Origin: Amycolatopsis albispora
GTDB lineage: Bacteria; Actinomycetota; Actinomycetes; Mycobacteriales; Pseudonocardiaceae
Direction: 5' to 3'
Assembly: GCF_003312875.1 (NCBI RefSeq)
Contig: NZ_CP015163.1
Location: 4,960,001 to 5,024,000, forward strand
DNA length: 64,000 bases
Program-made: the position numbers and the translations under genes
The notes under the pieces: generated by a model
Seen by the model: the letters and a program-made list of their open reading frames with translations, nothing else
What the model was told of the DNA's origin: nothing
Databases searched by the model: none
In this document: piece after piece, positions 1-64,000 of the stretch
How positions within the stretch are numbered: the first letter of the stretch is position 1
Layout of the letters: each line of letters starts with the position of its first letter

Positions 1-1091
1 CGGTGCCGCCGCCACTGCCCGCGCTCGACCACGTCCAGGCCACCGCGGAAACCGTGGTGCGGCGCGCGGAATGGCTCGACGCGCGGTACGACCTCGGTCG
101 CGCGCGGCTGTTGTTCCTCGGTGACCACGATCTCACTTCGCTCGCCGTGCACACGTTGCGCCCGGACGCCGACCTGACCGTGGTCGACCTCGACGAGCGG
201 GTACTCGCCTATGTGGACGAGCACTCCGATGGCGCGGTCCGCACGCTGCACGCCGATCTGCGCGTCGGCCTGCCGCACGCCGTGCTCGGCGGCGCCGACC
301 TGGTGTTCAGCGATCCGCCGTACACCCCGGAGGGCATGGGCCTGTTCGCCGCCCGCGGCATCGAAGCGCTGGCCGACCCGCCGCTGGGCAGGCTGCTGCT
401 GGCGTACGGCTACAGCCCGCGGCACCCGGCGCTCGGCGGGCAGGTGCAGCAGGAGCTGCTGCGGCTGGGGCTGACCTTCGAGGCGATCCTGCCGGACTTC
501 CACTCGTACCACGGCGCGCAGGCCATCGGCGCGGCCGCGGACCTGTACGTCTGCCAGCCGACCGCACGGGCCCGCAAGCAGAAGGCGAAGCAGGGCATCT
601 ACACGCACGGCCCGCAGTCGGTCGAAGCCACCGGCTCGGGGGCGGCGCTGCTGGACCGCGTGCGGGAGATCGCCGACCGGCCGGTGGTCGAGACACCACG
701 CGCGGACTGGTCGAAGCCGATCAACGGCGAGGTGCTGGCCTTCGACCTGAGTGGCGACCCCGGCCCGTGGCTGCTGCGGCTGCTGCTCGCCACGAACGCG
801 TCACGGGTGGCCGTGCTGGTGCCGAACTCGCACCCGGACCTGGTCAGTGCCTCGGCGCAGGCCGCGCTGCACGCCCTGCTCGACCGGAAGTACCAGCTGA
901 AACTGCTGCGGAGCCTGCCGGACAACAAGCACGCCGTGGTGGTCGCCGACCTCGTCGAGGCGCCCGCCGTCCCGCTCACCAGGGCACACGCCCGGCTGGC
1001 CAACGTGCCGGGCGTGGACCCGGCACTGCACCCGTACCGGCTGATCGACCTGCCGCGGCACACCCTGGAAACCCTGCTGCCCACGCTCTGA
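1..1091 (+). CDS. Bis-aminopropyl spermidine synthase-like protein (BpsA/DUF43 family), 5' truncated by window edge
   Basis: The visible 362 residues are in frame to the first base, so the gene probably starts upstream of the window. Near residue 40 there is a GDHDLTS motif, close to the GDDDLTS signature of BpsA, followed by a Rossmann-like DLDE acidic motif and DPPYTPEG near residue 104, the equivalent of the active-site loop. BpsA enzymes add aminopropyl groups to spermidine to make branched polyamines and have an N-terminal winged-helix domain, which is not visible here. The roughly 320 residues after the motif are longer than in archaeal BpsA, so a C-terminal extra domain is likely. Substrate is inferred from family only. 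Transcription ends at a palindrome just downstream. Confidence 0.75.
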   Translation, partial: VPPPLPALDHVQATAETVVRRAEWLDARYDLGRARLLFLGDHDLTSLAVHTLRPDADLTVVDLDERVLAYVDEHSDGAVRTLHADLRVGLPHAVLGGADLVFSDPPYTPEGMGLFAARGIEALADPPLGRLLLAYGYSPRHPALGGQVQQELLRLGLTFEAILPDFHSYHGAQAIGAAADLYVCQPTARARKQKAKQGIYTHGPQSVEATGSGAALLDRVREIADRPVVETPRADWSKPINGEVLAFDLSGDPGPWLLRLLLATNASRVAVLVPNSHPDLVSASAQAALHALLDRKYQLKLLRSLPDNKHAVVVADLVEAPAVPLTRAHARLANVPGVDPALHPYRLIDLPRHTLETLLPTL

Positions 1092-1097
1092 CCCCGG

Positions 1098-1148
1098 ACA
1101 CGAATGTGGCTTTCGGGGCGAAATCCGCCCCGAAAGCCACATTCGTGT
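1098..1148. repeat. Long perfect inverted repeat, GAATGTGGCTTTC family (copy 1)
   Basis: Two perfect 23-bp arms (1098-1120 and 1126-1148) flank a 5-nt loop. The core is GAATGTGGCTTTCGGGG. It fills the gap between the stop codons of two convergent genes, so a bidirectional terminator role is plausible. There is no T-rich tail. Confidence 0.9.
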
Positions 1149-1168
1149 TCTCCAACCAGAGAGGCGGC

Positions 1169-2404
1169 CTAGGAGTTCACGCCGTCCTCGCCGGCGGCCT
1201 TCGCCACGGCGGCGGCCACTTCGAGCGCGACCCGCGGGTCCAGCGGGCTCGGCACGATCCGGTCCGGGCCGAGGTCGTCGGAGGCGACCGCGACGATGGC
1301 GTCCGCGGCGGCGATCTTCATCCGCTCGGTGATCGCCCGCGCGCCGGAGTCCAGCGCACCGCGGAACACGCCGGGGAAGGCCAGCACGTTGTTGATCTGG
1401 TTGGGGAAGTCGCTGCGCCCGGTGGCCACGATCGAGGCGTACTTGGCCGCCACGTCCGGGTGGATCTCCGGGTCCGGATTGGACAGTGCGAACACGATCG
1501 AGCCGGTGGCCATGGTGGCCAGCAGCTCCTCCTCGATGGTGGAGCCCGACAGCCCGAGGAACACGTCGGCACCCCGGATCGCCTCCGGCAGCCCGCCGGT
1601 GAGCCCGCTGGCGTTCGTCGACGCGGCCAACTCCTGCTTGACCGGGTTCAGCCCGTCCCGGCCCTGGTGGATGATGCCCTTCGAGTCCAGCACGGTGACC
1701 TCGCCGATGCCCGCGGCCTGCAGGATCCGCGCGCAGGCCACGCCGGCCGCGCCGGCCCCGGAGATCACCACCCGCTGGTCGGCCAGGTTCTTGTCGAGCA
1801 CCAGGTTCGCCCCGCGCAGCGCGGCCAGCGCCACGATCGCGGTGCCGTGCTGGTCGTCGTGCATGACCGGGCAGTCCAGCGCGGCCTTGAGCTTGTCCTC
1901 CAGCTCGAAGCAGCGCGGCGCCGCGATGTCCTCCAGGTTCACCGCGCCGAACGACGGCCGCAGCCGGACCAGCGTCTCGACGATCTCGTCCACGTCGGTG
2001 GTGTTGAGCACCAGCGGGATCGAGTCCAGGTCGGCGAAGGTCTTGAACAGGACCGACTTGCCCTCCATCACCGGCAGCGAGGCGCTCGGCCCGATGTCGC
2101 CGAGGCCCAGCACGGCGGTGCCGTCGCTGACCACCACGACCAGCCGCTCGGCCCAGGTGTACTGCCTGGCGAGCGCGGCGTCCTCGGCGATGGCGCGGCT
2201 CACCTTGGCCACCCCCGGCGTGTAGGCGATGGACAGATCACGCGCGACCGAGATCGGCCGCTGGGCGGCGACGGAGAGCTTCCCGCCCTCGTGACCGGTG
2301 AAGATCTCCTCGTCGGTCACCGGCGTGCTGTCTTCGTTCATGGGTTTTCCCGTCATGGTTCCGTCTTCTTCGGAAACCGAACCTTCGACTGGTGCGTAGG
2401 TCAC
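1169..2404 (-). CDS. NAD(P)-dependent malic enzyme
   Basis: The protein (411 aa from the chosen start) catalyses oxidative decarboxylation of malate to pyruvate. It has the short bacterial malic-enzyme architecture: an N-terminal domain with SIAYTPGVAKVSRAI and VVVVSDGTAVLGLGDIG, a metal/substrate segment FGAVNLEDIAAPRCFELE with MHDDQHGTA, then an NAD(P)-binding Rossmann domain with ISGAGAAGVA. There is no phosphotransacetylase domain. The GTG at 2404 is preferred because GGGAGA lies 7-10 nt upstream; ATG codons at 2356 and 2341 are alternatives. Further upstream reading is not family-like. The gene converges on the polyamine gene across a palindrome and is divergent from the epimerase gene, with a roughly 320-bp shared upstream region. 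Confidence 0.93.
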   Translation of the reverse strand: MTYAPVEGSVSEEDGTMTGKPMNEDSTPVTDEEIFTGHEGGKLSVAAQRPISVARDLSIAYTPGVAKVSRAIAEDAALARQYTWAERLVVVVSDGTAVLGLGDIGPSASLPVMEGKSVLFKTFADLDSIPLVLNTTDVDEIVETLVRLRPSFGAVNLEDIAAPRCFELEDKLKAALDCPVMHDDQHGTAIVALAALRGANLVLDKNLADQRVVISGAGAAGVACARILQAAGIGEVTVLDSKGIIHQGRDGLNPVKQELAASTNASGLTGGLPEAIRGADVFLGLSGSTIEEELLATMATGSIVFALSNPDPEIHPDVAAKYASIVATGRSDFPNQINNVLAFPGVFRGALDSGARAITERMKIAAADAIVAVASDDLGPDRIVPSPLDPRVALEVAAAVAKAAGEDGVNS

Positions 2405-2720
2405 TGGACTTTTCTCCCGGGACTTCGAACAGGGAAACGGCAGGCGCCGTCCCTGTGTTGCGTGGGCTCCTCGAGCGCGGCTGTCCAGCGCGGTAGCGCC
2501 TACGACCGGGCGAGGCGTCCGTCGATGCCCGTGGTGAGGCTGCATCTGGTCCGGCTCCCCGGCGGGGGAACCGCGGACGCGGCGGTCCGGACAGTGTGGC
2601 AGGCCGGTCGGCGGTTGTGGCCCCCTGGTGCGGCTGATGTCACATATTCAGGGGTTTTCCCTTGCCGGAGACCGTTTTAGCAAGACGTCCGTCCGGATTG
2701 GGAAGCCCTGCCCTAAGCTC
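2405..2720. other. Divergent upstream region of malic enzyme and epimerase genes
   Basis: About 316 bp with no convincing gene. The left part is GC-rich with short inverted repeats and would form a long 5' leader for malic enzyme; a known riboswitch class could not be matched. The right part (2640-2720) is relatively AT-rich and holds the epimerase promoter. Confidence 0.5.
2714..2719 (+). promoter_or_regulatory. Candidate -10 (TAAGCT) for a leaderless epimerase transcript
   Basis: TAAGCT fits TANNNT and lies 7 nt before the ATG at 2727, the usual spacing for leaderless actinobacterial transcripts. No clear -35 is visible. Confidence 0.4.
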
Positions 2721-2726
2721 ATGGGC

Positions 2727-3341
2727 ATGCAGGTGCGCGAGTTGGCGGTACGGGATTGCTTCGAGTTCACCCCGCGGAAGTTCCCCGATCACCGCGGTGC
2801 GTTCGCCGCGCCGTTCCAGGAAGAGCCCTTCCGGGAAACGGTCGGCCACCCGCTCGGCCTCGCGCAGACGAACTACAGCGAGTCGCGGCGCGGCACCATT
2901 CGCGGCATCCACTTCGCCGACACGCCGCCGGGGCAGGCGAAGTACATCTGGTGCCCGCGCGGCTCGCTGCTGGACGTGATGGTCGACCTCCGCGTCGGCT
3001 CGCCGACCTTCGGCCACTGGGACGCGGTGCACCTGGACGCGGAGACGGTGCGCGCGGTCTACCTGCCCGAGGGCATCGGCCACAGCTTCGTCGCGCTCGA
3101 AGACGACACCGTGATGATCTACCTGTGCTCCACCAGCTTCAACCCCTCCGCCGAGCACGGCGCGAACCCGATGGACCCGGCGCTCGGGCTGCCGTGGCCG
3201 GCCGACATCGAGCCCATTCTGTCCGAAAAGGACCGTGACGCGCCGACGATGGCGCAGCTCGCCGCCGAGGGCAGGCTGCCGACCTACGAAGCCTGCCTGG
3301 CGCGTTACGAGGAACTGCGCGGGGCCGTTCCTTCCCGCTGA
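2727..3341 (+). CDS. dTDP-4-dehydrorhamnose 3,5-epimerase family protein (RmlC-like cupin)
   Basis: A 204-residue RmlC-type sugar epimerase. Family landmarks in order are TNYSESRRGTIRGIHF (catalytic His), QAKYIWCPRGSLLDVMVDLR (substrate Lys region), YLPEGIGHSFVAL, VMIYLCSTSFNP (catalytic Tyr region) and HGANPMDPALGLPWP. The length is typical. Such enzymes epimerise C3/C5 of dTDP-4-keto-6-deoxyglucose. No rmlA, rmlB or rmlD gene is nearby, so the enzyme could serve rhamnose or a secondary-metabolite deoxysugar made elsewhere. The start at 2727 fits a leaderless transcript; ATG 2721 is possible. The 3' end overlaps the convergent hotdog gene by 37 bp. Confidence 0.88.
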   Translation: MQVRELAVRDCFEFTPRKFPDHRGAFAAPFQEEPFRETVGHPLGLAQTNYSESRRGTIRGIHFADTPPGQAKYIWCPRGSLLDVMVDLRVGSPTFGHWDAVHLDAETVRAVYLPEGIGHSFVALEDDTVMIYLCSTSFNPSAEHGANPMDPALGLPWPADIEPILSEKDRDAPTMAQLAAEGRLPTYEACLARYEELRGAVPSR

Positions 3342-3802
3342 CCCGGTTTCTTCGTGACCCAGATGGTGATCGTGCCGGTGACCACCGGTTTGCCCGCTTT
3401 GTCGCGGATCACCACCGGTACGCCCAGCTCGGTGCCGTCGTCGCCGAACTCCGGGATCACCTCGAGCTCGGCGACCGCGGTCAGCCCGGTCTCCGCCTTC
3501 GCCACGTAGTTCACCGACATGCCCTTGGGCAGCCAGCGGTGCGTCGGCGGCACGGTCGCCTCGGCCAGCATGCCCATCGCGATCTCGGCGAGGTTGCACG
3601 CCGCGATCGCGTGAAAGGTCCCGATGTGATTGTGGACTCCCCACCACTTCGGCGCGGACACCTCGCACCGGCCGGGGCGGAGGTCGCGGATGTGCGGGAG
3701 CACCGTGCGGAAGTACGGCACACGCAGGCACATCGCGGCCGAGAACAGCAGCTTCCCGCCCGGCCTCGCGGCCAGCGACCGCCACATCGGGTAGGTCCGC
3801 AC
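3305..3802 (-). CDS. DUF4442 domain protein, hotdog-fold thioesterase-like
   Basis: A 165-residue protein of the DUF4442 family, which adopts the hotdog fold of acyl-CoA thioesterases. Visible features are the segment KWWGVHNHIGTFHAIAACNL, equivalent to the hotdog central helix where the HNxxGTxH pattern is conserved, and C-terminal beta strands ending GTITIWVTKKP. The GTG at 3802 is chosen because GGAGGT lies 9 nt upstream; the in-frame GTG at 3829 has no such site. The substrate is unknown. It is divergent from the histidine phosphatase gene with only 63 bp between starts and overlaps the epimerase gene tail by 37 bp. Confidence 0.8.
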   Translation of the reverse strand: MRTYPMWRSLAARPGGKLLFSAAMCLRVPYFRTVLPHIRDLRPGRCEVSAPKWWGVHNHIGTFHAIAACNLAEIAMGMLAEATVPPTHRWLPKGMSVNYVAKAETGLTAVAELEVIPEFGDDGTELGVPVVIRDKAGKPVVTGTITIWVTKKPGQREGTAPRSSS

Positions 3803-3852
3803 GATCGGTTCACCTCCGTTGTTACTCACCAGTAGCGAAGCACACCGGCGGC

Positions 3853-3858
3853 TATATT
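3853..3858 (+). promoter_or_regulatory. Candidate -10 (TATATT), leaderless promoter of histidine phosphatase gene
   Basis: TATATT lies 7 nt before the GTG at 3866 and there is no ribosome binding site between, consistent with transcription starting at the start codon. Confidence 0.55.
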
Positions 3859-3865
3859 CCAAGCC

Positions 3866-4450
3866 GTGGCACATCCCCTCTTCCTGCTCCGGCACGGCCA
3901 GACCGAGTGGTCGGCGCTGGGCAAGCACACCGGCCGGTCCGATCTCCCGCTCACCGAAACCGGGCGCGACCAGGCCAGATCCGCGGGCCGGACGCTGGCA
4001 GAGCGGCTGCCGGACGAGCCTGCCGACGTGCTGTCCAGCCCCCGGCAGCGCGCGCTGAAGACCGCCGAACTCGCCGGGCTCACCGTGTCCGACGTCACCG
4101 AGGACCTCGCCGAGTGGGACTACGGCGACTACGAGGGCATCACCACCGAGGAGATCCGCCGGACGGTGCCCGGCTGGACGGTCTGGTCGCACCCGATGCC
4201 GAACGGCGAAACCGCCGAGCAGGTCACCGCCCGCGCCGACCGCGTGCTGGCCGGGGTCCGCGAGCGGCTCGCCGAACGCCCGGTGGTGCTGGTGGGCCAC
4301 GGGCACTTCAGCCGCGTGCTGGTGGCCCGCTGGCTCGACCTCGAAGCCACCGACGGCGTGCGGTTCGCGCTCGAACCCGCCGGGCTGACCGAACTCGGTG
4401 ACGAGCGGGGCGTGCCCCAGCTGCGTCACCTGAACATCCCGCCCCGTTGA
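3866..4450 (+). CDS. Histidine phosphatase family protein (phosphoglycerate mutase-like)
   Basis: A 194-residue two-histidine phosphatase. The catalytic motif LFLLRHGQTEWSALGKHTGR is at the N-terminus, the proton-donor segment EWDYGDYEG is near residue 90, and the second histidine is in VLVGHGHFSRVL near residue 148. The family includes acid phosphatases, cofactor-dependent phosphoglycerate mutases and CobC-like enzymes; the short length favours a small-molecule or sugar phosphatase rather than the glycolytic mutase. The GTG start fits a leaderless transcript. Its TGA overlaps the ATG of the next gene (TGATG), so the two are probably translationally coupled. Confidence 0.88.
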   Translation: MAHPLFLLRHGQTEWSALGKHTGRSDLPLTETGRDQARSAGRTLAERLPDEPADVLSSPRQRALKTAELAGLTVSDVTEDLAEWDYGDYEGITTEEIRRTVPGWTVWSHPMPNGETAEQVTARADRVLAGVRERLAERPVVLVGHGHFSRVLVARWLDLEATDGVRFALEPAGLTELGDERGVPQLRHLNIPPR

Positions 4451-4956
4451 TGTCCCCGAAAGGAAAACCGTTGCCGCAGTTCACCATCCGCCGCGTTCAG
4501 GAGTCCGATGTGGACGCTGTGGTCGGGCTGGTCCACGACCTCGCCGAGTTCGAGAAGGCACCCGAGGAGTGCCACCTGACCGCCGCCCAGCTGAAGACGG
4601 CGCTGTTCGGCGAGCGGCCCGCGGTGTTCGGGCACGTCGCCGAGGCCGCGGGCGGTGAGATCGCCGGCTTCACCCTGTGGTTCCTGAACTTCTCCACCTG
4701 GCGCGGGGTGCACGGCATCTACCTGGAGGACCTCTACGTGCGGCCGGAGCACCGCGGCACCGGCCTTGGCAAGGCGCTGCTCGCGACGCTCGCCGAGGAG
4801 TGCGTGCGCAACGGTTACGGGCGCCTGGAGTGGTCCGTGCTCGACTGGAACCCGGCGGTGGACTTCTACCGCGCGCTGGGCGCGGAGCCGATGGACGAGT
4901 GGACCGTGCACCGGCTCGCCGACGAGCCGCTGCGCAAGCTCGCCGAAACCCTCTAG
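4450..4956 (+). CDS. GNAT family N-acetyltransferase (spermidine/thialysine acetyltransferase-like)
   Basis: A GNAT acetyltransferase of about 168 residues. The order FTIRRVQESDV, LAEFEKAPEECHLT, FSTWRGVHGIYLEDLYVRPEHRGTGLGKALL (acetyl-CoA loop RGTGLG) and SVLDWNPAVDFYRALGAEPMDEWTVHRL matches the SSAT group that acetylates polyamines or thialysine. The ATG at 4450 overlaps the preceding stop codon. A TTG at 4471 preceded by AAAGGAAA would give a protein starting at PQFTIRRV and is a real alternative. A polyamine substrate would fit the polyamine-synthase-like gene 3.4 kb upstream, but that link is inference. Confidence 0.88.
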   Translation: MSPKGKPLPQFTIRRVQESDVDAVVGLVHDLAEFEKAPEECHLTAAQLKTALFGERPAVFGHVAEAAGGEIAGFTLWFLNFSTWRGVHGIYLEDLYVRPEHRGTGLGKALLATLAEECVRNGYGRLEWSVLDWNPAVDFYRALGAEPMDEWTVHRLADEPLRKLAETL

Positions 4957-4961
4957 GCCCT

Positions 4962-5432
4962 CTAGGCCTCTCGGCCCCCGCGGCGGCGCCGTTCCGCGTC
5001 GCGCTCGGACGCCTCGGCTTCGTCCTCGCCTTCGGCCATGCCCAGCACCCACGCGCGCGACGGGCGGCGGAACAGCAGGACCACCACGACCAGGCCGCCG
5101 ATGATCAGCGGCACCCCGAAGCCGGGGCGTCCCGACGGGCCCGCGCTGTACCAGCCGATCCCGGCCACCATCAGCGCCACCACCACCGACGGCGAACGCG
5201 CCCAGGTGTGGCCCAGCAGCAGGCCGATGCCGCAGGCCATGGTCCCGGCGCCGAGCACGGCGTAGTACCCGGCCTCGGCGTAGATGTTGCCCGCCCGCGC
5301 CCCCTCCGCGCCGAAGGCGGTCACCAGCAGGACCACCGCGATCACCACCGAAGCCAGCCCGGGGATCGCGGTGAGCGCGCCGGCGAAGCGAACCTCACGC
5401 GGCGCCGGCTGGATCTTGTCGGCGAACGGCAC
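4962..5432 (-). CDS. Conserved actinobacterial membrane protein, four predicted TM segments
   Basis: A 156-residue protein of unknown function. After a short polar N-terminus there are hydrophobic segments around residues 17-38, 53-74, 79-95 and 104-123, then a charged tail rich in Glu and Arg (GEDEAEASERDAERRRRGG). No catalytic motif is seen. The GTG at 5432 is chosen because GGAAGG lies about 10 nt upstream; the longer reading to 5531 has no support. It converges with the acetyltransferase gene, leaving a 5-bp gap. The 316 bp upstream holds no gene and includes a TAACAT element on this strand near 5535-5540 that could be its -10. Confidence 0.72.
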   Translation of the reverse strand: MPFADKIQPAPREVRFAGALTAIPGLASVVIAVVLLVTAFGAEGARAGNIYAEAGYYAVLGAGTMACGIGLLLGHTWARSPSVVVALMVAGIGWYSAGPSGRPGFGVPLIIGGLVVVVLLFRRPSRAWVLGMAEGEDEAEASERDAERRRRGGREA

Positions 5433-5736
5433 GTGGACTGCACCTTCCGTACGGCCGGAGCGGGGCACGGCGCCGGTGCGGACGCTGCCGAACAGTGTCC
5501 AATGAAGACGGGTGACCGTGCGTGAACACATTCGATGTTATGCCACCCGGTCGGCCGTTTTCGCCCGGGCGCCGCACGGGTCAAGATTCGGGTGTCGTCT
5601 GATGAGCCGGGCGGTCCCGGGGTGCACTTGTCACGACGAGCGTCGCCAGTCCACACCGAGCGATGAGGAGGCCAGCCGGCACAGTGACGAGGCTCGCAGC
5701 TTCACGCTGACGGTCGGAACGCGTGCGTTTCTGACC

Positions 5737-5742
5737 TACCCT
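5737..5742 (+). promoter_or_regulatory. Candidate -10 (TACCCT), leaderless promoter of lipid kinase gene
   Basis: TACCCT lies 6 nt before the GTG at 5749. There is no ribosome binding site in the gap. Confidence 0.5.
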
Positions 5743-5748
5743 GCGGTA

Positions 5749-6675
5749 GTGCGCGCAGTGCTGATCGTCAATCCGCAGGCCACCGCGACTTCGCCCGGTG
5801 GCCGGGACGTGCTCGCGCACGCGCTGGCCAGCGAGGTGAAGCTCGACGTGGTCGAGACCGACTACCGCGGCCACGCGCTGGCCGTGGCGCGCTCGGCCGC
5901 GCGTGACGGCATCGAGCTGGTGGTCGCCCACGGCGGTGACGGCACGGTCAACGAGGTCGTCAACGGCCTGCTGGCGGACAACCACGGCGTGCCCGGCGGG
6001 GCGCACCGGGTGCCGTCGCTGGGCGTGGTGCCCGGCGGCTCGGCGAACGTGTTCGCCCGCGCGCTCGGCCTGCCGCGTGATCCGGTCGAGGCGACCTACC
6101 AGTTGCTGCAGGCCATCGAGCACGGTCGCAGCCGCGAAGTCGGCCTCGGTCTCGCCGACGGCCGCTGGTTCACCTTCAACGCCGGGCTCGGCTGGGACGC
6201 CGACGTGGTGGCCGGGGTGGAAAAGCGCCGCGGCAAGCGCGCGAGCCCCGCCCTCTACACGCGAATGGCGCTCACCTCCTACTTCCGCCCGCCGAACGGC
6301 CGCCCGCCGCTGACCGTGCGCGTGCCCGGCGAGGAACCGGCCGCGGTGCGCACGGCCTTCGTCTCCAACACCGACCCGTGGACCTACCTCGGCAACCGCC
6401 CGGTGCACCTGAACACCGAGTGCTCCTTCGACAGCGGGCTGGGATTGTTCGCGCTGCGGAGCATGGCCGTGCCGACCGTGCTCAACCAGGCGCGACAGGC
6501 GCTGCGCACGCGCAGCAGGCACCGGGGCAAGCGTTTGCTTCGTCACGATGACCTGGCGATAGTGCGCATAGACGCGGACGAGCCGGTAAACTTCCAGGTG
6601 GACGGTGACCTGATGGGTCAGCGAAGCAGTGTGGAGTTTCTCAGCGTGCCGGGCGTGCTGACGGTGATGGTGTGA
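5749..6675 (+). CDS. Diacylglycerol/lipid kinase family protein (DagK catalytic domain)
   Basis: A 308-residue lipid kinase. It has the DAGK signature: N-terminal VRAVLIVNPQATATS, then VVAHGGDGTVNEVVNGL with the nucleotide-binding GGDGT, then LGVVPGGSANVFARALGLP, and a C-terminal lipid-binding domain ending NFQVDGDLMG. The family phosphorylates diacylglycerol, sphingoid bases or phosphatidylinositol; mycobacterial relatives include Rv2252-type kinases, but the precise substrate cannot be read here. The GTG at 5749 is chosen because the family starts there and a -10 element is 6 nt upstream; the in-frame extension to 5512 is not family-like. Confidence 0.9.
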   Translation: MRAVLIVNPQATATSPGGRDVLAHALASEVKLDVVETDYRGHALAVARSAARDGIELVVAHGGDGTVNEVVNGLLADNHGVPGGAHRVPSLGVVPGGSANVFARALGLPRDPVEATYQLLQAIEHGRSREVGLGLADGRWFTFNAGLGWDADVVAGVEKRRGKRASPALYTRMALTSYFRPPNGRPPLTVRVPGEEPAAVRTAFVSNTDPWTYLGNRPVHLNTECSFDSGLGLFALRSMAVPTVLNQARQALRTRSRHRGKRLLRHDDLAIVRIDADEPVNFQVDGDLMGQRSSVEFLSVPGVLTVMV

Positions 6676-6967
6676 CGATCACCGCGGCCGGTGTCACGGA
6701 GCTGGTGATCGTGCGCGGCAAAGTGGTTGGTGCCGTTCATCGATCGGAAACCTCCGTTCACCGCATCTCCCCTTCCGCCCAGCGGCCAGTTTCGGACTGA
6801 AACCGCAGGTCAGGCCAGTCGCCCGGCCGGGTGAGGTGACTCACCGATCCGCAGAAAACCCTTGTCGAAAACGGGTCTTCGTGAAAGCATTCACAAGCAC
6901 CCCAAAAAACGACCGCCATGACGACTGTGGCGCGGACTGCCGCGCCATCATGAAGGAGCTCAGTAAA
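6676..6967 (+). promoter_or_regulatory. Upstream regulatory region of whiB1
   Basis: This 292-bp gap carries no gene. It contains the CRP-like palindrome at 6880-6895 and, just before the start, an AAGGAG ribosome binding site at about 6953-6958. A clear -10 was not identified. Confidence 0.6.
6880..6895. promoter_or_regulatory. CRP-like operator upstream of whiB1
   Basis: The sequence CGTGAAAGCATTCACA matches the CRP/Cmr half-site pattern TGTGA-N6-TCACA at 9 of 10 half-site positions. It lies 73 bp before the whiB1 start. In M. tuberculosis the CRP homologue Rv3676 is known to control whiB1, which supports the reading. Confidence 0.7.
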
Positions 6968-7222
6968 ATGGACTGGCGCCACGACGCGGCCTGCCGAGAC
7001 GAGGACCCCGAGCTGTTCTTCCCCGTGGGGACCAGCGGTCCTGCCATCTCCCAGGTAGCCGCGGCGAAGGCCGTGTGCCACCGTTGCACCGTCGCTTCCG
7101 ATTGCCTGGCCTGGGCTTTGGCCAGCGGGCAGGACGCCGGCGTGTGGGGCGGGATGAGCGAGGACGAGCGACGCGCGCTCAAGCGTCGCCGTGCGCACAT
7201 CGGCACGCGCACCAACGCCTGA
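6968..7222 (+). CDS. whiB1: WhiB1/WblE-type iron-sulfur transcriptional regulator
   Basis: An 84-residue Wbl protein, the standard length for WhiB1. The four cluster-ligating cysteines are C9, C37, C40 and C46, followed by the GVWGG turn (58-62) and a basic C-terminus (RRALKRRRAHIGTR) for DNA binding. The N-terminus MDWRHDAACRDEDPELFFPV is nearly identical to mycobacterial WhiB1 and streptomycete WblE. WhiB1 binds a nitric-oxide-sensitive 4Fe-4S cluster and interacts with the primary sigma factor. The ATG at 6968 has AAGGAG about 9 nt upstream. Position beside pdtaS and sigH repeats the mycobacterial order, and a CRP-like site lies upstream. Confidence 0.96.
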   Translation: MDWRHDAACRDEDPELFFPVGTSGPAISQVAAAKAVCHRCTVASDCLAWALASGQDAGVWGGMSEDERRALKRRRAHIGTRTNA

Positions 7223-7315
7223 TTTTTCTCTTCGCACCACCCCGCGGCCCCCGCGCCCGCCACATCCGCCGGCGCCACGGCCGCCAGGGACCATCGAGTC
7301 CCTCCGCCAACACGT

Positions 7316-7351
7316 TTGAGGGCGGGCACCGCTTCAGGTGCCCGCCCTCAA
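7316..7351. terminator. Strong hairpin terminator after whiB1
   Basis: A perfect 15-bp stem (7316-7330 with 7337-7351) and a 6-nt loop, about 95 bp after the whiB1 stop. The flanking T and A residues are few, so it is better described as a strong stem than a classical U-tailed terminator. Confidence 0.75.
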
Positions 7352-7379
7352 GTGTTCGCGCTCATGGCGCTGGACGGAC

Positions 7380-7402
7380 GCAATGAAAGCCACATTCATT
7401 GC
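7380..7402. repeat. Short inverted repeat carrying the GAATGTGGCTTTC core (copy 4, minimal)
   Basis: Eight-base arms GCAATGAA and TTCATTGC flank AGCCACA. The inner sequence is the reverse complement of the core of the long palindromes elsewhere in the window. It lies between convergent genes, as they do. Confidence 0.7.
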
Positions 7403-7419
7403 ACGGACGACGCCGCCCG

Positions 7420-7600
7420 GCCTGGCCGCGCGCTACCTCCCCAGCCACACCGCCCTGCCCGACTCGCGCCGTATCGCCTGGTGGCACCGGTGCCTCGCCC
7501 GGCCACACCGCCCTACGTGACTCGCGCCATCTCGCCTGGCCGCGCGCTGCCCTACCCCGGCCACACCGCTGGCTTGCCCGACTGTGCCGCCCACTGTGAC
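7420..7600. repeat. Degenerate 58-bp tandem repeat
   Basis: Three units beginning CCACACCG start at 7445, 7503 and 7561, exactly 58 bp apart, with a partial unit before. Common words include GACTCGCGCC and CGCCTGG. No convincing reading frame runs through it. The remaining gap up to 7701 is GC-rich with nothing recognised. Confidence 0.7.
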
Positions 7601-7701
7601 CGACGCCGCGTCCCAGCGGCTCGCGCCGCCATGCCTGGGTGTGCCGCTGGTCCGCCCGACCGCGCCGTCTCGCCAGGCCCGGTCGAGATCTCCAATGCGA
7701 C

Positions 7702-9216
7702 TCAGAGGCGCCGCGACAGCGGTATGCGCAGCGCGGCTTCCGTGCCGCGACGGCCGCCGCCTTCCGCGGCGCGGCCCGGGCGCAGGGAAAGCGAGCCCCG
7801 CAGTTCCGATTCGATGAGCGTTCTCACGATCTGCAAACCGAGGCCGTCCGCGCGCTCCAGTGAGAAGCCCTGCGGCAGGCCCTGGCCGTCGTCGCTGATC
7901 ACGATGTCCAGCCAGCGCGCCGACCGCTCGGCGGAGATCTGCACCTTGCCCGGCCGTCCACCGGGGAAGGCGTGCCCGACCGCGTTCTGCACCAGCTCGG
8001 CGACCACCATCACCAGTGGCGTGGCGATCTCGGCGACCACCACCCCGAACGTGCCGGTCCGCGACAGCGTCACCTGCGCCTCGGCGGTGGCCACCTCACC
8101 GACCATCGGCAGCACGTTGTCCAGCAGCTGGTCCAGGTCGACCCGCTCGTCGACGGACATCGACAGCGCCTCGTGCACCATCGCGATCGACGACACGCGC
8201 CGCACGGACTCGCCGAGTGCCAGCCTGGCCTCGTCGCTGGCCGTGCGCCGCGACTGCAACCGCAGCAGCGCGGCCACGGTCTGCAGGTTGTTCTTCACGC
8301 GGTGGTGGATCTCGCGGATCGTGGCGTCCTTCGACAGCAACGCGCGATCCCGCCGCTTCACCTCGGTCACATCACGGACGAGCACCAGCGCCCCGGCGGG
8401 CTGCCCCGCGGGCCGCAACGGCAGCGCACGGAACAGCACGACCGCACCGCGGCGCGAATCCGCTTCGGTGCGTGAGCCCGGCTTGCCGTCGAGCGCGTCG
8501 ATGATGCGGTGGGACACCTCGGTCGCGTCGAACGGGTCGCGGATCAGCGAGCGGGTCAGCGGCGCGAGCCGCACCCCGACCAGATCCGACTCGTAGCCCA
8601 TCCGGTGGTAGGCGGAAAGCCCGTTGGGGCTGGCGAAAACCACCGTGCCCGACTGGTCGAGCCGGATCAGCCCGTCCCCGACACGCGGGCTGGTGTGCAC
8701 GTCGGTGAGCGTGCCGTCGGCCGGGAAGGTGCCGTCGGCGATCATCTGGCACAGGTCGGCCGCGCTGCCCAGGTAGGCGATCTCCAGCGGGCTCGGCACC
8801 CGCGGCGAGGCCAGGTTCGTCTCGCGGCTGAGCACCGCGATCACCTGCTTGCCGAAGGTGACCGGGATCGCCTCCCGCCGCATCGGCAGGTCGCGGTACC
8901 AGTGCGGGTCCTCCTCGCGGCTGATCTTGACCTCGCGCATCGCGCGGTCGAGCTGCGGGTGCTCGTCGACGGTGAACCGGCTGCCGACCACGTCCTCGGG
9001 ATGCGCGGTCGGCGCGGTGGTCGGGCGTGCCTGCGCGACGCAGACGAAGTCGCCGCCGTCGGGCTGGACGCTTTCGGACACCGGCACCCAGAGCAGGAAG
9101 TCGCTGAACGACAGGTCGGCCAGCAGCTGCCATTCGGCCACCACCGACTGCAGGTGGTCGGCCGCTTCGCCGGACAGCCCGGTGTTCTCGGCCAGCAGAT
9201 CGGAGAGAGTGCTCAC
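7702..9216 (-). CDS. pdtaS: Sensor histidine kinase PdtaS-type (GAF-PAS-HisKA_2-HATPase)
   Basis: A 504-residue cytosolic kinase with no membrane segment. An N-terminal GAF-like domain covers about residues 1-150, a PAS-like domain about 170-285, then the HWE/HisKA_2 dimerisation box KDATIREIHHRVKNNLQTVAALL with the phospho-acceptor at H304 or H305, and an ATPase domain with ELVQNAVGHAFPGG and DDGQGLP. This is the architecture of M. tuberculosis PdtaS (Rv3220c), whose partner PdtaR is an RNA-binding antiterminator; the partner is not in this window. The GTG start lies 4 bp after the stop of the biotinyl carrier gene, so the two are likely co-transcribed. Confidence 0.93.
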   Translation of the reverse strand: MSTLSDLLAENTGLSGEAADHLQSVVAEWQLLADLSFSDFLLWVPVSESVQPDGGDFVCVAQARPTTAPTAHPEDVVGSRFTVDEHPQLDRAMREVKISREEDPHWYRDLPMRREAIPVTFGKQVIAVLSRETNLASPRVPSPLEIAYLGSAADLCQMIADGTFPADGTLTDVHTSPRVGDGLIRLDQSGTVVFASPNGLSAYHRMGYESDLVGVRLAPLTRSLIRDPFDATEVSHRIIDALDGKPGSRTEADSRRGAVVLFRALPLRPAGQPAGALVLVRDVTEVKRRDRALLSKDATIREIHHRVKNNLQTVAALLRLQSRRTASDEARLALGESVRRVSSIAMVHEALSMSVDERVDLDQLLDNVLPMVGEVATAEAQVTLSRTGTFGVVVAEIATPLVMVVAELVQNAVGHAFPGGRPGKVQISAERSARWLDIVISDDGQGLPQGFSLERADGLGLQIVRTLIESELRGSLSLRPGRAAEGGGRRGTEAALRIPLSRRL

Positions 9217-9220
9217 CCCG

Positions 9221-9436
9221 CTATTCCAGCACGGCGAGCAGGTCGCCCTCCTGCACCACGTCCCCTTCGCCGACGGCGAGCCGCGAAAGGCGGCCCGCGC
9301 CCTCCGTGAGCACCGGGATCTCCATCTTCATCGACTCCAGTAGCACCACGGTGTCCCCCGTGCCGAGGTCGTCCCCGACCTCGGCGACCACCTTCAGAAC
9401 GTTGGCGACGATCTCGGCCCGGATCTCCTCGGCCAT
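9221..9436 (-). CDS. Biotin/lipoyl attachment domain protein (TB7.3-like)
   Basis: A 71-residue stand-alone biotinyl domain. The attachment motif ESMKMEIPV places the modified lysine at K37, and the flanking beta-hammerhead strands are complete (GTGDTVVLLES, VGEGDVVQEGDLLAVLE). It matches M. tuberculosis TB7.3 (Rv3221c), which is biotinylated. Family knowledge suggests a carrier for an acyl-CoA carboxylase, but the partner enzyme is not nearby. The ATG at 9436 begins MAEEIRAEIVANV, as in the family. It is the first gene of a two-gene unit with pdtaS and is divergent from the bL37 gene. Confidence 0.9.
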   Translation of the reverse strand: MAEEIRAEIVANVLKVVAEVGDDLGTGDTVVLLESMKMEIPVLTEGAGRLSRLAVGEGDVVQEGDLLAVLE

Positions 9437-9575
9437 CGGCGATGCCCTCCTGCGCTCGAGCGGAACCCAATCCAACCAGAGGATCGGGGCCGCGGCCCAG
9501 GCCGAACACCCCTGTTCTAGGGCACATGCCACACTAGGGGGGTTGCCCGGGTAGAGATCCACCGAGGAGTGATCC

Positions 9576-9650
9576 ATGTCGAAGCGAGCTCGCAAGCGCC
9601 GCGACCGTAAGAAGAACGGCGCCAACCACGGCAAGAAGCCCAACGCCTGA
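9576..9650 (+). CDS. Ribosomal protein bL37, 24 residues
   Basis: A very short, strongly basic gene: the product is 24 residues, starts MSKRARKRRDRKKNG and ends NHGKKPNA. This matches bL37, the small actinobacterial large-subunit protein (AURKAIP1/COX24-like domain) seen in mycobacterial ribosome structures. A GAGGAG ribosome binding site lies about 7 nt before the ATG, and a hairpin terminator follows 15 bp after the stop. It sits on the plus strand between two minus-strand genes in the same place as in mycobacteria. The gene is easily missed because of its size; all visible signals agree. Confidence 0.92.
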   Translation: MSKRARKRRDRKKNGANHGKKPNA

Positions 9651-9664
9651 GCTCGGCGTAGGAA

Positions 9665-9696
9665 AAGCCCCGGCCACCTGGTGGTGACCGGGGCTT
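9665..9696. terminator. Terminator between bL37 and rshA genes
   Basis: Fourteen-base arms (9665-9678 and 9683-9696) with a single G-T type mismatch and a TGGT loop, followed by CTTC. It lies between convergent stops and can serve both strands. Confidence 0.8.
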
Positions 9697-9711
9697 CTTC
9701 GTGCGCGGGGG

Positions 9712-10035
9712 TTATTCGGTGACGCGCTCGACCTCGACCTCGGTGTGCTCGATCACCTTGCCGGAGCGCTCCTCCACGGTCCGCCGGATCGACGCGCGGA
9801 GCTTGCTCTTCAGCTCGGCCGGGGCGAGGTCGCCGCCGCACTTGCGGGCCAGGATCTGCTTGATCTGCTCGTCGATCCCGTACTCCTCGAGGCAGGGCGG
9901 GCACTCGTCGAGGTGCCTGCGCAGCTCGACCTCGTGCTCCTTGCTGCACTCCTTGTCCAGGAGCAGGTAGATCTCGGCGAGCGCCTCGTCGCAGTTGACC
10001 TTGGCCTTGCCCTCGTCACCGGAGCAGTGGTTCAT
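9712..10035 (-). CDS. rshA: Zinc-binding anti-sigma factor RshA/RsrA
   Basis: A 107-residue ZAS-family anti-sigma factor. The zinc motif H41-x3-C45-x2-C48 (HLDECPPC) is intact, with further cysteines at C15 and C30. In the family, oxidation of the motif releases SigH/SigR under disulfide stress. The C-terminus is charged and variable. Its ATG overlaps the sigH stop codon by 4 bp (ATGA), the conserved arrangement in mycobacteria and streptomycetes, which ensures balanced synthesis. The identification rests on the motif, size and neighbour. Confidence 0.94.
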
Positions 10036-10658
10036 CGCCCTGCCACCTCCTGCTTGGGCCCGCGGATGAACCCGCGTTCACGAGCCACGTCGGCGAGCAG
10101 GTCGCGCAGCTGGGCGCGGCCGCGGTGGAGGCGGGACATCACAGTACCGATGGGGGTGTCCATGATCTCAGCGATTTCCTTGTAGGCGAAGCCCTCGACG
10201 TCGGCGAGGTAGACGGCGAGCCGGAAGTCCTCCGGCAGGCGCTGCAGGGCGGCCTTGACGTCGGCGTCCGGCAGCTTGTCCATGGCCTCGACCTCGGCCG
10301 AGCGCAGGCCGACCGACGAGTGGTTCTCCGCCTTGGCCAGCTGCCAGTCGGTGATCTCCTCGGTGGGCTGCTGCAGCGGCTGGCGCTGCCGCTTGCGGTA
10401 GCCGTTGATGTAGGTGTTGGTCAGGATGCGGTACATCCAGGCCTTGAGGTTGGTGCCCTGCTTGAACGAGGCGAACGCGGAGTAGGCCTTGAGATAGGTC
10501 TCCTGCACCAGGTCCTCGGCGTCGGCCGGGTTCCGGGTCATCCGCATCGCGGCCGAGTACAGCTGGTCCAGCAGGGGCATCGCGTCGCGCTCGAAGCGCT
10601 CGGTGCGCGCCCGCACGTCCTCCTGCTCGGTGGCGGCAGACTCTGAGGTGCTCGGCAA
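10032..10658 (-). CDS. sigH: RNA polymerase sigma factor SigH/SigR (ECF)
   Basis: An ECF sigma factor for thiol-oxidative stress. Region 2 is [24 protein letters not shown] and [23 protein letters not shown]; region 4 is [40 protein letters not shown]. From the TTG at 10658, which has GGAAGGG 6 nt upstream, the product is 208 residues, close to M. tuberculosis SigH. The frame stays open upstream to a GTG at 10781, adding 41 residues; S. coelicolor SigR is known to have such a longer unstable form, so both starts may be used. It overlaps rshA by 4 bp. Likely targets include thioredoxin and mycothiol genes, by family knowledge. Confidence 0.93.
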
Positions 10659-10772
10659 ACCGTTCCCTTCCCAATCCACGTCGGGCAGACGTGCGTACTT
10701 CTGCCCTGAGGATACGCGGGCCGCTCCGGCCCGGCTGGGCGCGGTGAGCCGCTCTTCGCGGGGGGATACCTT

Positions 10773-10802
10773 GGTCAACACGCTGGGTTTAACACGTTGA
10801 CC
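10773..10802. promoter_or_regulatory. Inverted repeat GGTCAAC-N16-GTTGACC between sigH and ybaK
   Basis: Seven-base perfect arms at 10773-10779 and 10796-10802. The right arm contains the candidate -35 (TTGACC) of the ybaK promoter. A regulator site is possible but unproven. Confidence 0.4.
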
Positions 10803-10827
10803 GGCCTGCGCATTCCCGTCGTATGGT
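10797..10827 (+). promoter_or_regulatory. Candidate leaderless promoter of ybaK
   Basis: TTGACC (10797-10802), a 19-bp spacer and TATGGT (10822-10827) are followed 7 nt later by the ATG at 10835, with no ribosome binding site. The spacing fits a leaderless mRNA. Confidence 0.55.
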
Positions 10828-10834
10828 GCGCTTC

Positions 10835-11314
10835 ATGGCGGGCAAGGGCACACCGGCGACGGCGCTGCTGGTGAAGCAGAAGATCACCCACAAGCTGCAC
10901 GCGTACGAACATGATCCTCGCCACGAATCGTACGGCGGCGAGGCCGCGGCGATCCTGGGCCTGGACCCGGCGCGCGTGTTCAAGACGCTGGTGGCCGATG
11001 TGGACGGGAAGCTGACGGTCGGCGTGGTCCCGGTCACCGGCTCACTGGACTTGAAGGCTCTGGCGGCGGCGGTCGGCGGGAAAAAGGCGCGCATGGCGGA
11101 CGCCACGGCCGCCCAACGCGCGACGGGCTATGTGCTGGGCGGCATTTCCCCGTTGGGGCAGCGGAGCAAGCTGCCGGTGGTGATCGATGCTTCGGCTGAG
11201 CAGTACGACACGATCCACTGCTCGGCGGGACGGCGGGGCCTGGAAATGGAACTGGCCCCGGGGGACCTGATCCGCCTGACCAAGGCAACCGTCGCCCCCA
11301 TCGCGGGCGCCTAG
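10835..11314 (+). CDS. ybaK: Cys-tRNA(Pro)/Cys-tRNA(Cys) deacylase YbaK
   Basis: A 159-residue trans-editing enzyme that hydrolyses Cys-tRNA mischarged on tRNA-Pro. Family landmarks are TPATALLVKQKITHKLHAYEHDP, LGLDPARVFKTLVADVDG (with the catalytic Lys region FKTL), GVVPVTGSLDLKALA, and the YbaK signature GYVLGGISPLGQRSKLPVVID near residue 100, then SAGRRGLEMELAPGDL. Length is normal. The ATG at 10835 is preferred to ATG 10823 because the sequence between looks like the -10 element. The gene ends in front of a palindrome shared with the convergent hydrolase gene. Confidence 0.93.
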   Translation: MAGKGTPATALLVKQKITHKLHAYEHDPRHESYGGEAAAILGLDPARVFKTLVADVDGKLTVGVVPVTGSLDLKALAAAVGGKKARMADATAAQRATGYVLGGISPLGQRSKLPVVIDASAEQYDTIHCSAGRRGLEMELAPGDLIRLTKATVAPIAGA

Positions 11315-11330
11315 CGCGCGGGGCCGCAGG

Positions 11331-11385
11331 TGTCACGAATGTGGCTTTCGAGACGTTGGGCGTCTCGAAAGTGGCTTTCGTGACA
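11331..11385. repeat. Inverted repeat, GAATGTGGCTTTC family (copy 2, asymmetric)
   Basis: Outer arms TGTCACGAA/TTCGTGACA and inner arms CTTTCGAGACG/CGTCTCGAAAG pair, but the middle of the right arm reads TGGCT where CCACA is expected. It lies between convergent stops. Confidence 0.85.
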
Positions 11386-11456
11386 TCCGGCAACGCGGGT
11401 CGCGGCGAGCCCCCTCACCGGTGCCGCTCGGGCCCGGGGAGCCCGTCAACGCCCAC

Positions 11457-12065
11457 TCAGTCGAGGGGACGCAGGACTCGTTCCAGCCATTCCGAGGTGG
11501 CTCGTCCGACGCCGTCCAGGTCGGCGCTCAGGCTGTGGTCTCCGGCCAGTAGCACCAGTTCGTGGTGCGGCCCCGCCGCCGGGATGCCGAACGGGTCCCG
11601 CTCCCCCTGCACCACGAGCGTCGGCACCTCGACACCGTCCAGCTCCGGCTGCCGCGTCTTTTCCGGCTTCCCCGGCGGGTGCGTCGGGAACGCCAGGCAC
11701 AGCACGGCCACCGCCTGCCCCGCCGCGGACGTGCGGCACGCCACCCGCGCCCCCGACGAACGGCCCCCGAAAACCGCGGGCAGCCCGTCGAACTGGTCGT
11801 CGACCGCTTCCGCGACGGTCAGCCAAGCGTTGTCCAGCTGCTTCGCCGGCGCCGGGGCCCGTCGCCCCGCCACCCGGTACGGCTGCTCGACCAGCACCAC
11901 GTGCACCCCGACCGCCTGCGCCGCCCGGGTCACCACGATCAGGTCCTTCGCACCGAACCCGCCACCGGCACCGTGCCCGAGCAGCAGCACCGCCCGGCCC
12001 TCCTCGGCGCAGTGCAGCTCGACCCGCGCCGGGCCGTAGTCGGTGTCCACCTGCACGGTGGTCAT
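11457..12065 (-). CDS. Alpha/beta hydrolase (dienelactone hydrolase/Tex30-like)
   Basis: A 202-residue minimal alpha/beta hydrolase. It has the oxyanion segment LLLGHGAGGGFGAKDL near residue 30, the nucleophile elbow GGRSSGAR near residue 101 (Ser), an aspartate in VQGERDPFG near residue 153 and a histidine in LLAGDHSL near residue 173, so the triad is complete. The family resembles KANL3/Tex30-type hydrolases of unknown substrate. Its ATG overlaps the stop of the SRAP gene by 4 bp (ATGA), suggesting co-translation, though no functional link is known. Confidence 0.86.
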   Translation of the reverse strand: MTTVQVDTDYGPARVELHCAEEGRAVLLLGHGAGGGFGAKDLIVVTRAAQAVGVHVVLVEQPYRVAGRRAPAPAKQLDNAWLTVAEAVDDQFDGLPAVFGGRSSGARVACRTSAAGQAVAVLCLAFPTHPPGKPEKTRQPELDGVEVPTLVVQGERDPFGIPAAGPHHELVLLAGDHSLSADLDGVGRATSEWLERVLRPLD

Positions 12066-12832
12066 TGCGACGGCACGTCGAACAACGCGCCCTTGTCCAG
12101 ATCGGTCGCCTGCTCGGCGCGCTCGACCAGCTCGGGCCCGTTGTTGCGGACGTTGTTCACCCGGCTCGACACCGGCCGCAGCTCCAGCGCGTCGACCAGG
12201 TCCAGGCTCGGCGGCGCCAGCAGCTCCGAGACGTCCTCACGATCCGGATCCAGCCAGCTGCCCCAGTTGTTCTTCGCCAGCAGCAACGGCATGCGGTGGT
12301 GGATGTCGGTGAGCGGGCCGACCGCGTCGGTGGTCAGCACCGAGCAGGTGATCAGCGGCGGCGCCTCCGGGTCCTCCCGGTCGCGCCAGCTCTCCCAGAT
12401 CCCGGCCATGACCAGCGTGGACTCGTCCCGCGGGGTCATGAAGAACGGCTCCTTCTCCTTGCCGTTGCGCCGCCATTCGAACCAGCCGTCGGCCGGGAGC
12501 AGGCAGCGCTTGCGCGCCAGCGCCTTGCGGAACGCGGGCTTCTCGTGCGCGGTCTCGGACCGGGTGTTGATCATCTTGCTGCCCACCGACGGGTCCTTCG
12601 CCCAGAACGGCACCAGCCCCCAGCGCATCACCCGCAGCGTGCGCACCGACGGTTCGTCCTCGAGCACCTTGCCGTCGGCGTCGCGGGGGTGGCGCTGCAC
12701 CACGGCGAGCACCTTCTTCGTCGGCGCCACATTGTGATCCGGCGACGGAGCGTGACCACCGGTTTCATCGGCCGCCTCGAACTCCTGCACCAGCTTGGCC
12801 GGGTTCTTCGTGGCGGCGTAACGACCACACAT
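12062..12832 (-). CDS. SOS response-associated peptidase (SRAP/YedK family)
   Basis: A 256-residue SRAP protein that shields abasic sites by forming a DNA-protein crosslink through its second residue. C2 of MCGRYAA is the catalytic cysteine; the DNA-binding and active-site segments NVAPTK, RWGLVPFWAKD, MINTRSETAHEKPAF and the histidine in DIHHRMP (about residue 179) are all present. The length is normal. The ATG at 12832 is fixed because the protein must expose C2; the long upstream frame is spurious. It leads a two-gene unit with the hydrolase and is divergent from rsgA, as Rv3226c is near Rv3228 in mycobacteria. Confidence 0.95.
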   Translation of the reverse strand: MCGRYAATKNPAKLVQEFEAADETGGHAPSPDHNVAPTKKVLAVVQRHPRDADGKVLEDEPSVRTLRVMRWGLVPFWAKDPSVGSKMINTRSETAHEKPAFRKALARKRCLLPADGWFEWRRNGKEKEPFFMTPRDESTLVMAGIWESWRDREDPEAPPLITCSVLTTDAVGPLTDIHHRMPLLLAKNNWGSWLDPDREDVSELLAPPSLDLVDALELRPVSSRVNNVRNNGPELVERAEQATDLDKGALFDVPSQ

Positions 12833-12974
12833 CGCGGCCCCACCTCCGATCTGCGTACACGTGGCGAAACCATGGTTCCACGCCCGTGGCGGCCTTGGCG
12901 AGTGCGCCGCGTGACCGGGTGGGCCCGATGGGGGATCATCTTCGGCGTAACGGGTACCGGAAGGAGCTGGGCGG

Positions 12975-13979
12975 TTGAGCCGACGGGATTGGCGCAAGCT
13001 GGATGAATCGGACGTCCGCGTCCGCCCTGGCAAGGGCACCCGCCCGCGGAGCAAGCGCCGCCCCGAGCACGCCGACGCCACCACCGCCATGGTCACCGGG
13101 GTCGACCGCGGCCGCTGGACCTGCGCGGTCAACGGGGATCCCGCCCGCTCGGTGACCGCCATGCGCGCCCGCGAACTCGGCCGCACCCCGGTGGTGGTCG
13201 GCGATTCGGTGGGCCTGGTCGGCGACGTCAGCGGCCGCCCCGACACGCTCGCCAGGATCGTCCGCGTCGACGAGCGCACCAGTGTGCTGCGCCGCACCGC
13301 CGACGACACCGACCCGTACGAGCGCGTGGTCGTGGCCAACGCCGAGCAGTTGGTCATCGTCACCGCGCTGGCCGACCCGCCGCCGCGGCCCGGGTTCATC
13401 GACCGCTGCCTGGTCGCCTGCTACGCGGGCGGGCTCGAGCCGCTGCTCTGCCTGACCAAGGCCGACCTGGCCGATCCGGCCGAGCTGCTCGCCGGGTACG
13501 CCGACCTGGCCGTGCCCGCGGTGGTCACCCGGCACGACGAGGAGCCGGACGAGTTGCGCGAACGCGTCGAAGGCCGCGTCTCGGCGCTGGTCGGGCACTC
13601 CGGGGTGGGCAAGTCCACGCTGGTCAACCGGCTGGTCCCGGACGCCGCGCTGGCCACCGGCGTGGTCAGCGCGGTCGGCAAGGGGCGGCACACCTCGGTG
13701 GCCGCGGTCGCGCTGCCGCTGCCCGGCGACGGCTGGGTGATCGACACCCCGGGCGTGCGCTCGTTCGGCCTGGCCCACGTCACGCCGGACGACATCGTGG
13801 ACTCGTTCGAGGAGTTCACCGAAGCCGCCGAGGAGTGCCCGTCCGGCTGCGGTCACCTGGGCCCGCCCGAGGATCCGGACTGCGTACTGGACGACGTGGT
13901 CACCGAGGGTGACGCCAAACCGGAACGGCTGGCTTCACTCAGAAGACTGCTTGTTTCCCGCGCCGGTCTCGAATCGTGA
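12975..13979 (+). CDS. rsgA: Ribosome small subunit-dependent GTPase RsgA (YjeQ)
   Basis: A 334-residue circularly permuted GTPase that helps mature the 30S subunit. An N-terminal OB-like domain precedes the G motifs in permuted order: G4 LTKAD, then G1 VGHSGVGKST, G2/G3 with TPGVRSFG. The C-terminal zinc-binding segment has ECPSGCGHLGPPEDPDC. The start is TTG at 12975, supported by AAGGAG 8 nt upstream and by the family-like N-terminus SRRDWRKLDESDVRVRPGKG. In mycobacteria aroA lies between the SRAP gene and rsgA; it is absent here. Confidence 0.95.
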   Translation: MSRRDWRKLDESDVRVRPGKGTRPRSKRRPEHADATTAMVTGVDRGRWTCAVNGDPARSVTAMRARELGRTPVVVGDSVGLVGDVSGRPDTLARIVRVDERTSVLRRTADDTDPYERVVVANAEQLVIVTALADPPPRPGFIDRCLVACYAGGLEPLLCLTKADLADPAELLAGYADLAVPAVVTRHDEEPDELRERVEGRVSALVGHSGVGKSTLVNRLVPDAALATGVVSAVGKGRHTSVAAVALPLPGDGWVIDTPGVRSFGLAHVTPDDIVDSFEEFTEAAEECPSGCGHLGPPEDPDCVLDDVVTEGDAKPERLASLRRLLVSRAGLES

Positions 13980-14086
13980 CCATTAATCCGGCAACCCACA
14001 CCACCGGGCGGCGCGTGTCTGGGACGCTGTAGCCCTACTGGGGGAACAACTCGCCCAGACGATCACAAGATGTGAGAGGTACCCGG

Positions 14087-14917
14087 ATGCGCAAGACAGC
14101 GCTCGCTGCCAGCGGCTTCGCGCTGCTGCTCGCGCTCACTGCCTGTGGCAGCGAGAGCACGCCGACCACCACCAACACCGCGGCCCCGCAGGCCGCCGAC
14201 AAGCCGGCGTCCTCGCTGTTCAACGACGCCCAGGAGCTGGTCCGCACCGCGTCGAGCAAGGCGGATCAGAGCAAGACCGCCAAGTTCACCATCGACATGA
14301 ACATGATGGGCCAGAAGATCAGCGGCTCCGGCCAGGGATCTTTTGAGGGCACCAACAGCAAGATGTCGATGACCATGCAGATGATGGGCATGTCCCTCGA
14401 GATGCGCATGATCGACGGCCAGGTTTACATCAAGATGCCGGAGGGCCAGCGCGCCGGCGGCAAGCCGTGGATCAAGGCCGACAAGGCCGCCCTCGCCGAA
14501 CTGGGCCAGTCGATGGACCAGGCCGAGCAGAGCGACCCGCGCAAGTTCCTGGAGATGATCCAGAAGGCAGGCAAGATCAACAAGGCCGAGCCGGCCACGC
14601 TGGACGGCCAGGAGGTCAGCCACTACGTCATCGACCTGGACCTGAAGAAGGCCGGCGGCATGGCGGGCGCCAGCGAGGCCCAGCTCTCCCAGCTGCCCGA
14701 CGGGGTCATCGTGCCGCTCGAGCTGTGGCTGAACGCCGAGCAGCTCCCGGTGCAGATCACCATGGACATGGGCGCGATGATGAAGAAGATGGCCGAGCAG
14801 AGCGGTCAGCAGCTGCCGCCCGGTGACGCCAAGATGACCATGAAGTACAGCGACTGGGGTGCCCCGGTCGAGGTCGAGGCGCCTCCGGCCGACCAGGTCG
14901 GGACGATGCCGAAGTAA
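14087..14917 (+). CDS. Secreted lipoprotein, LolA/LppX-like
   Basis: A 276-residue lipoprotein. The signal peptide MRKTALAASGFALLLALTAC ends in lipobox LTAC with the acylated Cys at residue 20. After a Thr/Ala-rich linker the mature domain has repeated amphipathic strands (KFTIDMNMMGQKISGSGQG, KMSMTMQMMGMSLEMRMIDGQVYIKMP) typical of the LppX/LprG or DUF6612-like lipid-binding half-barrel. Unusual methionine enrichment is visible in these strands. The ATG at 14087 has GAGAGG 7 nt upstream. A strong terminator follows 15 bp after the stop. A lipid-carrier role is inferred from the fold only. Confidence 0.8.
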   Translation: MRKTALAASGFALLLALTACGSESTPTTTNTAAPQAADKPASSLFNDAQELVRTASSKADQSKTAKFTIDMNMMGQKISGSGQGSFEGTNSKMSMTMQMMGMSLEMRMIDGQVYIKMPEGQRAGGKPWIKADKAALAELGQSMDQAEQSDPRKFLEMIQKAGKINKAEPATLDGQEVSHYVIDLDLKKAGGMAGASEAQLSQLPDGVIVPLELWLNAEQLPVQITMDMGAMMKKMAEQSGQQLPPGDAKMTMKYSDWGAPVEVEAPPADQVGTMPK

Positions 14918-14931
14918 CGGCACGAGCCGCG

Positions 14932-14972
14932 AAAACGCCCCCGGAGCCGCCTGGCGCCGGGGGCGTTTTTTC
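14932..14972. terminator. Rho-independent terminator between lipoprotein and pruA genes
   Basis: Perfect 13-bp arms (14932-14944 and 14957-14969) rich in G/C, with AAAA on the left and TTTTTT on the right, so it can terminate both convergent genes. Confidence 0.92.
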
Positions 14973-14977
14973 GTTGC

Positions 14978-16606
14978 TCAGCCCATGTGCGGGTAGCGGA
15001 TGTCCGTCGGCGCGTCGAAGGTTTCCTTGATCGCGCGCGGGCTGGTCCACCGCTGGAGGTTGAACATCGAGCCCGCCTTGTCGTTGGTGCCCGACGCCCG
15101 CGAACCGCCGAACGGCTGCTGGCCGACGATCGAGCCGGTGGGCCGGTCGTTGACGTAGAAGTTGCCCGCGGTGAACCGCAGCGCCTGGTGCGCCTGGTGC
15201 ACGGCCGCGCGGTCGTCGGCGAACACCGCGCCGGTCAGCGCGTACGGCGCGGTCTGGTCGACCAGTTCGAGGATGCGCGCGTAGTCGGCGTCCGGGTAGA
15301 CGTGCACGGCCAGGATCGGGCCGAAGTACTCGGTGGCGAAAACCTCGTGCGACGGGTTGTCCGAGACCAGCACGGTCGGCTCAACGAAGTAGCCGATCTG
15401 GTCGTCGCAGTTCCCGCCGACCAGCAGCTCCAGCTCCGGGTCACCGTCCACACTGGACAGCAGATCGCGGTGCTTGGCGAAGGCGCGCGCGTCGATCACC
15501 GCACCGCCGAACATCGACAGGTCGGTGACGTCGCCGTACTTCACCGTGCGCGTCACGTCGGCCAGCTGGTCGCGCAGCCCACCGTCCCAAAGGGACCGTG
15601 GCACGTACGCACGTGAAGCGGCGGAACACTTCTGGCCCTGGTACTCGAAAGCGGCCCGCACCAGCGCGGTGACCAGCTTGTCCGGGTTCGCCGACGAGTG
15701 CGCCACCACGAAGTCCTTGCCGCCGGTCTCCCCGACGATGCGCGGATAGGCGCGGTAGCCGTCCAGGTTCTCCGCGATCCTGCGCCACAACAGCTTGAAG
15801 GTCGCGGTGGACCCGGTGAAGTGCAGCCCGGCGAAGTCCGGATCGGCCAGCGCCACCTCGCTCACCGCGCGCCCGTCGCCGGTGACCAGGTTGATCACGC
15901 CCGGCGGCAGCCCGGCCTTCTCGAACACCTCCATGGTGTAGTGCGCGGCCAGCTGCTGCGTCGGCGTCGGCTTCCACACCACGGTGTTGCCCATCAGCGC
16001 CGGGCTGCTGGGCAGGTTGCCCGCGATGGCGGTGAAGTTGAACGGGGTGATCGCGGTGACGAACCCGTCCAGCGGCCGGTACTCCATCCGGTTCCACGCG
16101 CCGGGCACCGACAGCGGCTGCTCGGCCAGGATGCGGCGGGCGAAGTGCACGTTGTAGCGCAGGAAGTCGATCAGCTCGCAGGCCGCGTCGATCTCCGCCT
16201 GCTGCACCGATTTCGACTGCCCGAGAATGGTGGCCGCGTTGAGCGTGTCGCGGTAGGGCCCGGCGATCAGGTCGGCCGCGCGCAGGAACACCGCGGCCCG
16301 CTCGTCGAAGGGCAGCTCGCGCCAGCCGGGCGCGGCCTCCTTGGCCGCGGTCACCGCGTCGGCGACGTCCTCCGGTGTGGCGTTCGCGGACACCCCGAGC
16401 ACGTGGGCGTGGTCGTGCGGCTGGACCACGTCGAAGGCCTCACCACCGGCGAAGCGGCGCCGCCCGCCGATGGTCTGCGGCAGCTCGTGCTTCTCGCCCT
16501 CCAGCTCGGCGATCCTGCGCTGCAAGGACTCCCGCTCGCCGCTGCCGGGCGCGTAGGTGTGCACCGGTTCGTTGACCGGGTGCGGAACGGATGTCACCGC
16601 GTCCAT
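14978..16606 (-). CDS. pruA: L-glutamate gamma-semialdehyde dehydrogenase (1-pyrroline-5-carboxylate dehydrogenase)
   Basis: A 542-residue aldehyde dehydrogenase of the mono-functional P5CDH type, which oxidises glutamate semialdehyde to glutamate in proline breakdown. Landmarks are the N-terminal PVNEPVHTYAPGS, the cofactor segment ITPFNFTAIAGNLPSSPALMGNTVVWKP, the glutamate motif VGETGGKDF, the catalytic cysteine in FEYQGQKCSAASRAYVP and the C-terminal QPFGGSRASGTNDKAG. The length matches mammalian-like and actinobacterial P5CDH. No proline dehydrogenase gene is adjacent in this window; whether it is upstream of other neighbours is unknown. The ATG at 16606 is a natural N-terminus. Confidence 0.95.
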   Translation of the reverse strand: MDAVTSVPHPVNEPVHTYAPGSGERESLQRRIAELEGEKHELPQTIGGRRRFAGGEAFDVVQPHDHAHVLGVSANATPEDVADAVTAAKEAAPGWRELPFDERAAVFLRAADLIAGPYRDTLNAATILGQSKSVQQAEIDAACELIDFLRYNVHFARRILAEQPLSVPGAWNRMEYRPLDGFVTAITPFNFTAIAGNLPSSPALMGNTVVWKPTPTQQLAAHYTMEVFEKAGLPPGVINLVTGDGRAVSEVALADPDFAGLHFTGSTATFKLLWRRIAENLDGYRAYPRIVGETGGKDFVVAHSSANPDKLVTALVRAAFEYQGQKCSAASRAYVPRSLWDGGLRDQLADVTRTVKYGDVTDLSMFGGAVIDARAFAKHRDLLSSVDGDPELELLVGGNCDDQIGYFVEPTVLVSDNPSHEVFATEYFGPILAVHVYPDADYARILELVDQTAPYALTGAVFADDRAAVHQAHQALRFTAGNFYVNDRPTGSIVGQQPFGGSRASGTNDKAGSMFNLQRWTSPRAIKETFDAPTDIRYPHMG

Positions 16607-16687
16607 GACTTGCTTCGCCTCCTGTGGTTTCTCGGGCCAGACGGGCGCCTTGTGGGCGCGGTGCCCATCCTGGCACGGAAACCGGGG

Positions 16688-17197
16688 TCAAAGCAGTTCG
16701 AGCAGGAAGGGCAACTCCTGTGGGGCATACCAGGCCAGCTCGTGGTCTTCGGCCTCGCCGAGGGCGAATTCGGCGTCGTCGTCCCCGAGGTCGGCGGCGT
16801 CGATCACCGCGGCGGCGGCCACCACGGCGGCCTCAGCCTCGGCGGTGTCCACGTGCACGGCGGCGATCTGCGCGAGTTCCACCGGACCGGAGATCCGCAC
16901 CACCGCCGCGTCGAGGTCCGGCCGCGGCGTGGCCTGTTCCACGTCGGCGGAGATCACCACGCGCCGCGGCGGGTTCTTCTCGTCACCGCCGTCGTCCTGC
17001 TCGGCGGCGATCAGCCGCAGCGAGGCCCTGGCCGCGTCCAGCAGCGCGGCGTACTCCAGTTCCTCGGTGTCCCCGCTGGTGTAGGACTCGCGCAAGGCCG
17101 GGGTCAGCGCGAAACCCGTGCCGCCGAGCGGTGCGAACCGCCCGTCCTCGACCAGGCGGCGCAGCGTGCCGATCGTCGCCGGCAGGTAGACCCTCAC
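16688..17197 (-). CDS. DUF6912 family protein, unknown function
   Basis: A 169-residue acidic protein conserved in actinobacteria. It begins VRVYLPATIGTLRRLVEDGRF, a recognisable family N-terminus, has an alanine-rich middle with DAAVVRISGPVELAQIAAVHVD, and ends in an acidic segment EDHELAWYAPQELPFLLELL. No catalytic motif can be named. The GTG at 17197 is chosen because AAGGGAG is 7 nt upstream and because it overlaps the stop of the upstream acyltransferase gene by 4 bp (GTGA), indicating co-translation with it. Confidence 0.8.
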   Translation of the reverse strand: MRVYLPATIGTLRRLVEDGRFAPLGGTGFALTPALRESYTSGDTEELEYAALLDAARASLRLIAAEQDDGGDEKNPPRRVVISADVEQATPRPDLDAAVVRISGPVELAQIAAVHVDTAEAEAAVVAAAAVIDAADLGDDDAEFALGEAEDHELAWYAPQELPFLLELL

Positions 17198-18606
17198 CAG
17201 TCCGCTCCCTTGAGTTCGTCCAACGCCTCTTCGATCATCCCGCCGAGCAGGTCCACGTCGTACATCGCCTTGCGATCCCCGTTCAGTCCGAAGTAGACAC
17301 CACCGTGGTAGGAGGTGACCCCGATCGCCAGCGCCTGGTTCTTCGCCAGCGGCAGCACCGGGAACATCTCGGTCATTCTCGCCGGGCCGGCGTAGAGCGG
17401 CACCTGCGGACCGGGTGAGTTCGTGATGACCAGGTTGAAGAACCGCCCGGAGAACGAGTTCGCCGCCCTGGCGCCGAGCGAGTGCAGGGTGGCCGGGGCG
17501 AAGCCGCCCACCCGCAGCAGCGTGCGCGCGGCCACCGACCGGCCGGAGTCCAGGTGCGCGGACATCGCGTGGCCGATGTGCTGCAGCCGCAGCACCGCGT
17601 TCGGCTCGCCGACCGGCAGGTCGACCAGGTACGCGGCTACCTCGTTGCCGACCAGTCCGGCCGAGGAGAACTCGGTTTCGGCGTCGCTCACCGCCAGCGG
17701 CACCAGCGCGCGCACGGTGGAGTCGGAGGTGAGCGCCGCTCCGCGCGAGAGCAGCCACTCGCGCAGGGCACCGGCCACCACTGCGAGCACCACGTCGTTG
17801 ACCGTGCCGCTGTGCTCGGCACGCACCTTGCGGAAGTCCTCCAGCCGCGTGCGCACCACGGAGAACATGCGCCCGCCGGACACGGGCGCGTTCAGCGGGC
17901 CCTCCGGCGCGGGCCGGGCCACGCTGCGCAGCGTCGCGGCCACCCCGCTGATCGCCTCGGTGACCTTGCCGACGGTGGCCACCGCGTCCTTGGCGGCGCC
18001 CACCGCGGTGTTGACCAGCTCCCCCGGGCGCTGCACGGTCTCGCTGACCGCGTCGAGCAGCAACTGGGTGCGGCTGGGCTGGCGGCGCGGGGTCCAGGTG
18101 TCCTCGAACTCCGCGAGCTCCGCCGCTTCGGCCGGGGTGTCGTCGAGGATGAGCTGCCCGAGTTCGATGGTGCCGGTGCCGTCGACCACCGCCTGATGGG
18201 TCTTGGTGACCAGCGCGACGCGGTCGTCGGACAGGCCCTCGACGAAGTAGACCTCCCAGAGCGGCCGCTCCAGCGCCAGCGGGCGCGAAACCAGCCGCGC
18301 GACCAGGTCGAACAGCTGGTCGTCGGTACCGGGAGCGGGCAGCGCGGACCGCCGCACGTGGTAGTTCAGGTCGAAGTCGACGTCGTCCACCCAGAGCGGC
18401 CTGGCCAGGTGGCCCGGCACGCCGAGCACGCGCTGGCGGTACCGCGGCAGGTAGCCGAGGCGCTGGCCGATCAGGGCGAGCACGTCGGCGTAGGTGAACC
18501 CCGCGCTCGGCCGCTCGAAGACCGCGACACCGCCGACGTGCATCGGCGTCACCGGGTCCTCCATGTAGAGGAAGGAGGCGTCCAGCGCGGACAGGCGGTC
18601 TTGCAT
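17194..18606 (-). CDS. WS/DGAT family O-acyltransferase (wax ester synthase/diacylglycerol acyltransferase)
   Basis: A 470-residue acyltransferase. The N-terminus MQDRLSALDASFLYMEDPVTPMHVG, the condensation-like core, and PGPQVPLYAGPARMTEMFPVLP near the C-terminus identify the WS/DGAT family, which makes wax esters or triacylglycerol from acyl-CoA. The active-site motif HHxxxDG reads THQAVVDG here (about residues 137-144): the essential second His and the Asp-Gly are kept while the first His is Thr. Activity is therefore plausible but not assured. The ATG at 18606 matches the family N-terminus. The gene is translationally coupled to the DUF6912 gene. M. tuberculosis tgs3 (Rv3234c) lies at a similar place. 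Confidence 0.9.
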   Translation of the reverse strand: MQDRLSALDASFLYMEDPVTPMHVGGVAVFERPSAGFTYADVLALIGQRLGYLPRYRQRVLGVPGHLARPLWVDDVDFDLNYHVRRSALPAPGTDDQLFDLVARLVSRPLALERPLWEVYFVEGLSDDRVALVTKTHQAVVDGTGTIELGQLILDDTPAEAAELAEFEDTWTPRRQPSRTQLLLDAVSETVQRPGELVNTAVGAAKDAVATVGKVTEAISGVAATLRSVARPAPEGPLNAPVSGGRMFSVVRTRLEDFRKVRAEHSGTVNDVVLAVVAGALREWLLSRGAALTSDSTVRALVPLAVSDAETEFSSAGLVGNEVAAYLVDLPVGEPNAVLRLQHIGHAMSAHLDSGRSVAARTLLRVGGFAPATLHSLGARAANSFSGRFFNLVITNSPGPQVPLYAGPARMTEMFPVLPLAKNQALAIGVTSYHGGVYFGLNGDRKAMYDVDLLGGMIEEALDELKGADW

Positions 18607-18641
18607 GCGGTGATCCTGACACACCCTGTTCTAATGCTCTC

Positions 18642-19415
18642 GTGCGTGAGTCGAATTCCGCGGTGTCGCCGAAGGACCGCTTCCTGACCGTCTACGGGCG
18701 CAAGCCCGTGCTGGAGGCGCTGGCCGACGCCGCCTTGGAAGTCGACAAAGTGATTTTGGCCGACACCGCCCGCGGCCCGGGAGCCGCCGAGATCCAGCGC
18801 GCGGCGAAGGCGGCCGGTGTGCCGGTCCAGCGCGCCAGCGCGCACCGGGTGAAGGTGCTGGCCGGCAACGGTAAGCAGGACCAAGGCGTGCTCGCCGACG
18901 TGGTGGCGCCGCGGATGCGCCCGCTGCACGCCGCGCTGGACGAGCGGGTGCCGCCGGGACGGCTCCTGCTGCTCGACGGCATCACCACGCCGGCGAACGT
19001 CGGCATGATCCTGCGCACCGCGACGGCGGCGGGGGTCGGCGGCATCGTGGTGCCTCGGCGTGGGGTGGCCGCGCTGGACCCGCTGGTGGTGAAGGCCTCC
19101 GCTGGGGTGGCGTTCCGGGCGCCGGTGCTGCGGTGCGGGAGTGCCGAGGAAGCCGCAACGCTGCTCACCGAGGCCGGGTACGCGATCTACGCGCTGGGTG
19201 CCGGTCGGCGTGCCAAGTCGATTTTCGAGGCTTCGCTGCCGGAACGCGCGGCTTTTGTGCTCGGGGGCGAGACGGGCGGGGTGAGCGAGGCCGTCGGGGA
19301 GCTGGCGACCGGCTGGCTGTCGATTCCGATGCCGGGTGAGGTCGAATCGCTCAACGTCTCGGCCGCGGCGGCGGTGCTGTGCTTCGAGCTGGTGCGCCGG
19401 TCACGAGCTGAATAG
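18642..19415 (+). CDS. TrmH/SpoU family RNA 2'-O-methyltransferase
   Basis: A 257-residue SPOUT methyltransferase. The N-terminal substrate-binding domain begins KDRFLTVYGRKPVLEAL, and the knotted C-terminal domain has motif 1 LLLLDGITTPANVGMILRTATAAGV, motif 2 AAFVLGGETGGVSEAV and motif 3 LSIPMPGEVESLNVSAAAAVLCFEL, all intact. These enzymes methylate a ribose in 23S rRNA or tRNA; the target cannot be read from sequence. GTG at 18642 is the likely start, close behind a TAATGC-like element at 18632; GTG 18663 is an alternative. The 3' end overlaps the convergent HAD gene by 15 bp. Confidence 0.9.
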   Translation: MRESNSAVSPKDRFLTVYGRKPVLEALADAALEVDKVILADTARGPGAAEIQRAAKAAGVPVQRASAHRVKVLAGNGKQDQGVLADVVAPRMRPLHAALDERVPPGRLLLLDGITTPANVGMILRTATAAGVGGIVVPRRGVAALDPLVVKASAGVAFRAPVLRCGSAEEAATLLTEAGYAIYALGAGRRAKSIFEASLPERAAFVLGGETGGVSEAVGELATGWLSIPMPGEVESLNVSAAAAVLCFELVRRSRAE

Positions 19416-19787
19416 GGCGTCGAGTTCCAGCAGGGTGGCGTTGACCGAGGTGTGGTGCACGCCGACCATGCCCGCGGCGACCGCGCCGCGCACGTTGCCC
19501 GCCGAGTCGTCGACGAAAACGCACTGCTCAGGCACCAGGCCGAGGCGGTCGGCGGTGAGGACGAAGACCCGTTCGTCCGGTTTCGCGACGCCCACCTCGC
19601 CGGAGAACACGAGCGCGTCGAAGAACGGCTCGAGGCGGCGTTTCGCGGCCCCGGTGGCGCCGGGCGCGTTCGACAGCAGGGCGGTTTTGACGCCGCGGTC
19701 GCGGAGCAGGTCCACCGCGTCGAAGAGGGCGGCGGCGTCGGGATCGGTGAGCACCCCGGCGTGGTCGAGGACGAGTCCGCGCAGCAT
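19401..19787 (-). CDS. HAD-like hydrolase, capless, with altered first motif
   Basis: A 128-residue HAD-fold protein with no cap domain. Motif I reads LVLDHAGVLTD, so the nucleophile Asp is present but the usual second Asp (DxD) is Ala. Motif II is LLSNAPG, motif III VAKPDERVF (Lys) and motif IV FVDDSAGNVRGA (Asp pair). Many HAD-IA members read D-x-G-G in motif I, so the change is not proof of inactivity. The short length suggests either a minimal phosphatase or a regulatory remnant. It converges with the TrmH gene, overlapping by 15 bp. Confidence 0.8.
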   Translation of the reverse strand: MLRGLVLDHAGVLTDPDAAALFDAVDLLRDRGVKTALLSNAPGATGAAKRRLEPFFDALVFSGEVGVAKPDERVFVLTADRLGLVPEQCVFVDDSAGNVRGAVAAGMVGVHHTSVNATLLELDALFSS

Positions 19788-19903
19788 GGTCGGCCACCCT
19801 AGCCCGTCACCGGGTCGGGCGATCTTGGACCGGATTCGCGGTGGTCGCCGCTCTAGGGGTCGACGCGGCCGGTGTGGCCGCCACGGACCTGGGGAGAGAC
19901 CCT

Positions 19904-20365
19904 GTGGATCTCAGACCGCTGAACGCGCCGGAGACCGTGCGCCGCCTGCGCTCGGTACCGGCCGGTGAGCAGCTGGAACTACCGATCTTCACCGGTGACG
20001 CCGGTGCCGGGCCGGACCGGCCGGGCCCGCCGGTGCCCGGCAGGCGGACGCTGGAGCGGATGGTCACCGCGATCCTGGAACTGTGCTGCGGCCGACGGGC
20101 GCGGGCACAGCTGCGGCCACTGCTGCGCCCCGACGTGTTCACGAAGCTGACCGCGGGGATCACGCCGCGATATGCGCTGGTGAACTCGGTGCAGGCCTGC
20201 TTCCCCAGCGCGGGTGTGATCGAAACCTGCGCCACCCTGCGCGGAGGCGCGCGGCCGGTCGCGGTGGCCGCGCGCTTCGAAGCCACTTCGAACGGATGGC
20301 TGTGCGTGGCCTTCGACTTCGTGGGGATGCCGCACACGCGGACGCGGCCAAGCCACGTGGGATAG
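19904..20365 (+). CDS. Rv3235-family protein (DUF6459)
   Basis: A 153-residue protein of unknown function. The second half, ILELCCGRRARAQLRPLLRPDVF, then VNSVQACFPSAGVIETCATLRGGARPVAVAARFEATSNGWLCVAFDFV, matches the Rv3235/DUF6459 family of actinobacteria, a small alpha+beta domain. The GTG at 19904 is chosen because GGGGAGAG is 7 nt upstream; the frame is open to 19841 but unsupported. As in mycobacteria it lies just before secA but on the opposite strand, so a secretion link has been suggested by position only. Confidence 0.8.
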   Translation: MDLRPLNAPETVRRLRSVPAGEQLELPIFTGDAGAGPDRPGPPVPGRRTLERMVTAILELCCGRRARAQLRPLLRPDVFTKLTAGITPRYALVNSVQACFPSAGVIETCATLRGGARPVAVAARFEATSNGWLCVAFDFVGMPHTRTRPSHVG

Positions 20366-20658
20366 GTGAGGAGGGCTGGGAGCCCCAGGTGCGCCTTGCT
20401 GGGGCACTTGGCTCTCTGGGCTGCCCGGGCACGCCTACGTACGACGTGACGGGTGGCCGATGCGGATGCCGCGGCCGCCCGCGCGACCGTGCGCCCGAGC
20501 CGTCCGCCCAGCGACCCGTGTGAGCCGCCCGCGCGCCCGAACCGCCGCCCAGCGGCCGTATGCCCGAGCCGCCCGCGCGCTCGAACTGTCGCCCAGCAGC
20601 CGCGTGCCCGGGCGGCCCGCCCGGGCTCGCTGCTGACCGGCGGGAGCCGGAATGGCCC
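20366..20658. other. GC-rich gap with degenerate tandem repeats
   Basis: No gene is supported. Two clear 44-bp units lie at 20522-20565 and 20566-20609, with 6 mismatches between them, and a diverged partial unit precedes them from about 20473. Reading frames through it are artefacts of base composition. Confidence 0.6.
20522..20609. repeat. 44-bp tandem repeat, two units
   Basis: Each unit begins GAGCCGCCCGCGCG and ends with a GCCC tetramer. The units match at 38 of 44 positions. Confidence 0.75.
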
Positions 20659-20700
20659 GGCCGACCTTCACGTACGACCGGTCGTACGTGAAGGTCGGCC
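20659..20700. repeat. Perfect 42-bp palindrome without loop
   Basis: Arms 20659-20679 and 20680-20700 are exact reverse complements with no spacer. The centre reads TACGACCGGTCGTA. It lies between convergent genes upstream of the secA terminator. Confidence 0.92.
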
Positions 20701-20741
20701 GCCTTGCCGGATGCCGGTGAGCGCGGTGCCTGGGGAACGAG

Positions 20742-20778
20742 GAAGGCCACGCACCCAACACGAGGGTGCGTGGCCTTC
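20742..20778 (-). terminator. secA terminator
   Basis: Perfect 15-bp arms (20742-20756 and 20764-20778) with a 7-nt loop, starting 23 bp after the secA stop codon. Confidence 0.88.
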
Positions 20779-20800
20779 GCCGGTACAGCAGTCGCCGGGG

Positions 20801-23632
<2,832 letters not shown>

Positions 23633-23817
23633 CTCAGGAGACCTCACTATGACTATGCGTACTTCGGGGGGTCGGGGGGTTGCCCGTCCACCATCGTAGG
23701 GAACGTGCCGGTGTTCGTGCACGCACCGCCGTACGAAAGATGCTGCTCGGACAGGCCGACGGCCCGCACGCGCGGAGCGTGCGGGCCGTCGGACGGGTGG
23801 ACGGAACGGGTTTCAGC

Positions 23818-24501
23818 TCACTTCGCGAGCCGGATCACGCCGTAGTCGAAGCCCTTCCTGCGGTAGACGACACTCGGCCTGCCGGTGTCGGAGTCGTTGA
23901 AGAGGTAGAAGTCGTGCCCGACCAGCTCCATCTCGTAGAGGGCCTGGTCGACGCTCATGGGTTCCGCGTCGTGCTGCTTTTCGCGGACGATGCGGCCGGG
24001 GAGGTGTTCGGCCACACCATCGTCCCAGCGCTGCTGGGGCACGTCGATCTCGGCCGCGCGACCGGCTTCGAGCGGCAGGTCGTCGTGGACGGGCGCGTCC
24101 AATACGGCGGTGCTCGCGGCGGGCCGCCTGCCGGAATCGGCCATTCCGCCTGCCACCGAGGTCGCTTCGGCGACCGATTCGGAACGGCGGCGTCCATAGT
24201 GGACACGACGCCGGTCGTGGGACCGGCGGAGGCGGTTCTCCAGCTTGCTCACCGCGGCGTCGAGCGCGGCGTAGAAGTCGCCGGCACAGGCTTCCGCTCG
24301 GACGGCGGGTCCCTTGCCAGCCACGGTGATCTCCACGCGCTGGCAGTTCTTCGCCTGGCGGCGGTTGGGCTCGTGGAAAAGTTCCACGTCGTAACGGATG
24401 ACCTTCTTGTCATAGCGTTCCAGCCGCGACAGCTTTTCGCTGACGTGTGCCCGGTAGTGCTCGGGCACCTCCACGTTACGGCCCTTCACGACGATGTCCA
24501 T
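23818..24501 (-). CDS. hpf: Long-form ribosome hibernation promoting factor (HPF)
   Basis: A 227-residue long HPF. Residues 1-100 form the S30AE domain that binds the 30S decoding centre (MDIVVKGRNVEVPEHYRAHV, YDVELFHEPN, DFYAALDAAVSKLENRL). After a long acidic linker, residues 175-225 form the C-terminal dimerisation domain (MSVDQALYEMELVGHDFYLFNDSDTG) that pairs ribosomes into 100S dimers. The ATG at 24501 has GGGAGG about 7 nt upstream. In mycobacteria the equivalent gene Rv3241c sits at the same place upstream of secA. Confidence 0.95.
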   Translation of the reverse strand: MDIVVKGRNVEVPEHYRAHVSEKLSRLERYDKKVIRYDVELFHEPNRRQAKNCQRVEITVAGKGPAVRAEACAGDFYAALDAAVSKLENRLRRSHDRRRVHYGRRRSESVAEATSVAGGMADSGRRPAASTAVLDAPVHDDLPLEAGRAAEIDVPQQRWDDGVAEHLPGRIVREKQHDAEPMSVDQALYEMELVGHDFYLFNDSDTGRPSVVYRRKGFDYGVIRLAK

Positions 24502-25045
24502 ACACGACCTCCCTCGCTGAATTGACTGCGAGCTTGTGAGCATTACGGCGCCGGTGAAATCGGGACTGCATATTTCGGAATCCGCCGGAGCGGCAGAACG
24601 GAAGTACGCCTCGCTGAGAGAATCCGGCGACACGGTCACGACGTCTCGTGGCGGCCGACCGGACGCGGGCTCAGCGCGCCTCCGGCGCCAGGGACATGGG
24701 CTTCTCACCTCCCCGTCTACCGGGTGTGCTGATAGCGGAGCACGTTAGCCCGCTCTGGCCCGTAACAACAGCCCCCGAGCCGGGGGATGTCAAGCCGTGA
24801 GAAGCCGTCACTGCGAGCAATGGACTACGCCGGTTACTCGTGGGTTTCCGACCCGTTCGGAGCATTGCGCGGGCACTCCTTTCACGCCAAAGGCTCAGTG
24901 AAAGGGGCCCGGAAATCGTGACGGTGACGGCGGTGGTGAACCCGGCGCCCACTCCGGCAGTACCTACTCCCCGGGGCGCTGTGGCCACTGACCGCGTCAT
25001 ATCCCGACAACGGGCGGGACGGGTCGAAATGTTCCCGGCGCAGCT
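24502..25045. other. Intergenic region between comF and hpf
   Basis: About 544 bp without a supported gene. It should hold the hpf promoter; the AT-richer part (24530-24580) has no clear -10. A hairpin with 8-bp arms (24878-24885 and 24898-24905) follows the comF stop by about 140 bp and could act as its terminator. Confidence 0.5.
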
Positions 25046-25702
25046 TCACTCGGACGAGTGAGCGTTGGTCAGCGTTAACCCGGCGGTAACCGGGTAGCCC
25101 GCCGCACGCAGCACTCGCGCGCACGCCGAAACCGTGGAACCGGTGGTCAGCACGTCGTCGAGCAGCAGGACCGGGGTGCCGGGCGGCGGCAGGCCAGCTG
25201 GTTCGGGCTTGATCCGGCCTTCGAGGTTCGCGGCGCGCTGGTGCCTGGCGAGGCCGACGGCGTCCCTGGCCCGGGAGTCCAGCACGAGACCGGGCGCGAC
25301 GGCCGCCGGATGGCCGCGCTCGGCCAGCAGGCGGGCGCAGGCGCGCGCCAGCCGGAGCATGTGCGGCCCGCCGCGGACCCGGGAGGCGGCCCGGCGCGAC
25401 GGCACCGGGACCAGCCACCAGCGTCCGCCGGGGGCGGGGCTCGCTCCTGGTAAGTACGGTACGGCCTTCGCGAGCAGCCCGCCGAGTACGGGCGCAAGGT
25501 CTCGGCGGCCGCGTTCCTTGTAGGCGAGCACGAGGCGACGGGCGACGCCGGTGTAACGCGCGAGCGCGAACGCGGCGACCGTGGCCAGCGGGACGGGCGT
25601 AGGCGTGCCCCAGGCACGGACGCAGGTCGCGCAGCAGGCGGCACCGGGCTCGCCGCAACCAGCGCAGACGGGCGGAAGCACGAGGTCAAGGACTCTGTTC
25701 AT
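25046..25702 (-). CDS. ComF family phosphoribosyltransferase-like protein
   Basis: A 218-residue ComFC-type protein. An N-terminal zinc finger has CAGCGEPGAACCATC, and a phosphoribosyltransferase-like domain follows with YKERGRRDLAPVLGGLLA, LVPVPSRRAASRVRGG and the PRPP loop VLLLDDVLTTGSTVSA. In naturally competent bacteria ComFC helps DNA transformation; its role in actinomycetes is not established. The ATG at 25702 gives the normal family length. The frame continues upstream through a second, in-frame copy of the zinc-finger region beginning at ATG 25894, which would give 282 residues; this comes from a tandem duplication. Confidence 0.88.
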   Translation of the reverse strand: MNRVLDLVLPPVCAGCGEPGAACCATCVRAWGTPTPVPLATVAAFALARYTGVARRLVLAYKERGRRDLAPVLGGLLAKAVPYLPGASPAPGGRWWLVPVPSRRAASRVRGGPHMLRLARACARLLAERGHPAAVAPGLVLDSRARDAVGLARHQRAANLEGRIKPEPAGLPPPGTPVLLLDDVLTTGSTVSACARVLRAAGYPVTAGLTLTNAHSSE

Positions 25703-25766
25703 GCCCCGAACCCTGCCGACCACCACCGACAACCCCGAATCGAACGGCAAGATCTTGCAGTTCGAC
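25621..25766. repeat. Tandem duplication, unit A (functional comF 5' end)
   Basis: This 146-bp unit covers the zinc-finger coding part, the start codon and 64 bp upstream of comF. It matches unit B at 137 of 146 positions. Confidence 0.95.
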
Positions 25767-25812
25767 GCAGGTCGCGACCGAGGGCACGCCACCAGCGGAA
25801 CGGGCACGGGTA

Positions 25813-25958
25813 CGCAGGTGGCGCAGCAGGCAGCACCGGGCTCACCGCAACCGGCGCAGACGGGCGGAAGCACAAGGTCAAAGACTCTGCTCATGCCCCA
25901 AACCCTGCCGACCACCACCGACAACCCCGAACCGAACGGCAAGATCTTGCAGTTCGAC
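25813..25958 (-). pseudogene. Duplicated comF 5' fragment, unit B
   Basis: A 146-bp copy of the comF start region lying 192 bp upstream of unit A. Because 192 is a multiple of three, its reading frame from ATG 25894 runs on into comF without a stop. Most of the nine differences are at third codon positions or outside codons, so the copy may have been under coding constraint for a time. It is either a remnant or a genuine longer N-terminus. Confidence 0.8.
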
Positions 25959-25970
25959 GGACACGATCCC

Positions 25971-26062
25971 GGAGGTCGCGCCGACGCCTGAGGTGAGCGC
26001 TCGGCGCGGCCCCCAAGGCCGTGACGAGTGCTCACCTGAGGCGTCGGCTCAACAGCGACCTC
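25971..26062. repeat. Large interrupted inverted repeat downstream of lpqB
   Basis: Outer arms GGAGGTCGC/GCGACCTCC enclose longer arms built on GCCGACGCCT-AGGTGAGC, with two mismatches. The structure is about 90 bp and lies between the lpqB stop and the duplicated comF start. Confidence 0.8.
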
Positions 26063-26065
26063 CGC

Positions 26066-26084
26066 GCCTCGGCGAAGCCGAGGC
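26066..26084 (-). terminator. Hairpin 8 bp after lpqB stop
   Basis: GCCTCGGC and GCCGAGGC form a perfect 8-bp stem with a GAA loop. No U-tail is visible. Confidence 0.55.
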
Positions 26085-26091
26085 CAACGAC

Positions 26092-27840
26092 TCAGCCCGG
26101 GTAGAACGGGATGGCGTCCCCGGGGATGGAGTGGTCGTGGGGGCTCCAGACCTCCCCCACCTCCGAGGCGGTCCACAGGCCTTCGACGTCGGCGACCACG
26201 ACCGGGCGGCTCGGCGCGGCGGTGATCGCGTGCAGCGGCGGCGTCAGGTTCGACAGGTTGAACTGGTCCAGCCGCAACCCGTCCACCGGCACGCGGACCA
26301 CCGGCAGCGAAGCCGAGTCGGTGATCGCCACCAGGCTGTCCTGGCTCGCCCAGTCCACGTCCTTCACGTTCCGCAGCCGCTCCGCCTGGAGCATGCGCGG
26401 CGACCGCAGGATCACCGAGTCCGCGGTCCGCACCACCGACGCGACCACCAGGTTCCCCGCCATCACCATCGCGACCCGCGTGCCGTCGCGCGACAGGCGG
26501 ATGGCGGAGATGTCCGCCCCCAGCGAGCGCACGGTGTCGGCGTTGACCACCTGGCTGGCCCAGGTGCCCTGCGCGGTCCGCAGCACCCGCACCACCTGCG
26601 AGCCGTCGACCACCGTCCACAGTTCGCCGCCGCCACCGGGCCCCGGCAGCGCGGGCCGCCAGGTCGGTCTGCTCAGCCTGTCCCCGCTCAGTTCGGTCCT
26701 GGCCAGTTCGTGCCCGAACTCGCCGACCCGCAGCCACAGCCGCCCGTTCTCGCGCTCGACCACCGCCAGCTGCCTGCCGTCCAGCGACTGCGCCGCGGTG
26801 ACCACGTCATAAGCGCGCGCACCGGCGGGACCCGGGATCGGCGCGCCGTCGCTGAGCGAGCGCACCCGGCCGCCGGAGACCATCAACCCGTGCAGGTCCG
26901 AGCCCGGCGACGCCGCCGTTTCGTACGACGGGATGTCACTGGCTCGCCACTCTTCGCGACCGGGCACCAGCGAAACGCCGTCCGAAAGCAGTCTGATCCG
27001 GCTGCTCGTCACGCTCTGCAGCGATCTCACCACCTGCGCGGCGATCAGCAGCTTCTGCTCCTCGCTCTGCTCACCGACGCCGGTCAGTGGCACGGTCACC
27101 ACGCCGTCGGGACCGCCCGCCACGTTCTGCTCGATCGCCGCCTGCTCACCCAGCGGGTTGTTCACCGCGCCGTCGAGGAAGTCCGACGGCCCGGCGAGCA
27201 GCAGGTCGATCACCCGGCCGGGCAGCCCGGACTGCGGTTTCTGCACCACGTACCGCAGGTCCGGCACCAGCGCGTTGCGGTCGCTGGCGAAGAAGTACAC
27301 CGGCACGCGGAAGTAGTTGCGAGTGAAGTCCGGCTCGGTGATCACCACGTTGTTGGCGGGCGAGACGATGCGCCACTGGCCGTCGGGCTGCCGCGCCAGC
27401 TGGACCGGCTGCTCGAACCCGCCGCTCAGCGGGATGAACGCGCTGTCCGGGCCCAGCTTGCCGACGTTCGTGCCGCGCAGCAGCACGATCCGCCGGTTCT
27501 CGTCGGCCGGCTGCTGCGGCGCGTAGACCGTGTCGAACTTCTCCTCCATCACGGTCAGCCCGCGATCGGGCCGCCAGGTCGCCTTGGACGGCGGGTCGAG
27601 GAACACCCGCGCCCTGGCGTTGTCGTTGTTCGGCTGCGCGCTCGCTTCGACGAACTCGCGGACCACGCCCAGCGCGTCGAGGTCCTTCTCCGGTTCGGGC
27701 ACCGGCGGTGCGGGCGGTGCCATGCCGCCCGAGGAAATGACCCGCGCCTGCGACTCCTCCGGCACGGTGGCGCACGCGCTCGCGCCCAGCACGGTCAGGC
27801 AGGCCAGCAGCGCGCCGATCGCCCGCAGTCGTTTCCTCAC
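26092..27840 (-). CDS. lpqB: Lipoprotein LpqB, MtrB-associated
   Basis: A 582-residue lipoprotein. A lipobox signal peptide (KRLRAIGALLACLTVLGASAC, acylated Cys at residue 23) leads to a GerMN-like domain around residues 200-290 (VPVYFFASDRNALVPDLRYVVQ) and a C-terminal beta-propeller-like region. In mycobacteria and streptomycetes LpqB acts with MtrB and affects envelope homeostasis and cell cycle. The GTG start overlaps the mtrB stop codon by 4 bp (GTGA), so it is the last gene of the mtrA-mtrB-lpqB operon. An inverted repeat follows the stop. Confidence 0.96.
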   Translation of the reverse strand: MRKRLRAIGALLACLTVLGASACATVPEESQARVISSGGMAPPAPPVPEPEKDLDALGVVREFVEASAQPNNDNARARVFLDPPSKATWRPDRGLTVMEEKFDTVYAPQQPADENRRIVLLRGTNVGKLGPDSAFIPLSGGFEQPVQLARQPDGQWRIVSPANNVVITEPDFTRNYFRVPVYFFASDRNALVPDLRYVVQKPQSGLPGRVIDLLLAGPSDFLDGAVNNPLGEQAAIEQNVAGGPDGVVTVPLTGVGEQSEEQKLLIAAQVVRSLQSVTSSRIRLLSDGVSLVPGREEWRASDIPSYETAASPGSDLHGLMVSGGRVRSLSDGAPIPGPAGARAYDVVTAAQSLDGRQLAVVERENGRLWLRVGEFGHELARTELSGDRLSRPTWRPALPGPGGGGELWTVVDGSQVVRVLRTAQGTWASQVVNADTVRSLGADISAIRLSRDGTRVAMVMAGNLVVASVVRTADSVILRSPRMLQAERLRNVKDVDWASQDSLVAITDSASLPVVRVPVDGLRLDQFNLSNLTPPLHAITAAPSRPVVVADVEGLWTASEVGEVWSPHDHSIPGDAIPFYPG

Positions 27841-29549
27841 CTGACCTCCTCGCGTTCGGCGGCCACCAGGTCCGGCGTCACGGACACCTCACCGGCAGGT
27901 TCGTCGGGCTCGATGCCGATGAACCCGCCCGGCGGCACGTCCGGCGGCAGGTCCAGCGGGCTCTGCTCCCACTCCTCACCCTGGCGCAGCGGCAGCGTCA
28001 ACCGGAAGCAGGCACCGCGGTCCGGCTCGCCCCACGCCTCCAGCTCACCGCCGTGCAGCTTCGCGTCCTCCAGGCTGATCGCCAGGCCGAGGCCGGTGCC
28101 GCCGGTGCGGCGGTTGCGTGACGGGTCGGCGCGCCAGAACCGGTTGAACACCAGCCCGGCCTCGCCGGTCCGCAGGCCGACGCCGAAGTCCTGCACGGTG
28201 ATCGCCAGCGCGTGCTCGTTGGTGGCCATCCGCACCCGGACCGGCTCGCCCTCGCTGTGGTCGACCGCGTTGGCCAGCAGGTTCCGCAGGATCCGCTCGA
28301 CGCGCCTGGCGTCCAGCTCGGCTTCGACCGGCGTGTCCGGCAGCTCGATCTCCAGCGCGCTGCCCGCCTCGCCGGCGATCACCTTGACCTGCTCGACCAC
28401 GCGCCGCACGATCGGCCGCGCGTCGATCAGCTCCGCGGACAGCTCCTCGACCCCGGCGTCCAGCCTGCTGATCTCCAGCAGGTCGCCGAGCAGCGCTTCG
28501 AACCGGTCCAGCTCGTCGACCAGCAGCTCGGTGGACCGCGCCAGCCCCGGCGGGAACTGCTCACGCGAGGCGTGGAGCACGTCGGCGGCCATGCGCACGG
28601 TGGTCAGCGGGGTGCGCAGCTCGTGCGAGACGTCCGAGGTGAACCGGCGCTGCAGCTGGCCGAACTCCTCCAGCTGCCGGATCTGCCGCTGGATGCTCGC
28701 CGCCATCTCGTTGTACGACTGGGCGAGCTTGGCCAGGTCGTCCTCGCCGAGCACGCCGAGCCGCTGGTCGAGGTCACCGTCGGCGAACCGTTCGGCGGCG
28801 GCCGCGGCCCGGCGCACCGGGTGCACCACCTGGCGGGTGACCAGGTTGGTGATCAGCACCAGCAGGAACAGCAGCACCAGGCCGCCGACCAGCAGCGTGT
28901 TCTGCACGGTCGAGACGGTGTTCTGCTCGGCGGTCAGCGGGAAGAGCAGGTACAGCTGCAGCGGCCGCGGCGCGCCGGTGATCGGGGCGCCGATCATCAG
29001 GTACGTGGTGCGGGCGCCTTCCGGACCCGCGGTGTGGATCTGCTCGGAGAACTGCTCGCCCTCGACGAACTGCCGCAACCGCGGGGTGACCTTGTCGAAC
29101 GGGCCGGCCACCACGTTGGTCTCGACGGACTTCCCGGGATCCGCGCTGGCCAGCACCGGTTCGAAGGCACCCGCGCTGGCGCTGGTCGGGTCCTGCCCGG
29201 TGGGCACGCTGGTGATCTTGCGGAGCGCGTTCTCCAGCCGCGGCTTGAGGTCGTCGGTGGCCGCGTCGATGCCGGACAGCTCGCTCTCGGCGCTGTCCAG
29301 GATGGCCCTGGTCTGCGCGATCGCGGCGGTCTTCTTGGTCTCGATCAGCCGGTCGGTGATCTGGTTCTGCAGCACCATGCCCAGCACGAAGACCACCGCC
29401 GACGACAGCGCCAGGGTGGAGATGGTGACCCGGAACTGCAGGGACTGCCGCCACAGCTCGCCGAAGTCGATGGACCGGCGGCGCAGGAACGCGGCGACCC
29501 GCCTGCCGGTGGCCGCGGTCGCCCGGCCGACGGCGACGAGCCTGCTCAT
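27837..29549 (-). CDS. mtrB: Sensor histidine kinase MtrB
   Basis: A 570-residue membrane kinase. Transmembrane segments at about residues 40-61 and 216-238 flank an extracytoplasmic sensor of about 150 residues. A HAMP linker (PVRRAAAAAERFADGDLDQRL) follows, then the H box SHELRTPLTTVR with the phospho-acceptor at H309, the N box RNLLANAVDH, and G boxes DFGVGL and GTGLGLAI. It phosphorylates MtrA and is known to control cell wall and cell division genes. The Pro-rich C-terminal tail is long. It follows mtrA by 19 bp and overlaps lpqB. Confidence 0.97.
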   Translation of the reverse strand: MSRLVAVGRATAATGRRVAAFLRRRSIDFGELWRQSLQFRVTISTLALSSAVVFVLGMVLQNQITDRLIETKKTAAIAQTRAILDSAESELSGIDAATDDLKPRLENALRKITSVPTGQDPTSASAGAFEPVLASADPGKSVETNVVAGPFDKVTPRLRQFVEGEQFSEQIHTAGPEGARTTYLMIGAPITGAPRPLQLYLLFPLTAEQNTVSTVQNTLLVGGLVLLFLLVLITNLVTRQVVHPVRRAAAAAERFADGDLDQRLGVLGEDDLAKLAQSYNEMAASIQRQIRQLEEFGQLQRRFTSDVSHELRTPLTTVRMAADVLHASREQFPPGLARSTELLVDELDRFEALLGDLLEISRLDAGVEELSAELIDARPIVRRVVEQVKVIAGEAGSALEIELPDTPVEAELDARRVERILRNLLANAVDHSEGEPVRVRMATNEHALAITVQDFGVGLRTGEAGLVFNRFWRADPSRNRRTGGTGLGLAISLEDAKLHGGELEAWGEPDRGACFRLTLPLRQGEEWEQSPLDLPPDVPPGGFIGIEPDEPAGEVSVTPDLVAAEREEVR

Positions 29550-29568
29550 CCGGCCCGCACCGGTCTGC

Positions 29569-30246
29569 TCACGGCGGGCCCGCCTTGTACCCGACGCCGC
29601 GCACCGTCAACACCACCTCGGGGTGCTCCGGGTCCTTCTCCACCTTCGAGCGCAGCCGCTGGACGTGCACGTTGACCAGCCGGGTGTCGGCGGCGTGGCG
29701 GTAGCCCCACACCTGCTCGAGCAGCACCTCGCGGGTGAACACCTGACGCGGCTTGCGCGCCAGCGCGACCAGCAGGTCGAACTCCAGCGGGGTGAGCGGA
29801 ATGGCCTTGCCCTCCCTGGTCACCTCGTGCCCAGGCACGTCGATGGTCAGGTCGCCGATGGCCAGCGACTCGGCGGGCTCGGACTCGGTGCGGCGCATGC
29901 GGGCCCGCACCCGCGCCACCAGCTCCTTCGGCTTGAACGGCTTGACCACGTAGTCGTCCGCGCCGGACTCGAGGCCGAGCACGATGTCCACCGTGTCGCT
30001 CTTCGCGGTCAGCATCACGATCGGCACGCCGGACTCGGCGCGGATGGCCTTGCAGACGTCGATGCCGTTCATTCCCGGCAGCATCAGGTCGAGCAGGACG
30101 AGGTCGGGCTTCAGCTCGCGCAGCGCCGGCAGCGCACGCGAACCGTCCGCGACCACAGCGGTGTCGAACCCCTCCCCACGCAGCACGATGGTGAGCATCT
30201 CCGCGAGCGCAGGGTCGTCGTCGACCACCAAGACACGTGCCTTCAT
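29569..30246 (-). CDS. mtrA: Response regulator MtrA
   Basis: A 225-residue OmpR-type regulator. Acidic residues at positions 9-11 and the phospho-acceptor D53 (LLDLMLPGMNG) form the receiver active site; LTAKSDTVD and VKPFKPKELVARVRARMRR complete it. The winged-helix domain has LTPLEFDLLVALARKPRQVFTREVLLEQVWGYRHAADTRLVNVHVQRLR, nearly identical to mycobacterial MtrA. The ATG at 30246 begins MKARVLVVDDD; no ribosome binding site is obvious, so a leaderless or weakly led transcript is possible. It heads the mtrA-mtrB-lpqB operon and is divergent from an IclR gene. Confidence 0.97.
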   Translation of the reverse strand: MKARVLVVDDDPALAEMLTIVLRGEGFDTAVVADGSRALPALRELKPDLVLLDLMLPGMNGIDVCKAIRAESGVPIVMLTAKSDTVDIVLGLESGADDYVVKPFKPKELVARVRARMRRTESEPAESLAIGDLTIDVPGHEVTREGKAIPLTPLEFDLLVALARKPRQVFTREVLLEQVWGYRHAADTRLVNVHVQRLRSKVEKDPEHPEVVLTVRGVGYKAGPP

Positions 30247-30402
30247 GTTCACATACTCGCACCCACCTGCGTGCGCGCACGCACGACCCGGCGAACTGCG
30301 GGTGATCATCGCCGCACTTAGCCCGGATGGACGATCAAGTCACCCGGTCGCCGGGGCGGGCCCGGCTCACCCGGTCGGCCGAGCCGGACCGCGCAGAACG
30401 GT

Positions 30403-30408
30403 TACCGT
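30403..30408 (+). promoter_or_regulatory. Candidate -10 (TACCGT), leaderless promoter of the IclR gene
   Basis: TACCGT lies 6 nt before the ATG at 30415, with no ribosome binding site between. Confidence 0.45.
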
Positions 30409-30414
30409 TGCGCC

Positions 30415-31200
30415 ATGCGGAACTCCGAGCAGAGCAAGGGAGCCCCGAGCCAGGTCCAGTCCGTCGACCGCGCGATCAGCGTGCTGGAGCTGCTGGCGCG
30501 CAACGGCGAAACCGGGATCACCGAGATCGCGCACGAACTGGGCGTGCACAAGTCCACCGCGTCCCGCCTGGTCAGCGTGCTGGAGGCACGCGGGCTGGTG
30601 GAGCAGCTCGGCGAACGCGGCAAGTACGTCATCGGCTTCGGCATCGTCCGGCTGGCCGGGGCGGCCACCGGGCGGATGGACCTGGCCAGGCTGGGCAGGC
30701 AGACCTGCCAGTCACTGGCCGAGTCGCTCGGCGAGACGGTCAACATCGCGGTGGCCGACGAGGGCGGCGCGATCAACATCAGCCAGGCCCGCGGCTCGGC
30801 CGCGATCACCACGCAGAACTGGACCGGCCAGCGCACCCCGCTGCACGCCACCTCCAGCGGGAAGGTGCTGCTCGCCTACATGCCCGACGCCGAGCGGCGC
30901 CGCATCCTGCGACGGCGGCTGGAGCAGTTCACCCCGCGCACCACCACCGACGCGGCCGCGTTGGGCGCGGAACTGGAGCGGGTCGCCGAGGACGGGTACG
31001 CGGCCTGCTTCGAGGAACTGGAGCTGGGCATGCACGCGGTGGCCGTGCCCATTCACGGCGCGCACGGCGAGGTGGTCGCCGCGATGAGCGCCTCCGGGCC
31101 GTCCTACCGGCTGTCCCGCCAGCGCGTGCGGCAGCTGGTGCGCCCGATGACCGAAGCCGCCGCGGAACTGTCCGAGCAGCTGGGCTACTTCCAGCACTGA
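30415..31200 (+). CDS. IclR family transcriptional regulator
   Basis: A 261-residue IclR regulator. The winged HTH spans about residues 18-80 (SVDRAISVLELLARNG, ITEIAHELGVHKSTASRLVSVLEARGLVE), and the effector domain has TPLHATSSGKVLLAYM, YAACFEELELGMHAVAVPI and SGPSYRLS, the usual IclR signature. The ligand is unknown. The gene is not part of the mycobacterial mtrA-tmk order, so it looks like an insertion into an otherwise conserved block. It is divergent from mtrA and converges on tmk with a 14-bp gap. Confidence 0.92.
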   Translation: MRNSEQSKGAPSQVQSVDRAISVLELLARNGETGITEIAHELGVHKSTASRLVSVLEARGLVEQLGERGKYVIGFGIVRLAGAATGRMDLARLGRQTCQSLAESLGETVNIAVADEGGAINISQARGSAAITTQNWTGQRTPLHATSSGKVLLAYMPDAERRRILRRRLEQFTPRTTTDAAALGAELERVAEDGYAACFEELELGMHAVAVPIHGAHGEVVAAMSASGPSYRLSRQRVRQLVRPMTEAAAELSEQLGYFQH

Positions 31201-31214
31201 CCGTCCAAAGAGGA

Positions 31215-31856
31215 CTACTTCAGCAGGTCGCCGGCGAGTGCCGCGGTGTCCACCGCGTTCGCACCGTCGAGCACGAACCACGGGGACAGCCAGTTCTCCG
31301 CGGCGAGCTGGTCGTAGACCTCGCCGCAGCGGGCCTGCAGGCCCTGGTCGGATTCGAAGGCGTCCCTGGCGCGGTCCGCTTCTTCACGCGCACGCCGCTC
31401 GGCACGTTCCGCGGCCACCTCACGCGGCACGCGGAGCAGGATCTGCGCGTCCGGCACCGGCAGGCCGAACCGGCCGATTTCCAGTTCCCGCACCCATTTC
31501 ACGACTTCGCCGCCGCTGTCCTGGTGCAGTCGCGCCGCCGCGTACGCCGCGTTGGAAGAGACGTAGCGGTCGAGCAGGACCACGTCGTGCCCGGCGAGCA
31601 GCCGCCGGATCTCGTCCGCGGCGCCCGCCCGGTCGAGGGCGTAGAGCAGGCCCATGCCGTACACGGAATCGGCGAGATCGCCGTGGCCCCGGTGGAGCGC
31701 TTCGCGCACCAGGTCGGCGTGCACGCTCACGCCGTAACGCGGGAACGCCAGCGTGCCGACGGTCGCGCCCGCGTTGTGCAACGCCTTCGTCAGGTTCTCC
31801 GTCAGGGTCCGCTTACCGGCCCCGTCGAGCCCCTCGATCACCACAAGCCTGCCCAC
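31215..31856 (-). CDS. tmk: Thymidylate kinase (dTMP kinase)
   Basis: A 213-residue kinase that phosphorylates dTMP to dTDP. The P-loop is IEGLDGAGKRT, FPRYG follows near residue 40 and LLDRYVSSNAAY forms the DR(Y/H) motif, as in M. tuberculosis Tmk; the LID region is arginine-rich (RAERRAREEADRA). Length is normal. The start is GTG at 31856, with TACGCT (31868-31863) 6 nt upstream and no ribosome binding site, fitting a leaderless mRNA. It lies downstream of ahcY on the same strand with a 102-bp gap. Confidence 0.95.
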   Translation of the reverse strand: MGRLVVIEGLDGAGKRTLTENLTKALHNAGATVGTLAFPRYGVSVHADLVREALHRGHGDLADSVYGMGLLYALDRAGAADEIRRLLAGHDVVLLDRYVSSNAAYAAARLHQDSGGEVVKWVRELEIGRFGLPVPDAQILLRVPREVAAERAERRAREEADRARDAFESDQGLQARCGEVYDQLAAENWLSPWFVLDGANAVDTAALAGDLLK

Positions 31857-31862
31857 CGCCGC

Positions 31863-31868
31863 AGCGTA
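31863..31868 (-). promoter_or_regulatory. Candidate -10 (TACGCT), leaderless promoter of tmk
   Basis: On the minus strand TACGCT is followed by six bases and the GTG start codon. Confidence 0.45.
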
Positions 31869-31958
31869 CCGGCGGCGGTGGGCAGGGGTGCGATGGACAG
31901 GGTGAGGGCTCGGCTTCCCGGCGACCTCGCCCGCCGCGCCGGAGGCGCGGCCAACAAC

Positions 31959-33431
31959 TCAGTACCTGTAGTGGTCGGACTTGTAGGGGCCTTCGACGTC
32001 GACGTCGATGTACTCGGCCTGTTCCTTGGTGAGCTTGGTCAGCTCGCCGCCGAGGGCTTCGAGGTGGATCTTCGCCACCTTCTCGTCCAGCTTCTTCGGC
32101 AGCCGGAAGACCTCGTTGTCGTATTCCTCGTGCTTGGTGAACAGCTCGATCTGCGCGATCACCTGGTTCGAGAAGCTGTTCGACATCACGAAGGACGGGT
32201 GCCCGGTGGCGTTGCCGAGGTTGAGCAGACGGCCCTCGGACAGCACGATGATCGACCGGCCCGACGGGAACACCCACTCGTCTACCTGCGGCTTGATGTT
32301 GTTGCGCACGATGCCCGGGTACCGCGCCAGCCCGGCCATGTCGAGCTCGTTGTCGAAGTGGCCGATGTTGCCGACGATGGCCTGGTGCTTCATCTTCTCC
32401 ATGTGCTCGACCATCACCACGTCCTTGTTGCCGGTGGTGGTGATCACGATGTCCGCCTCGGGCAGCACCGACTCCAGCTTCTTGACCTGGTAGCCGTCCA
32501 TCGCCGCCTGCAGCGCGCAGATCGGGTCGATTTCGGTGACCACCACGCGCGCGCCCTGGCCGCGCAGCGATTCCGCGGCGCCCTTGCCCACGTCGCCGTA
32601 ACCGCAGACGACCGCGACCTTGCCACCGATCAGCACGTCGGTGCCGCGGTTGATGCCGTCGATCAGCGAGTGGCGGATGCCGTAGCGGTTGTCGAACTTC
32701 GACTTGGTCACCGCGTCGTTGACGTTGATCGCCGGGAACAGCAGCTCACCGGCGGCGGCGAGCTGGTACAGGCGCAGCACGCCGGTGGTGGTCTCCTCGG
32801 TGACCCCGAGCACACCCTCACCGATCTTGGTCCACTTGCCGGTGTCGGCGGCGAGGGATTCCTTGAGCAGGCCGAGGAAAACCTTCCACTCGTCGGGATC
32901 GTTGTCGTCCGGCGACGGCACCACGCCGGCCTTCTCGAACTCGGTTCCCTTGTGCACCAACATGGTCGCGTCGCCACCGTCGTCGAGGATCATGTTCGGG
33001 CCCTCGCCGCCCCAGGTGAGCATCTTCTCGGTGCACCACCAGTACTCCTCGAGCGTTTCGCCCTTCCACGCGAAGCAGGGCACGCCCTTCGGCTCCTCCG
33101 GGGTGCCGTGCGGGCCGACCACCACCGCCGCGGCCGCGTGGTCCTGGGTGGAGAAGATGTTGCACGAAGCCCACCGCACCTCGGCACCGAGCGCGACCAG
33201 CGTCTCGATCAGCACCGCGGTCTGCACGGTCATGTGCAGCGAGCCCGAAATCCTGGCGCCACGCAGCGGGTACACCTCCGCGTATTCACGCCGGAGCGCC
33301 ATCAGGCCGGGCATTTCGTGTTCCGCGAGGCGGATCTCCTTGCGGCCGAATTCGGCCAGTGCGAGATCGGCCACGGCGAAGTCGATCCCGTTGCGGGTCT
33401 GCAGCCGCGCGGCAACGCTTTCGGACGACAT
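31959..33431 (-). CDS. ahcY: Adenosylhomocysteinase (S-adenosyl-L-homocysteine hydrolase)
   Basis: A 490-residue NAD-dependent enzyme that splits S-adenosylhomocysteine to adenosine and homocysteine, restoring methyl-transfer capacity. Landmarks are [23 protein letters not shown], NPDDxD-like [15 protein letters not shown] insert typical of the long bacterial form, [14 protein letters not shown] with the catalytic lysine, and the NAD site [13 protein letters not shown]. The C-terminus [11 protein letters not shown] is the conserved tail that completes the neighbouring cofactor site. The ATG at 33431 has GGAGG about 10 nt upstream. Gene order ahcY-tmk matches M. tuberculosis Rv3248c-Rv3247c. 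Confidence 0.98.
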
Positions 33432-33465
33432 AGTGGTGGTTCCTCCAAGGCTCGCTGACGCCAGA

Positions 33466-33493
33466 ACAGTACCGTGTCTTCCTCAACGAACAA
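33466..33493 (-). promoter_or_regulatory. Candidate ahcY promoter
   Basis: On the minus strand TTGTTC (33493-33488), a 16-bp spacer and TACTGT (33471-33466) precede the ahcY start by about 35 bp. The leader is too short for an SAH riboswitch. Confidence 0.5.
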
Positions 33494-33518
33494 TTGAGCT
33501 CAGCTAAGGAGACCCGCA

Positions 33519-35873
33519 GTGCCATTACCAGGTCCGGACGCCCGCGTGGTGGAGATTCGCGTGGCGGGCCTGGTCGGCACCACCGGCGAGGCCCTGCTTG
33601 ACGCGACCGCGGCGGTGGACGTCGCCGGGGACGGGATCGGGCAGTTCACCCGCCCGGCCGATCGGCTCCGCCGTCCGGCCCCCGGCCCGGTGCTCCAGGC
33701 GCTCGGCCGCACCGTGCCCCGCATCCTCGAGGGTTACCTCTGGAGCCGGATGACCTCCGGCGGAGTGGCGAAAGCCACTTGGGCGCTGCTGTTCCCGTTC
33801 TCGCTGGCGAACGTGGCGCACTGGATGCTGCCGCCGGTGCCGGAGCACAGCCGTGTCGCGCGGGTGCTCGCCGCGGTGTGCCGCAGCCTGCTGCGGGTGG
33901 CCTCGCTCGCGCTGACCATGTTGCTGGTCAGCCAGGTCGCGGTGATCACGCTCGACCTCGTCGCCGCGCAGTGCCTCGCGCCGAACACCGGCTGCCTGGA
34001 CTGGGCCCCCTCGTGGTCCAGGGACAGCGCGGTCGCCCGGCTGTCCATCGGGCTGGTCCCGCTGCTGCTGATGATCTTCCTGCTGCACCTGATCTCATCG
34101 ACGAACTGGGTGGTGACGTCGAAACCGGTCGAACCGGTCGGCGACCCGCTGCCCGGCGACGACCTGCGCACCTCACCGGACACGCCGCTGCTGCGCTGCC
34201 TGCACACGCTGTCCGCGCTGGCGTGCGTGGCGCTGCTGCCGCTCGGCGGTCCGCTGCGGCCGCCGTCCGACGCCTTCGGCGCGGTGCTGTGGGGCGTGGC
34301 GGCCGGGCTGATCGCGCTGGGGCTGATCCTGGTGGCGGTGCTGGACGTGCGCGTGCTGACCCGCGCCATGGGCCGCTGGACCCAGCGGCTAGTGCTGGGG
34401 CTCGGGCTGGCGCTGGTGATCGCGGTGGTGGTGCAGGTGCGCGAGGTGCCGCAGGTGCTGCCCGGCACGCAGGGGCTGGTCGAGGTGATCGGCGGCGGGC
34501 TGCTCGTGGTGGTGGTGCTGTTCGCGTTGCTGCTGATCCCGTCCGCGCTGCTGGCCAGGCGCGGCTGGCGGGCGCTCCCCCGCCGCCTCCGGCCGTGGAT
34601 GGGCGGCTGGGCGTCGGCACCGGCGCTCGCGCTCGCCGGGCTGCTCGGCGGCGGGTTCGGCGCGGGCGTGGCGATCGCCGGGCGCAAGCTGCTCGGCACC
34701 GGCGAACTGGTGCTGCCGCGTGGGTACACGCTGCTGACCATGGTCTGGGGCCTCGGCATCGTGGTGGCCGCCGTGCTCGCGGTGTACGGCTTCGCCGGTG
34801 CGGTCCCGCGGCGGCTGCGCAAGCGCGGCATTCCGAAGGTCGTCGAGATGCTCCAGGACAAGCCGCAGGACCGCGAGGACGCGGCGGCGGCGTGGGCGCG
34901 TTCGGCCTGGGAACGGCGCCGGCTGCACCAGCTGGTGCTGGCCGTGGTGCTGGTGATGTCGGCGGCGACGCTGGCGCTGCTGGCGGTCCGGATCGGCGAC
35001 CTGCCGCTGCCGTCGTGGCTCGACCCGCTGTCGGCGCTGGGTGTGTTCGCGCTGGGTGCGCTCGCGGCGGGGCTGCTGCGGGTGGTCTACACCGCGGCGA
35101 CCAGCCCGGAGCGCAGCAGGCACCTGGGCGCGCTGGCCGACCTGGTCTGCTTCTGGCCGCGGGCAGCGCACCCGACGGTGCCACCCTGCTACGCGCTGAA
35201 GGTGGTGCCGGAACTGGCCGCGCGCACCCGCGTCCACCTGCAGGAGCCGAACACACGCGTGGTGCTGGCGGGCTACAACCTCGGCGGCTTGCTCGCCGTG
35301 GTCACCGCGGCGCGGCTGATGCGGGAGCTGCCGGAAGCCGACCGGTCACGCGTCGGCGTGCTCACCGCGGGTTCGCCGTTGCAGTGGGGGTACCAGCGCG
35401 CGTTCCCGGCGGTGCTGCCGCACCGGACGCTCGCGCGGCTGTACGGCAGGCTGGACGGGCGGTGGCGCGGGCTGAGCCGCGGCACGGACACCTTCGGCGG
35501 TGGTGTGACCACCTGGCGGCACGAGGTGACCGACGGCAAGCTGCACGGCGTCGGCTACCTGCCGGACGGCACGGTCGGGCCGCTGCAGCCCGCCGAATGC
35601 GGCAGCACCGGGGCCGTGGTGCTCGGCGGCGACCACTGGCTGCCGGACCCGCTGCGGGAGCCGTCGCCGGGGCACCGGTGGGCGCCCGGCGTCTGCCGGC
35701 ACGCCGACTACCTGGCGGACCCCGAATGGGACCGGGCGGTGGCGTGCGCGGCGGGCCTGGAACTCCCCGGCAAGCCGATGCGACCGGCGGCGGAGCAGTT
35801 CCCGCTGTTCGGGGACCTGCCACCGGTCGAACGGCCGCGGTTCAAGCTCGACCTGCGTCACTCCCCCAACTGA
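33519..35873 (+). CDS. Large multi-pass membrane protein with degenerate alpha/beta-hydrolase domain
   Basis: A 784-residue protein. The N-terminal 50 residues are soluble, then about ten hydrophobic segments are spread between residues 85 and 530 (for example LLVVVVLFALLLIPSALLA and LVLAVVLVMSAATLALLAV). The C-terminal 240 residues look like a lipase/hydrolase domain with strand-turn RVVLAGYNLGGLLAVVTAARL, but the nucleophile position of GxSxG is Asn. The downstream motifs VGVLTAGSPLQWGYQRAFP resemble lipase sequences. A pseudo-hydrolase sensor or scaffold is possible. The GTG start has TAAGGAG 7 nt upstream. It is divergent from ahcY and converges on the APC permease. Confidence 0.75.
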   Translation: MPLPGPDARVVEIRVAGLVGTTGEALLDATAAVDVAGDGIGQFTRPADRLRRPAPGPVLQALGRTVPRILEGYLWSRMTSGGVAKATWALLFPFSLANVAHWMLPPVPEHSRVARVLAAVCRSLLRVASLALTMLLVSQVAVITLDLVAAQCLAPNTGCLDWAPSWSRDSAVARLSIGLVPLLLMIFLLHLISSTNWVVTSKPVEPVGDPLPGDDLRTSPDTPLLRCLHTLSALACVALLPLGGPLRPPSDAFGAVLWGVAAGLIALGLILVAVLDVRVLTRAMGRWTQRLVLGLGLALVIAVVVQVREVPQVLPGTQGLVEVIGGGLLVVVVLFALLLIPSALLARRGWRALPRRLRPWMGGWASAPALALAGLLGGGFGAGVAIAGRKLLGTGELVLPRGYTLLTMVWGLGIVVAAVLAVYGFAGAVPRRLRKRGIPKVVEMLQDKPQDREDAAAAWARSAWERRRLHQLVLAVVLVMSAATLALLAVRIGDLPLPSWLDPLSALGVFALGALAAGLLRVVYTAATSPERSRHLGALADLVCFWPRAAHPTVPPCYALKVVPELAARTRVHLQEPNTRVVLAGYNLGGLLAVVTAARLMRELPEADRSRVGVLTAGSPLQWGYQRAFPAVLPHRTLARLYGRLDGRWRGLSRGTDTFGGGVTTWRHEVTDGKLHGVGYLPDGTVGPLQPAECGSTGAVVLGGDHWLPDPLREPSPGHRWAPGVCRHADYLADPEWDRAVACAAGLELPGKPMRPAAEQFPLFGDLPPVERPRFKLDLRHSPN

Positions 35874-35889
35874 GGGGCCCGAACGCGGG

Positions 35890-37458
35890 TTACGGCTGCT
35901 GCTTCGGGTCGGCGCCTTCGACCGGCAGCGGTGAGGCGGTCGCGCCCTCAGTGCCCTCTTCCTTCAGCCGCTTGCCCAGCAGCGAATGCCGGCGGCTGTA
36001 GACGAAGTAGACCACCACGCCGAGCGCCATCCAGGCCAGGAACCGCAGCCAGGTCAGCACGGTCAGGTTCAGCATCAGCCACAGGCAGGCGATGATCGCC
36101 GCGATCGGGATCACCGGCACCCACGGCACGCGGAACGCGCGCGGCAGGTCCGGCCGGGTCTTGCGCAGCACGATCACGCCCGCGGAGACCAGGATGAACG
36201 CGAACAGCGTGCCCACGTTCACCATCTCCTCCAGCTTGTCCGCCGGGAAGAAGGTGGCCGCCACGGCGACCAGCAGGCCGACGCCGATGGTGGCGTTCTT
36301 CGGCGTGCCGCGGCTGCCGGTCTTGGCCAGCGGACGCGGCAGCAGGCCGTCGCGCGACATCGCGTAGATGACCCGGATCTGGCCCAGCATCAGCACCATC
36401 ACCACGGTGGTCAGCCCGGCGAGCGCGCCGATCGAGATGATGTTCGCCGCCCAGTCGACCCCGTTCGCGGCGAACGCCGAGGCGAGCGTCTTGCGGTCCG
36501 GGCTGCCGTCGGGCTTGGTCCCGGTGGACAGCTCGGTGTAGCTGACCATGCCGACCACCACCAGCGAAACCGCCACGTACAGCACGGTCACGATGGCCAG
36601 CGAGCCGAAGATGCCCCGCGGCACGGACTTCTGCGGGTTCTTGGTCTCCTCCGCGGTGGTCGCCACGATGTCGAAGCCGATGAACGCGAAGAACACCAGC
36701 GAGGCACCGGCCAGCAGGCCGAACGCACCGAAGCTGCTGCCCTCACCACCGAGCAGCGCGGAGAACAGCGACTGCTCGACCCCGCCGCTGGACTCGTCAC
36801 CCGGCTGCGACGGCGGCACGAACGGCGTGTAGTTCGCGCCCTTGATGTAGAAGAAGCCGAGCACCACCACAAAGAGCACCACGGCGACCTTGATGCCGGT
36901 GATCACCATCGACACCCGCGAGGACAGCTTCGTGCCCAGCGTCAGCACCGTGGCCAGCGCGATCACCAGGATCAGCGCGCCCCAGTCGACGGTCGCGCCG
37001 CCGATCTCGAAGGTGGTCCGGGCGCCTTCGCCGAAGAGGTAGCCGAGCACCGTCTCGAGGTACACCGACCAGCCCTTGGACACCGCGGCCGCGCCGACCG
37101 CCAGCTCCAGCACCAGGTCCCAGCCGATGATCCAGGCCATGAACTCGCCGAAGGTGGCGTAGGAGAAGGTGTACGCGCTACCCGCCACCGGAACCGTCGA
37201 CGCGAACTCCGCGTAGCAGAGCGCCGCCAGCGCACAGGCGATCGCGGCCAGCACGAAGGCCACCGACACCGAAGGACCGGCGAGGTCACCCGCCGTGCGC
37301 GCGGTGAGGGTGAAGATGCCCGCGCCGATGACCACCGCCACGCCGAAGACCGTCAGGTCCCAGGCGCTGAGGTTCCTCCGCAGCTTCGTGTCCGGATCGT
37401 CGGTGTCCGCGATGGACTGCTCCACCGACTTCGTGCGCCACAAACCCGTGCCGGGCAA
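35890..37458 (-). CDS. APC family amino acid permease (cationic amino acid transporter type)
   Basis: A 522-residue permease with 12 or more membrane segments. The N-terminus LRRNLSAWDLTVFGVAVVIGAGIFTLTARTAGDLAGPSVSVAF is the APC/CAT helix-1 signature, and FFAFIGFDIVATTAEETKNPQKSVPRGI the helix-6 to loop signature. It imports amino acids, probably with protons; the substrate is not certain. The equivalent M. tuberculosis gene is Rv3253c. The start codon is TTG at 37458, supported by GAGGAGG 6-7 nt upstream. The C-terminus is polar (EEGTEGATASPLPVEG). Confidence 0.92.
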   Translation of the reverse strand: MPGTGLWRTKSVEQSIADTDDPDTKLRRNLSAWDLTVFGVAVVIGAGIFTLTARTAGDLAGPSVSVAFVLAAIACALAALCYAEFASTVPVAGSAYTFSYATFGEFMAWIIGWDLVLELAVGAAAVSKGWSVYLETVLGYLFGEGARTTFEIGGATVDWGALILVIALATVLTLGTKLSSRVSMVITGIKVAVVLFVVVLGFFYIKGANYTPFVPPSQPGDESSGGVEQSLFSALLGGEGSSFGAFGLLAGASLVFFAFIGFDIVATTAEETKNPQKSVPRGIFGSLAIVTVLYVAVSLVVVGMVSYTELSTGTKPDGSPDRKTLASAFAANGVDWAANIISIGALAGLTTVVMVLMLGQIRVIYAMSRDGLLPRPLAKTGSRGTPKNATIGVGLLVAVAATFFPADKLEEMVNVGTLFAFILVSAGVIVLRKTRPDLPRAFRVPWVPVIPIAAIIACLWLMLNLTVLTWLRFLAWMALGVVVYFVYSRRHSLLGKRLKEEGTEGATASPLPVEGADPKQQP

Positions 37459-37553
37459 CGTCGACCTCCTCGGGGGTGCCAGTTCGGGGATTCACCCTAA
37501 TGGTCACCACCCGAGACCGCCGCTCGGGCACCAACGCCCAGGTCAGCGCCCGT

Positions 37554-38480
37554 TCAGTGCCGGTTTGCGAGGTTTCGGTCGAGGTCCGGCTCCAGGTAGA
37601 TCAGCCGTGCCGCGGGCACCTTGCCGCGCACGCGCTGCTCGGCGTCGTCGATGGCCTGGGCGACCTCGGCCAGCTCCAGGCCGGGGCGCATCGCCAGCTT
37701 CGCGGCGACCAGCAGCTCGTCCGGGCCGATGTACTGGGTCCGGATGTGGATGACCCGCTCGACCTTGCCCGCGGCCAGCTCGTCCTCGATGGTGCGCAGC
37801 TCGGTGTCGGTGGCGCCCTCGCCGATCAGCAGGCTCTTCATCTCGATGATCAGGATGATCGCGATGACGCCGAGCAGCACGCCGATGCAGATGGTGCCGA
37901 GCGCGTCGAAGACCGGGTCACCGGTGATCGTGGACAGGCCGACGCCGAACAGCGCGAGCACCAGGCCGAACAACGCGCCCGCGTCCTCGAGCAGCACCAC
38001 CGGCAGCTCCGGGGTGCGTGACTGGCGGATGAAGCCCCACCAGCTGGCGTCGCCCTTGATCTTCTTCGACTCGACGATCGCGGTGTAGAAGCTGTAGGTC
38101 TCCAGCCCGATGGCCACCACCAGGATCACCACCGCGACCATCGGCGAGGTGAGCGCCTCGGGTTCCTGCAGCTTGTGGATGCCCTCGTACAGCGCGAACG
38201 CGGCACCGAGGGTGAACAGCATCAGCGCCACGATGAAGGAGTAGAAGTACCGGTCGCGGCCGAAGCCGAACGGGTGCTCCTTGGTGGCCTTGCGCTGGGA
38301 GGTCTTCTGCCCCAGCAGCAGCAGGCCCTGGTTCGAGGTGTCGGCGACCGAGTGCACCGACTCGGCCAGCATCGACGACGAACCGGTGATCAGGAACCCG
38401 ACGAACTTCGCCGTAGCGATCCCGGCGTTGGCGAACAATGCCGCCAAGATCGCCTTGGTCCCGCCGTTTGCTGCCACCAC
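37554..38480 (-). CDS. Cation diffusion facilitator (CDF) family transporter, SLC30A9-like
   Basis: A 308-residue CDF protein that would export divalent cations such as Zn(II) in exchange for protons. The metal-site helix reads ESVHSVADTSNQGLLLLG, the loop KEHPFGFGRDRYFYSF is the SLC30A9/ZnT9 subgroup signature, and five or six TM segments are visible, followed by a C-terminal cytoplasmic domain (ELRTIEDELAAGKVERVIHIRTQYIGPDELLVAAKL). The GTG start has an AGGGGG site about 5 nt upstream. It lies downstream of nothing on its strand and shares no operon overlap with the permease gene. Confidence 0.92.
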   Translation of the reverse strand: MVAANGGTKAILAALFANAGIATAKFVGFLITGSSSMLAESVHSVADTSNQGLLLLGQKTSQRKATKEHPFGFGRDRYFYSFIVALMLFTLGAAFALYEGIHKLQEPEALTSPMVAVVILVVAIGLETYSFYTAIVESKKIKGDASWWGFIRQSRTPELPVVLLEDAGALFGLVLALFGVGLSTITGDPVFDALGTICIGVLLGVIAIILIIEMKSLLIGEGATDTELRTIEDELAAGKVERVIHIRTQYIGPDELLVAAKLAMRPGLELAEVAQAIDDAEQRVRGKVPAARLIYLEPDLDRNLANRH

Positions 38481-38755
38481 TGCCCCCTGGAGCGTCGACC
38501 CGTTTTGTCGGGTTGCAGCCTAGAGCCAGTTCACTGTTCCGCGCCCGGTAGGTGCGAGAATTCGCGAACATCATCTCACCTACCACACGCCGGGCGATCA
38601 TTCCACCCCCTGTCACGCGGGGGCGCACCGGACCGTCGGTGACTTCGCACAGGCGGCGCGCGGGCGCGGATTTTAGTCCACAATAGACGCTATGGCGGCG
38701 GGATTTTGCCGAGGGCGCATGGAATGCCGTTACGGGTCCAAAGTGGACTGAAACG

Positions 38756-39568
38756 TCACTCGTCGTCGGTGGCCACCAGGCTGCCGAGCAGCTGGAGGGC
38801 TTCGGCGGCCGGGCTGTCCGGATCCGCCCGGTAGATCACCAGCTGCTGGCCGGGCGCGCTGTTCACGGTCAGGCTCTCGTAGTGCAGCGTCAGCGGGCCG
38901 ACCTGCGGGTGGTGGAAGCGCTTGGCTTCGGTGGTTTTCTGCCGGATGTCGTGCCGGGCCCACAGCCTGCGGAACTCCGCACTCTTCACCGACAGTTCAC
39001 CGACCACCTCGATCAGCCGCGGGTCGTCCTGGTCGATCACCGCCGCGCGCAGCGCGGCGACGGTGTTCGCCGCGACCTGGTCCCAGTCCGGGTAGAAGGT
39101 GCGGGCGTCCGGGTCGAGGAAGACCAGGCGCGGCAGGTCACCGCTGTACCGGTGCCCGGCGAAGAGCGCGCCGCCGAGCGCGTTGTGCGCGAGCACGTTC
39201 AGGTACGGCCCGAGCACCACGGCCGGGGTGTCGGGCCAGGCGGCCATGCTGCGGAGCAGGTTGTCGCTGACGCGGTCGCCAGCCGGGCGGCGGGTGGGCA
39301 GCGGCCGGGCGACGCGGTGCAGGTGCGCCGCCAGTTCCTCGTCCAGGCCGAGCGCCTGGGCCAGCGCGTCGAGCACCTGCGGTGACGGGTTGCGCTCTCG
39401 GCCCTGCTCGAGGCGGATGTAGTAGTCCGTGCTGACCCCGGCCAGCAGCGCCACCTCCTCGCGGCGAAGCCCGCTCACCCGGCGGCGCGGACCAGGCGCG
39501 AGCCCGGCGTGCTCGGGCCGCGCCTGGGCGCGGCGTGCGCGGAGGAACTGCCCGAGTGGATTGCTCAT
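38756..39568 (-). CDS. XRE family regulator with MmyB-like ligand-binding domain
   Basis: A 270-residue regulator. The N-terminal HTH (PRRRVSGLRREEVALLAGVSTDYYIRLEQGRERNPSPQVLDALAQAL) is followed by the MmyB-like domain with ARPLPTRR, VLGPYLNVLAHN, NLLRSMAAWPDTPAVV and RLWARHDIR. Such proteins are abundant in actinomycetes and often act on the divergent neighbour; here the neighbouring upstream gene (manA side) is on the same strand, so the target is unknown. The ATG at 39568 begins MSNPLGQFLRARR, a usual start. The 275 bp before the CDF gene contain no gene. Confidence 0.9.
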   Translation of the reverse strand: MSNPLGQFLRARRAQARPEHAGLAPGPRRRVSGLRREEVALLAGVSTDYYIRLEQGRERNPSPQVLDALAQALGLDEELAAHLHRVARPLPTRRPAGDRVSDNLLRSMAAWPDTPAVVLGPYLNVLAHNALGGALFAGHRYSGDLPRLVFLDPDARTFYPDWDQVAANTVAALRAAVIDQDDPRLIEVVGELSVKSAEFRRLWARHDIRQKTTEAKRFHHPQVGPLTLHYESLTVNSAPGQQLVIYRADPDSPAAEALQLLGSLVATDDE

Positions 39569-39640
39569 GCCTTCGAGACTAGGTCGGGGGAACGGACCTG
39601 GGGAGGCCGTGGCACACCCACCCTGGTGCCCTGCGGCAGG

Positions 39641-40864
39641 TCAGCAGGTGCCCGCGGTGGCGCGGAACAGCTGCGCGGGCTGCGTCCCCGTCGGGGTGAT
39701 CTGGACGTCCGGGTCGGCCGCGGCCAGCCAGATCGACTGCCCCCGGTTCAGGGCCAGCTCGCGCCCGTCCTCCGCCCGCACGCGGAGCGCGCCTTCGGTG
39801 CACAGCAGGATCTGCGGCCCGCTGCTCCCGGCGACCACCGGCTCCCGGTCGCTCGCCGTCCATTCGACCCTGGACAGCTCGAACTCCGGCGCCCCGGTCC
39901 GGTACACCGCACCGCAGTCGCCCTCTTCGCCCTTGAGCACCGGCATCTCGGCGGCGTTGAAGTCCACCACGCGCAACAGCTCCGGCACGTCCACGTGCTT
40001 CGGCGTCAGCCCGCAGCGCAGGATGTTGTCCGAGTTCGCCAGGATCTCCACCGCCGTGCCGTGCAGGTACAGGTGCAGGTTCCCGGCCGGCAGGTAGATC
40101 GCCTCGCCCGCCCGCAGCACCAGGCGGTTCAGCAGCAGCGCGGCCAGCACCCCGGCGTCACGCGGGTGCGCCTCACCCAGCCCGAGAATGGTGCGGCATT
40201 CGGTGTTGAACTCGCCGTGCTCCTTCACGTGCGCGACGCACGCGTCCAGCACCTCCGGCAACAACTCGTCCAGCGTGGCCTGCGGCAGCGTGATCCACGT
40301 GGTGAACAACGCGCGCAGCCCGTCCGAATCCGGCTGCGCGGCGAGCAGGCTGGTGTACTTCGCCAGCCCCGGCGTCTCGATCGCGTTGAGCAGCTTCACC
40401 GTGCGCGTCGGGTCGCGGAACCCGGCCAGCGCGTGGAACTCGGTGAGCGCGCACACCAGCTCGGGCTTCGCGGTCGGGTCCGGGTAGTTCCGGTTCGCCG
40501 CGTCACGCGGGATGCCCGCCGCCTCCTCGCGCGCGTAGCCCTCGGCGGCCTGGTCGGCCGACGGGTGCGCCTGCATCGACAGCGGCTCCTCGGCGGCCAG
40601 GATCTTCAGCAGGAACGGCAGCCGGTTGCCCCAGGTGCCGGCGCAGGTCTCGCCGAGCTGGGCCACCGGGTCGGCCTCGACCAGCTCCAGCAGGCTGCGC
40701 TCGACCCCGTCCGCGCCGACCACCTTCGACGGGTCGCCGGGGTGCGCCCCCATCCAGAGCTCGGCCTCCGGGTGCGGTGCCGGCACCGGCCGGCCCAGCA
40801 GCTCGGGGATGGTGGTCCTCGATCCCCATGCGTAGGGCCGCACGGCATTGCGCAGCAGCTCCAC
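39641..40864 (-). CDS. manA: Mannose-6-phosphate isomerase, class I
   Basis: A 407-residue cupin isomerase that interconverts fructose-6-phosphate and mannose-6-phosphate. Landmarks are NAVRPYAWGSRTTIPELLG, AELWMGAHPGDPSKV, LPFLLKILAAEEPLSMQAHPS (zinc ligands Gln-His), NYPDPTAKPELVCALTEFHALAGFRD, and YLPAGNLHLYLHGTAVEILANSDNILRCGLTPKHVD, all intact. The GTG start has GAGGAG upstream. It is followed upstream in the operon direction by the SIS, Trm112 and manB genes, supplying mannose phosphates for GDP-mannose-dependent glycosylation and lipomannan-type glycolipids. Confidence 0.97.
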   Translation of the reverse strand: MELLRNAVRPYAWGSRTTIPELLGRPVPAPHPEAELWMGAHPGDPSKVVGADGVERSLLELVEADPVAQLGETCAGTWGNRLPFLLKILAAEEPLSMQAHPSADQAAEGYAREEAAGIPRDAANRNYPDPTAKPELVCALTEFHALAGFRDPTRTVKLLNAIETPGLAKYTSLLAAQPDSDGLRALFTTWITLPQATLDELLPEVLDACVAHVKEHGEFNTECRTILGLGEAHPRDAGVLAALLLNRLVLRAGEAIYLPAGNLHLYLHGTAVEILANSDNILRCGLTPKHVDVPELLRVVDFNAAEMPVLKGEEGDCGAVYRTGAPEFELSRVEWTASDREPVVAGSSGPQILLCTEGALRVRAEDGRELALNRGQSIWLAAADPDVQITPTGTQPAQLFRATAGTC

Positions 40865-40939
40865 TGTGCTCTCAACTCCTCGGCGACCTGGTCACCACTT
40901 CGGCCGGGGCGGCCCCCGGCGCGGACTTCGACCTGCCAC

Positions 40940-42025
40940 TCACGCGGTCGCGGACGTGTAGCGGCCTGCCCCTCCGATGCTTCCCGCGGCCAGCCCCAGG
41001 TAGATCGCGGCGAGCTCGAACCGTAGTGCGAGCACCGCCGCCCTGGTGGGCTCGTCGGCGTCGATCTCCTCGGCGGGGGCGAGCACGTCGACCCCGGCGA
41101 GCATGTCCTCGGCCTGGCGCCGGGCGGCCTCCGCGCCCGGACCGGACCGCAGCGACAGCAGCAGCACCCTCGGCTGCGGCAGCCCGCCCTCGTCCGGGTC
41201 GGCGAAGATGTCGCGTTCGGTGGTGCTGCCGACCGCGGCGCGGTGCAGCGCCGGCCGGGCGAGCGCCTGATGGTAGTCGGCCACGTCGCAGACCATCGCC
41301 GAATGCGCGGCGAACGAGTGCGCGGCGTGCCCGGCCACGGCCACCGCCACCGGGTCCAGCCCCCACAGCAGCGGGGTGCGCTCGGCCAGCCGCAGCGCCA
41401 GCGCCTTCGCCGGGTTCACGAAGGACTCGTGGCCGGGCTGGTCGCGTTCGGCCTCGGCGTCCAGCTGGTCAGCCAGCGCCTCCACGTCGGCGACCAGCAC
41501 ACCCAGCGCGTTCGCGGTGAGCAGCCCGGCGGCGAGCGCACGCGGGAACGACAGCTCCGGCGGCACCGGCACGCGCGGCGCGAGCAGCAGCCCGCGCCCG
41601 GACACCGCGGCGGCCACCGGGCCGTCCGGCGGGGCCGAGACCACCACGGTCGCGCCGTAGCGGGCGGCGCGCTCCAGCGACACCGCCAGCTCGCGGTCGT
41701 CGCCCTGCTCGGTGTGCGCGACCACCACGTCGAGCGCGCCGATCCAGGACGGCACCGCCTCGCTGACCACGATCGGCACCGGGCAGGTCGGGGTGAGCAG
41801 CGCGGCGAGCACGCTGGTCACCGTGCGGCCGACGCCCGGCCTGGCCAGCAGCACCAGCGCCCGCGGGCGCCCGACGTCCAGCCGGTCGGCGAGGCCGATC
41901 TCGGCCGCCGCCTCGGTGGTGGCCCTGACCTGCGCGCCGGCCATCGCGGTGGCGCGCAGCAACCCCGCGGAGTCGACGTCGGCCAGCCGCGACGGGTCGT
42001 CGAGCAGCGTGTCGTCAATCACCAT
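40940..42025 (-). CDS. SIS domain sugar-phosphate isomerase-like protein (TobH/Rv3256c family)
   Basis: A 361-residue protein related to bifunctional phosphoglucose/phosphomannose isomerases. The N-terminus MVIDDTLLDDPSRLADVDSAGLLRATAMAGAQVR is typical of the family, and alternating Rossmann-like strands (ALVLLARPGVGRTVTSVLAAL, VPIVVSEAVPSWIGALDVVVAHT) form the SIS domain. The catalytic residues of true isomerases are not evident, and the function is unknown. Its position between manA and manB in mycobacteria (Rv3256c) and here suggests a role in mannose metabolism. The ATG at 42025 overlaps the end of the Trm112 gene by 11 bp. Confidence 0.85.
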   Translation of the reverse strand: MVIDDTLLDDPSRLADVDSAGLLRATAMAGAQVRATTEAAAEIGLADRLDVGRPRALVLLARPGVGRTVTSVLAALLTPTCPVPIVVSEAVPSWIGALDVVVAHTEQGDDRELAVSLERAARYGATVVVSAPPDGPVAAAVSGRGLLLAPRVPVPPELSFPRALAAGLLTANALGVLVADVEALADQLDAEAERDQPGHESFVNPAKALALRLAERTPLLWGLDPVAVAVAGHAAHSFAAHSAMVCDVADYHQALARPALHRAAVGSTTERDIFADPDEGGLPQPRVLLLSLRSGPGAEAARRQAEDMLAGVDVLAPAEEIDADEPTRAAVLALRFELAAIYLGLAAGSIGGAGRYTSATA

Positions 42026-42251
42026 CGGTCGCGGGATCCTTCTCGGCCCGTTCGGTGACCTCGGTGGCCTCGGTGGCCTCGTCGAGCAGCAGCACCGGGA
42101 TGCCGTCGCGGACCGGGTACACGCGGCCACACGAGGTGCAGGTGAGCGCGTCCGCCTCCGGGTCGTCCGGAGAACCCGGCCGCAGCGGCGCGTGATCCTC
42201 GGACGGGCATGCCAGGATCTCGAGCAGCTGCTCGTCAAGCGTTACGGCCAT
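42015..42251 (-). CDS. Trm112 family small zinc-ribbon protein
   Basis: A 78-residue protein. It begins MAVTLDEQLLEILACPSEDHAPLRP and contains ALTCTSCGRVYPVRDGIPVLLLDEA, the Trm112/UPF0434 pattern with cysteines C15, C38 and C41. In eukaryotes Trm112 activates methyltransferases; in bacteria it is often a free-standing protein of unknown role. The acidic tail (EATEVTERAEKDPATDGD) is extra. The ATG at 42251 has GGAGGA just upstream. It overlaps the downstream SIS gene and follows manB by 41 bp, so an operon is likely. Confidence 0.87.
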   Translation of the reverse strand: MAVTLDEQLLEILACPSEDHAPLRPGSPDDPEADALTCTSCGRVYPVRDGIPVLLLDEATEATEVTERAEKDPATDGD

Positions 42252-42292
42252 GGTTCCTCCTTACCACCGCGAGGTCCGTGAATACCCTCGCC

Positions 42293-43651
42293 TCAGTCAC
42301 GAACTATCGCCAGAACCTCATCGGTCAGGGCACGGACCGCCTGCTCGTCCGGCGCCTCCACGTTGAGGCGCAGCAGCGGCTCGGTGTTCGAGGCACGCAG
42401 GTTGAACCAGCTGCCGTCGGCCAGCCGCACGGTCAGCCCGTCCAGCTCGTCGACCAGCGCGCCGTCCCGGCCGGCGAAGGCGTCCTTGACCGCGACCTGG
42501 CGGGCGACCTGGTCGTCCACCGTCGAGTTGATCTCGCCGGAGGCGGCGTAGCGCGAGTACTGGGCGGTCAGCTCGGACAGCGTGCCGTCCTGCTCGCCGA
42601 GCGCGGCCAGCACGTGCAGCGCGGCCAGCATGCCGGTGTCGGCCTTCCAGAAGTCGCGGAAGTAGTAGTGCGCGGAGTGCTCACCGCCGAAGATCGCGCC
42701 GGTGGCGGCCATCTCCTGCTTGATGAACGAGTGCCCGACCCTGGTCCGCACCGGCTTGCCGCCGTGCTCGGCGACGATCTCCGGCACCGCCTGGGAGGTG
42801 ATCAGGTTGTGGATGATGGTGGCGCCCGGCTCCTTGGCCAGCTCGCGCACGGCCACCAGCGCGGTCACCGCGCTCGGCGACACCGGCTCACCACGCTCGT
42901 CGACCACGAAGCAGCGGTCGGCGTCGCCGTCGAAGGCCAGGCCCGCGTCGGCGCCCACCTCGCGCACCTTGGCCTGCAGGTCGACCAGGTTCTTCGGGTC
43001 GAGCGGGTTGGCCTCGTGGTTCGGGAAGCTGCCGTCCAGCTCGAAGTACATCGGGACGACCTCGATCGGCAGCCCGTCGAACACGGTCGGCACGGTGTGC
43101 CCGCCCATGCCGTTGCCCGCGTCCACCACGACCTTGAGCCGCCGGTTGGCGGACAGGTCGACCAGGCCGCGCAGGTGGGCGGCGTAGTCGGCGAGCACGT
43201 CGCGCTCGGTCACCGTGCCGCGCTGCCCGGCGAACTCGGGCACGCCCTGGGTCACCATGTCGCGGATCTCACCGAGGCCGGAGTCCTGGCCGACCGGGGC
43301 GGCCCCGGCGCGGCACAGTTTGATGCCGTTGTACTTGGCCGGGTTGTGGCTGGCGGTGAACATCGCGCCGGGCAGGTTCAGCGAGCCCGACGCGAAGTAC
43401 AGCTGGTCGGTGCTGGCCAGGCCGATGTTGATCACGTCGAGCCCCTGCGAGGTGACGCCTTCGGCGAAGGCGGCGGCCAGGCCGGGCGAGGACTCCCGCA
43501 TGTCGTGGCCGATCACCACCGCGGTGGGCACGTCCAGCTTCACGAGCAGCGCGAACGCGGCCCCGAAGTCCCGGACGAGGTCGGCGTTCAGCTCTTCCCC
43601 GACAACGCCTCGGATGTCGTAGGCCTTCACGATGCCCGACAGGTCTGACAC
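42293..43651 (-). CDS. manB: Phosphomannomutase/phosphoglucomutase
   Basis: A 452-residue alpha-D-phosphohexomutase that converts mannose-6-phosphate to mannose-1-phosphate. The N-terminal segment VKAYDIRGVVGEELN, the phosphoserine loop FTASHNPAKYNGIKL, the metal loop AFDGDADRCFVVDERG, and the sugar-binding loop FGGEHSAHYYFRDF are complete, with the C-terminal phosphate-binding RASNTEPLLRLNVEA. It corresponds to M. tuberculosis Rv3257c. The GTG start has GGGAGAGG upstream. With manA it supplies precursors for GDP-mannose; the guanylyltransferase gene is not in this window. Confidence 0.97.
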   Translation of the reverse strand: MSDLSGIVKAYDIRGVVGEELNADLVRDFGAAFALLVKLDVPTAVVIGHDMRESSPGLAAAFAEGVTSQGLDVINIGLASTDQLYFASGSLNLPGAMFTASHNPAKYNGIKLCRAGAAPVGQDSGLGEIRDMVTQGVPEFAGQRGTVTERDVLADYAAHLRGLVDLSANRRLKVVVDAGNGMGGHTVPTVFDGLPIEVVPMYFELDGSFPNHEANPLDPKNLVDLQAKVREVGADAGLAFDGDADRCFVVDERGEPVSPSAVTALVAVRELAKEPGATIIHNLITSQAVPEIVAEHGGKPVRTRVGHSFIKQEMAATGAIFGGEHSAHYYFRDFWKADTGMLAALHVLAALGEQDGTLSELTAQYSRYAASGEINSTVDDQVARQVAVKDAFAGRDGALVDELDGLTVRLADGSWFNLRASNTEPLLRLNVEAPDEQAVRALTDEVLAIVRD

Positions 43652-43759
43652 GCCCTCTCCCGGTGGTTTCGACGACGGCTCGTGCGCTCGATGCGCGTCG
43701 GAAAGCCTACCGGCGGGGTACGACGGCGGATGCAGGTACTGATGAACGGAGGAAAACGA

Positions 43760-44119
43760 CTAATGCTTGATCGGGTCCGGCAGGACCCGGAGGTGGCCGC
43801 GGCGGCCGGAGGGCGCGTCGGGCTCCGGCGGGGCGGGCGGCCCGTCGGAGCGGCCCGCCTCCCGGACGGCTTCGGCGAGTGCGGTGAGCTCGTCACCAGA
43901 GGGCTGTGGTGCGGCGAAGCCGCCCTCGTGGCGCACGACCTCCCAGCCCCTCGGCGCGGTCAGCCGCAGGGCGTGCTCCTCGCACAGGTCATAGGAGTGC
44001 GGCTCGGAGGCCGTCGCCAACGGTCCCACGACAGCGGTCGAGTCGCTGTAGGCGTAGGTCAGCGTGGCGACAGCGGGCTCCAGGCACCCTGTCCGCGAAC
44101 ACTTTCGTACGCTCGGCAC
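43760..44119 (-). CDS. DUF3499 family protein (Rv3258c-like)
   Basis: A 119-residue protein found only in actinobacteria. A probable zinc site is formed by C7 and C12 (RKCSRTGCLEPAVATLTYAYSDSTAVVGPL) and C46 with H49 (YDLCEEHALRLTAPRGWEVVRHEG). The second half is proline- and charge-rich. The function is unknown. The GTG start lies 8 nt after a TATCGT element on the minus strand (44134-44129) without a ribosome binding site, suggesting a leaderless mRNA. It is divergent from the zincin-like gene, as in mycobacteria. Confidence 0.85.
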   Translation of the reverse strand: MPSVRKCSRTGCLEPAVATLTYAYSDSTAVVGPLATASEPHSYDLCEEHALRLTAPRGWEVVRHEGGFAAPQPSGDELTALAEAVREAGRSDGPPAPPEPDAPSGRRGHLRVLPDPIKH

Positions 44120-44128
44120 AAGGTCAGA

Positions 44129-44134
44129 CGATAG
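44129..44134 (-). promoter_or_regulatory. Candidate -10 (TATCGT) for DUF3499 gene
   Basis: The minus-strand hexamer lies 9 nt before the GTG start at 44119. Confidence 0.4.
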
Positions 44135-44203
44135 CGCTTAACACGCGCCACTTCGCGCAGGCGCACCGGTGAGGCGGATTCTCGCCTCGTCCACCGGGGC
44201 GCG

Positions 44204-44209
44204 TACCCT
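44204..44209 (+). promoter_or_regulatory. Candidate -10 (TACCCT) for zincin-like gene
   Basis: The hexamer lies 8 nt before the GTG at 44218 with no ribosome binding site, fitting a leaderless mRNA. Confidence 0.45.
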
Positions 44210-44217
44210 TTCGTTCC

Positions 44218-44685
44218 GTGGCGATGGCTCGTGGATTCCGACAGCAGCAGCGCCTGCGCCGGGACCGGCACGGGCGTGGCCTGCGCGGGCCGCTGTACCC
44301 GTCCTCCCTGCCTGCCGCCTCGAGCCGGGCGGAGAAGTTCGACGCGCTGGTCCTGGACGCGCTGGAGCCGATCGAGGCACGCTGGCGGCACGAGCTGACC
44401 AAGCTGGACGTGGCCGTCGACGACGTGCCGGAGGTCCGCCGCAACGGCCGCCCGGTGAACACCGAGGGCGTGCTGCACGACGGCTCGGTCCCGCTGTCCA
44501 GGCTGGTCCCGGCCGGGGTCGACCGGGCGGGCCTGCCCACGCGCGCGCGGATCGTGCTGTACCGGCGTCCGCTGGAAGCCCGGGCGAAGGACCCGGCCGA
44601 ACTCGCCGAACTGGTGCACGACGTGCTGGTCGAGCAGGTCGCCGGTTACCTCGGCGTCGAGCCGGACGTGATCGAAGGCGACTGA
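44218..44685 (+). CDS. Zincin-like metallopeptidase family protein (Rv3259-like), lacking the HExxH motif
   Basis: A 155-residue protein of the small zincin-like family that normally carries HExxH near its C-terminus. Here the corresponding helix reads LVHDVLVEQVAGYLG: the Glu is kept but both histidines are replaced, so zinc binding of the usual kind is not expected. The N-terminus is arginine-rich (GFRQQQRLRRDRHGRGLRGP), and the core FDALVLDALEPIEARW and RIVLYRRPLEARA is family-like. The gene matches Rv3259 by position between DUF3499 and whiB2. Its last 40 bp overlap the convergent glycosyltransferase gene. Confidence 0.82.
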   Translation: MAMARGFRQQQRLRRDRHGRGLRGPLYPSSLPAASSRAEKFDALVLDALEPIEARWRHELTKLDVAVDDVPEVRRNGRPVNTEGVLHDGSVPLSRLVPAGVDRAGLPTRARIVLYRRPLEARAKDPAELAELVHDVLVEQVAGYLGVEPDVIEGD

Positions 44686-47600
44686 CGGCGGCTCGGCACC
44701 GCGGTCAGCGCCGCGAACAGCAGGGCCGCGACCTGCACCAGCAGCAGGATGTTCCGCCCGCCCCCGCTGTATTCGACCACCACCTCGGCCTGCCGCGTCG
44801 GCACCGCGACCGCCACCTGGTGACCCCAGGCACGCACGATGGCCGCCTGCTCGCCGTTGACCGTCGCCTTCCAGCCCGGTTCCTCGTCCGCGGCCAGCAC
44901 CAGCAGCCGCCCGGCCGGTCCGTCGGACACCCGCACCCTGACCTCCGGCGGCACCGCGTCGACCACCGCGGTCCCGGCCACCGAGGCGTCGGCCGACTGG
45001 ATCTCCGGCGGCCGCCCGTTGACCGCCCGCTGCGCCAGCTCGGGTGAGATCAGCACCACCGGACCGCCGACCGTGGTCAGCCGCAGCACCTGCCGCCCGT
45101 CCGACGCCGGTGGCGCCGCGGCCACCTGCTCGTCGGCGATCGCCTGGATCGGCGCGCTGTCCACACCCGGCGGCAGCACCACGAAGAGCACCCCGTTGGC
45201 GGCCATGCCCGCCACCGCCTCCTGCACCGGCTCGCGCACACCGCTGAGCAGGTTGACCTGCCAGTCGGCGAGCCGTTCGCGCGCGCCGGTGGTCGGCACC
45301 AGCTCGTCGTCGCCGTAGGACGGCAGCCGCCCGGCCGCCTGCCGCGCCGGTTCTCCCCCACCGGCCAGCACCACGACGGATCGCTGGGTCTGCGCGAGTT
45401 CGCTGGTCAGCGGGTCGGCCAGGCGCAGCCCACCGCCCGCGGTGAGCGGGCCGTCACGTCCGGTGATCAACGCACCGGTGGCCAGCACGGCGAGCAGCAC
45501 GACCCCGCCGATGGCCGCCGCCTTCGGCAGCCAGGCCGCGCTCGGTGCGGTGGTCCGCTCGCAGGCGGCGAGCACCGCCCACAGCAGACCGGCCCCGGTC
45601 ACCAGCAGCGGCACCCCGGCAAAACCCGGCGTGAGCACGCCGCCCGGGCTGTCCGCGACCTCGACCGAGCGCACCAGCACCACCCCCGCCACGCCCAGCA
45701 GCGCCAGCAGCAGGCCGGGCACCGCCCGGGCGGTCGGCCGCAGGATCAACGCCATCAGCGCGGCGACCGGCACCACCACGCCGACCGGCCAGGCACCGGG
45801 TCCACCGGGCGCCAGCCCGAACAGCTCACCGGCACCGGGCTGCGGGCCGGCGGGCGCGCCCAGCCCGTGCAGCAGGAACTTGGGGTACCGCACCAGCACC
45901 GCGGGCCACGGCAGGAGCAGCAGCAACGGCAGGACCACCACGATCACCACCGACGCGGCCCGCCGCACCAGCAGGCCGGGCGCCGGGAGCACGACAAAGG
46001 CGATCACCAGGCCCACCAGGGCGAGTGCGTGGCCGAGCGGCGAGAAGGCGCCGAACACCGCCAGCCCCAGCGCGCACAGCACCGCCGTGTGCAGCCACTG
46101 GCGCCGCTCGGCGGTCAGCACGGCGACGATCCCGCCGAGCACCACGGGTAGCAGCAGGTGCGCACCGACCACGTCCAGGCGACCTTGCGCGACGCTCGCG
46201 GTGGCCGAGGGCAGCAGTCCGTAACCAGCCGCCACCACGGCCCGCACCCACCGGTGCACCCGCAGCCGCCGCGTGACGGCGTACGCGAGGAGCGCGGCGA
46301 TCGGCGCTTCGAGCAGCAGCACCAGCGCGACCAGCGTGGCCGGGCCGCCGACCGGCTGGAACACCGCGCCGAGCAGGCCGAGCACGGCCAGCGTCGGTGG
46401 GGCCGCGGCCGCCGTGCCGCCGGTGACCGCGTGCCAGGACGCCAGGTAGTCCGACCACAGCTGCCCCAGCCCGCCGACCGGCAGCAGGTGCCCGCCCGCC
46501 AGGTCGAAGCCGAGCCGCCCGGAGTTGGTCACCAGCGCGATCGCGGTCAGCACCACAAAAAGCACAACCGGCGGTGAGAACACCGTCGCGGCGAGAATGC
46601 GCCGCCGGTTCACTTCGACAAAAACGAGTTCGCGCGCGGCCTCACGCGGGCCTGGCGTCGGCCGTGGCCGCTCCGGTTCGGCGGCGGGCTCCTCGGGCAG
46701 TTCGACCGCGACCACGCCGGACGGCCGCCGCAGTCCCGACACCAGCGACCGTCCCGAGCTGCGTGCCCCGGCGGGCAGCGCGTCCGGTCCGACCGGGCGG
46801 CGGCCACCGGCGGCGCCGCCCATCGCCTCCGGTGGGATCCACGCGGTTTCGGCGGCGGTGGTTTCGGGCAACCTGCCGAGCGCGGCCTCGCTCGCCACCC
46901 GCCGCCGGATCAGCAGCAGCACCAGCGCACGGGTGGCGTTGCGCAGCCGGACGAACCGGCCGACCAGCAAGCCGCGCACGGAATTGCGGTGGCCGGCCCG
47001 CTCCCGGCGCGCCGCCCTGAGCCCTGCCCGCCCACCGGCCAGGTAACCGATTGCCTTGAACTCCGCGGCCGCCCGATTTCCCCGGCGCAGCAAGGCAAAG
47101 CCGAGTCCGCGCAGCAGGCAGAGCAGCAGCAGGCGCGGCAGGCCCCACCAGAACGACAACGCCGAGCAGTTGACCAGGAAGGTGCGCAGGCCGAGCGCGC
47201 GATCGGCGGCGGCCAGCGAGCCGGGCACCGCGTGCGCGGTGCGCTGCCCGGTGGCCAGCGCGCGCACGTGCCGCATGCGCGCGGTCGGCACCGACAGCAC
47301 CACGCTGCCCGCCGCGTTCGCGCGCCAGCCGAAGTCGATGTCCTCGCGCAGCAACGGGATCTCGGTGTCGAAGCCGCCCAGCTCGGTCCACAGTTCACGG
47401 CGGACGAGCACGCCCGCGCTGGGCACGGCGAGCACCTCGGTGCTCTGCTCCGGCCGGTGCTCCAGCTCACCGGCGACCGACTGCCGGTGCCCGGAGGCGT
47501 CGGTGGACAGGCCGGCTTCGGTGAGCAGCCGTGGATCGGTCCAGTCGACCGAAATCGGCCCGAGAACCCCCGCCGAGGGTGAGGTTTCGGCCGCGCGCAG

Positions 47601-47966
47601 CAACCGGTCGAGGCAGTCCGGCTCGGGCGCGCAATCGTCGTGCAGCAGCCAGAGCCACGAACCGGGATCACCCCAGCGCTCGGTGGCGTGCGCGACGGCG
47701 GCGGAAACCGCTTCGGCGAAACCGGTTTCACCCGAGAGTGTGAGAATCCCGTCAAGAACCGGGCCCTCACCACCGACCGCGGCTTCCGGATCGGCGGCTT
47801 CGGCGAGCAGCAAGGGAGTCCGGTCCGTGGAACCGGTGTCCACGGCGAGCACGTGCCGGGGTCGCGGGCCGCTGCGGCGCAACGCGGACAACGCCAGCGG
47901 CAGCCACGCTTCCCCGTTGTGGCAGACCAAAACCGCGAGAACGGGCACGGTGGCGAAGCTCGGCAC
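44646..47966 (-). CDS. Large membrane glycosyltransferase, GT2 family N-terminus
   Basis: A 1106-residue protein. Residues 1-250 are a GT2 domain: VLAVLVCHNGEAWLPLALSAL, LAVDTGSTDRTPLLL, the DxD-like LLHDDCAPEPDCLDRLL, and GGFDTEIPLLREDIDFGWRANAAG (the ED acceptor motif). About 12 or more membrane segments follow between residues 270 and 850, and the C-terminus is a beta-rich extracytoplasmic domain (VRVRVSDGPAGRLLVLAADEEPGWKATVNG) with a last TM segment. It probably builds or modifies an envelope glycan. GTG 47966 follows TAGGGT by 6 nt, consistent with a leaderless mRNA. Confidence 0.88.
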   Translation of the reverse strand: MPSFATVPVLAVLVCHNGEAWLPLALSALRRSGPRPRHVLAVDTGSTDRTPLLLAEAADPEAAVGGEGPVLDGILTLSGETGFAEAVSAAVAHATERWGDPGSWLWLLHDDCAPEPDCLDRLLRAAETSPSAGVLGPISVDWTDPRLLTEAGLSTDASGHRQSVAGELEHRPEQSTEVLAVPSAGVLVRRELWTELGGFDTEIPLLREDIDFGWRANAAGSVVLSVPTARMRHVRALATGQRTAHAVPGSLAAADRALGLRTFLVNCSALSFWWGLPRLLLLCLLRGLGFALLRRGNRAAAEFKAIGYLAGGRAGLRAARRERAGHRNSVRGLLVGRFVRLRNATRALVLLLIRRRVASEAALGRLPETTAAETAWIPPEAMGGAAGGRRPVGPDALPAGARSSGRSLVSGLRRPSGVVAVELPEEPAAEPERPRPTPGPREAARELVFVEVNRRRILAATVFSPPVVLFVVLTAIALVTNSGRLGFDLAGGHLLPVGGLGQLWSDYLASWHAVTGGTAAAAPPTLAVLGLLGAVFQPVGGPATLVALVLLLEAPIAALLAYAVTRRLRVHRWVRAVVAAGYGLLPSATASVAQGRLDVVGAHLLLPVVLGGIVAVLTAERRQWLHTAVLCALGLAVFGAFSPLGHALALVGLVIAFVVLPAPGLLVRRAASVVIVVVLPLLLLLPWPAVLVRYPKFLLHGLGAPAGPQPGAGELFGLAPGGPGAWPVGVVVPVAALMALILRPTARAVPGLLLALLGVAGVVLVRSVEVADSPGGVLTPGFAGVPLLVTGAGLLWAVLAACERTTAPSAAWLPKAAAIGGVVLLAVLATGALITGRDGPLTAGGGLRLADPLTSELAQTQRSVVVLAGGGEPARQAAGRLPSYGDDELVPTTGARERLADWQVNLLSGVREPVQEAVAGMAANGVLFVVLPPGVDSAPIQAIADEQVAAAPPASDGRQVLRLTTVGGPVVLISPELAQRAVNGRPPEIQSADASVAGTAVVDAVPPEVRVRVSDGPAGRLLVLAADEEPGWKATVNGEQAAIVRAWGHQVAVAVPTRQAEVVVEYSGGGRNILLLVQVAALLFAALTAVPSRRQSPSITSGSTPR

Positions 47967-47972
47967 CCGCCC

Positions 47973-47978
47973 ACCCTA
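47973..47978 (-). promoter_or_regulatory. Candidate -10 (TAGGGT) for the GT2 gene
   Basis: The minus-strand hexamer lies 6 nt before the GTG start at 47966. Confidence 0.4.
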
Positions 47979-48136
47979 CGGCCAGCGCGCCCGGGCACCC
48001 CGGCGGGGCGACTGTCGCGTTAGGAGGGTCTCGTCGGTCTCACTGACTGGAAACCCGGCCGGTCAAACGGCGAGACGGCGTGCTCCCCGGGGTGCGCGGC
48101 ACACCCGGCGAACACGCCGTCTCGCGGAGCTTTTGC

Positions 48137-48421
48137 CTAAACCACGCGTTTCTTGAGCTTGCGCCGCTCGCGCTCGGACAGCCCGCCCCAGATGCCGAAG
48201 CGTTCGTCGTGCGCCAGCGCGTACTCGAGGCATTCGTCCTTCACCTCGCAGCCCTGGCAGATCCGCTTGGCTTCCCTGGTGGAGCCCCCCTTTTCCGGGA
48301 AGAAGGCCTCCGGGTCGGTCTGCGCGCACAGCGCGCGTTCCTGCCACTGCTGCTCCTCGGCCGGGTCGAAAAGATCAGTGAGAACCCCCAGTTCCTGCTC
48401 CGGGCGTTCGCCCCAATCCAT
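48137..48421 (-). CDS. whiB2: WhiB2/WhiB-type iron-sulfur regulator
   Basis: A 94-residue Wbl protein of the WhiB2 (mycobacteria)/WhiB (Streptomyces) group, needed for septation and sporulation-linked division. The cluster cysteines are C32, C55, C58 and C64, and GIWGG is at 76-80, followed by LSERERRKLKKRVV. The segment WQERALCAQTDPEAFFPEKGGSTREAK is diagnostic of this group. The ATG at 48421 has AAGGGGG about 9 nt upstream; the frame is open to 48541 but the longer N-terminus is not family-like. It is divergent from a site-2-type protease gene with a palindrome between. Confidence 0.95.
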   Translation of the reverse strand: MDWGERPEQELGVLTDLFDPAEEQQWQERALCAQTDPEAFFPEKGGSTREAKRICQGCEVKDECLEYALAHDERFGIWGGLSERERRKLKKRVV

Positions 48422-48547
48422 GACCGAGCCCCCTTCCCTTCCGTCGATCGCTGACCGCATGTCCGCCTCCTCGCTTCCACGCACTCCCAGGCTGGCGGTA
48501 CCGAAATCACCCGTTGATCCCCTTGCTCCAACGAATGACATCGTTGT

Positions 48548-48565
48548 GATTACACCCGTGTAATC
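48548..48565. promoter_or_regulatory. Palindrome GATTACAC-N2-GTGTAATC between whiB2 and M50 peptidase genes
   Basis: Perfect 8-bp arms around a CC spacer, in the 245-bp divergent region. Its AT-rich halves and symmetry suggest an operator for a dimeric regulator. Confidence 0.6.
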
Positions 48566-48666
48566 GGGTCAGGTCAAGCTGAGTAGCGTGTTCGGGGGAT
48601 ACCGAAGACCGTTCGCGCAAGCGGACACGCCGTGCGCCACCCAACGTCGATGGGGAGACTGGACCC

Positions 48667-49467
48667 GTGCACCGTTCTGCCACCCGCCCAAGTCCCTTGT
48701 TCTACGCCCTGCTGGCGGTCACCGTCGCCGGCGGGGTGCTGATGGCCCTGCAGAGCCCGTTCCCGTTCGACGAGCTGACCGGCCGCGTGTTCATCGGCGA
48801 GCGCGACTGGGTCGGCACCGCCGGCGCCGTGCTGCTGATCCTCGGCGGCTGGGCGGTTTCGCTGGTGCTCCACGAGTTCGGCCACGCGCTGGTGGCCTAC
48901 CGCGGCGGTGACAACGAGGTGGCCGCCAAGGGCTATCTGACGATGGACATCCGCCGGTACACCGATCCGGTCTTCTCCATCCTGATCCCGCTGCTGATCC
49001 TGGCCATCGGCGGCATCCCGCTGCCCGGCGGCGCGGTGTGGATCAACCGCTGGGCGCTGCGGTCGCGCTCGGTGTCCTCGTGGGTCTCGCTCGCCGGGCC
49101 GCTGAGCAACCTCGCGCTCGGCATCGTGCTGACCGTCTCGGTGGCGCTGATCCCGATGCCGACCGGTCTCACCATCGGGCTGTCCTACCTGGCCTCGCTG
49201 CAGATCCTCGCCTTTGTGATCAACATCCTGCCGGTGCCCGGCCTCGACGGCTACGGCGCGATCGAGCCGTACCTCTCGCCCCAGGCACGTGAATTCGGGG
49301 CGAAGGCGCGGCCGTGGGCGCCGCTGGTGCTGTTCGCGCTCATCCTCGCGGTGCCCGCGGTGGGCAACACGCTGTGGGACCTCACCGCCGCGGTCTTCGA
49401 CGCCGTCGGCGGCAACTCGATGGCTTCGGCGGTCGGGCAGTACGCCTTCCGCTTCTGGACCACCTAG
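48667..49467 (+). CDS. Site-2 protease family membrane metallopeptidase (M50)
   Basis: A 266-residue intramembrane protease. The zinc motif LHEFGHALVAYRGGD lies in the second hydrophobic segment, and the second motif ILPVPGLDGYGAIEP provides the Asp ligand. Five or six membrane segments are visible. Family members cut membrane-bound regulators such as anti-sigma factors, but no PDZ domain is present and the substrate is unknown. The GTG start at 48667 has GGGGAGA about 9 nt upstream. It is divergent from whiB2. Confidence 0.9.
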   Translation: MHRSATRPSPLFYALLAVTVAGGVLMALQSPFPFDELTGRVFIGERDWVGTAGAVLLILGGWAVSLVLHEFGHALVAYRGGDNEVAAKGYLTMDIRRYTDPVFSILIPLLILAIGGIPLPGGAVWINRWALRSRSVSSWVSLAGPLSNLALGIVLTVSVALIPMPTGLTIGLSYLASLQILAFVINILPVPGLDGYGAIEPYLSPQAREFGAKARPWAPLVLFALILAVPAVGNTLWDLTAAVFDAVGGNSMASAVGQYAFRFWTT

Positions 49468-49478
49468 GACGCGTAGAC

Positions 49479-50273
49479 CTAGACGGCCACCCGGTCGATC
49501 CAGGCGTGGGCGCGCCTGGCCACCCGCTTCAGCCCGGACCGCTCGCCGAGGTAGTCGCCCGCCATGCCGACCACCGGCAGCTTGCCGAGCGCGCGGTGGA
49601 TCAGCCGCCCGCGCGGGCGCTTCTCCAGTTCGTCCACGATGGACAGAAGCGAGCGCCCGAGCCGCCACAGCGTGCGCCCGGCCGCCTTCACCGTCAGGCG
49701 GCCGTGCTCGCGCTTGGCGCCGGTGAGTTCTTCGGTCAGCTCATCGGTCCGCGAGTCCTCCGCCGAAGCGTCGTGCGCGGCGTCCTTGCCCGCGGCCAGC
49801 ACGGGATCGATGTCCCGTTCGAACAGCACCCAGGCGATCAGGCGCACGCGGTCGCCGACCTCGGTGATGCCGTGCTCGCCGCTGATCGCGCACAGCAGCA
49901 GGCCCTGCGCGGCGGCGCCGAGCGCGTCCTGCACCGGCAGCCGGTCGGCCAGCGCGCCGCCGAGGCCGGGGATCGAGGTGAGCAGCGCGGTGAACCGGCC
50001 GACGCGGTTGACCCACCAGCTGGTCCGCTCGTCGGCGTCCATCGCGGCCCAGGCTTCGGTACCGGGAACCTTCACCGAAGTGAGCCCGTTGAGCAGTTTG
50101 TCGCGCAGGCCCGGATCAACGCCGTCGAGTTCCGAGCCGTCGTCGCGTTTCCGCGCGCGGGCCAGCAGCCCGAGCGGGTCCGATTCGCGCAGCGCGTCCA
50201 GCATCGGCCCGCAGCCGCGGACGAACGGCCGCAGCACCTTCACCACCTGGGCGTCCGAAATCGCCTCACCCAC
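49479..50273 (-). CDS. Hypothetical actinobacterial protein, alpha-helical
   Basis: A 264-residue protein not assigned to a named family. It begins VGEAISDAQVVKVLRPFVRGCGPMLDALRESDPLGLLARARKR, appears mostly helical, has a basic C-terminal segment (HRALGKLPVVGMAGDYLGERSGLKRVARRAHAWIDRVAV), and no signal peptide or membrane segment. The GTG at 50273 has a GGGAGG site 12 nt upstream and a GAAGG closer. The start overlaps the end of the preceding membrane gene by 8 bp, so it belongs to the mshB operon. Whether it has a mycothiol role is unknown. Confidence 0.65.
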   Translation of the reverse strand: MGEAISDAQVVKVLRPFVRGCGPMLDALRESDPLGLLARARKRDDGSELDGVDPGLRDKLLNGLTSVKVPGTEAWAAMDADERTSWWVNRVGRFTALLTSIPGLGGALADRLPVQDALGAAAQGLLLCAISGEHGITEVGDRVRLIAWVLFERDIDPVLAAGKDAAHDASAEDSRTDELTEELTGAKREHGRLTVKAAGRTLWRLGRSLLSIVDELEKRPRGRLIHRALGKLPVVGMAGDYLGERSGLKRVARRAHAWIDRVAV

Positions 50274-50652
50274 CGACCTTCGCCTCCCGTCCCGTTCGCA
50301 GCGAACCACCGACGGCGAACGCGCCCGGCAGCGCACCGACGGCCAGCAACAGCAATCCACGCCAGTCTCCGACGAATACCCGGTCCCCGCCGGGTCCGAA
50401 CATGGCGAACGCGATCGCCGCGCCCGCCCACACCGCCAGCACCACCCCGGCGAACGGCGGGCCGACCAGCGCGCGACCGGCCAGCACCAGCACCGGCGTG
50501 GTGATCGCGGCCACCACCAGCGAGACCGGCACCGGGAACGCGCCCAGCGCGGGCAGCAGCGTGCCGTCGGCCCGCAGCGGCAGGAAGAACAGCTCCAGCA
50601 CGGCCAGCAGGATCGCGTCCACGACCAGCACGGCCGCCAGCAGCGAGCGCAT
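50266..50652 (-). CDS. Small membrane protein downstream of mshB
   Basis: A 128-residue hydrophobic protein with four predicted TM segments (about residues 4-24, 41-60, 68-86 and 98-115). It has no known catalytic motif. The ATG at 50652 shares a base with the mshB stop codon (TGATG), so it is co-translated with mshB. A small membrane gene also follows mshB in mycobacteria (Rv1171), although homology cannot be shown by eye. Confidence 0.75.
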   Translation of the reverse strand: MRSLLAAVLVVDAILLAVLELFFLPLRADGTLLPALGAFPVPVSLVVAAITTPVLVLAGRALVGPPFAGVVLAVWAGAAIAFAMFGPGGDRVFVGDWRGLLLLAVGALPGAFAVGGSLRTGREAKVGG

Positions 50653-51485
50653 CAGTCCCAGCCCCCGAACAGGTCGGTGGCGGCGCCGGTGCCGTCCCCG
50701 GAGACCAGCACGAAGCATTCGGTGGTGGCCATCGGCTGCGCGAGGTTGTTGGACAACGCGAACACCCCGTCGCCGACGTGCACCTGCGTGGCGTGCGCCC
50801 GCAGAGCGGCCACCTTCGCGGCCAGGTGCCCGGACACGTCCACCCTGGTGGTGATCACCTCATCGGGGGTGGCGGGCAGCTCGCTGTCGGCTGGCACGCG
50901 GAACCCGACGTCCGCCCGCTCCCGGAGCAGGGCGAGCCCGCGCGAGGTGTCACCGGCCGACGACACCGTGTGGAACACGCGCGCCACCGACTCGGCACCG
51001 GCCACCGCGGCCATGGTGACCTCGTGCGCGCGGATGTGGTCGGGGTGGCCGTACCCGCCGAAGTCGTCGTAGGTGACCACCACCTGCGGCCGCAGTTCGT
51101 CGAGCAGCGTGCGCAGCTGACCGGCCTGCTCCTCGATCAGCCCGCGCACGAAGGCACGCGGGTGCTCGGCCGACGGCGTGCCCGCCATGCCGGAGTCGCG
51201 CCAGCGGCCGATGCCGCCGAGGTAGTGGTGCCGGGTGACGCCCAGCGCCTGGCAGGCCGCCGCCAGCTCGCCGCTGCGGTACCCGCCGAGCTGGTCACCC
51301 GCCCACGAGCCGAGCTGGGCCAGCTCGGGCGGGATGATCTCGCCCTCCTCGCCGAGCGTGCACGTGACGACCGTCACCTCGACGCCCTCGGCGGCGTACC
51401 GGGCGATGGTGCCGCCGGTGGTCAGCGTTTCGTCGTCGGGATGGGCGTGGACCAGCAGCAACCTGCGGGGTTCTGGCGAGATCAC
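50652..51485 (-). CDS. mshB: Mycothiol biosynthesis GlcNAc-Ins deacetylase MshB
   Basis: A 277-residue zinc deacetylase that removes acetate from GlcNAc-inositol in mycothiol synthesis. The signature LLLVHAHPDDETLTTGGTIARYA carries the first zinc ligands (H15, D18 region), and the third ligand is in YGHPDHIRAHEV near residue 150. YDDFGGYGHPDH and the DSGMAGTP loop match MshB rather than its paralogue Mca. Length is normal. The GTG at 51485 begins VISPEPRRLLLVHAHP. The presence of mycothiol synthesis together with SigH/RshA in this window fits the actinobacterial thiol-stress regulon. Confidence 0.95.
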   Translation of the reverse strand: MISPEPRRLLLVHAHPDDETLTTGGTIARYAAEGVEVTVVTCTLGEEGEIIPPELAQLGSWAGDQLGGYRSGELAAACQALGVTRHHYLGGIGRWRDSGMAGTPSAEHPRAFVRGLIEEQAGQLRTLLDELRPQVVVTYDDFGGYGHPDHIRAHEVTMAAVAGAESVARVFHTVSSAGDTSRGLALLRERADVGFRVPADSELPATPDEVITTRVDVSGHLAAKVAALRAHATQVHVGDGVFALSNNLAQPMATTECFVLVSGDGTGAATDLFGGWD

Positions 51486-51640
51486 GGCTTCAGATTAATT
51501 CGTGCGTTGGTATTCCACGCGGGCGTGCCTCGGATATCCTGCCCGGCAGAGTTGTACGTGACGTGCGAGCGGTACCTCGGTTACGGCGAAAAACCGCTGT
51601 GGAAGGGCTCGCTACGTGTACCCCCACGAAGGGCATCTTG

Positions 51641-53386
51641 GTGAGCACTGAAGCAACAACGACCTCGGGTTCCGTGCTGTCCATCTCGGACCTGCACATC
51701 ACGTTCTCCACCGACGACGGCATCGTGCAGGCCGTCAAGGGGATCGGGTTCGACGTGGCGCCCGGCGAGATCGTCGCGGTGGTCGGCGAGTCCGGCTCCG
51801 GCAAGTCCGTGACCTCGATGTCGGTGCTCGGCCTGCTGCCGAAGACCACCAAGATCGCCGGCGAGCGCCGCCTCGAGCAGACCGATCTCGGCGGCATGAA
51901 GGACGCCGAGCTGCGCAAGGTCCGCGGCAACGAGATCGCGATGATCTTCCAGGAGCCGATGAGCGCGCTGAACCCGGTCTACACGATCGGCTGGCAGATC
52001 CGCGAGGCGCTGCGCACCCACCAGGACCTGTCGAAGGCCGCCGCCGACGCGCGCGCCATCGAACTGCTGGACATGGTCGGCATCCCGAACCCGCCGGTCC
52101 GGTTCAAGCAGTACCCGCACCAGCTCTCCGGCGGCCTCCGCCAGCGCGTGGTGATCGCGATGGCGATCGCCTGCGACCCGAAGGTGATCATCGCCGACGA
52201 GCCGACCACGGCGCTGGACGTGACCGTGCAGGCGGAGATCCTCGGCCTGCTGCGCAAGCTGCGGGACACGCTGAACACCGCGATCGTGCTGATCACGCAC
52301 GACATGGGCGTGGTGGCCGACCTGGCCGACCGCGTGGTGGTGATGTACCAGGGCGAGATCGTGGAGACCGCGCCGGTGCGCGAGCTGTTCGCCTCGCCGA
52401 AGGAGGAGTACACCCGCAAGCTGCTGGCCGCGGTGCCGGTGCTGGGGCAGCGCCCCGAGGGCAGGCGGCTGCTGGAGACCGAGTCGCTCGAGGTCGCCAC
52501 CGAGGACATCCGGCTCGAAGACGAGGAGCTGGAAGCGCAGATCGAGGAGACGGCGTACGCCCTCGAGATCAAGAACCTGGTGCTGGAGTACCCGGGCCGC
52601 CGCGGTCAGCAGAAGAACCGCGCGGTCGACGACGTCTCGCTGCACATCAGCAAGGGCGAGATCCTCGGCCTGGTCGGCGAGTCCGGTTCGGGCAAGTCGA
52701 CGGTGGGCCGCTGCGCGATCCGCCTGCTCGACCCGACCGAGGGTCAGGTGTTCATCGCCGGGCGTGACATCACCAAGCTCACCGCCAAGGAACTGCGCCC
52801 GCTGCGCCGCTACTTCTCCATCGTGTTCCAGGACCCGGCGTCCACTTTGGACCCGAAGATGACCATCGGCGAGTCCATCGCCGAGCCGCTGGTGCTGCAC
52901 AAGGTGGTCGAGGGCAAGGCGCTCAACGACCGGGTGGAGACCCTGCTGGACAACGTGGAGCTGGGCGGGCACTACCGCAACCGGTACCCGCACGAGCTGT
53001 CCGGCGGGCAGCGGCAGCGCGTTTCGATCGCGCGGGCGCTCGCGCTGGACCCGCAGCTGCTGATCGCCGACGAGCCGACCTCGGCGCTGGACGTGTCGGT
53101 GCAGGCGCGGGTGCTCGACCTGTTCCTCGACCTGCAGCAGAGCCTGCAGTTCGCCTGCCTGTTCATCAGCCACGACCTGGCCGTGGTGGACCTGCTGGCG
53201 GACCGGGTGGCGGTGATGCAGCACGGGAAGCTGATCGAGGTCGGCACGCGGGACCAGGTGCTGCACTCGCCCCAGGAGGACTACACCCGGCGGCTGCTGT
53301 CGGCGGCTCCGGTGGCCGACCCCGTCCTGCAGGCGGAGCGCCGGAAGGCCTGGGAAGCGGGCAAGCTCGCCCCGGTCGCCGACTGA
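51641..53386 (+). CDS. Dipeptide/oligopeptide ABC transporter ATPase, two fused nucleotide-binding domains
   Basis: A 581-residue fusion of DppD-like and DppF-like ATPases. NBD1 has Walker A GESGSGKS near residue 49, signature LSGGLRQRV and Walker [16 protein letters not shown]2 has Walker A GESGSGKS near residue 347, signature LSGGQRQRV and Walker [13 protein letters not shown]. Both switch histidines (LITHDMG, FISHDLA) are present. Note that NBD1 has GGLRQ where GGQRQ is usual, which is common in this family. The GTG at 51641 has GAAGGG 7 nt upstream. It is on the opposite strand from the permease genes and converges on them. Confidence 0.94.
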
Positions 53387-53404
53387 TACCCGGCCAGGCC
53401 TGAC

Positions 53405-53445
53405 GAGGCCCCCGCATCCCAGGTCCGCTGGGATGCGGGGGCCTC
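53405..53445 (+). terminator. Terminator after ABC ATPase gene
   Basis: A perfect 17-bp stem (53405-53421 with 53429-53445) with a 7-nt loop, followed by TCCCTTTT. It is 19 bp after the stop codon. Confidence 0.93.
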
Positions 53446-53456
53446 TCCCTTTTCCT

Positions 53457-53511
53457 GGACACGAATGTGGCTTTCGGGGCACTTTTCGCCCCGAAAGCCA
53501 CATTCGTGTCC
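53457..53511. repeat. Long perfect inverted repeat, GAATGTGGCTTTC family (copy 3)
   Basis: Perfect 24-bp arms (53457-53480 and 53488-53511) with a 7-nt loop. The arms share 22 bases with copy 1. It lies between convergent genes. Confidence 0.93.
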
Positions 53512-53526
53512 AAAGGGCGGGGCGCG

Positions 53527-53562
53527 AAAAGGGGAGCCACCGCGAACGGAGGCTCCCCTTTT
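53527..53562. terminator. Bidirectional terminator before dppC end
   Basis: Twelve-base arms AAAAGGGGAGCC and GGCTCCCCTTTT with a 12-nt loop and a TTTTT run on the plus strand. It can serve the minus-strand permease operon and the plus-strand ATPase gene. Confidence 0.88.
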
Positions 53563-53581
53563 TGGTGAATCGAGGTACGTA

Positions 53582-54505
53582 CTACGCCTTCATCCTGCGC
53601 TGCCGCGGGTCGAAAGCGTCCCGCAGGCCGTCGCCGATGAAGTTGATGGTGAGCGAGATCAGCACCAGCACCACGAACGGGCCGAAGAACAGCCACGGCC
53701 TGCCCTGCAGCTGCGCGTAGTTCTCCAGGATGACCCGGCCGAGCGAGGTGTCCGGCAGCTGCACACCGAGGCCGATGAACGACAGCGCGGCCTCGGCCAG
53801 CACGGCCTGCGCGACGGCCAGCGTCGCGTTCACCGTGATGCTGCCGACCATGTTCGGCACCAGGTGCTTGAAGATGATCCGTCCGGTACCGGCACCGGCC
53901 GCCCGCGAGGCCTCGACGAACTCCCGCTGCGACAGCGACATCGCCTCGGCGCGGACGATCCTGGCGATCGGCATCCAGCCGAAGGCCGCCAGCACCAGCG
54001 CCACCACGTACCACGAACCGCCGCCGGCCACCTTGACCAGGATGGCCGCCGCGGCGACCTGCGGCACGATCAGGAACAGGTCGGTCAGCCGCGAGGCCGC
54101 CGAGTCGGTGAACCCGCGCAGGTAACCGGCGCTGGCCCCGATCAGCACGCCCAGCGTGGTGGACAGGATCGACACGGTGAGCGCGATCAGCAGCGAGTAC
54201 TGGGTACCCCGCAGCACCTGCGAGACCATGTCCTTGCCGACCTGCGTGGTGCCGAGCGGGTGCTCGCCGCTCGGCGGCAGGAAGCCGCCGACGGTCTGCT
54301 CGTAGTCGTACGGCCAGAAGATCGGCATCAGCACGGTGACCAGCACCAGCAGCAACAGCACCGCGCTGGAGATCATCGCGGCCTTGTGGCGCAGGAACTT
54401 CCGCAGGACCAGCTTGCCCTGGCTGGACGGCTCGGGCGCGGGCGCGTTGGGGGTCGCCGACGTGCCCTCCGATGCGGTTTGCGCACCGGTCAGGAGTGAG
54501 TTCAT
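53582..54505 (-). CDS. dppC: ABC transporter permease, DppC type
   Basis: A 307-residue peptide transporter permease. After a Pro/Ala-rich N-terminus there are six membrane segments, and the EAA loop reads RAEAMSLSQREFVEASRAAGAGTGRIIFKHLVPN. The N-terminal ER-like FWPYDYEQTVGGFLPPSGEHPLGTTQVGKDMVSQVLRGTQYSL is typical of DppC/OppC. The ATG at 54505 begins one base after the dppB stop codon (TGACATG); a TTG at 54514 with GAGG upstream is an alternative. It forms a membrane channel with DppB. Confidence 0.94.
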   Translation of the reverse strand: MNSLLTGAQTASEGTSATPNAPAPEPSSQGKLVLRKFLRHKAAMISSAVLLLLVLVTVLMPIFWPYDYEQTVGGFLPPSGEHPLGTTQVGKDMVSQVLRGTQYSLLIALTVSILSTTLGVLIGASAGYLRGFTDSAASRLTDLFLIVPQVAAAAILVKVAGGGSWYVVALVLAAFGWMPIARIVRAEAMSLSQREFVEASRAAGAGTGRIIFKHLVPNMVGSITVNATLAVAQAVLAEAALSFIGLGVQLPDTSLGRVILENYAQLQGRPWLFFGPFVVLVLISLTINFIGDGLRDAFDPRQRRMKA

Positions 54506-54506
54506 G

Positions 54507-55523
54507 TCAGCCAACGCGAATCCTCGGGTCCAGGATGCCGTACATCAGGTCGGCGATCAGATTGGCGACCACCACCATCGTGGCGACCAGTACGAGCCAG
54601 CCCATCAGCACGTTCGGGTCGTTCCGGTCGACGGCCTCGACCAGCACCGACCCCATGCCGTTCCAGTTGAACACCCGCTCGGTGATGATCGCCCCGGTGA
54701 GCACCGCGGCGAAGTTGACCGAGAACAGCGTGGTGACCGGGATCAGGGCGTTGCGGAAGGCGTGCCGGAAGATCACGCGGGAGGAGGACAGCCCCTTCGC
54801 CCGCGCGGTCCGCACGTAGTCCGCGTTCAGCGTCTCCAGCATCGAAGCGCGCTGGAAGCGGCTGTAGGCCGCGAAGCTGATCGCCATGATCGACAGGGTC
54901 GGCAGCAGGAACGCGCCGACGTACTTGGTGGCGAAGTCGAACAGACCGTCCGCCTGCAGGTTCTCCGGGCTCGTGGTGCGCAGCCAGGGATTGCCCAGCC
55001 ATTCGTCCCACCCGAGGTCGCGGACCAGCACGTTGATCTCGATCGCGTACTGCTTGAGCACGATGGCGACGCAGAAGATCGGCATCGAGAACAGCAGGAA
55101 CGCGACCGTGGTCGCGATGTAGTCGACGATGGAGTACTGCTTGACGGCGGCGATCACGCCGACGGTCACGCCGAGGACCACCGCGAGGAGCTCGGTACCG
55201 ATGACCAGCCGGGCGGTCACCTCGAAGGCGCTCATCACCTTCGGGAAAACCGGCTGCAGGCCCTGACCCTGGGCGATGGAAACGCCCCAGTCACCGGTCA
55301 GGAAGCTGCCGAGCCAGTCGAAGTACCGGGGCACCAGGCCCTGGTCAAGGCCGAGCTGGCGAGCCAGCTCGTCGACCGCCTCGCGGCTGACGTTCGGGTT
55401 CCCGCGCAGTTCGCCGAGCGGGTCGCCTGCCCCGGCGACCATCAGGAAACACAGGAAAGTGGCGATCAGCAGAATGGGAATGGAGATCGCTATGCGACGT
55501 AGTACGTAGACAACCAGGTTCAA
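54507..55523 (-). CDS. dppB: ABC transporter permease, DppB type
   Basis: A 338-residue permease. The N-terminus YVLRRIAISIPILLIATFLCFLMVAGAGDPLGELRG and the EAA loop MLETLNADYVRTARAKGLSSSRVIFRHAFRNALIP are the DppB/OppB signatures, and six TM segments are visible. The loop between TM segments contains the usual GLDQGLVPRYFDWLGSFLTGDWGVS. The start is TTG at 55523, with GAGGAG 8 nt upstream. It is the first permease gene after the SBP gene and a terminator-like hairpin, so its level is probably lower than that of the binding protein. Confidence 0.94.
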   Translation of the reverse strand: MNLVVYVLRRIAISIPILLIATFLCFLMVAGAGDPLGELRGNPNVSREAVDELARQLGLDQGLVPRYFDWLGSFLTGDWGVSIAQGQGLQPVFPKVMSAFEVTARLVIGTELLAVVLGVTVGVIAAVKQYSIVDYIATTVAFLLFSMPIFCVAIVLKQYAIEINVLVRDLGWDEWLGNPWLRTTSPENLQADGLFDFATKYVGAFLLPTLSIMAISFAAYSRFQRASMLETLNADYVRTARAKGLSSSRVIFRHAFRNALIPVTTLFSVNFAAVLTGAIITERVFNWNGMGSVLVEAVDRNDPNVLMGWLVLVATMVVVANLIADLMYGILDPRIRVG

Positions 55524-55624
55524 CTAATTGCTCCTCGTCGGGGCCCGGCCTGGAACGCAACCGAGCCCGGAATTCCAGGTACACCGTAGTGCCCCGGTCC
55601 CGGGCGTCAACAGCTACTTCCGAA

Positions 55625-55662
55625 GGGGATCGGGGCCGGCTTGTGGCCGGTCCCCGATCCCC
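55625..55662 (-). terminator. Hairpin between first binding-protein gene and dppB
   Basis: Arms GGGGATCGGGG and CCCCGATCCCC plus an inner CCGG/CCGG pairing. It lies 37 bp after the binding-protein stop and would reduce read-through into the permease genes. Confidence 0.8.
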
Positions 55663-55698
55663 GCCGGGTCGATCGGTGGGAAGCGGAAGAGACCAGAA

Positions 55699-57501
55699 CT
55701 AGCTGGTCTTCTCCCACTCACCGGCGTTCCACAGCGCACCGTTGTACGACTGCATGTACACCTTGTCGATGCCCCGGAAGCCCCACATGGACGGGGTCTG
55801 GAACAGCGGCAGCGTCGCGTAGTTCTCCGCGATGTACTTGTCGGCTTCCTGGTAGGCCGCCGTGCCCTGCGCCTCGTCGGTCGCCGAAACGGCCTTGTCG
55901 AAGGCTTCCTTGATCCGCGGGTCGTTCAGGCTCTGGTAGTTCTGGCTACCGCCCTGGTCCTTCGGGATGTAGATCGAGGGCTGCTCGGCCTTGAACGGCG
56001 CCGCGGACCAGCCGAACAGGGCGATGTCGTACTCGCCCTTGTCCAGGTTCCCCTTGAGGAAGTTCGGGTCGGTCTGGTCGGTGATCTCGATGCCCGCGGC
56101 CTTGGCCTGGGCGATGATGATCTCCACGGTCTGCTTGCGGCGGTCGTTCTGGTTGTGCGTGATGGTGACCGAGAACCGCTGGCCGTCCTTGGCGAAGATG
56201 CCGTCGGCACCCTTGACCCAGCCGGCGTCGGTCAGCGTCTTGGCGGCGGCTTCGGCACCCTTGCCCGCCTTGTCGCTGTACAGGTCGGTGTAGCCCTGCT
56301 CGCCCGGGTAGAAGACGATGCTGTTCAGCGGCTGCGCGTCGGCCTGGACCTCCTTGAGGAGCTTGTCCACGATCTCCTGGCGGTTGACCACCTCGAAGAA
56401 CGCCTTGCGGGTCTCCTGCTTCTGGAAGATCGGCTTGGCGAAGTTCAGGTCGAGGTGCTCGAAGGTCAGCTGCGAGGCCGAACCGTAGGTCACGCCCTGC
56501 GCGGCGAGGCCCTTCATGGTGGCCGCGGCGGTGGCGTCCGGCTGGGTCGACGCCGCGACGTCGATCTCACCGTTCTGCAGCGCGGTGGCCATCGCCTTGG
56601 TGTCCTTCATCGCCCGGACGATGATCTTGGCCGGGCCGCCCTTCTCACCGATCCAGAGCGGGTTCTTCTCCAGCGTCACCGACTCCTGGTTGGGGTCGAA
56701 GGCGGTGATCTTGTACGGGCCCGAGCCCGGCATGGTGGCCGGGTCGAAGTCCTTGAACTTGTTGGTCCAGTAGTCGCCGGCCTTCTTCAGCTCCTCGAGG
56801 GGGCTGTTCAGGTTGAGCTTGGTGATGTCGGCGATGCCGGTCTGCTTCTCCACGATGTGCGCGGGCATCATCGCGGTGGAGTTGAACATGCCCTTGTAGT
56901 CGAGGTAGGGCTTCTCGAACTTGGCCTCGAAGGTCAGGTCGTCCTTGCAGGTGGCCTCGTTGACGAGGTTGTACCCGGCGGTGGCCGCCGAGTTGAAGAC
57001 CGGCGTGTCGCCGTCCTTGATCTTGCCGTTGTGCGAGAGCCAGGCAAAGTAGAAGTCGTCGCAGTCCCAGGCGTCGCCGTCGGACCACTTCACCCCGGGC
57101 TTGATCTTCCACTCGACGACCTGCGGCTCCTTGGACGTGACGGTCCACGACTCGAGCACGTCGTTGTTGAGCAGCACCTTGTTGTTGCCGTCGAGCACGT
57201 CGGCGCCGGAGAGCACCGTGGTCAGCACGTAGGTGTTGTACGAGCTGTTCGAGTCCGGCGTGTCGTTGTTGTACGCCGAGAAGCCCTGGTCGATGCCGAC
57301 GATCACCTGGTCGCTGTTCGGCGCCGCGCCCAGCTTGAAGTTCTCGCCGCTCTGGGCCTTGCCCGTCGCCATACTTTTGATATCGGCGCTCGAGCCGGTG
57401 TTCGGGTCGCCGCCCTCGTTACCGCCGCCGCTGCACGCGCTCAGCAGGAGCGCGGAACCGGCGAGCAGCGACATGGCGGAGACTGCTTTGCTTCTCCTCA
57501 T
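55699..57501 (-). CDS. Family 5 extracellular peptide-binding lipoprotein, paralogue 1
   Basis: A 600-residue periplasmic-type binding protein that delivers peptides to DppBC. The signal MRRSKAVSAMSLLAGSALLLSAC ends at C23, followed by a Gly-rich linker. The SBP_bac_5 fold is shown by WKIKPGVKWSDGDAWDCDDFYFAW, PGSGPYKITAFDPNQESVTLEKNPLW and the C-terminal PLFQTPSMWGFRGIDKVYMQSYNGALWNAGEW. It is highly similar along its whole length to the next gene, a recent tandem duplication. The leader carries GGAGGG about 10 nt before the ATG. It is the first gene of the permease set. Confidence 0.93.
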   Translation of the reverse strand: MRRSKAVSAMSLLAGSALLLSACSGGGNEGGDPNTGSSADIKSMATGKAQSGENFKLGAAPNSDQVIVGIDQGFSAYNNDTPDSNSSYNTYVLTTVLSGADVLDGNNKVLLNNDVLESWTVTSKEPQVVEWKIKPGVKWSDGDAWDCDDFYFAWLSHNGKIKDGDTPVFNSAATAGYNLVNEATCKDDLTFEAKFEKPYLDYKGMFNSTAMMPAHIVEKQTGIADITKLNLNSPLEELKKAGDYWTNKFKDFDPATMPGSGPYKITAFDPNQESVTLEKNPLWIGEKGGPAKIIVRAMKDTKAMATALQNGEIDVAASTQPDATAAATMKGLAAQGVTYGSASQLTFEHLDLNFAKPIFQKQETRKAFFEVVNRQEIVDKLLKEVQADAQPLNSIVFYPGEQGYTDLYSDKAGKGAEAAAKTLTDAGWVKGADGIFAKDGQRFSVTITHNQNDRRKQTVEIIIAQAKAAGIEITDQTDPNFLKGNLDKGEYDIALFGWSAAPFKAEQPSIYIPKDQGGSQNYQSLNDPRIKEAFDKAVSATDEAQGTAAYQEADKYIAENYATLPLFQTPSMWGFRGIDKVYMQSYNGALWNAGEWEKTS

Positions 57502-57622
57502 TTACGTGTGCCCTCCTAGCACTGGATCCCGGGGCATCGGACCTGGGGACCCACCCGCCCCGGATAGTTGAGCCGGAGCTTATGACACGCCAAGCAACCC
57601 TCAATTGGCGCACTGCGGGTGC

Positions 57623-57684
57623 ACGCTAGAAAGCGCGGGCACACGCGGTCATCAGTTACCGCGCGATCGTGACCAAAGGGTGAC
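57623..57684 (-). promoter_or_regulatory. Promoter region of binding-protein paralogue 1
   Basis: On the minus strand a GTCAC-N6-GTCAC direct repeat (57684-57669) is followed by GTAACTGATGACC and a TTTCTAGCGTGCAC box with -10 TAGCGT at 57628-57623. The same elements occur at 59679-59740. Confidence 0.65.
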
Positions 57685-57758
57685 TTCCCACCAACGTCCG
57701 GAAATATCTTGGTTACCGCCCGGTACCGACCGCGCAACGGACTTCACCCGGATACCAC

Positions 57759-57786
57759 GCGGGGCCGGGTGTTCGCCCGGCCCCGC
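57759..57786 (-). terminator. Terminator between the two binding-protein genes
   Basis: Perfect 11-bp arms GCGGGGCCGGG and CCCGGCCCCGC with a 6-nt loop, 35 bp after the paralogue 2 stop. Confidence 0.88.
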
Positions 57787-57820
57787 GCTGTGATCAATGA
57801 TCACTCAGTCGTGCGTATAC

Positions 57821-59623
57821 CTACTTGGTGACGGCCCACTCCCCGACGTTCCACAGAGCGCCGTTGTAGGACTGGTTGAACACCCTGTCGATACCGCGGA
57901 AGCCCCACATCGACGGGGTCTGGAACAGCGGCAGCGACGCATAGTTTTCCGCGATGTACCGGTCTGCCTCGGCGAAGCCCTCCCGCGCGACGTTCTCGTC
58001 GGTGGCCGCGACCGCCTTGTCGTACGCGGTCTTGATCCGCGGGTCGTTCAGGCTCTGGTAGTTCTGGCTGCCGCCCTGGTCCTTGGGCACGTAGATGGGC
58101 GGCTGCTCGGCCTTGAACGGGGCCGCCGACCAGCCGAACAGGGCGATGTCGTACTCGCCCTTGTCCAGGTTCCCCTTGAGGAAGTTCGGGTCGGTCTGGT
58201 CGGTGATCTCGATACCGGCGGCCTTGGCCTGGGCGATGATGATCTCGACCGTCTGCTTGCGGCGGTCGTTGGTGTTGTGGGTGATCGTCACCGAGAACCG
58301 CTGGCCGTTCTTCGCGAAGATGCCGTCGGCACCCTTGACCCAGCCCGCGTCGGTCAGCGTCTTGGCGGCGGCTTCGGCACCCTTGCCCGCCTTGTCGCTG
58401 TAGACGTCGGTGTAGCCCTGCTCGCCGGGGTAGAAGACCAGGCTGTTCAGCGGCTGGATGTCCGCCTGGACCTCCTTGAGCAGCTTGTCCACGATCTCCT
58501 GGCGGTTGACCACCTCGAAGAACGCCTTGCGCGTGGCCTCCTCCTGGAAGATCGGCTTGGCGAAGTTCAGGTCGAGGTGCTCGAACGACAGGCGCGGCGC
58601 CGAACCGTACTTGACGCCCTGCGCGGCCAGGCTCTTCAGCGTGTTGGCCGCGGTGACGTCCGGCTGCACCGAGGACGCGACGTCGATCTCGCCGTTCTGC
58701 AGCGCGGTGGCCATCGCCTTGGTGTCCGGGATGCCGCGGACGACCACCTTCGCCGGACCGCCCTTGGCGCCGATCCAGTGCGGGTTCTTCTCCAGCGTGA
58801 CCGACTGGCCGTTCTGGTCGAAGGCGGTGATCATGTACGGCCCGGAGCCCGGCATCAGCGCCTTGTCGAAGTTCTTGAACTTGGTGTTCCAGAACTCGGC
58901 GACCCGCTTCAGGTCCTCGAGGTTGCTCTGCAGGTTGAGCGTCTTGATGTCGGCGATGCCGGTGCCCTTCTCGACCACGTGCGCCGGCAGCACCGCAGTG
59001 GAGTTGAACATGCCCTTGTAGTCCAGGTACGGGCTGGAGAACTGGGCTTCGAAGGTCAGGTCGTCCTTGCAGACCGGGGCGCTGACCTTGTCGTAACCGG
59101 CGATCGACGCCGACTGGAAGACCGGCGCGTCACCGTCCTTGATCTGGTTGCTGTGCGAGAGCCACGCCAGCCAGAAGTCGTCGCAGTCCCACGCCTCGCC
59201 GTCGGACCACTTCACCCCCGGCTTGATCTTCCACTCGACGATCTGCGGGTCCTTGGACTTGACCGTCCACGACTCCAGCACGTCGTTGTTGAGCAGCACC
59301 TTGTTGTTGCCGTCCAGCACGTTCGCCCCGGCCAGCACCGAAGTGAGCACGAAGGTGTTGTACGAGCTGTTGGCGTCCGGGGTGTCGTTGTTGTACGCCG
59401 AATACCCCTGGTCGATGGCGACGGTGACGGTGTCGCTGGCCGGCGCGTCCCCCAGCTTGAAGTTGTCGCCGGTCTGCGCCTTGCCGACGGCCATGCCCTT
59501 GATGTCCTCGGCCGCGCCGGTGTTCGGGTCACCGCCCTCGTCGCCGCCTCCCCCGCACGCGCTCAGCAACAGCGCCGTGCCGGCGAACAACGAGACCACC
59601 TGGACCGCTCTGGTTCTCCTCAT
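57821..59623 (-). CDS. Family 5 extracellular peptide-binding lipoprotein, paralogue 2
   Basis: A 600-residue lipoprotein with the same length, lipobox position (C23) and domain layout as paralogue 1. Most differences are conservative and spread evenly, except for a cluster in the C-terminal 30 residues and in DDFWLAWLSHSNQIKDGDAPVF. Both genes have the same leader, GTGCTAGGAGGGCACA, in front of the start codon. A terminator separates the two genes, so each is a separate unit. The shared promoter indicates joint control; different peptide preferences may have evolved. Confidence 0.93.
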   Translation of the reverse strand: MRRTRAVQVVSLFAGTALLLSACGGGGDEGGDPNTGAAEDIKGMAVGKAQTGDNFKLGDAPASDTVTVAIDQGYSAYNNDTPDANSSYNTFVLTSVLAGANVLDGNNKVLLNNDVLESWTVKSKDPQIVEWKIKPGVKWSDGEAWDCDDFWLAWLSHSNQIKDGDAPVFQSASIAGYDKVSAPVCKDDLTFEAQFSSPYLDYKGMFNSTAVLPAHVVEKGTGIADIKTLNLQSNLEDLKRVAEFWNTKFKNFDKALMPGSGPYMITAFDQNGQSVTLEKNPHWIGAKGGPAKVVVRGIPDTKAMATALQNGEIDVASSVQPDVTAANTLKSLAAQGVKYGSAPRLSFEHLDLNFAKPIFQEEATRKAFFEVVNRQEIVDKLLKEVQADIQPLNSLVFYPGEQGYTDVYSDKAGKGAEAAAKTLTDAGWVKGADGIFAKNGQRFSVTITHNTNDRRKQTVEIIIAQAKAAGIEITDQTDPNFLKGNLDKGEYDIALFGWSAAPFKAEQPPIYVPKDQGGSQNYQSLNDPRIKTAYDKAVAATDENVAREGFAEADRYIAENYASLPLFQTPSMWGFRGIDRVFNQSYNGALWNVGEWAVTK

Positions 59624-59678
59624 GTCGGTTGTGCCCTCCTAGCACCTGGCCGTGGCTGTGACCGCCGGCCGTTGGTGC

Positions 59679-59740
59679 ACGCTAGAAAGGCTCCGTCCCC
59701 CTGGTCATCAGTTGGCAGGCGATCGTGACCAAAGGGTGAC
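59679..59740 (-). promoter_or_regulatory. Promoter region of binding-protein paralogue 2
   Basis: It contains the same GTCAC-N6-GTCAC repeat (59740-59725), AACTGATGACC and TTTCTAGCGTGCAC box (-10 TAGCGT at 59684-59679) as the paralogue 1 promoter, although intervening bases differ. Confidence 0.65.
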
Positions 59741-59781
59741 GAGCGGAACAACCTCGCAATTCACGCGCAACACGCGCGCCT

Positions 59782-61563
59782 TCAGCTGGTACCGCGCGTC
59801 CAGTTCACCGCGTTGCCGAACGGCCCGGTCAGCGGTGGCCCCGGGGTGACCCCGGAAACGCCCTTGCTCACCGCGAGCGTGTCGGCCAGCTGGAACAGCG
59901 GGATCACCACGTTCCGCTGCCACAGCTGGGGCTCAATGGTCTCGACCACCGCGCTCTGGTCGCCGATTCCGGTGAGTGCCGACTCGATTTCGCTCCGCAG
60001 GGATTCGTCGCAGAAGGCCGCCGGATTCGACGGCACGGCGGGCACGGTCGTGGTGGTGCCGGGCTCGGTGGGCGCGCAGCCGAACTCAGAAGCCAGCGTG
60101 CGCACGGGATCGGTGCTCACCGCCTGCGGCACCACGGCGATGTCCACGCCGACCGCGCCGTCGGCGGGCGGGATCGGCGTGCCGTCACCGTCGGCGGCCG
60201 GTTGCGCGAGCAGGTTCGAGAACAGCTCACGTGGCTGCGGGCTGACCGTGCGCACGTCCACTCCGGCCGCGACGAGCTGCGCGGTCAGCTCCTTGGCGAT
60301 CGTGGCGTACGGCTCCCGCAGGCCCGGCGAAGCGACCACAAGGGACAGTTGGCGACCGCTGGAATCCCGCCAGATCCCCGAATCCCGGGTGTAGCCGGCG
60401 TTGGCGAGCAGTTCACCGGCCTCCGCGGGGTCCGGTGTGGCCGGTGGGCCACCCGCCGGAATGGTGGGCCGGTAGCCGGCCGTCGACGGCGGTTTCAGCA
60501 GTGAATCGGCGCGCAGTTGCGCGGACGGACCGCCCTTGGTGCCCTCGTCGATCAGCTTGTTCCGGTCGAGCAGCGCGGCGATCGCCGCGCGCACCCGGTC
60601 GTCCTTGAGCTCGGGTCCGCTCGGCCGCAGCAGCACGCTGGCCAGCCTCGGCTTGGCCACGGTGTGCAACTGCACGGATTCACCGAGTTCACCGAGCAGC
60701 TTGAGCCCGGTGGAATCGGTGCGGGACAAGGAGAACTGCACGGTGCCGCTGCGCAGCGCGGCGGCCGCGCCCGCCTGGTCGGCGCGGCGCAGCACCAGCC
60801 GGTCGACCGCGGCGGGCTTCTCCCACCAGCGTTCGTTGCGCTCCAGGATGATCTCGCCGCGATCGCGGTCGAGCGTCTTGATGGAGAACGGCCCGCCGTA
60901 CGCGGGGAAACCGCCGTCGAGCGCCCCGCGCCAGCCGCCGGGGGCGTCCTTGAACAGGTGCTGCGGCAGCAGTCCGCTGAACAAGCTCTTCCAGCCAGGG
61001 TACGGCTTGGCGAAGGTGACCTCGACGCGCTTGCCGCCTTCGCGGGACTGGATGTCGGAGATCAGCCGGTAGCCAGCCGGGTCCACCACGCCCGGCTCTT
61101 CCTTCATCGCGTTGGCCAGGTACGCGAAGTCTTCGGCGGCGATCGGCGCACCGTCCGACCAGGACGCGTCCGGGCGGATGTCGTAGGCGACCACGAACGG
61201 CATGTCCGAGCTGACCTGCGCCGAGCCGGAGATGACCTCCGCCGACTCCATCAGGTTCTCGTCCAGCTCCGGGGTGCCGTTCTCGTCGGGCCGGAACACC
61301 GACGGCAGCAGCAGCGCGGACAGCGCGTCGGTGACCGTCGACGAGTCGGCCAGGTTGTGCGGGTTGTACCCGCCCACCACGTCGTCCACGCCGATGACGA
61401 TCTGCGACGGCGCTTTCCCCGCCGGGGTGGACTCCTGGGCCACCGGCGTGCTCACCACCGGCGGTGGCGGGGTGTTGGTGCACCCGGCGAGCAACGCCGC
61501 GGCGAGCAGCCCGACGGCGCCCAGCCTCGGTCGCCGCCCGCTGGTCACACCCCTCAACCGCAC
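59782..61563 (-). CDS. lpqW: LpqW-like family 5 binding lipoprotein
   Basis: A 593-residue lipoprotein. The signal RRPRLGAVGLLAAALLAGC has its lipobox LLAGC near residue 28, and the rest is an SBP_bac_5-like fold (VVAYDIRPDASWSDGAPIAAEDFAYLANAM, GPFSIKTLDRDRGEIILERNERWWEKP). It has no close similarity to the two dpp binding proteins. In M. tuberculosis the gene next to typA (Rv1166) is LpqW, which affects mannosylation of glycolipids rather than peptide import. The GTG at 61563 has GGGAGG 7 nt upstream; ATG 61593 is an alternative. Confidence 0.85.
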   Translation of the reverse strand: MRLRGVTSGRRPRLGAVGLLAAALLAGCTNTPPPPVVSTPVAQESTPAGKAPSQIVIGVDDVVGGYNPHNLADSSTVTDALSALLLPSVFRPDENGTPELDENLMESAEVISGSAQVSSDMPFVVAYDIRPDASWSDGAPIAAEDFAYLANAMKEEPGVVDPAGYRLISDIQSREGGKRVEVTFAKPYPGWKSLFSGLLPQHLFKDAPGGWRGALDGGFPAYGGPFSIKTLDRDRGEIILERNERWWEKPAAVDRLVLRRADQAGAAAALRSGTVQFSLSRTDSTGLKLLGELGESVQLHTVAKPRLASVLLRPSGPELKDDRVRAAIAALLDRNKLIDEGTKGGPSAQLRADSLLKPPSTAGYRPTIPAGGPPATPDPAEAGELLANAGYTRDSGIWRDSSGRQLSLVVASPGLREPYATIAKELTAQLVAAGVDVRTVSPQPRELFSNLLAQPAADGDGTPIPPADGAVGVDIAVVPQAVSTDPVRTLASEFGCAPTEPGTTTTVPAVPSNPAAFCDESLRSEIESALTGIGDQSAVVETIEPQLWQRNVVIPLFQLADTLAVSKGVSGVTPGPPLTGPFGNAVNWTRGTS

Positions 61564-61672
61564 CTGCTCGCCTCCCGCTAGCCGGACCGCCATGCTGCCA
61601 TGGGGAGCGATCCACCCGACACCGGGTTTCTGTCCCCCAGTTAGGGGACGCTCCACCATGCGTGCCGGTTCC

Positions 61673-63598
61673 TCAGCCGCGGTTCTTGACCCGGTTGCGC
61701 TCCTTGGCCCTGGTGTTTACGTCCAGGATGACCTTGCGGATCCGGACCACCTCGGGCGCGACCTCCACGCACTCGTCCGCGGCGCAGAACTCCAGCGCCT
61801 CCTCCAGGCCCAGCTTGCGCGGGCGGGCGAGGCGCTCCAGCTCGTCACCGGTGGAGGAGCGCATGTTGGTCAGCTTCTTCTCCTTGGTGATGTTGATGTC
61901 GAGGTCCTCGGCACGCGGGTTCTCCCCGACCACCATGCCCTCGTAGACCTCGGCACCCGGCTCCACGAAGAAGGTGCCGCGGTCGGCCAGCTGGATCATC
62001 GCGTACGCGGTGATCGGGCCGGACCGGTCGGCGACCAGCGAGCCGCTGTGCCGGGTGCGGATCTCGCCCGCCCACGGCTGGTAGCCCTCGAACACGTGGT
62101 TCGCGATGCCGGTGCCGCGGGTCTCGGTGAGGAAGTCGGTGCGGAAGCCGATCAGGCCACGCGCGGGCAGCACGTACTCGAGCTTGATCCGGCCGGTGCC
62201 GTGCCCGCCCATGTGCTCCATCTTGCCCTTGCGCGCGGCCAGCAGCTGGGTGATCGAGCCGAGGTGCTCCTCCGGCGCGTCGATCGACAGCCGCTCGAAC
62301 GGCTCGTGCAGCTTGCCGTCGATGGTGCGGGTGACCACCTGCGGCTTGCCGACGGTCAGCTCGAAGCCCTCGCGGCGCATCTGCTCGACCAGGATGGCCA
62401 GCGCCAGCTCACCGCGGCCCTGCACCTCCCAGGTGTCGGGGCGCTCGGTGGGCAGCACGCGGATGCTGACGTTACCGATCAGCTCCTGGTCGAGGCGGGC
62501 CTTGACCAGCCGCGCGGTGACCTTGTCGCCGCCGTTGCGCCCGGCCAGCGGCGAGGTGTTCACGCCGATGGTCATCGAGATGGCCGGCTCGTCCACGGTG
62601 ATCCGGGGCAGCGCCTCGGGGTTCTCCACGTCGGCGAGCGTGTCGCCGATGGTGATGTCCGGGATGCCCGCGATCGCGACCAGCTCACCGGCGCTGGCCT
62701 CGGTGGCCGGGACGCGGGTGAGGGCCTCGGTGACCAGCAGCTCGGAGATGCGCACGGACTGCACCGAGCCGTCCTCGCGCAGCCACGCCACGGTCTGGCC
62801 CTTGCGCAGCTTGCCCGCGTGGATGCGGATCAGCGCGATGCGGCCGAGGAAGTTCGACGCGTCGAGGTTGGTGACCAGTGCGCGCAGCGGGCCGTCCGGG
62901 TCGGCGACCGGCGCGGGCACGTGCCGCAGCAGGGTCTCGAACAGCGGGTCGAGGTTGTCGCTTTCGGGCAGGCCGCCGTCGGCGGGCTGCTCCAGGCTGG
63001 CCTTGCCGGCGCGGGCCGAGGCGTAGACGACCGGCAGGTCGAGCACCGCGTCGAGATCGGCGTCCTCGATGTCCCCGGCCAGGTCGAGCAGCAGGTCGTG
63101 GGTCTCCTCGACCACCTCGGCGATGCGCGCGTCCGGCCGGTCCACCTTGTTGACCACCAGGATCACCGGCAGCCCGGCTTCGAGCGTCTTGCGCAGCACG
63201 AACCGCGTCTGCGGCAGCGGGCCCTCGCTGGCGTCGACCAGCAGCACCACGCCGTCCACCATGGCCAGGCCGCGTTCGACCTCACCGCCGAAGTCGGCGT
63301 GGCCGGGGGTGTCGATGACGTTGATGGTCACCGGCCCGTCGGCGGTCTGGCGCCGGATCGAGGTGTTCTTGGCGAGAATGGTGATGCCCTTCTCGCGTTC
63401 CAGCTCGCCGGAGTCCATCACGCGGTCGACCATCTCGGCGCGTTCGGCGAACGCGCCGGACTGGCGGAGCATGGCGTCGACCAGGGTGGTCTTGCCGTGG
63501 TCCACGTGTGCGACGATGGCGACGTTGCGCAGGTCGGGCCGCGTGCGGCCGGACGTCTCGCGGTCGGCTCCGGCGGCGATGGCACTGGCTGCGGGCAC
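61673..63598 (-). CDS. typA: Translational GTPase TypA/BipA
   Basis: A 641-residue ribosome-associated GTPase. The G motifs are VAHVDHGKTTLVDAML (G1), NKVDRPDARI (G4), and DTPGHADFGGEVERG (G3), and the elongation-factor-G-like domains II, III and V and the BipA C-terminal domain are complete. BipA is used for ribosome assembly or translation under stress. The GTG at 63598 has AGGAGC 8 nt upstream and begins VPAASAIAAGADRETSGRTRPDLRNVAIVAHVDHG; the frame to 63691 is not family-like. The order typA-lpqW-mshB repeats the mycobacterial Rv1165-Rv1170 block. Confidence 0.97.
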   Translation of the reverse strand: MPAASAIAAGADRETSGRTRPDLRNVAIVAHVDHGKTTLVDAMLRQSGAFAERAEMVDRVMDSGELEREKGITILAKNTSIRRQTADGPVTINVIDTPGHADFGGEVERGLAMVDGVVLLVDASEGPLPQTRFVLRKTLEAGLPVILVVNKVDRPDARIAEVVEETHDLLLDLAGDIEDADLDAVLDLPVVYASARAGKASLEQPADGGLPESDNLDPLFETLLRHVPAPVADPDGPLRALVTNLDASNFLGRIALIRIHAGKLRKGQTVAWLREDGSVQSVRISELLVTEALTRVPATEASAGELVAIAGIPDITIGDTLADVENPEALPRITVDEPAISMTIGVNTSPLAGRNGGDKVTARLVKARLDQELIGNVSIRVLPTERPDTWEVQGRGELALAILVEQMRREGFELTVGKPQVVTRTIDGKLHEPFERLSIDAPEEHLGSITQLLAARKGKMEHMGGHGTGRIKLEYVLPARGLIGFRTDFLTETRGTGIANHVFEGYQPWAGEIRTRHSGSLVADRSGPITAYAMIQLADRGTFFVEPGAEVYEGMVVGENPRAEDLDINITKEKKLTNMRSSTGDELERLARPRKLGLEEALEFCAADECVEVAPEVVRIRKVILDVNTRAKERNRVKNRG

Positions 63599-63747
63599 GC
63601 TCGAGCTCCTGATACTTCGGATTTGGGGTGGCCGACCGCGGATACCCGTGTTGGAATCGAATCCAAGGCACGCGAGAGCGGCGCTGGTCATGCGCGATCA
63701 CGTACAGGGTACCTGGCAGGCGCCTGTGACCAGGGCCACGCCCCAAG

Positions 63748-63766
63748 ATCGGTTAGCCTCACCTAA
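63748..63766. promoter_or_regulatory. DtxR/IdeR-type iron box
   Basis: The 19-bp sequence atcggttagcctcacctaa matches the consensus TTAGGTTAGSCTAACCTAA at 17 of 19 positions. It lies 39 bp before the small cysteine-rich gene and 149 bp upstream of typA on the other strand. Confidence 0.75.
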
Positions 63767-63805
63767 CCTGGGGAGCCGGAAACCGGCGCGGCGGGAGAGT
63801 GTGCA

Positions 63806-63955
63806 GTGGGCAAGAAGCACGACGATCCGCGAGCGCTGGTGCGCAAGTGGATGAAGGCGGGCAAGGTCAAGAAGAAGTGCTGCCGCTCGAAATCCCGGTG
63901 CAAGAAATGCCCGGTGCTCGCGTTGAAGAAGGCGAAGGCAAAAGCCGCCGCCTGA
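63806..63955 (+). CDS. Small cysteine-rich basic protein, candidate iron-regulated gene
   Basis: A 49-residue protein, not long enough for ordinary gene finding. It starts MGKKHDDPRALVRKWMKAGK (GTG start) and has the cysteine cluster KKCCRSKSRCKKCPVLALKKA, that is CC-x6-C-x2-C, in a lysine/arginine-rich context, so an iron-sulfur, zinc or nucleic-acid-binding role is possible. A GGGAGAG ribosome binding site lies about 8 nt before the start, and an iron box is upstream. It is not a known named family by eye. The last 45 bases of the window hold nothing recognised. Confidence 0.75.
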   Translation: MGKKHDDPRALVRKWMKAGKVKKKCCRSKSRCKKCPVLALKKAKAKAAA

Positions 63956-64000
63956 TTCCGCCGCGTGCGCTCAGTGCGCGTCAGTGCGTGAGTGCCTCGT

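Follow-up and report, generated by a model that had tools for sequence, protein, structure and literature searches.

The window, by which we mean the whole stretch of 64,000 nucleotides of Amycolatopsis albispora that was analysed, ends on its right side with a very short gene that is preceded by a ribosome-binding site and a 19-bp iron box, and that has typA as its divergent neighbour (Table 1). The 49-residue product, MGKKHDDPRALVRKWMKAGKVKKKCCRSKSRCKKCPVLALKKAKAKAAA, is basic, with 19 lysine and arginine residues versus 2 aspartate and glutamate residues and a pI of 10.6. The initial annotation of this DNA, made from the letters alone, had described a basic, cysteine-rich protein with the pattern CC-x6-C-x2-C. 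The basic character and the four cysteines stand, but the spacing is CC-x5-C-x2-C (or C-x6-C-x2-C, if counted from the first cysteine). The ribosome-binding site that it had picked out is plausible. The iron box, ATCGGTTAGCCTCACCTAA, is present 39 bp before the GTG start as claimed; scored against the consensus TTAGGTTAGSCTAACCTAA, it agrees at one position fewer than the 17 of 19 originally counted. This consensus comes from work on the IdeR protein of Saccharopolyspora erythraea (PMC8464063, available text).

Two solute-binding-protein-like lipoproteins are encoded downstream of typA on the same strand (window 57821-59623 and 59782-61659, both minus); the second is presumably LpqW-like, judging by its position. 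About 550 nt to the right of the small gene, the home genome has a tryptophanyl-tRNA-synthetase-like gene (L032:6502-7467). It is preceded by a short reading frame with tandem tryptophan codons, MRISSQLWWPPTAA, which, by our own reading and recall, we take to resemble a tryptophan-controlled leader.

Table 1. Features at the right edge of the window (window coordinates)
Feature	Position	Strand	Basis and remarks
Iron box, IdeR/DtxR-type 19-bp palindrome, 16/19	63748-63766		consensus scoring; whole-genome scan
Candidate -10 element TAGCCT, inside the box	63754-63759	+	visual reading, compared with Pseudonocardia loci
Ribosome-binding site GGGAGAG	63793-63799	+	sequence; plausible
Small gene, GTG start, 49 codons	63806-63955	+	ORF list and sequence; at the right edge of the window
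Codons of the CC-x5-C-x2-CP loop (C25, C26, C32, C35, P36)	63878-63913	+	alignments
typA, divergent neighbour	61673-63691	-	longest ORF, true start may lie further in; outside the proposed system

A large and unnamed actinobacterial family

A protein search with the window product returned 208 relatives, and a family profile built from 32 diverse members accepted 3668 of 4537 candidates at E up to 0.001. Database names for the listed matches, where given, mostly read "hypothetical protein"; automatic names such as adenine-specific DNA glycosylase occur in a few listed members. We found no description of the family in the literature searched. The earlier statement that no named family is recognised holds: a Pfam scan of the window protein gave nothing above cut-off, the best E among 27 scanned family members was only 0.012, and none of the 240 members listed out of the 3668 carries a precomputed Pfam domain. 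The match at E 0.012 is to FeoC (PF09012), with 16.2 bits versus a cut-off of 21 in the scan of the window protein; FeoC was matched by only one of the 27 members, and we treated it as chance. Two predicted models (pLDDT 82.7 and 87.1) had no convincing match among known PDB folds.

The family is large, unnamed and actinobacterial, and its distribution is patchy. Matches were found in at least 104 of 150 genomes of the home family, at least 76 of 298 of the home order, at least 78 of 394 of the class (at least 76 of 394 with the wider profile at 1e-4) and, at 1e-5, at least 9 of 296 of the phylum, three of them outside the class. These counts are lower bounds, because the small gene later turned up in four genomes that had been scored as empty. 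One genus (g119 of family f33) had no match in its eight listed genomes.

K22, C25, C26, C32, C35 and P36 are invariant across 52 aligned rows, and the cysteine and proline columns of the loop are also invariant in smaller alignments of 22, 27 and 32 rows. Members from Pseudonocardiaceae have a lysine- and alanine-rich tail, Nocardioides-type members the tail EGTLPDGYTVKKRKLVKV and Jiangella types the tail LERESKRRYSF. Pooled pN/pS of the small gene is 0.17 for the window copy versus 53 related cores, and 0.22 across 600 random pairs. These values and the many related proteins show that the very short gene, as claimed, is real. The idea of a small, conserved, possibly metal-binding protein is supported. 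Two genomes have two copies each: G345 (L076 and L077), where both copies lie beside a ferritin, and G465 (contig 233).

Some database entries begin upstream of the iron box or within it. The N-termini EVSLTY and KVSLTY of P0122 and P0172, and also those of P0195 and P0235, read as translations of the box; in Lentzea loci, the codons GAA GTG AGC CTC ACC TAC inside the box read as EVSLTY. Judging by these reading frames, the start codons of the four proteins have probably been called too far upstream.

The box is mostly inherited with the small gene

Each locus was given the best box score found within 250 nt upstream of its CC codons, and scores of 13/19 or more were counted. The 196 loci gave 188 unique sites after removal of 8 duplicates; loci in which a chance match on the reverse strand fitted too were counted with a single site. 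The box counts over these sites, overall and by gene context, as well as the ferritin search described below, took loci of at least 5 kb only.

A box was present at 137 of the 188 unique sites. Random 235-nt windows from a subset of the loci contained one in only 4 of 1717 cases, versus 75 of 115 sites in the same subset. By context, the box was found at 99 of 110 typA-linked sites outside a Mycobacterium-like set, at 27 of 35 ferritin-linked sites, and at 11 of the 30 sites (of the 188) that are linked to neither gene, being absent from the other 19. The Mycobacterium-like set consists of genus g53 of family f8 and five named loci. Its 13 loci (L062, L065-L067, L069, L071, L072, L079, L197, L213 and L248-L250) have the small gene divergent from typA and are all without a box (0 of 13), the best scores being 9-11 of 19; L074, of the same genus and not linked to typA, likewise has no box nearby.

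We also examined 28 typA promoters in genomes that had been scored as lacking the small gene. Four of them (G007, G010, G025 and G032) do carry it, with boxes of 14-16. At the remaining 24 there is neither a small gene in the stretch read nor a box above 12, which differs from the 110 typA-linked sites with a Fisher p of 2e-18, a value computed over related genomes that are not independent. It is thus the small gene, not typA, that the box accompanies. Independent variation of box and reading frame among relatives, the pattern that the initial annotation had named as speaking against its idea, is not what most lineages display, the exception being the Mycobacterium-like set.

The attention given earlier to the ribosomal GTPase TypA is not borne out. 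A divergent typA does lie within 500 nt at 79 of the 80 named loci, which are not independent, since about 74 of the 80 belong to one family (Pseudonocardiaceae, going by genus names). Among the loci read, the adjacency is restricted to families f1 and f8, and elsewhere the recurring neighbour is a ferritin. TypA is a mere neighbour.

The probable iron regulon of the home genome

Sites with at most three mismatches to the consensus occur 11 times in the 9.12-Mb genome, and a reversed control pattern gave none. We read the ORFs around the ten other sites and scanned ten proteins there with Pfam. Two boxes belong to one locus with a chorismate-binding enzyme and a short-chain dehydrogenase of catechol-siderophore type. 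Other boxes neighbour a pyridoxal decarboxylase, two Peripla_BP_2 binding proteins, a DUF2470 protein, an ABC exporter beside a CobW_C protein, a ferritin (L259:1616-2164, plus strand) and an FprA-type reductase (L260), whose nearest solved structure is FprA (1lqt, E 1.3e-95). No obvious iron gene adjoins the best box of the genome (17/19; L252, 5540085-5540103), which lies near a secreted-type ORF for which Pfam gave no match and about 0.9 kb from an ORF that we read as superoxide-dismutase-like. As iron genes lie beside most of the other boxes, the window site belongs to an apparently working iron regulon. The home genome has two features of an IdeR/DtxR regulon, 19-bp boxes near promoters and repressor proteins: two Fe_dep_repr_C proteins score over cut-off, one of which (L263) we read as a putative IdeR. 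The home ferritin is not adjacent to the small gene; it is one of two PF00210 genes and has an iron box of its own. Fer2_BFD matches in the home genome are confined to open frames of 454-852 amino acids, and therefore no stand-alone bacterioferritin-associated ferredoxin (Bfd) was found there.

The position of the box suggests the direction of control. If the TAGCCT element inside it serves as the -10 element, transcription would start near 63766; a sigma-70 consensus scan at the window small gene found no promoter. In Pseudonocardia loci, the end of the box and the start codon are 2-3 nt apart, so that a bound repressor should cover the promoter. Mycobacterial iron boxes that overlap the promoter or the start are repressing; those of bfrA and bfrB sit further upstream, and bfrB is activated (PMC9132128, available sections). 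From this rule and from the position of the box over promoter or start, we infer that iron represses the small gene. The box, one of 11 such sites in the genome and co-inherited with the gene, is very probably functional and tied to the small gene, which we regard as very likely to be under IdeR control.

Linkage to ferritin

A ferritin gene is present in 36 of the 196 loci, in every case within 400 nt of the small gene. The two are divergent in 22 loci; in 13 the ferritin follows the small gene on the same strand, and in one it precedes it. No ferritin was found across 1.39 Mb of typA-linked loci, and 35 of the 65 unique sites without typA linkage are ferritin-linked. The linkage occurs in families f16 and f2 of the home order, in f41 and f48 elsewhere in the class, and in family f94 of another class, where the ferritin is divergent and a 13/19 box lies between the genes (L373). 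As loci from the same genus are not independent, the better count is three arrangements, five families and two classes. Two further members lie outside the class: L368 (family f73) has a 14/19 box and, at most 1.4 kb away, one gene of the Fur type and one with a ferritin domain; the 3 kb of L365 contain no box and no ferritin.

The PDB entry nearest to the linked ferritin is BfrB (E 9e-45; 3qd8, presumably the M. tuberculosis entry), which we take to be of the non-haem type; "BfrB-like" refers to this sequence match. With a threshold of E up to 1e-15, the ferritin of L309 had a match in 22 of 40 gene-bearing versus 8 of 40 gene-less genomes (p 0.0024), six of the 22 matches being weak (E 1e-19 to 1e-16). 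At E 1e-25, a threshold set after the values had been seen, the split is 16 of 40 versus 7 of 40 (p 0.047). The comparison is partly circular, because the gene-bearing set includes ferritin-linked lineages, and the gene-less set is not random: it consists of 18 relatives and of 22 genomes taken in order from the class list, and for most of the latter, absence of the gene means no listing among the matches. The 18 gene-bearing genomes without a match to the L309 ferritin all have some ferritin-superfamily gene, which may encode a bacterioferritin or Dps. The BfrB-like ferritin is enriched in gene-bearing genomes, not obligatory.

The 13 loci in which the small gene precedes the ferritin (L143, L148, L170, L171, L312, L314-L317, L319 and L321-L323) contain a second box (13/19) between the two genes in a single case (L143). 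With one shared upstream box and simple repression, the ferritin would be iron-repressed as well, unlike M. tuberculosis bfrB. Six f41 loci (L140, L144, L148, L169, L170 and L171) have, by our own reading, a methylmalonyl-CoA-mutase-like gene upstream of the small gene, which we take as local synteny of f41.

Discussion

Together, our data move the interpretation of the small gene away from TypA and towards ferritin. On the strength of a genomic linkage, the function of the small protein is probably tied to ferritin or to stored iron. Our tentative preference, to which we would give a little less than an even chance, is for a protein of iron starvation that cooperates with ferritin, probably as an unrelated analogue of Bfd. 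When iron is plentiful, IdeR loaded with iron would sit on the box over the promoter and keep the gene off; iron starvation would switch it on. The CC-x5-C-x2-CP loop of the small, positively charged protein would carry a metal cofactor; an iron-sulphur cluster is the probable one, although zinc binding by the loop is equally compatible. The protein would most likely dock on the shell of a BfrB-like ferritin and reduce the ferric core, so that Fe2+ is released, with electrons supplied by an NADPH-ferredoxin reductase, of which the co-regulated FprA is an example. That the small protein acts by such Bfd-like reductive release is similarly tentative. It would then fill, in Actinomycetota and with an unrelated sequence, the role that Bfd has towards bacterioferritin in Pseudomonas.

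The linkage and the boxes equally suit a partner of ferritin that loads or handles iron instead of acting as a reductant: it could be a chaperone, could regulate the shell or could carry Fe(II), with the four cysteines binding iron or zinc structurally. The co-directional operons, in which ferritin would be made together with the small protein, fit an assembly partner well. Loading, however, is required when iron is in excess, and then Fe-IdeR bound to a box that overlaps the putative promoter should silence the gene; we consider this reading unlikely. Just as improbable in our view is an iron-sparing nucleic-acid-binding factor like FbpA, FbpB and FbpC of Bacillus subtilis, which would be made in iron starvation, would help a small RNA to silence the mRNAs of iron-using proteins and might sense iron through its cysteine loop. 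Such a factor would account for basic charge and iron control; it leaves the linkage to ferritin in three arrangements unexplained, and in the Pfam scans the window protein had no match above cut-off and the 27 members none better than E 0.012. For an RNA-binding role, which the initial annotation had offered as one possibility, basic charge is the sole sign in favour. Even for FbpB, the available part of PMC7430163 notes that there is no experimental evidence for RNA binding.

A translation-linked factor that cooperates with TypA is very improbable: its neighbourhood to typA in the named loci and a charge like that of ribosomal proteins speak for it, but the loci concerned are mostly from one family, none outside f1 and f8 adjoins typA, and the typA promoters that lack the gene also lack the box. 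A chance ORF or a cysteine-codon leader peptide, as the shortness of the gene and its tandem cysteine codons might suggest, is refuted in practice by the low pN/pS, by invariant columns beyond the cysteines, by the 3668 related proteins and by downstream neighbours that differ between loci.

If the small protein does act as a Bfd analogue, its unannotated family could be the missing key to ferritin in Actinomycetota, for ferritins of BfrB type with FprA and under an IdeR switch, storage and release being opposite states of one circuit; this wider proposal is more speculative still. A partner protein for the return of iron from actinobacterial BfrB-type ferritins was not found in the literature searched, which included the available text of PMC7762939 and PMC9132128. 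Given a small conserved gene that follows an iron box and repeatedly lies beside ferritin, the question of iron return from BfrB-type ferritins becomes directly testable.

Comparison with known systems

The cysteine loop resembles the cluster loop of MutY and endonuclease III, which has the pattern C-x6-C-x2-C-x5-C. The likeness covers C-x6-C-x2-C-P and its flanks (CCRSKPRCKRCPV versus CTRSKPKCSLCPL), and all seven PDB matches of the family profile were to MutY, at a non-significant E of about 3. The residue order beat shuffles with P 0.0015, in a comparison that was chosen after the match had been seen and whose 99 cores include a few chance reverse-strand matches. Three of the four cysteines correspond; the extra one adjoins the first, and the adjacent CC takes the place of the fourth, which at the MutY distance is present in none of the 240 listed proteins. 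Across the 196 sites, there is no cysteine within 8 residues after the CP. The small protein also has no room for a glycosylase domain.

The family differs from the Fbp proteins, which are not known to have a conserved four-cysteine loop, by this loop and by its linkage to ferritin. No Fbp family was listed in the Pfam scan of the window protein at E up to 10, a setting at which HMMER filters drop most weak matches. Proteins of the FbpB type are short, basic and under an iron repressor (PMC7430163, in the part available), and the small protein likewise is short, basic and preceded by an iron box.

A close parallel is Bfd, a four-cysteine protein in which the spacing of the cysteines differs from CC-x5-C-x2-C. 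Fer2_BFD (PF04324) is absent from the matches of the window protein, of the 27 members and of 4 others. Bfd is a small [2Fe-2S] protein that reduces the core so that Fe2+ can leave (PMC7762939 and PMC7760384, available text); it docks above a haem (PMC7760384), and bfd often lies beside bfr, yet is expressed differently (PMC7762939). The ferritin partner here is BfrB-like rather than a haem bacterioferritin, which speaks against the Bfd parallel. Like Bfd, the family described here consists of small four-cysteine proteins whose gene is, in several lineages other than that of the home genome, linked to ferritin. In the home genome itself, the plan of the Bfd system is matched, with unrelated sequences, by iron boxes at the small gene, at the ferredoxin reductase and at the ferritin.
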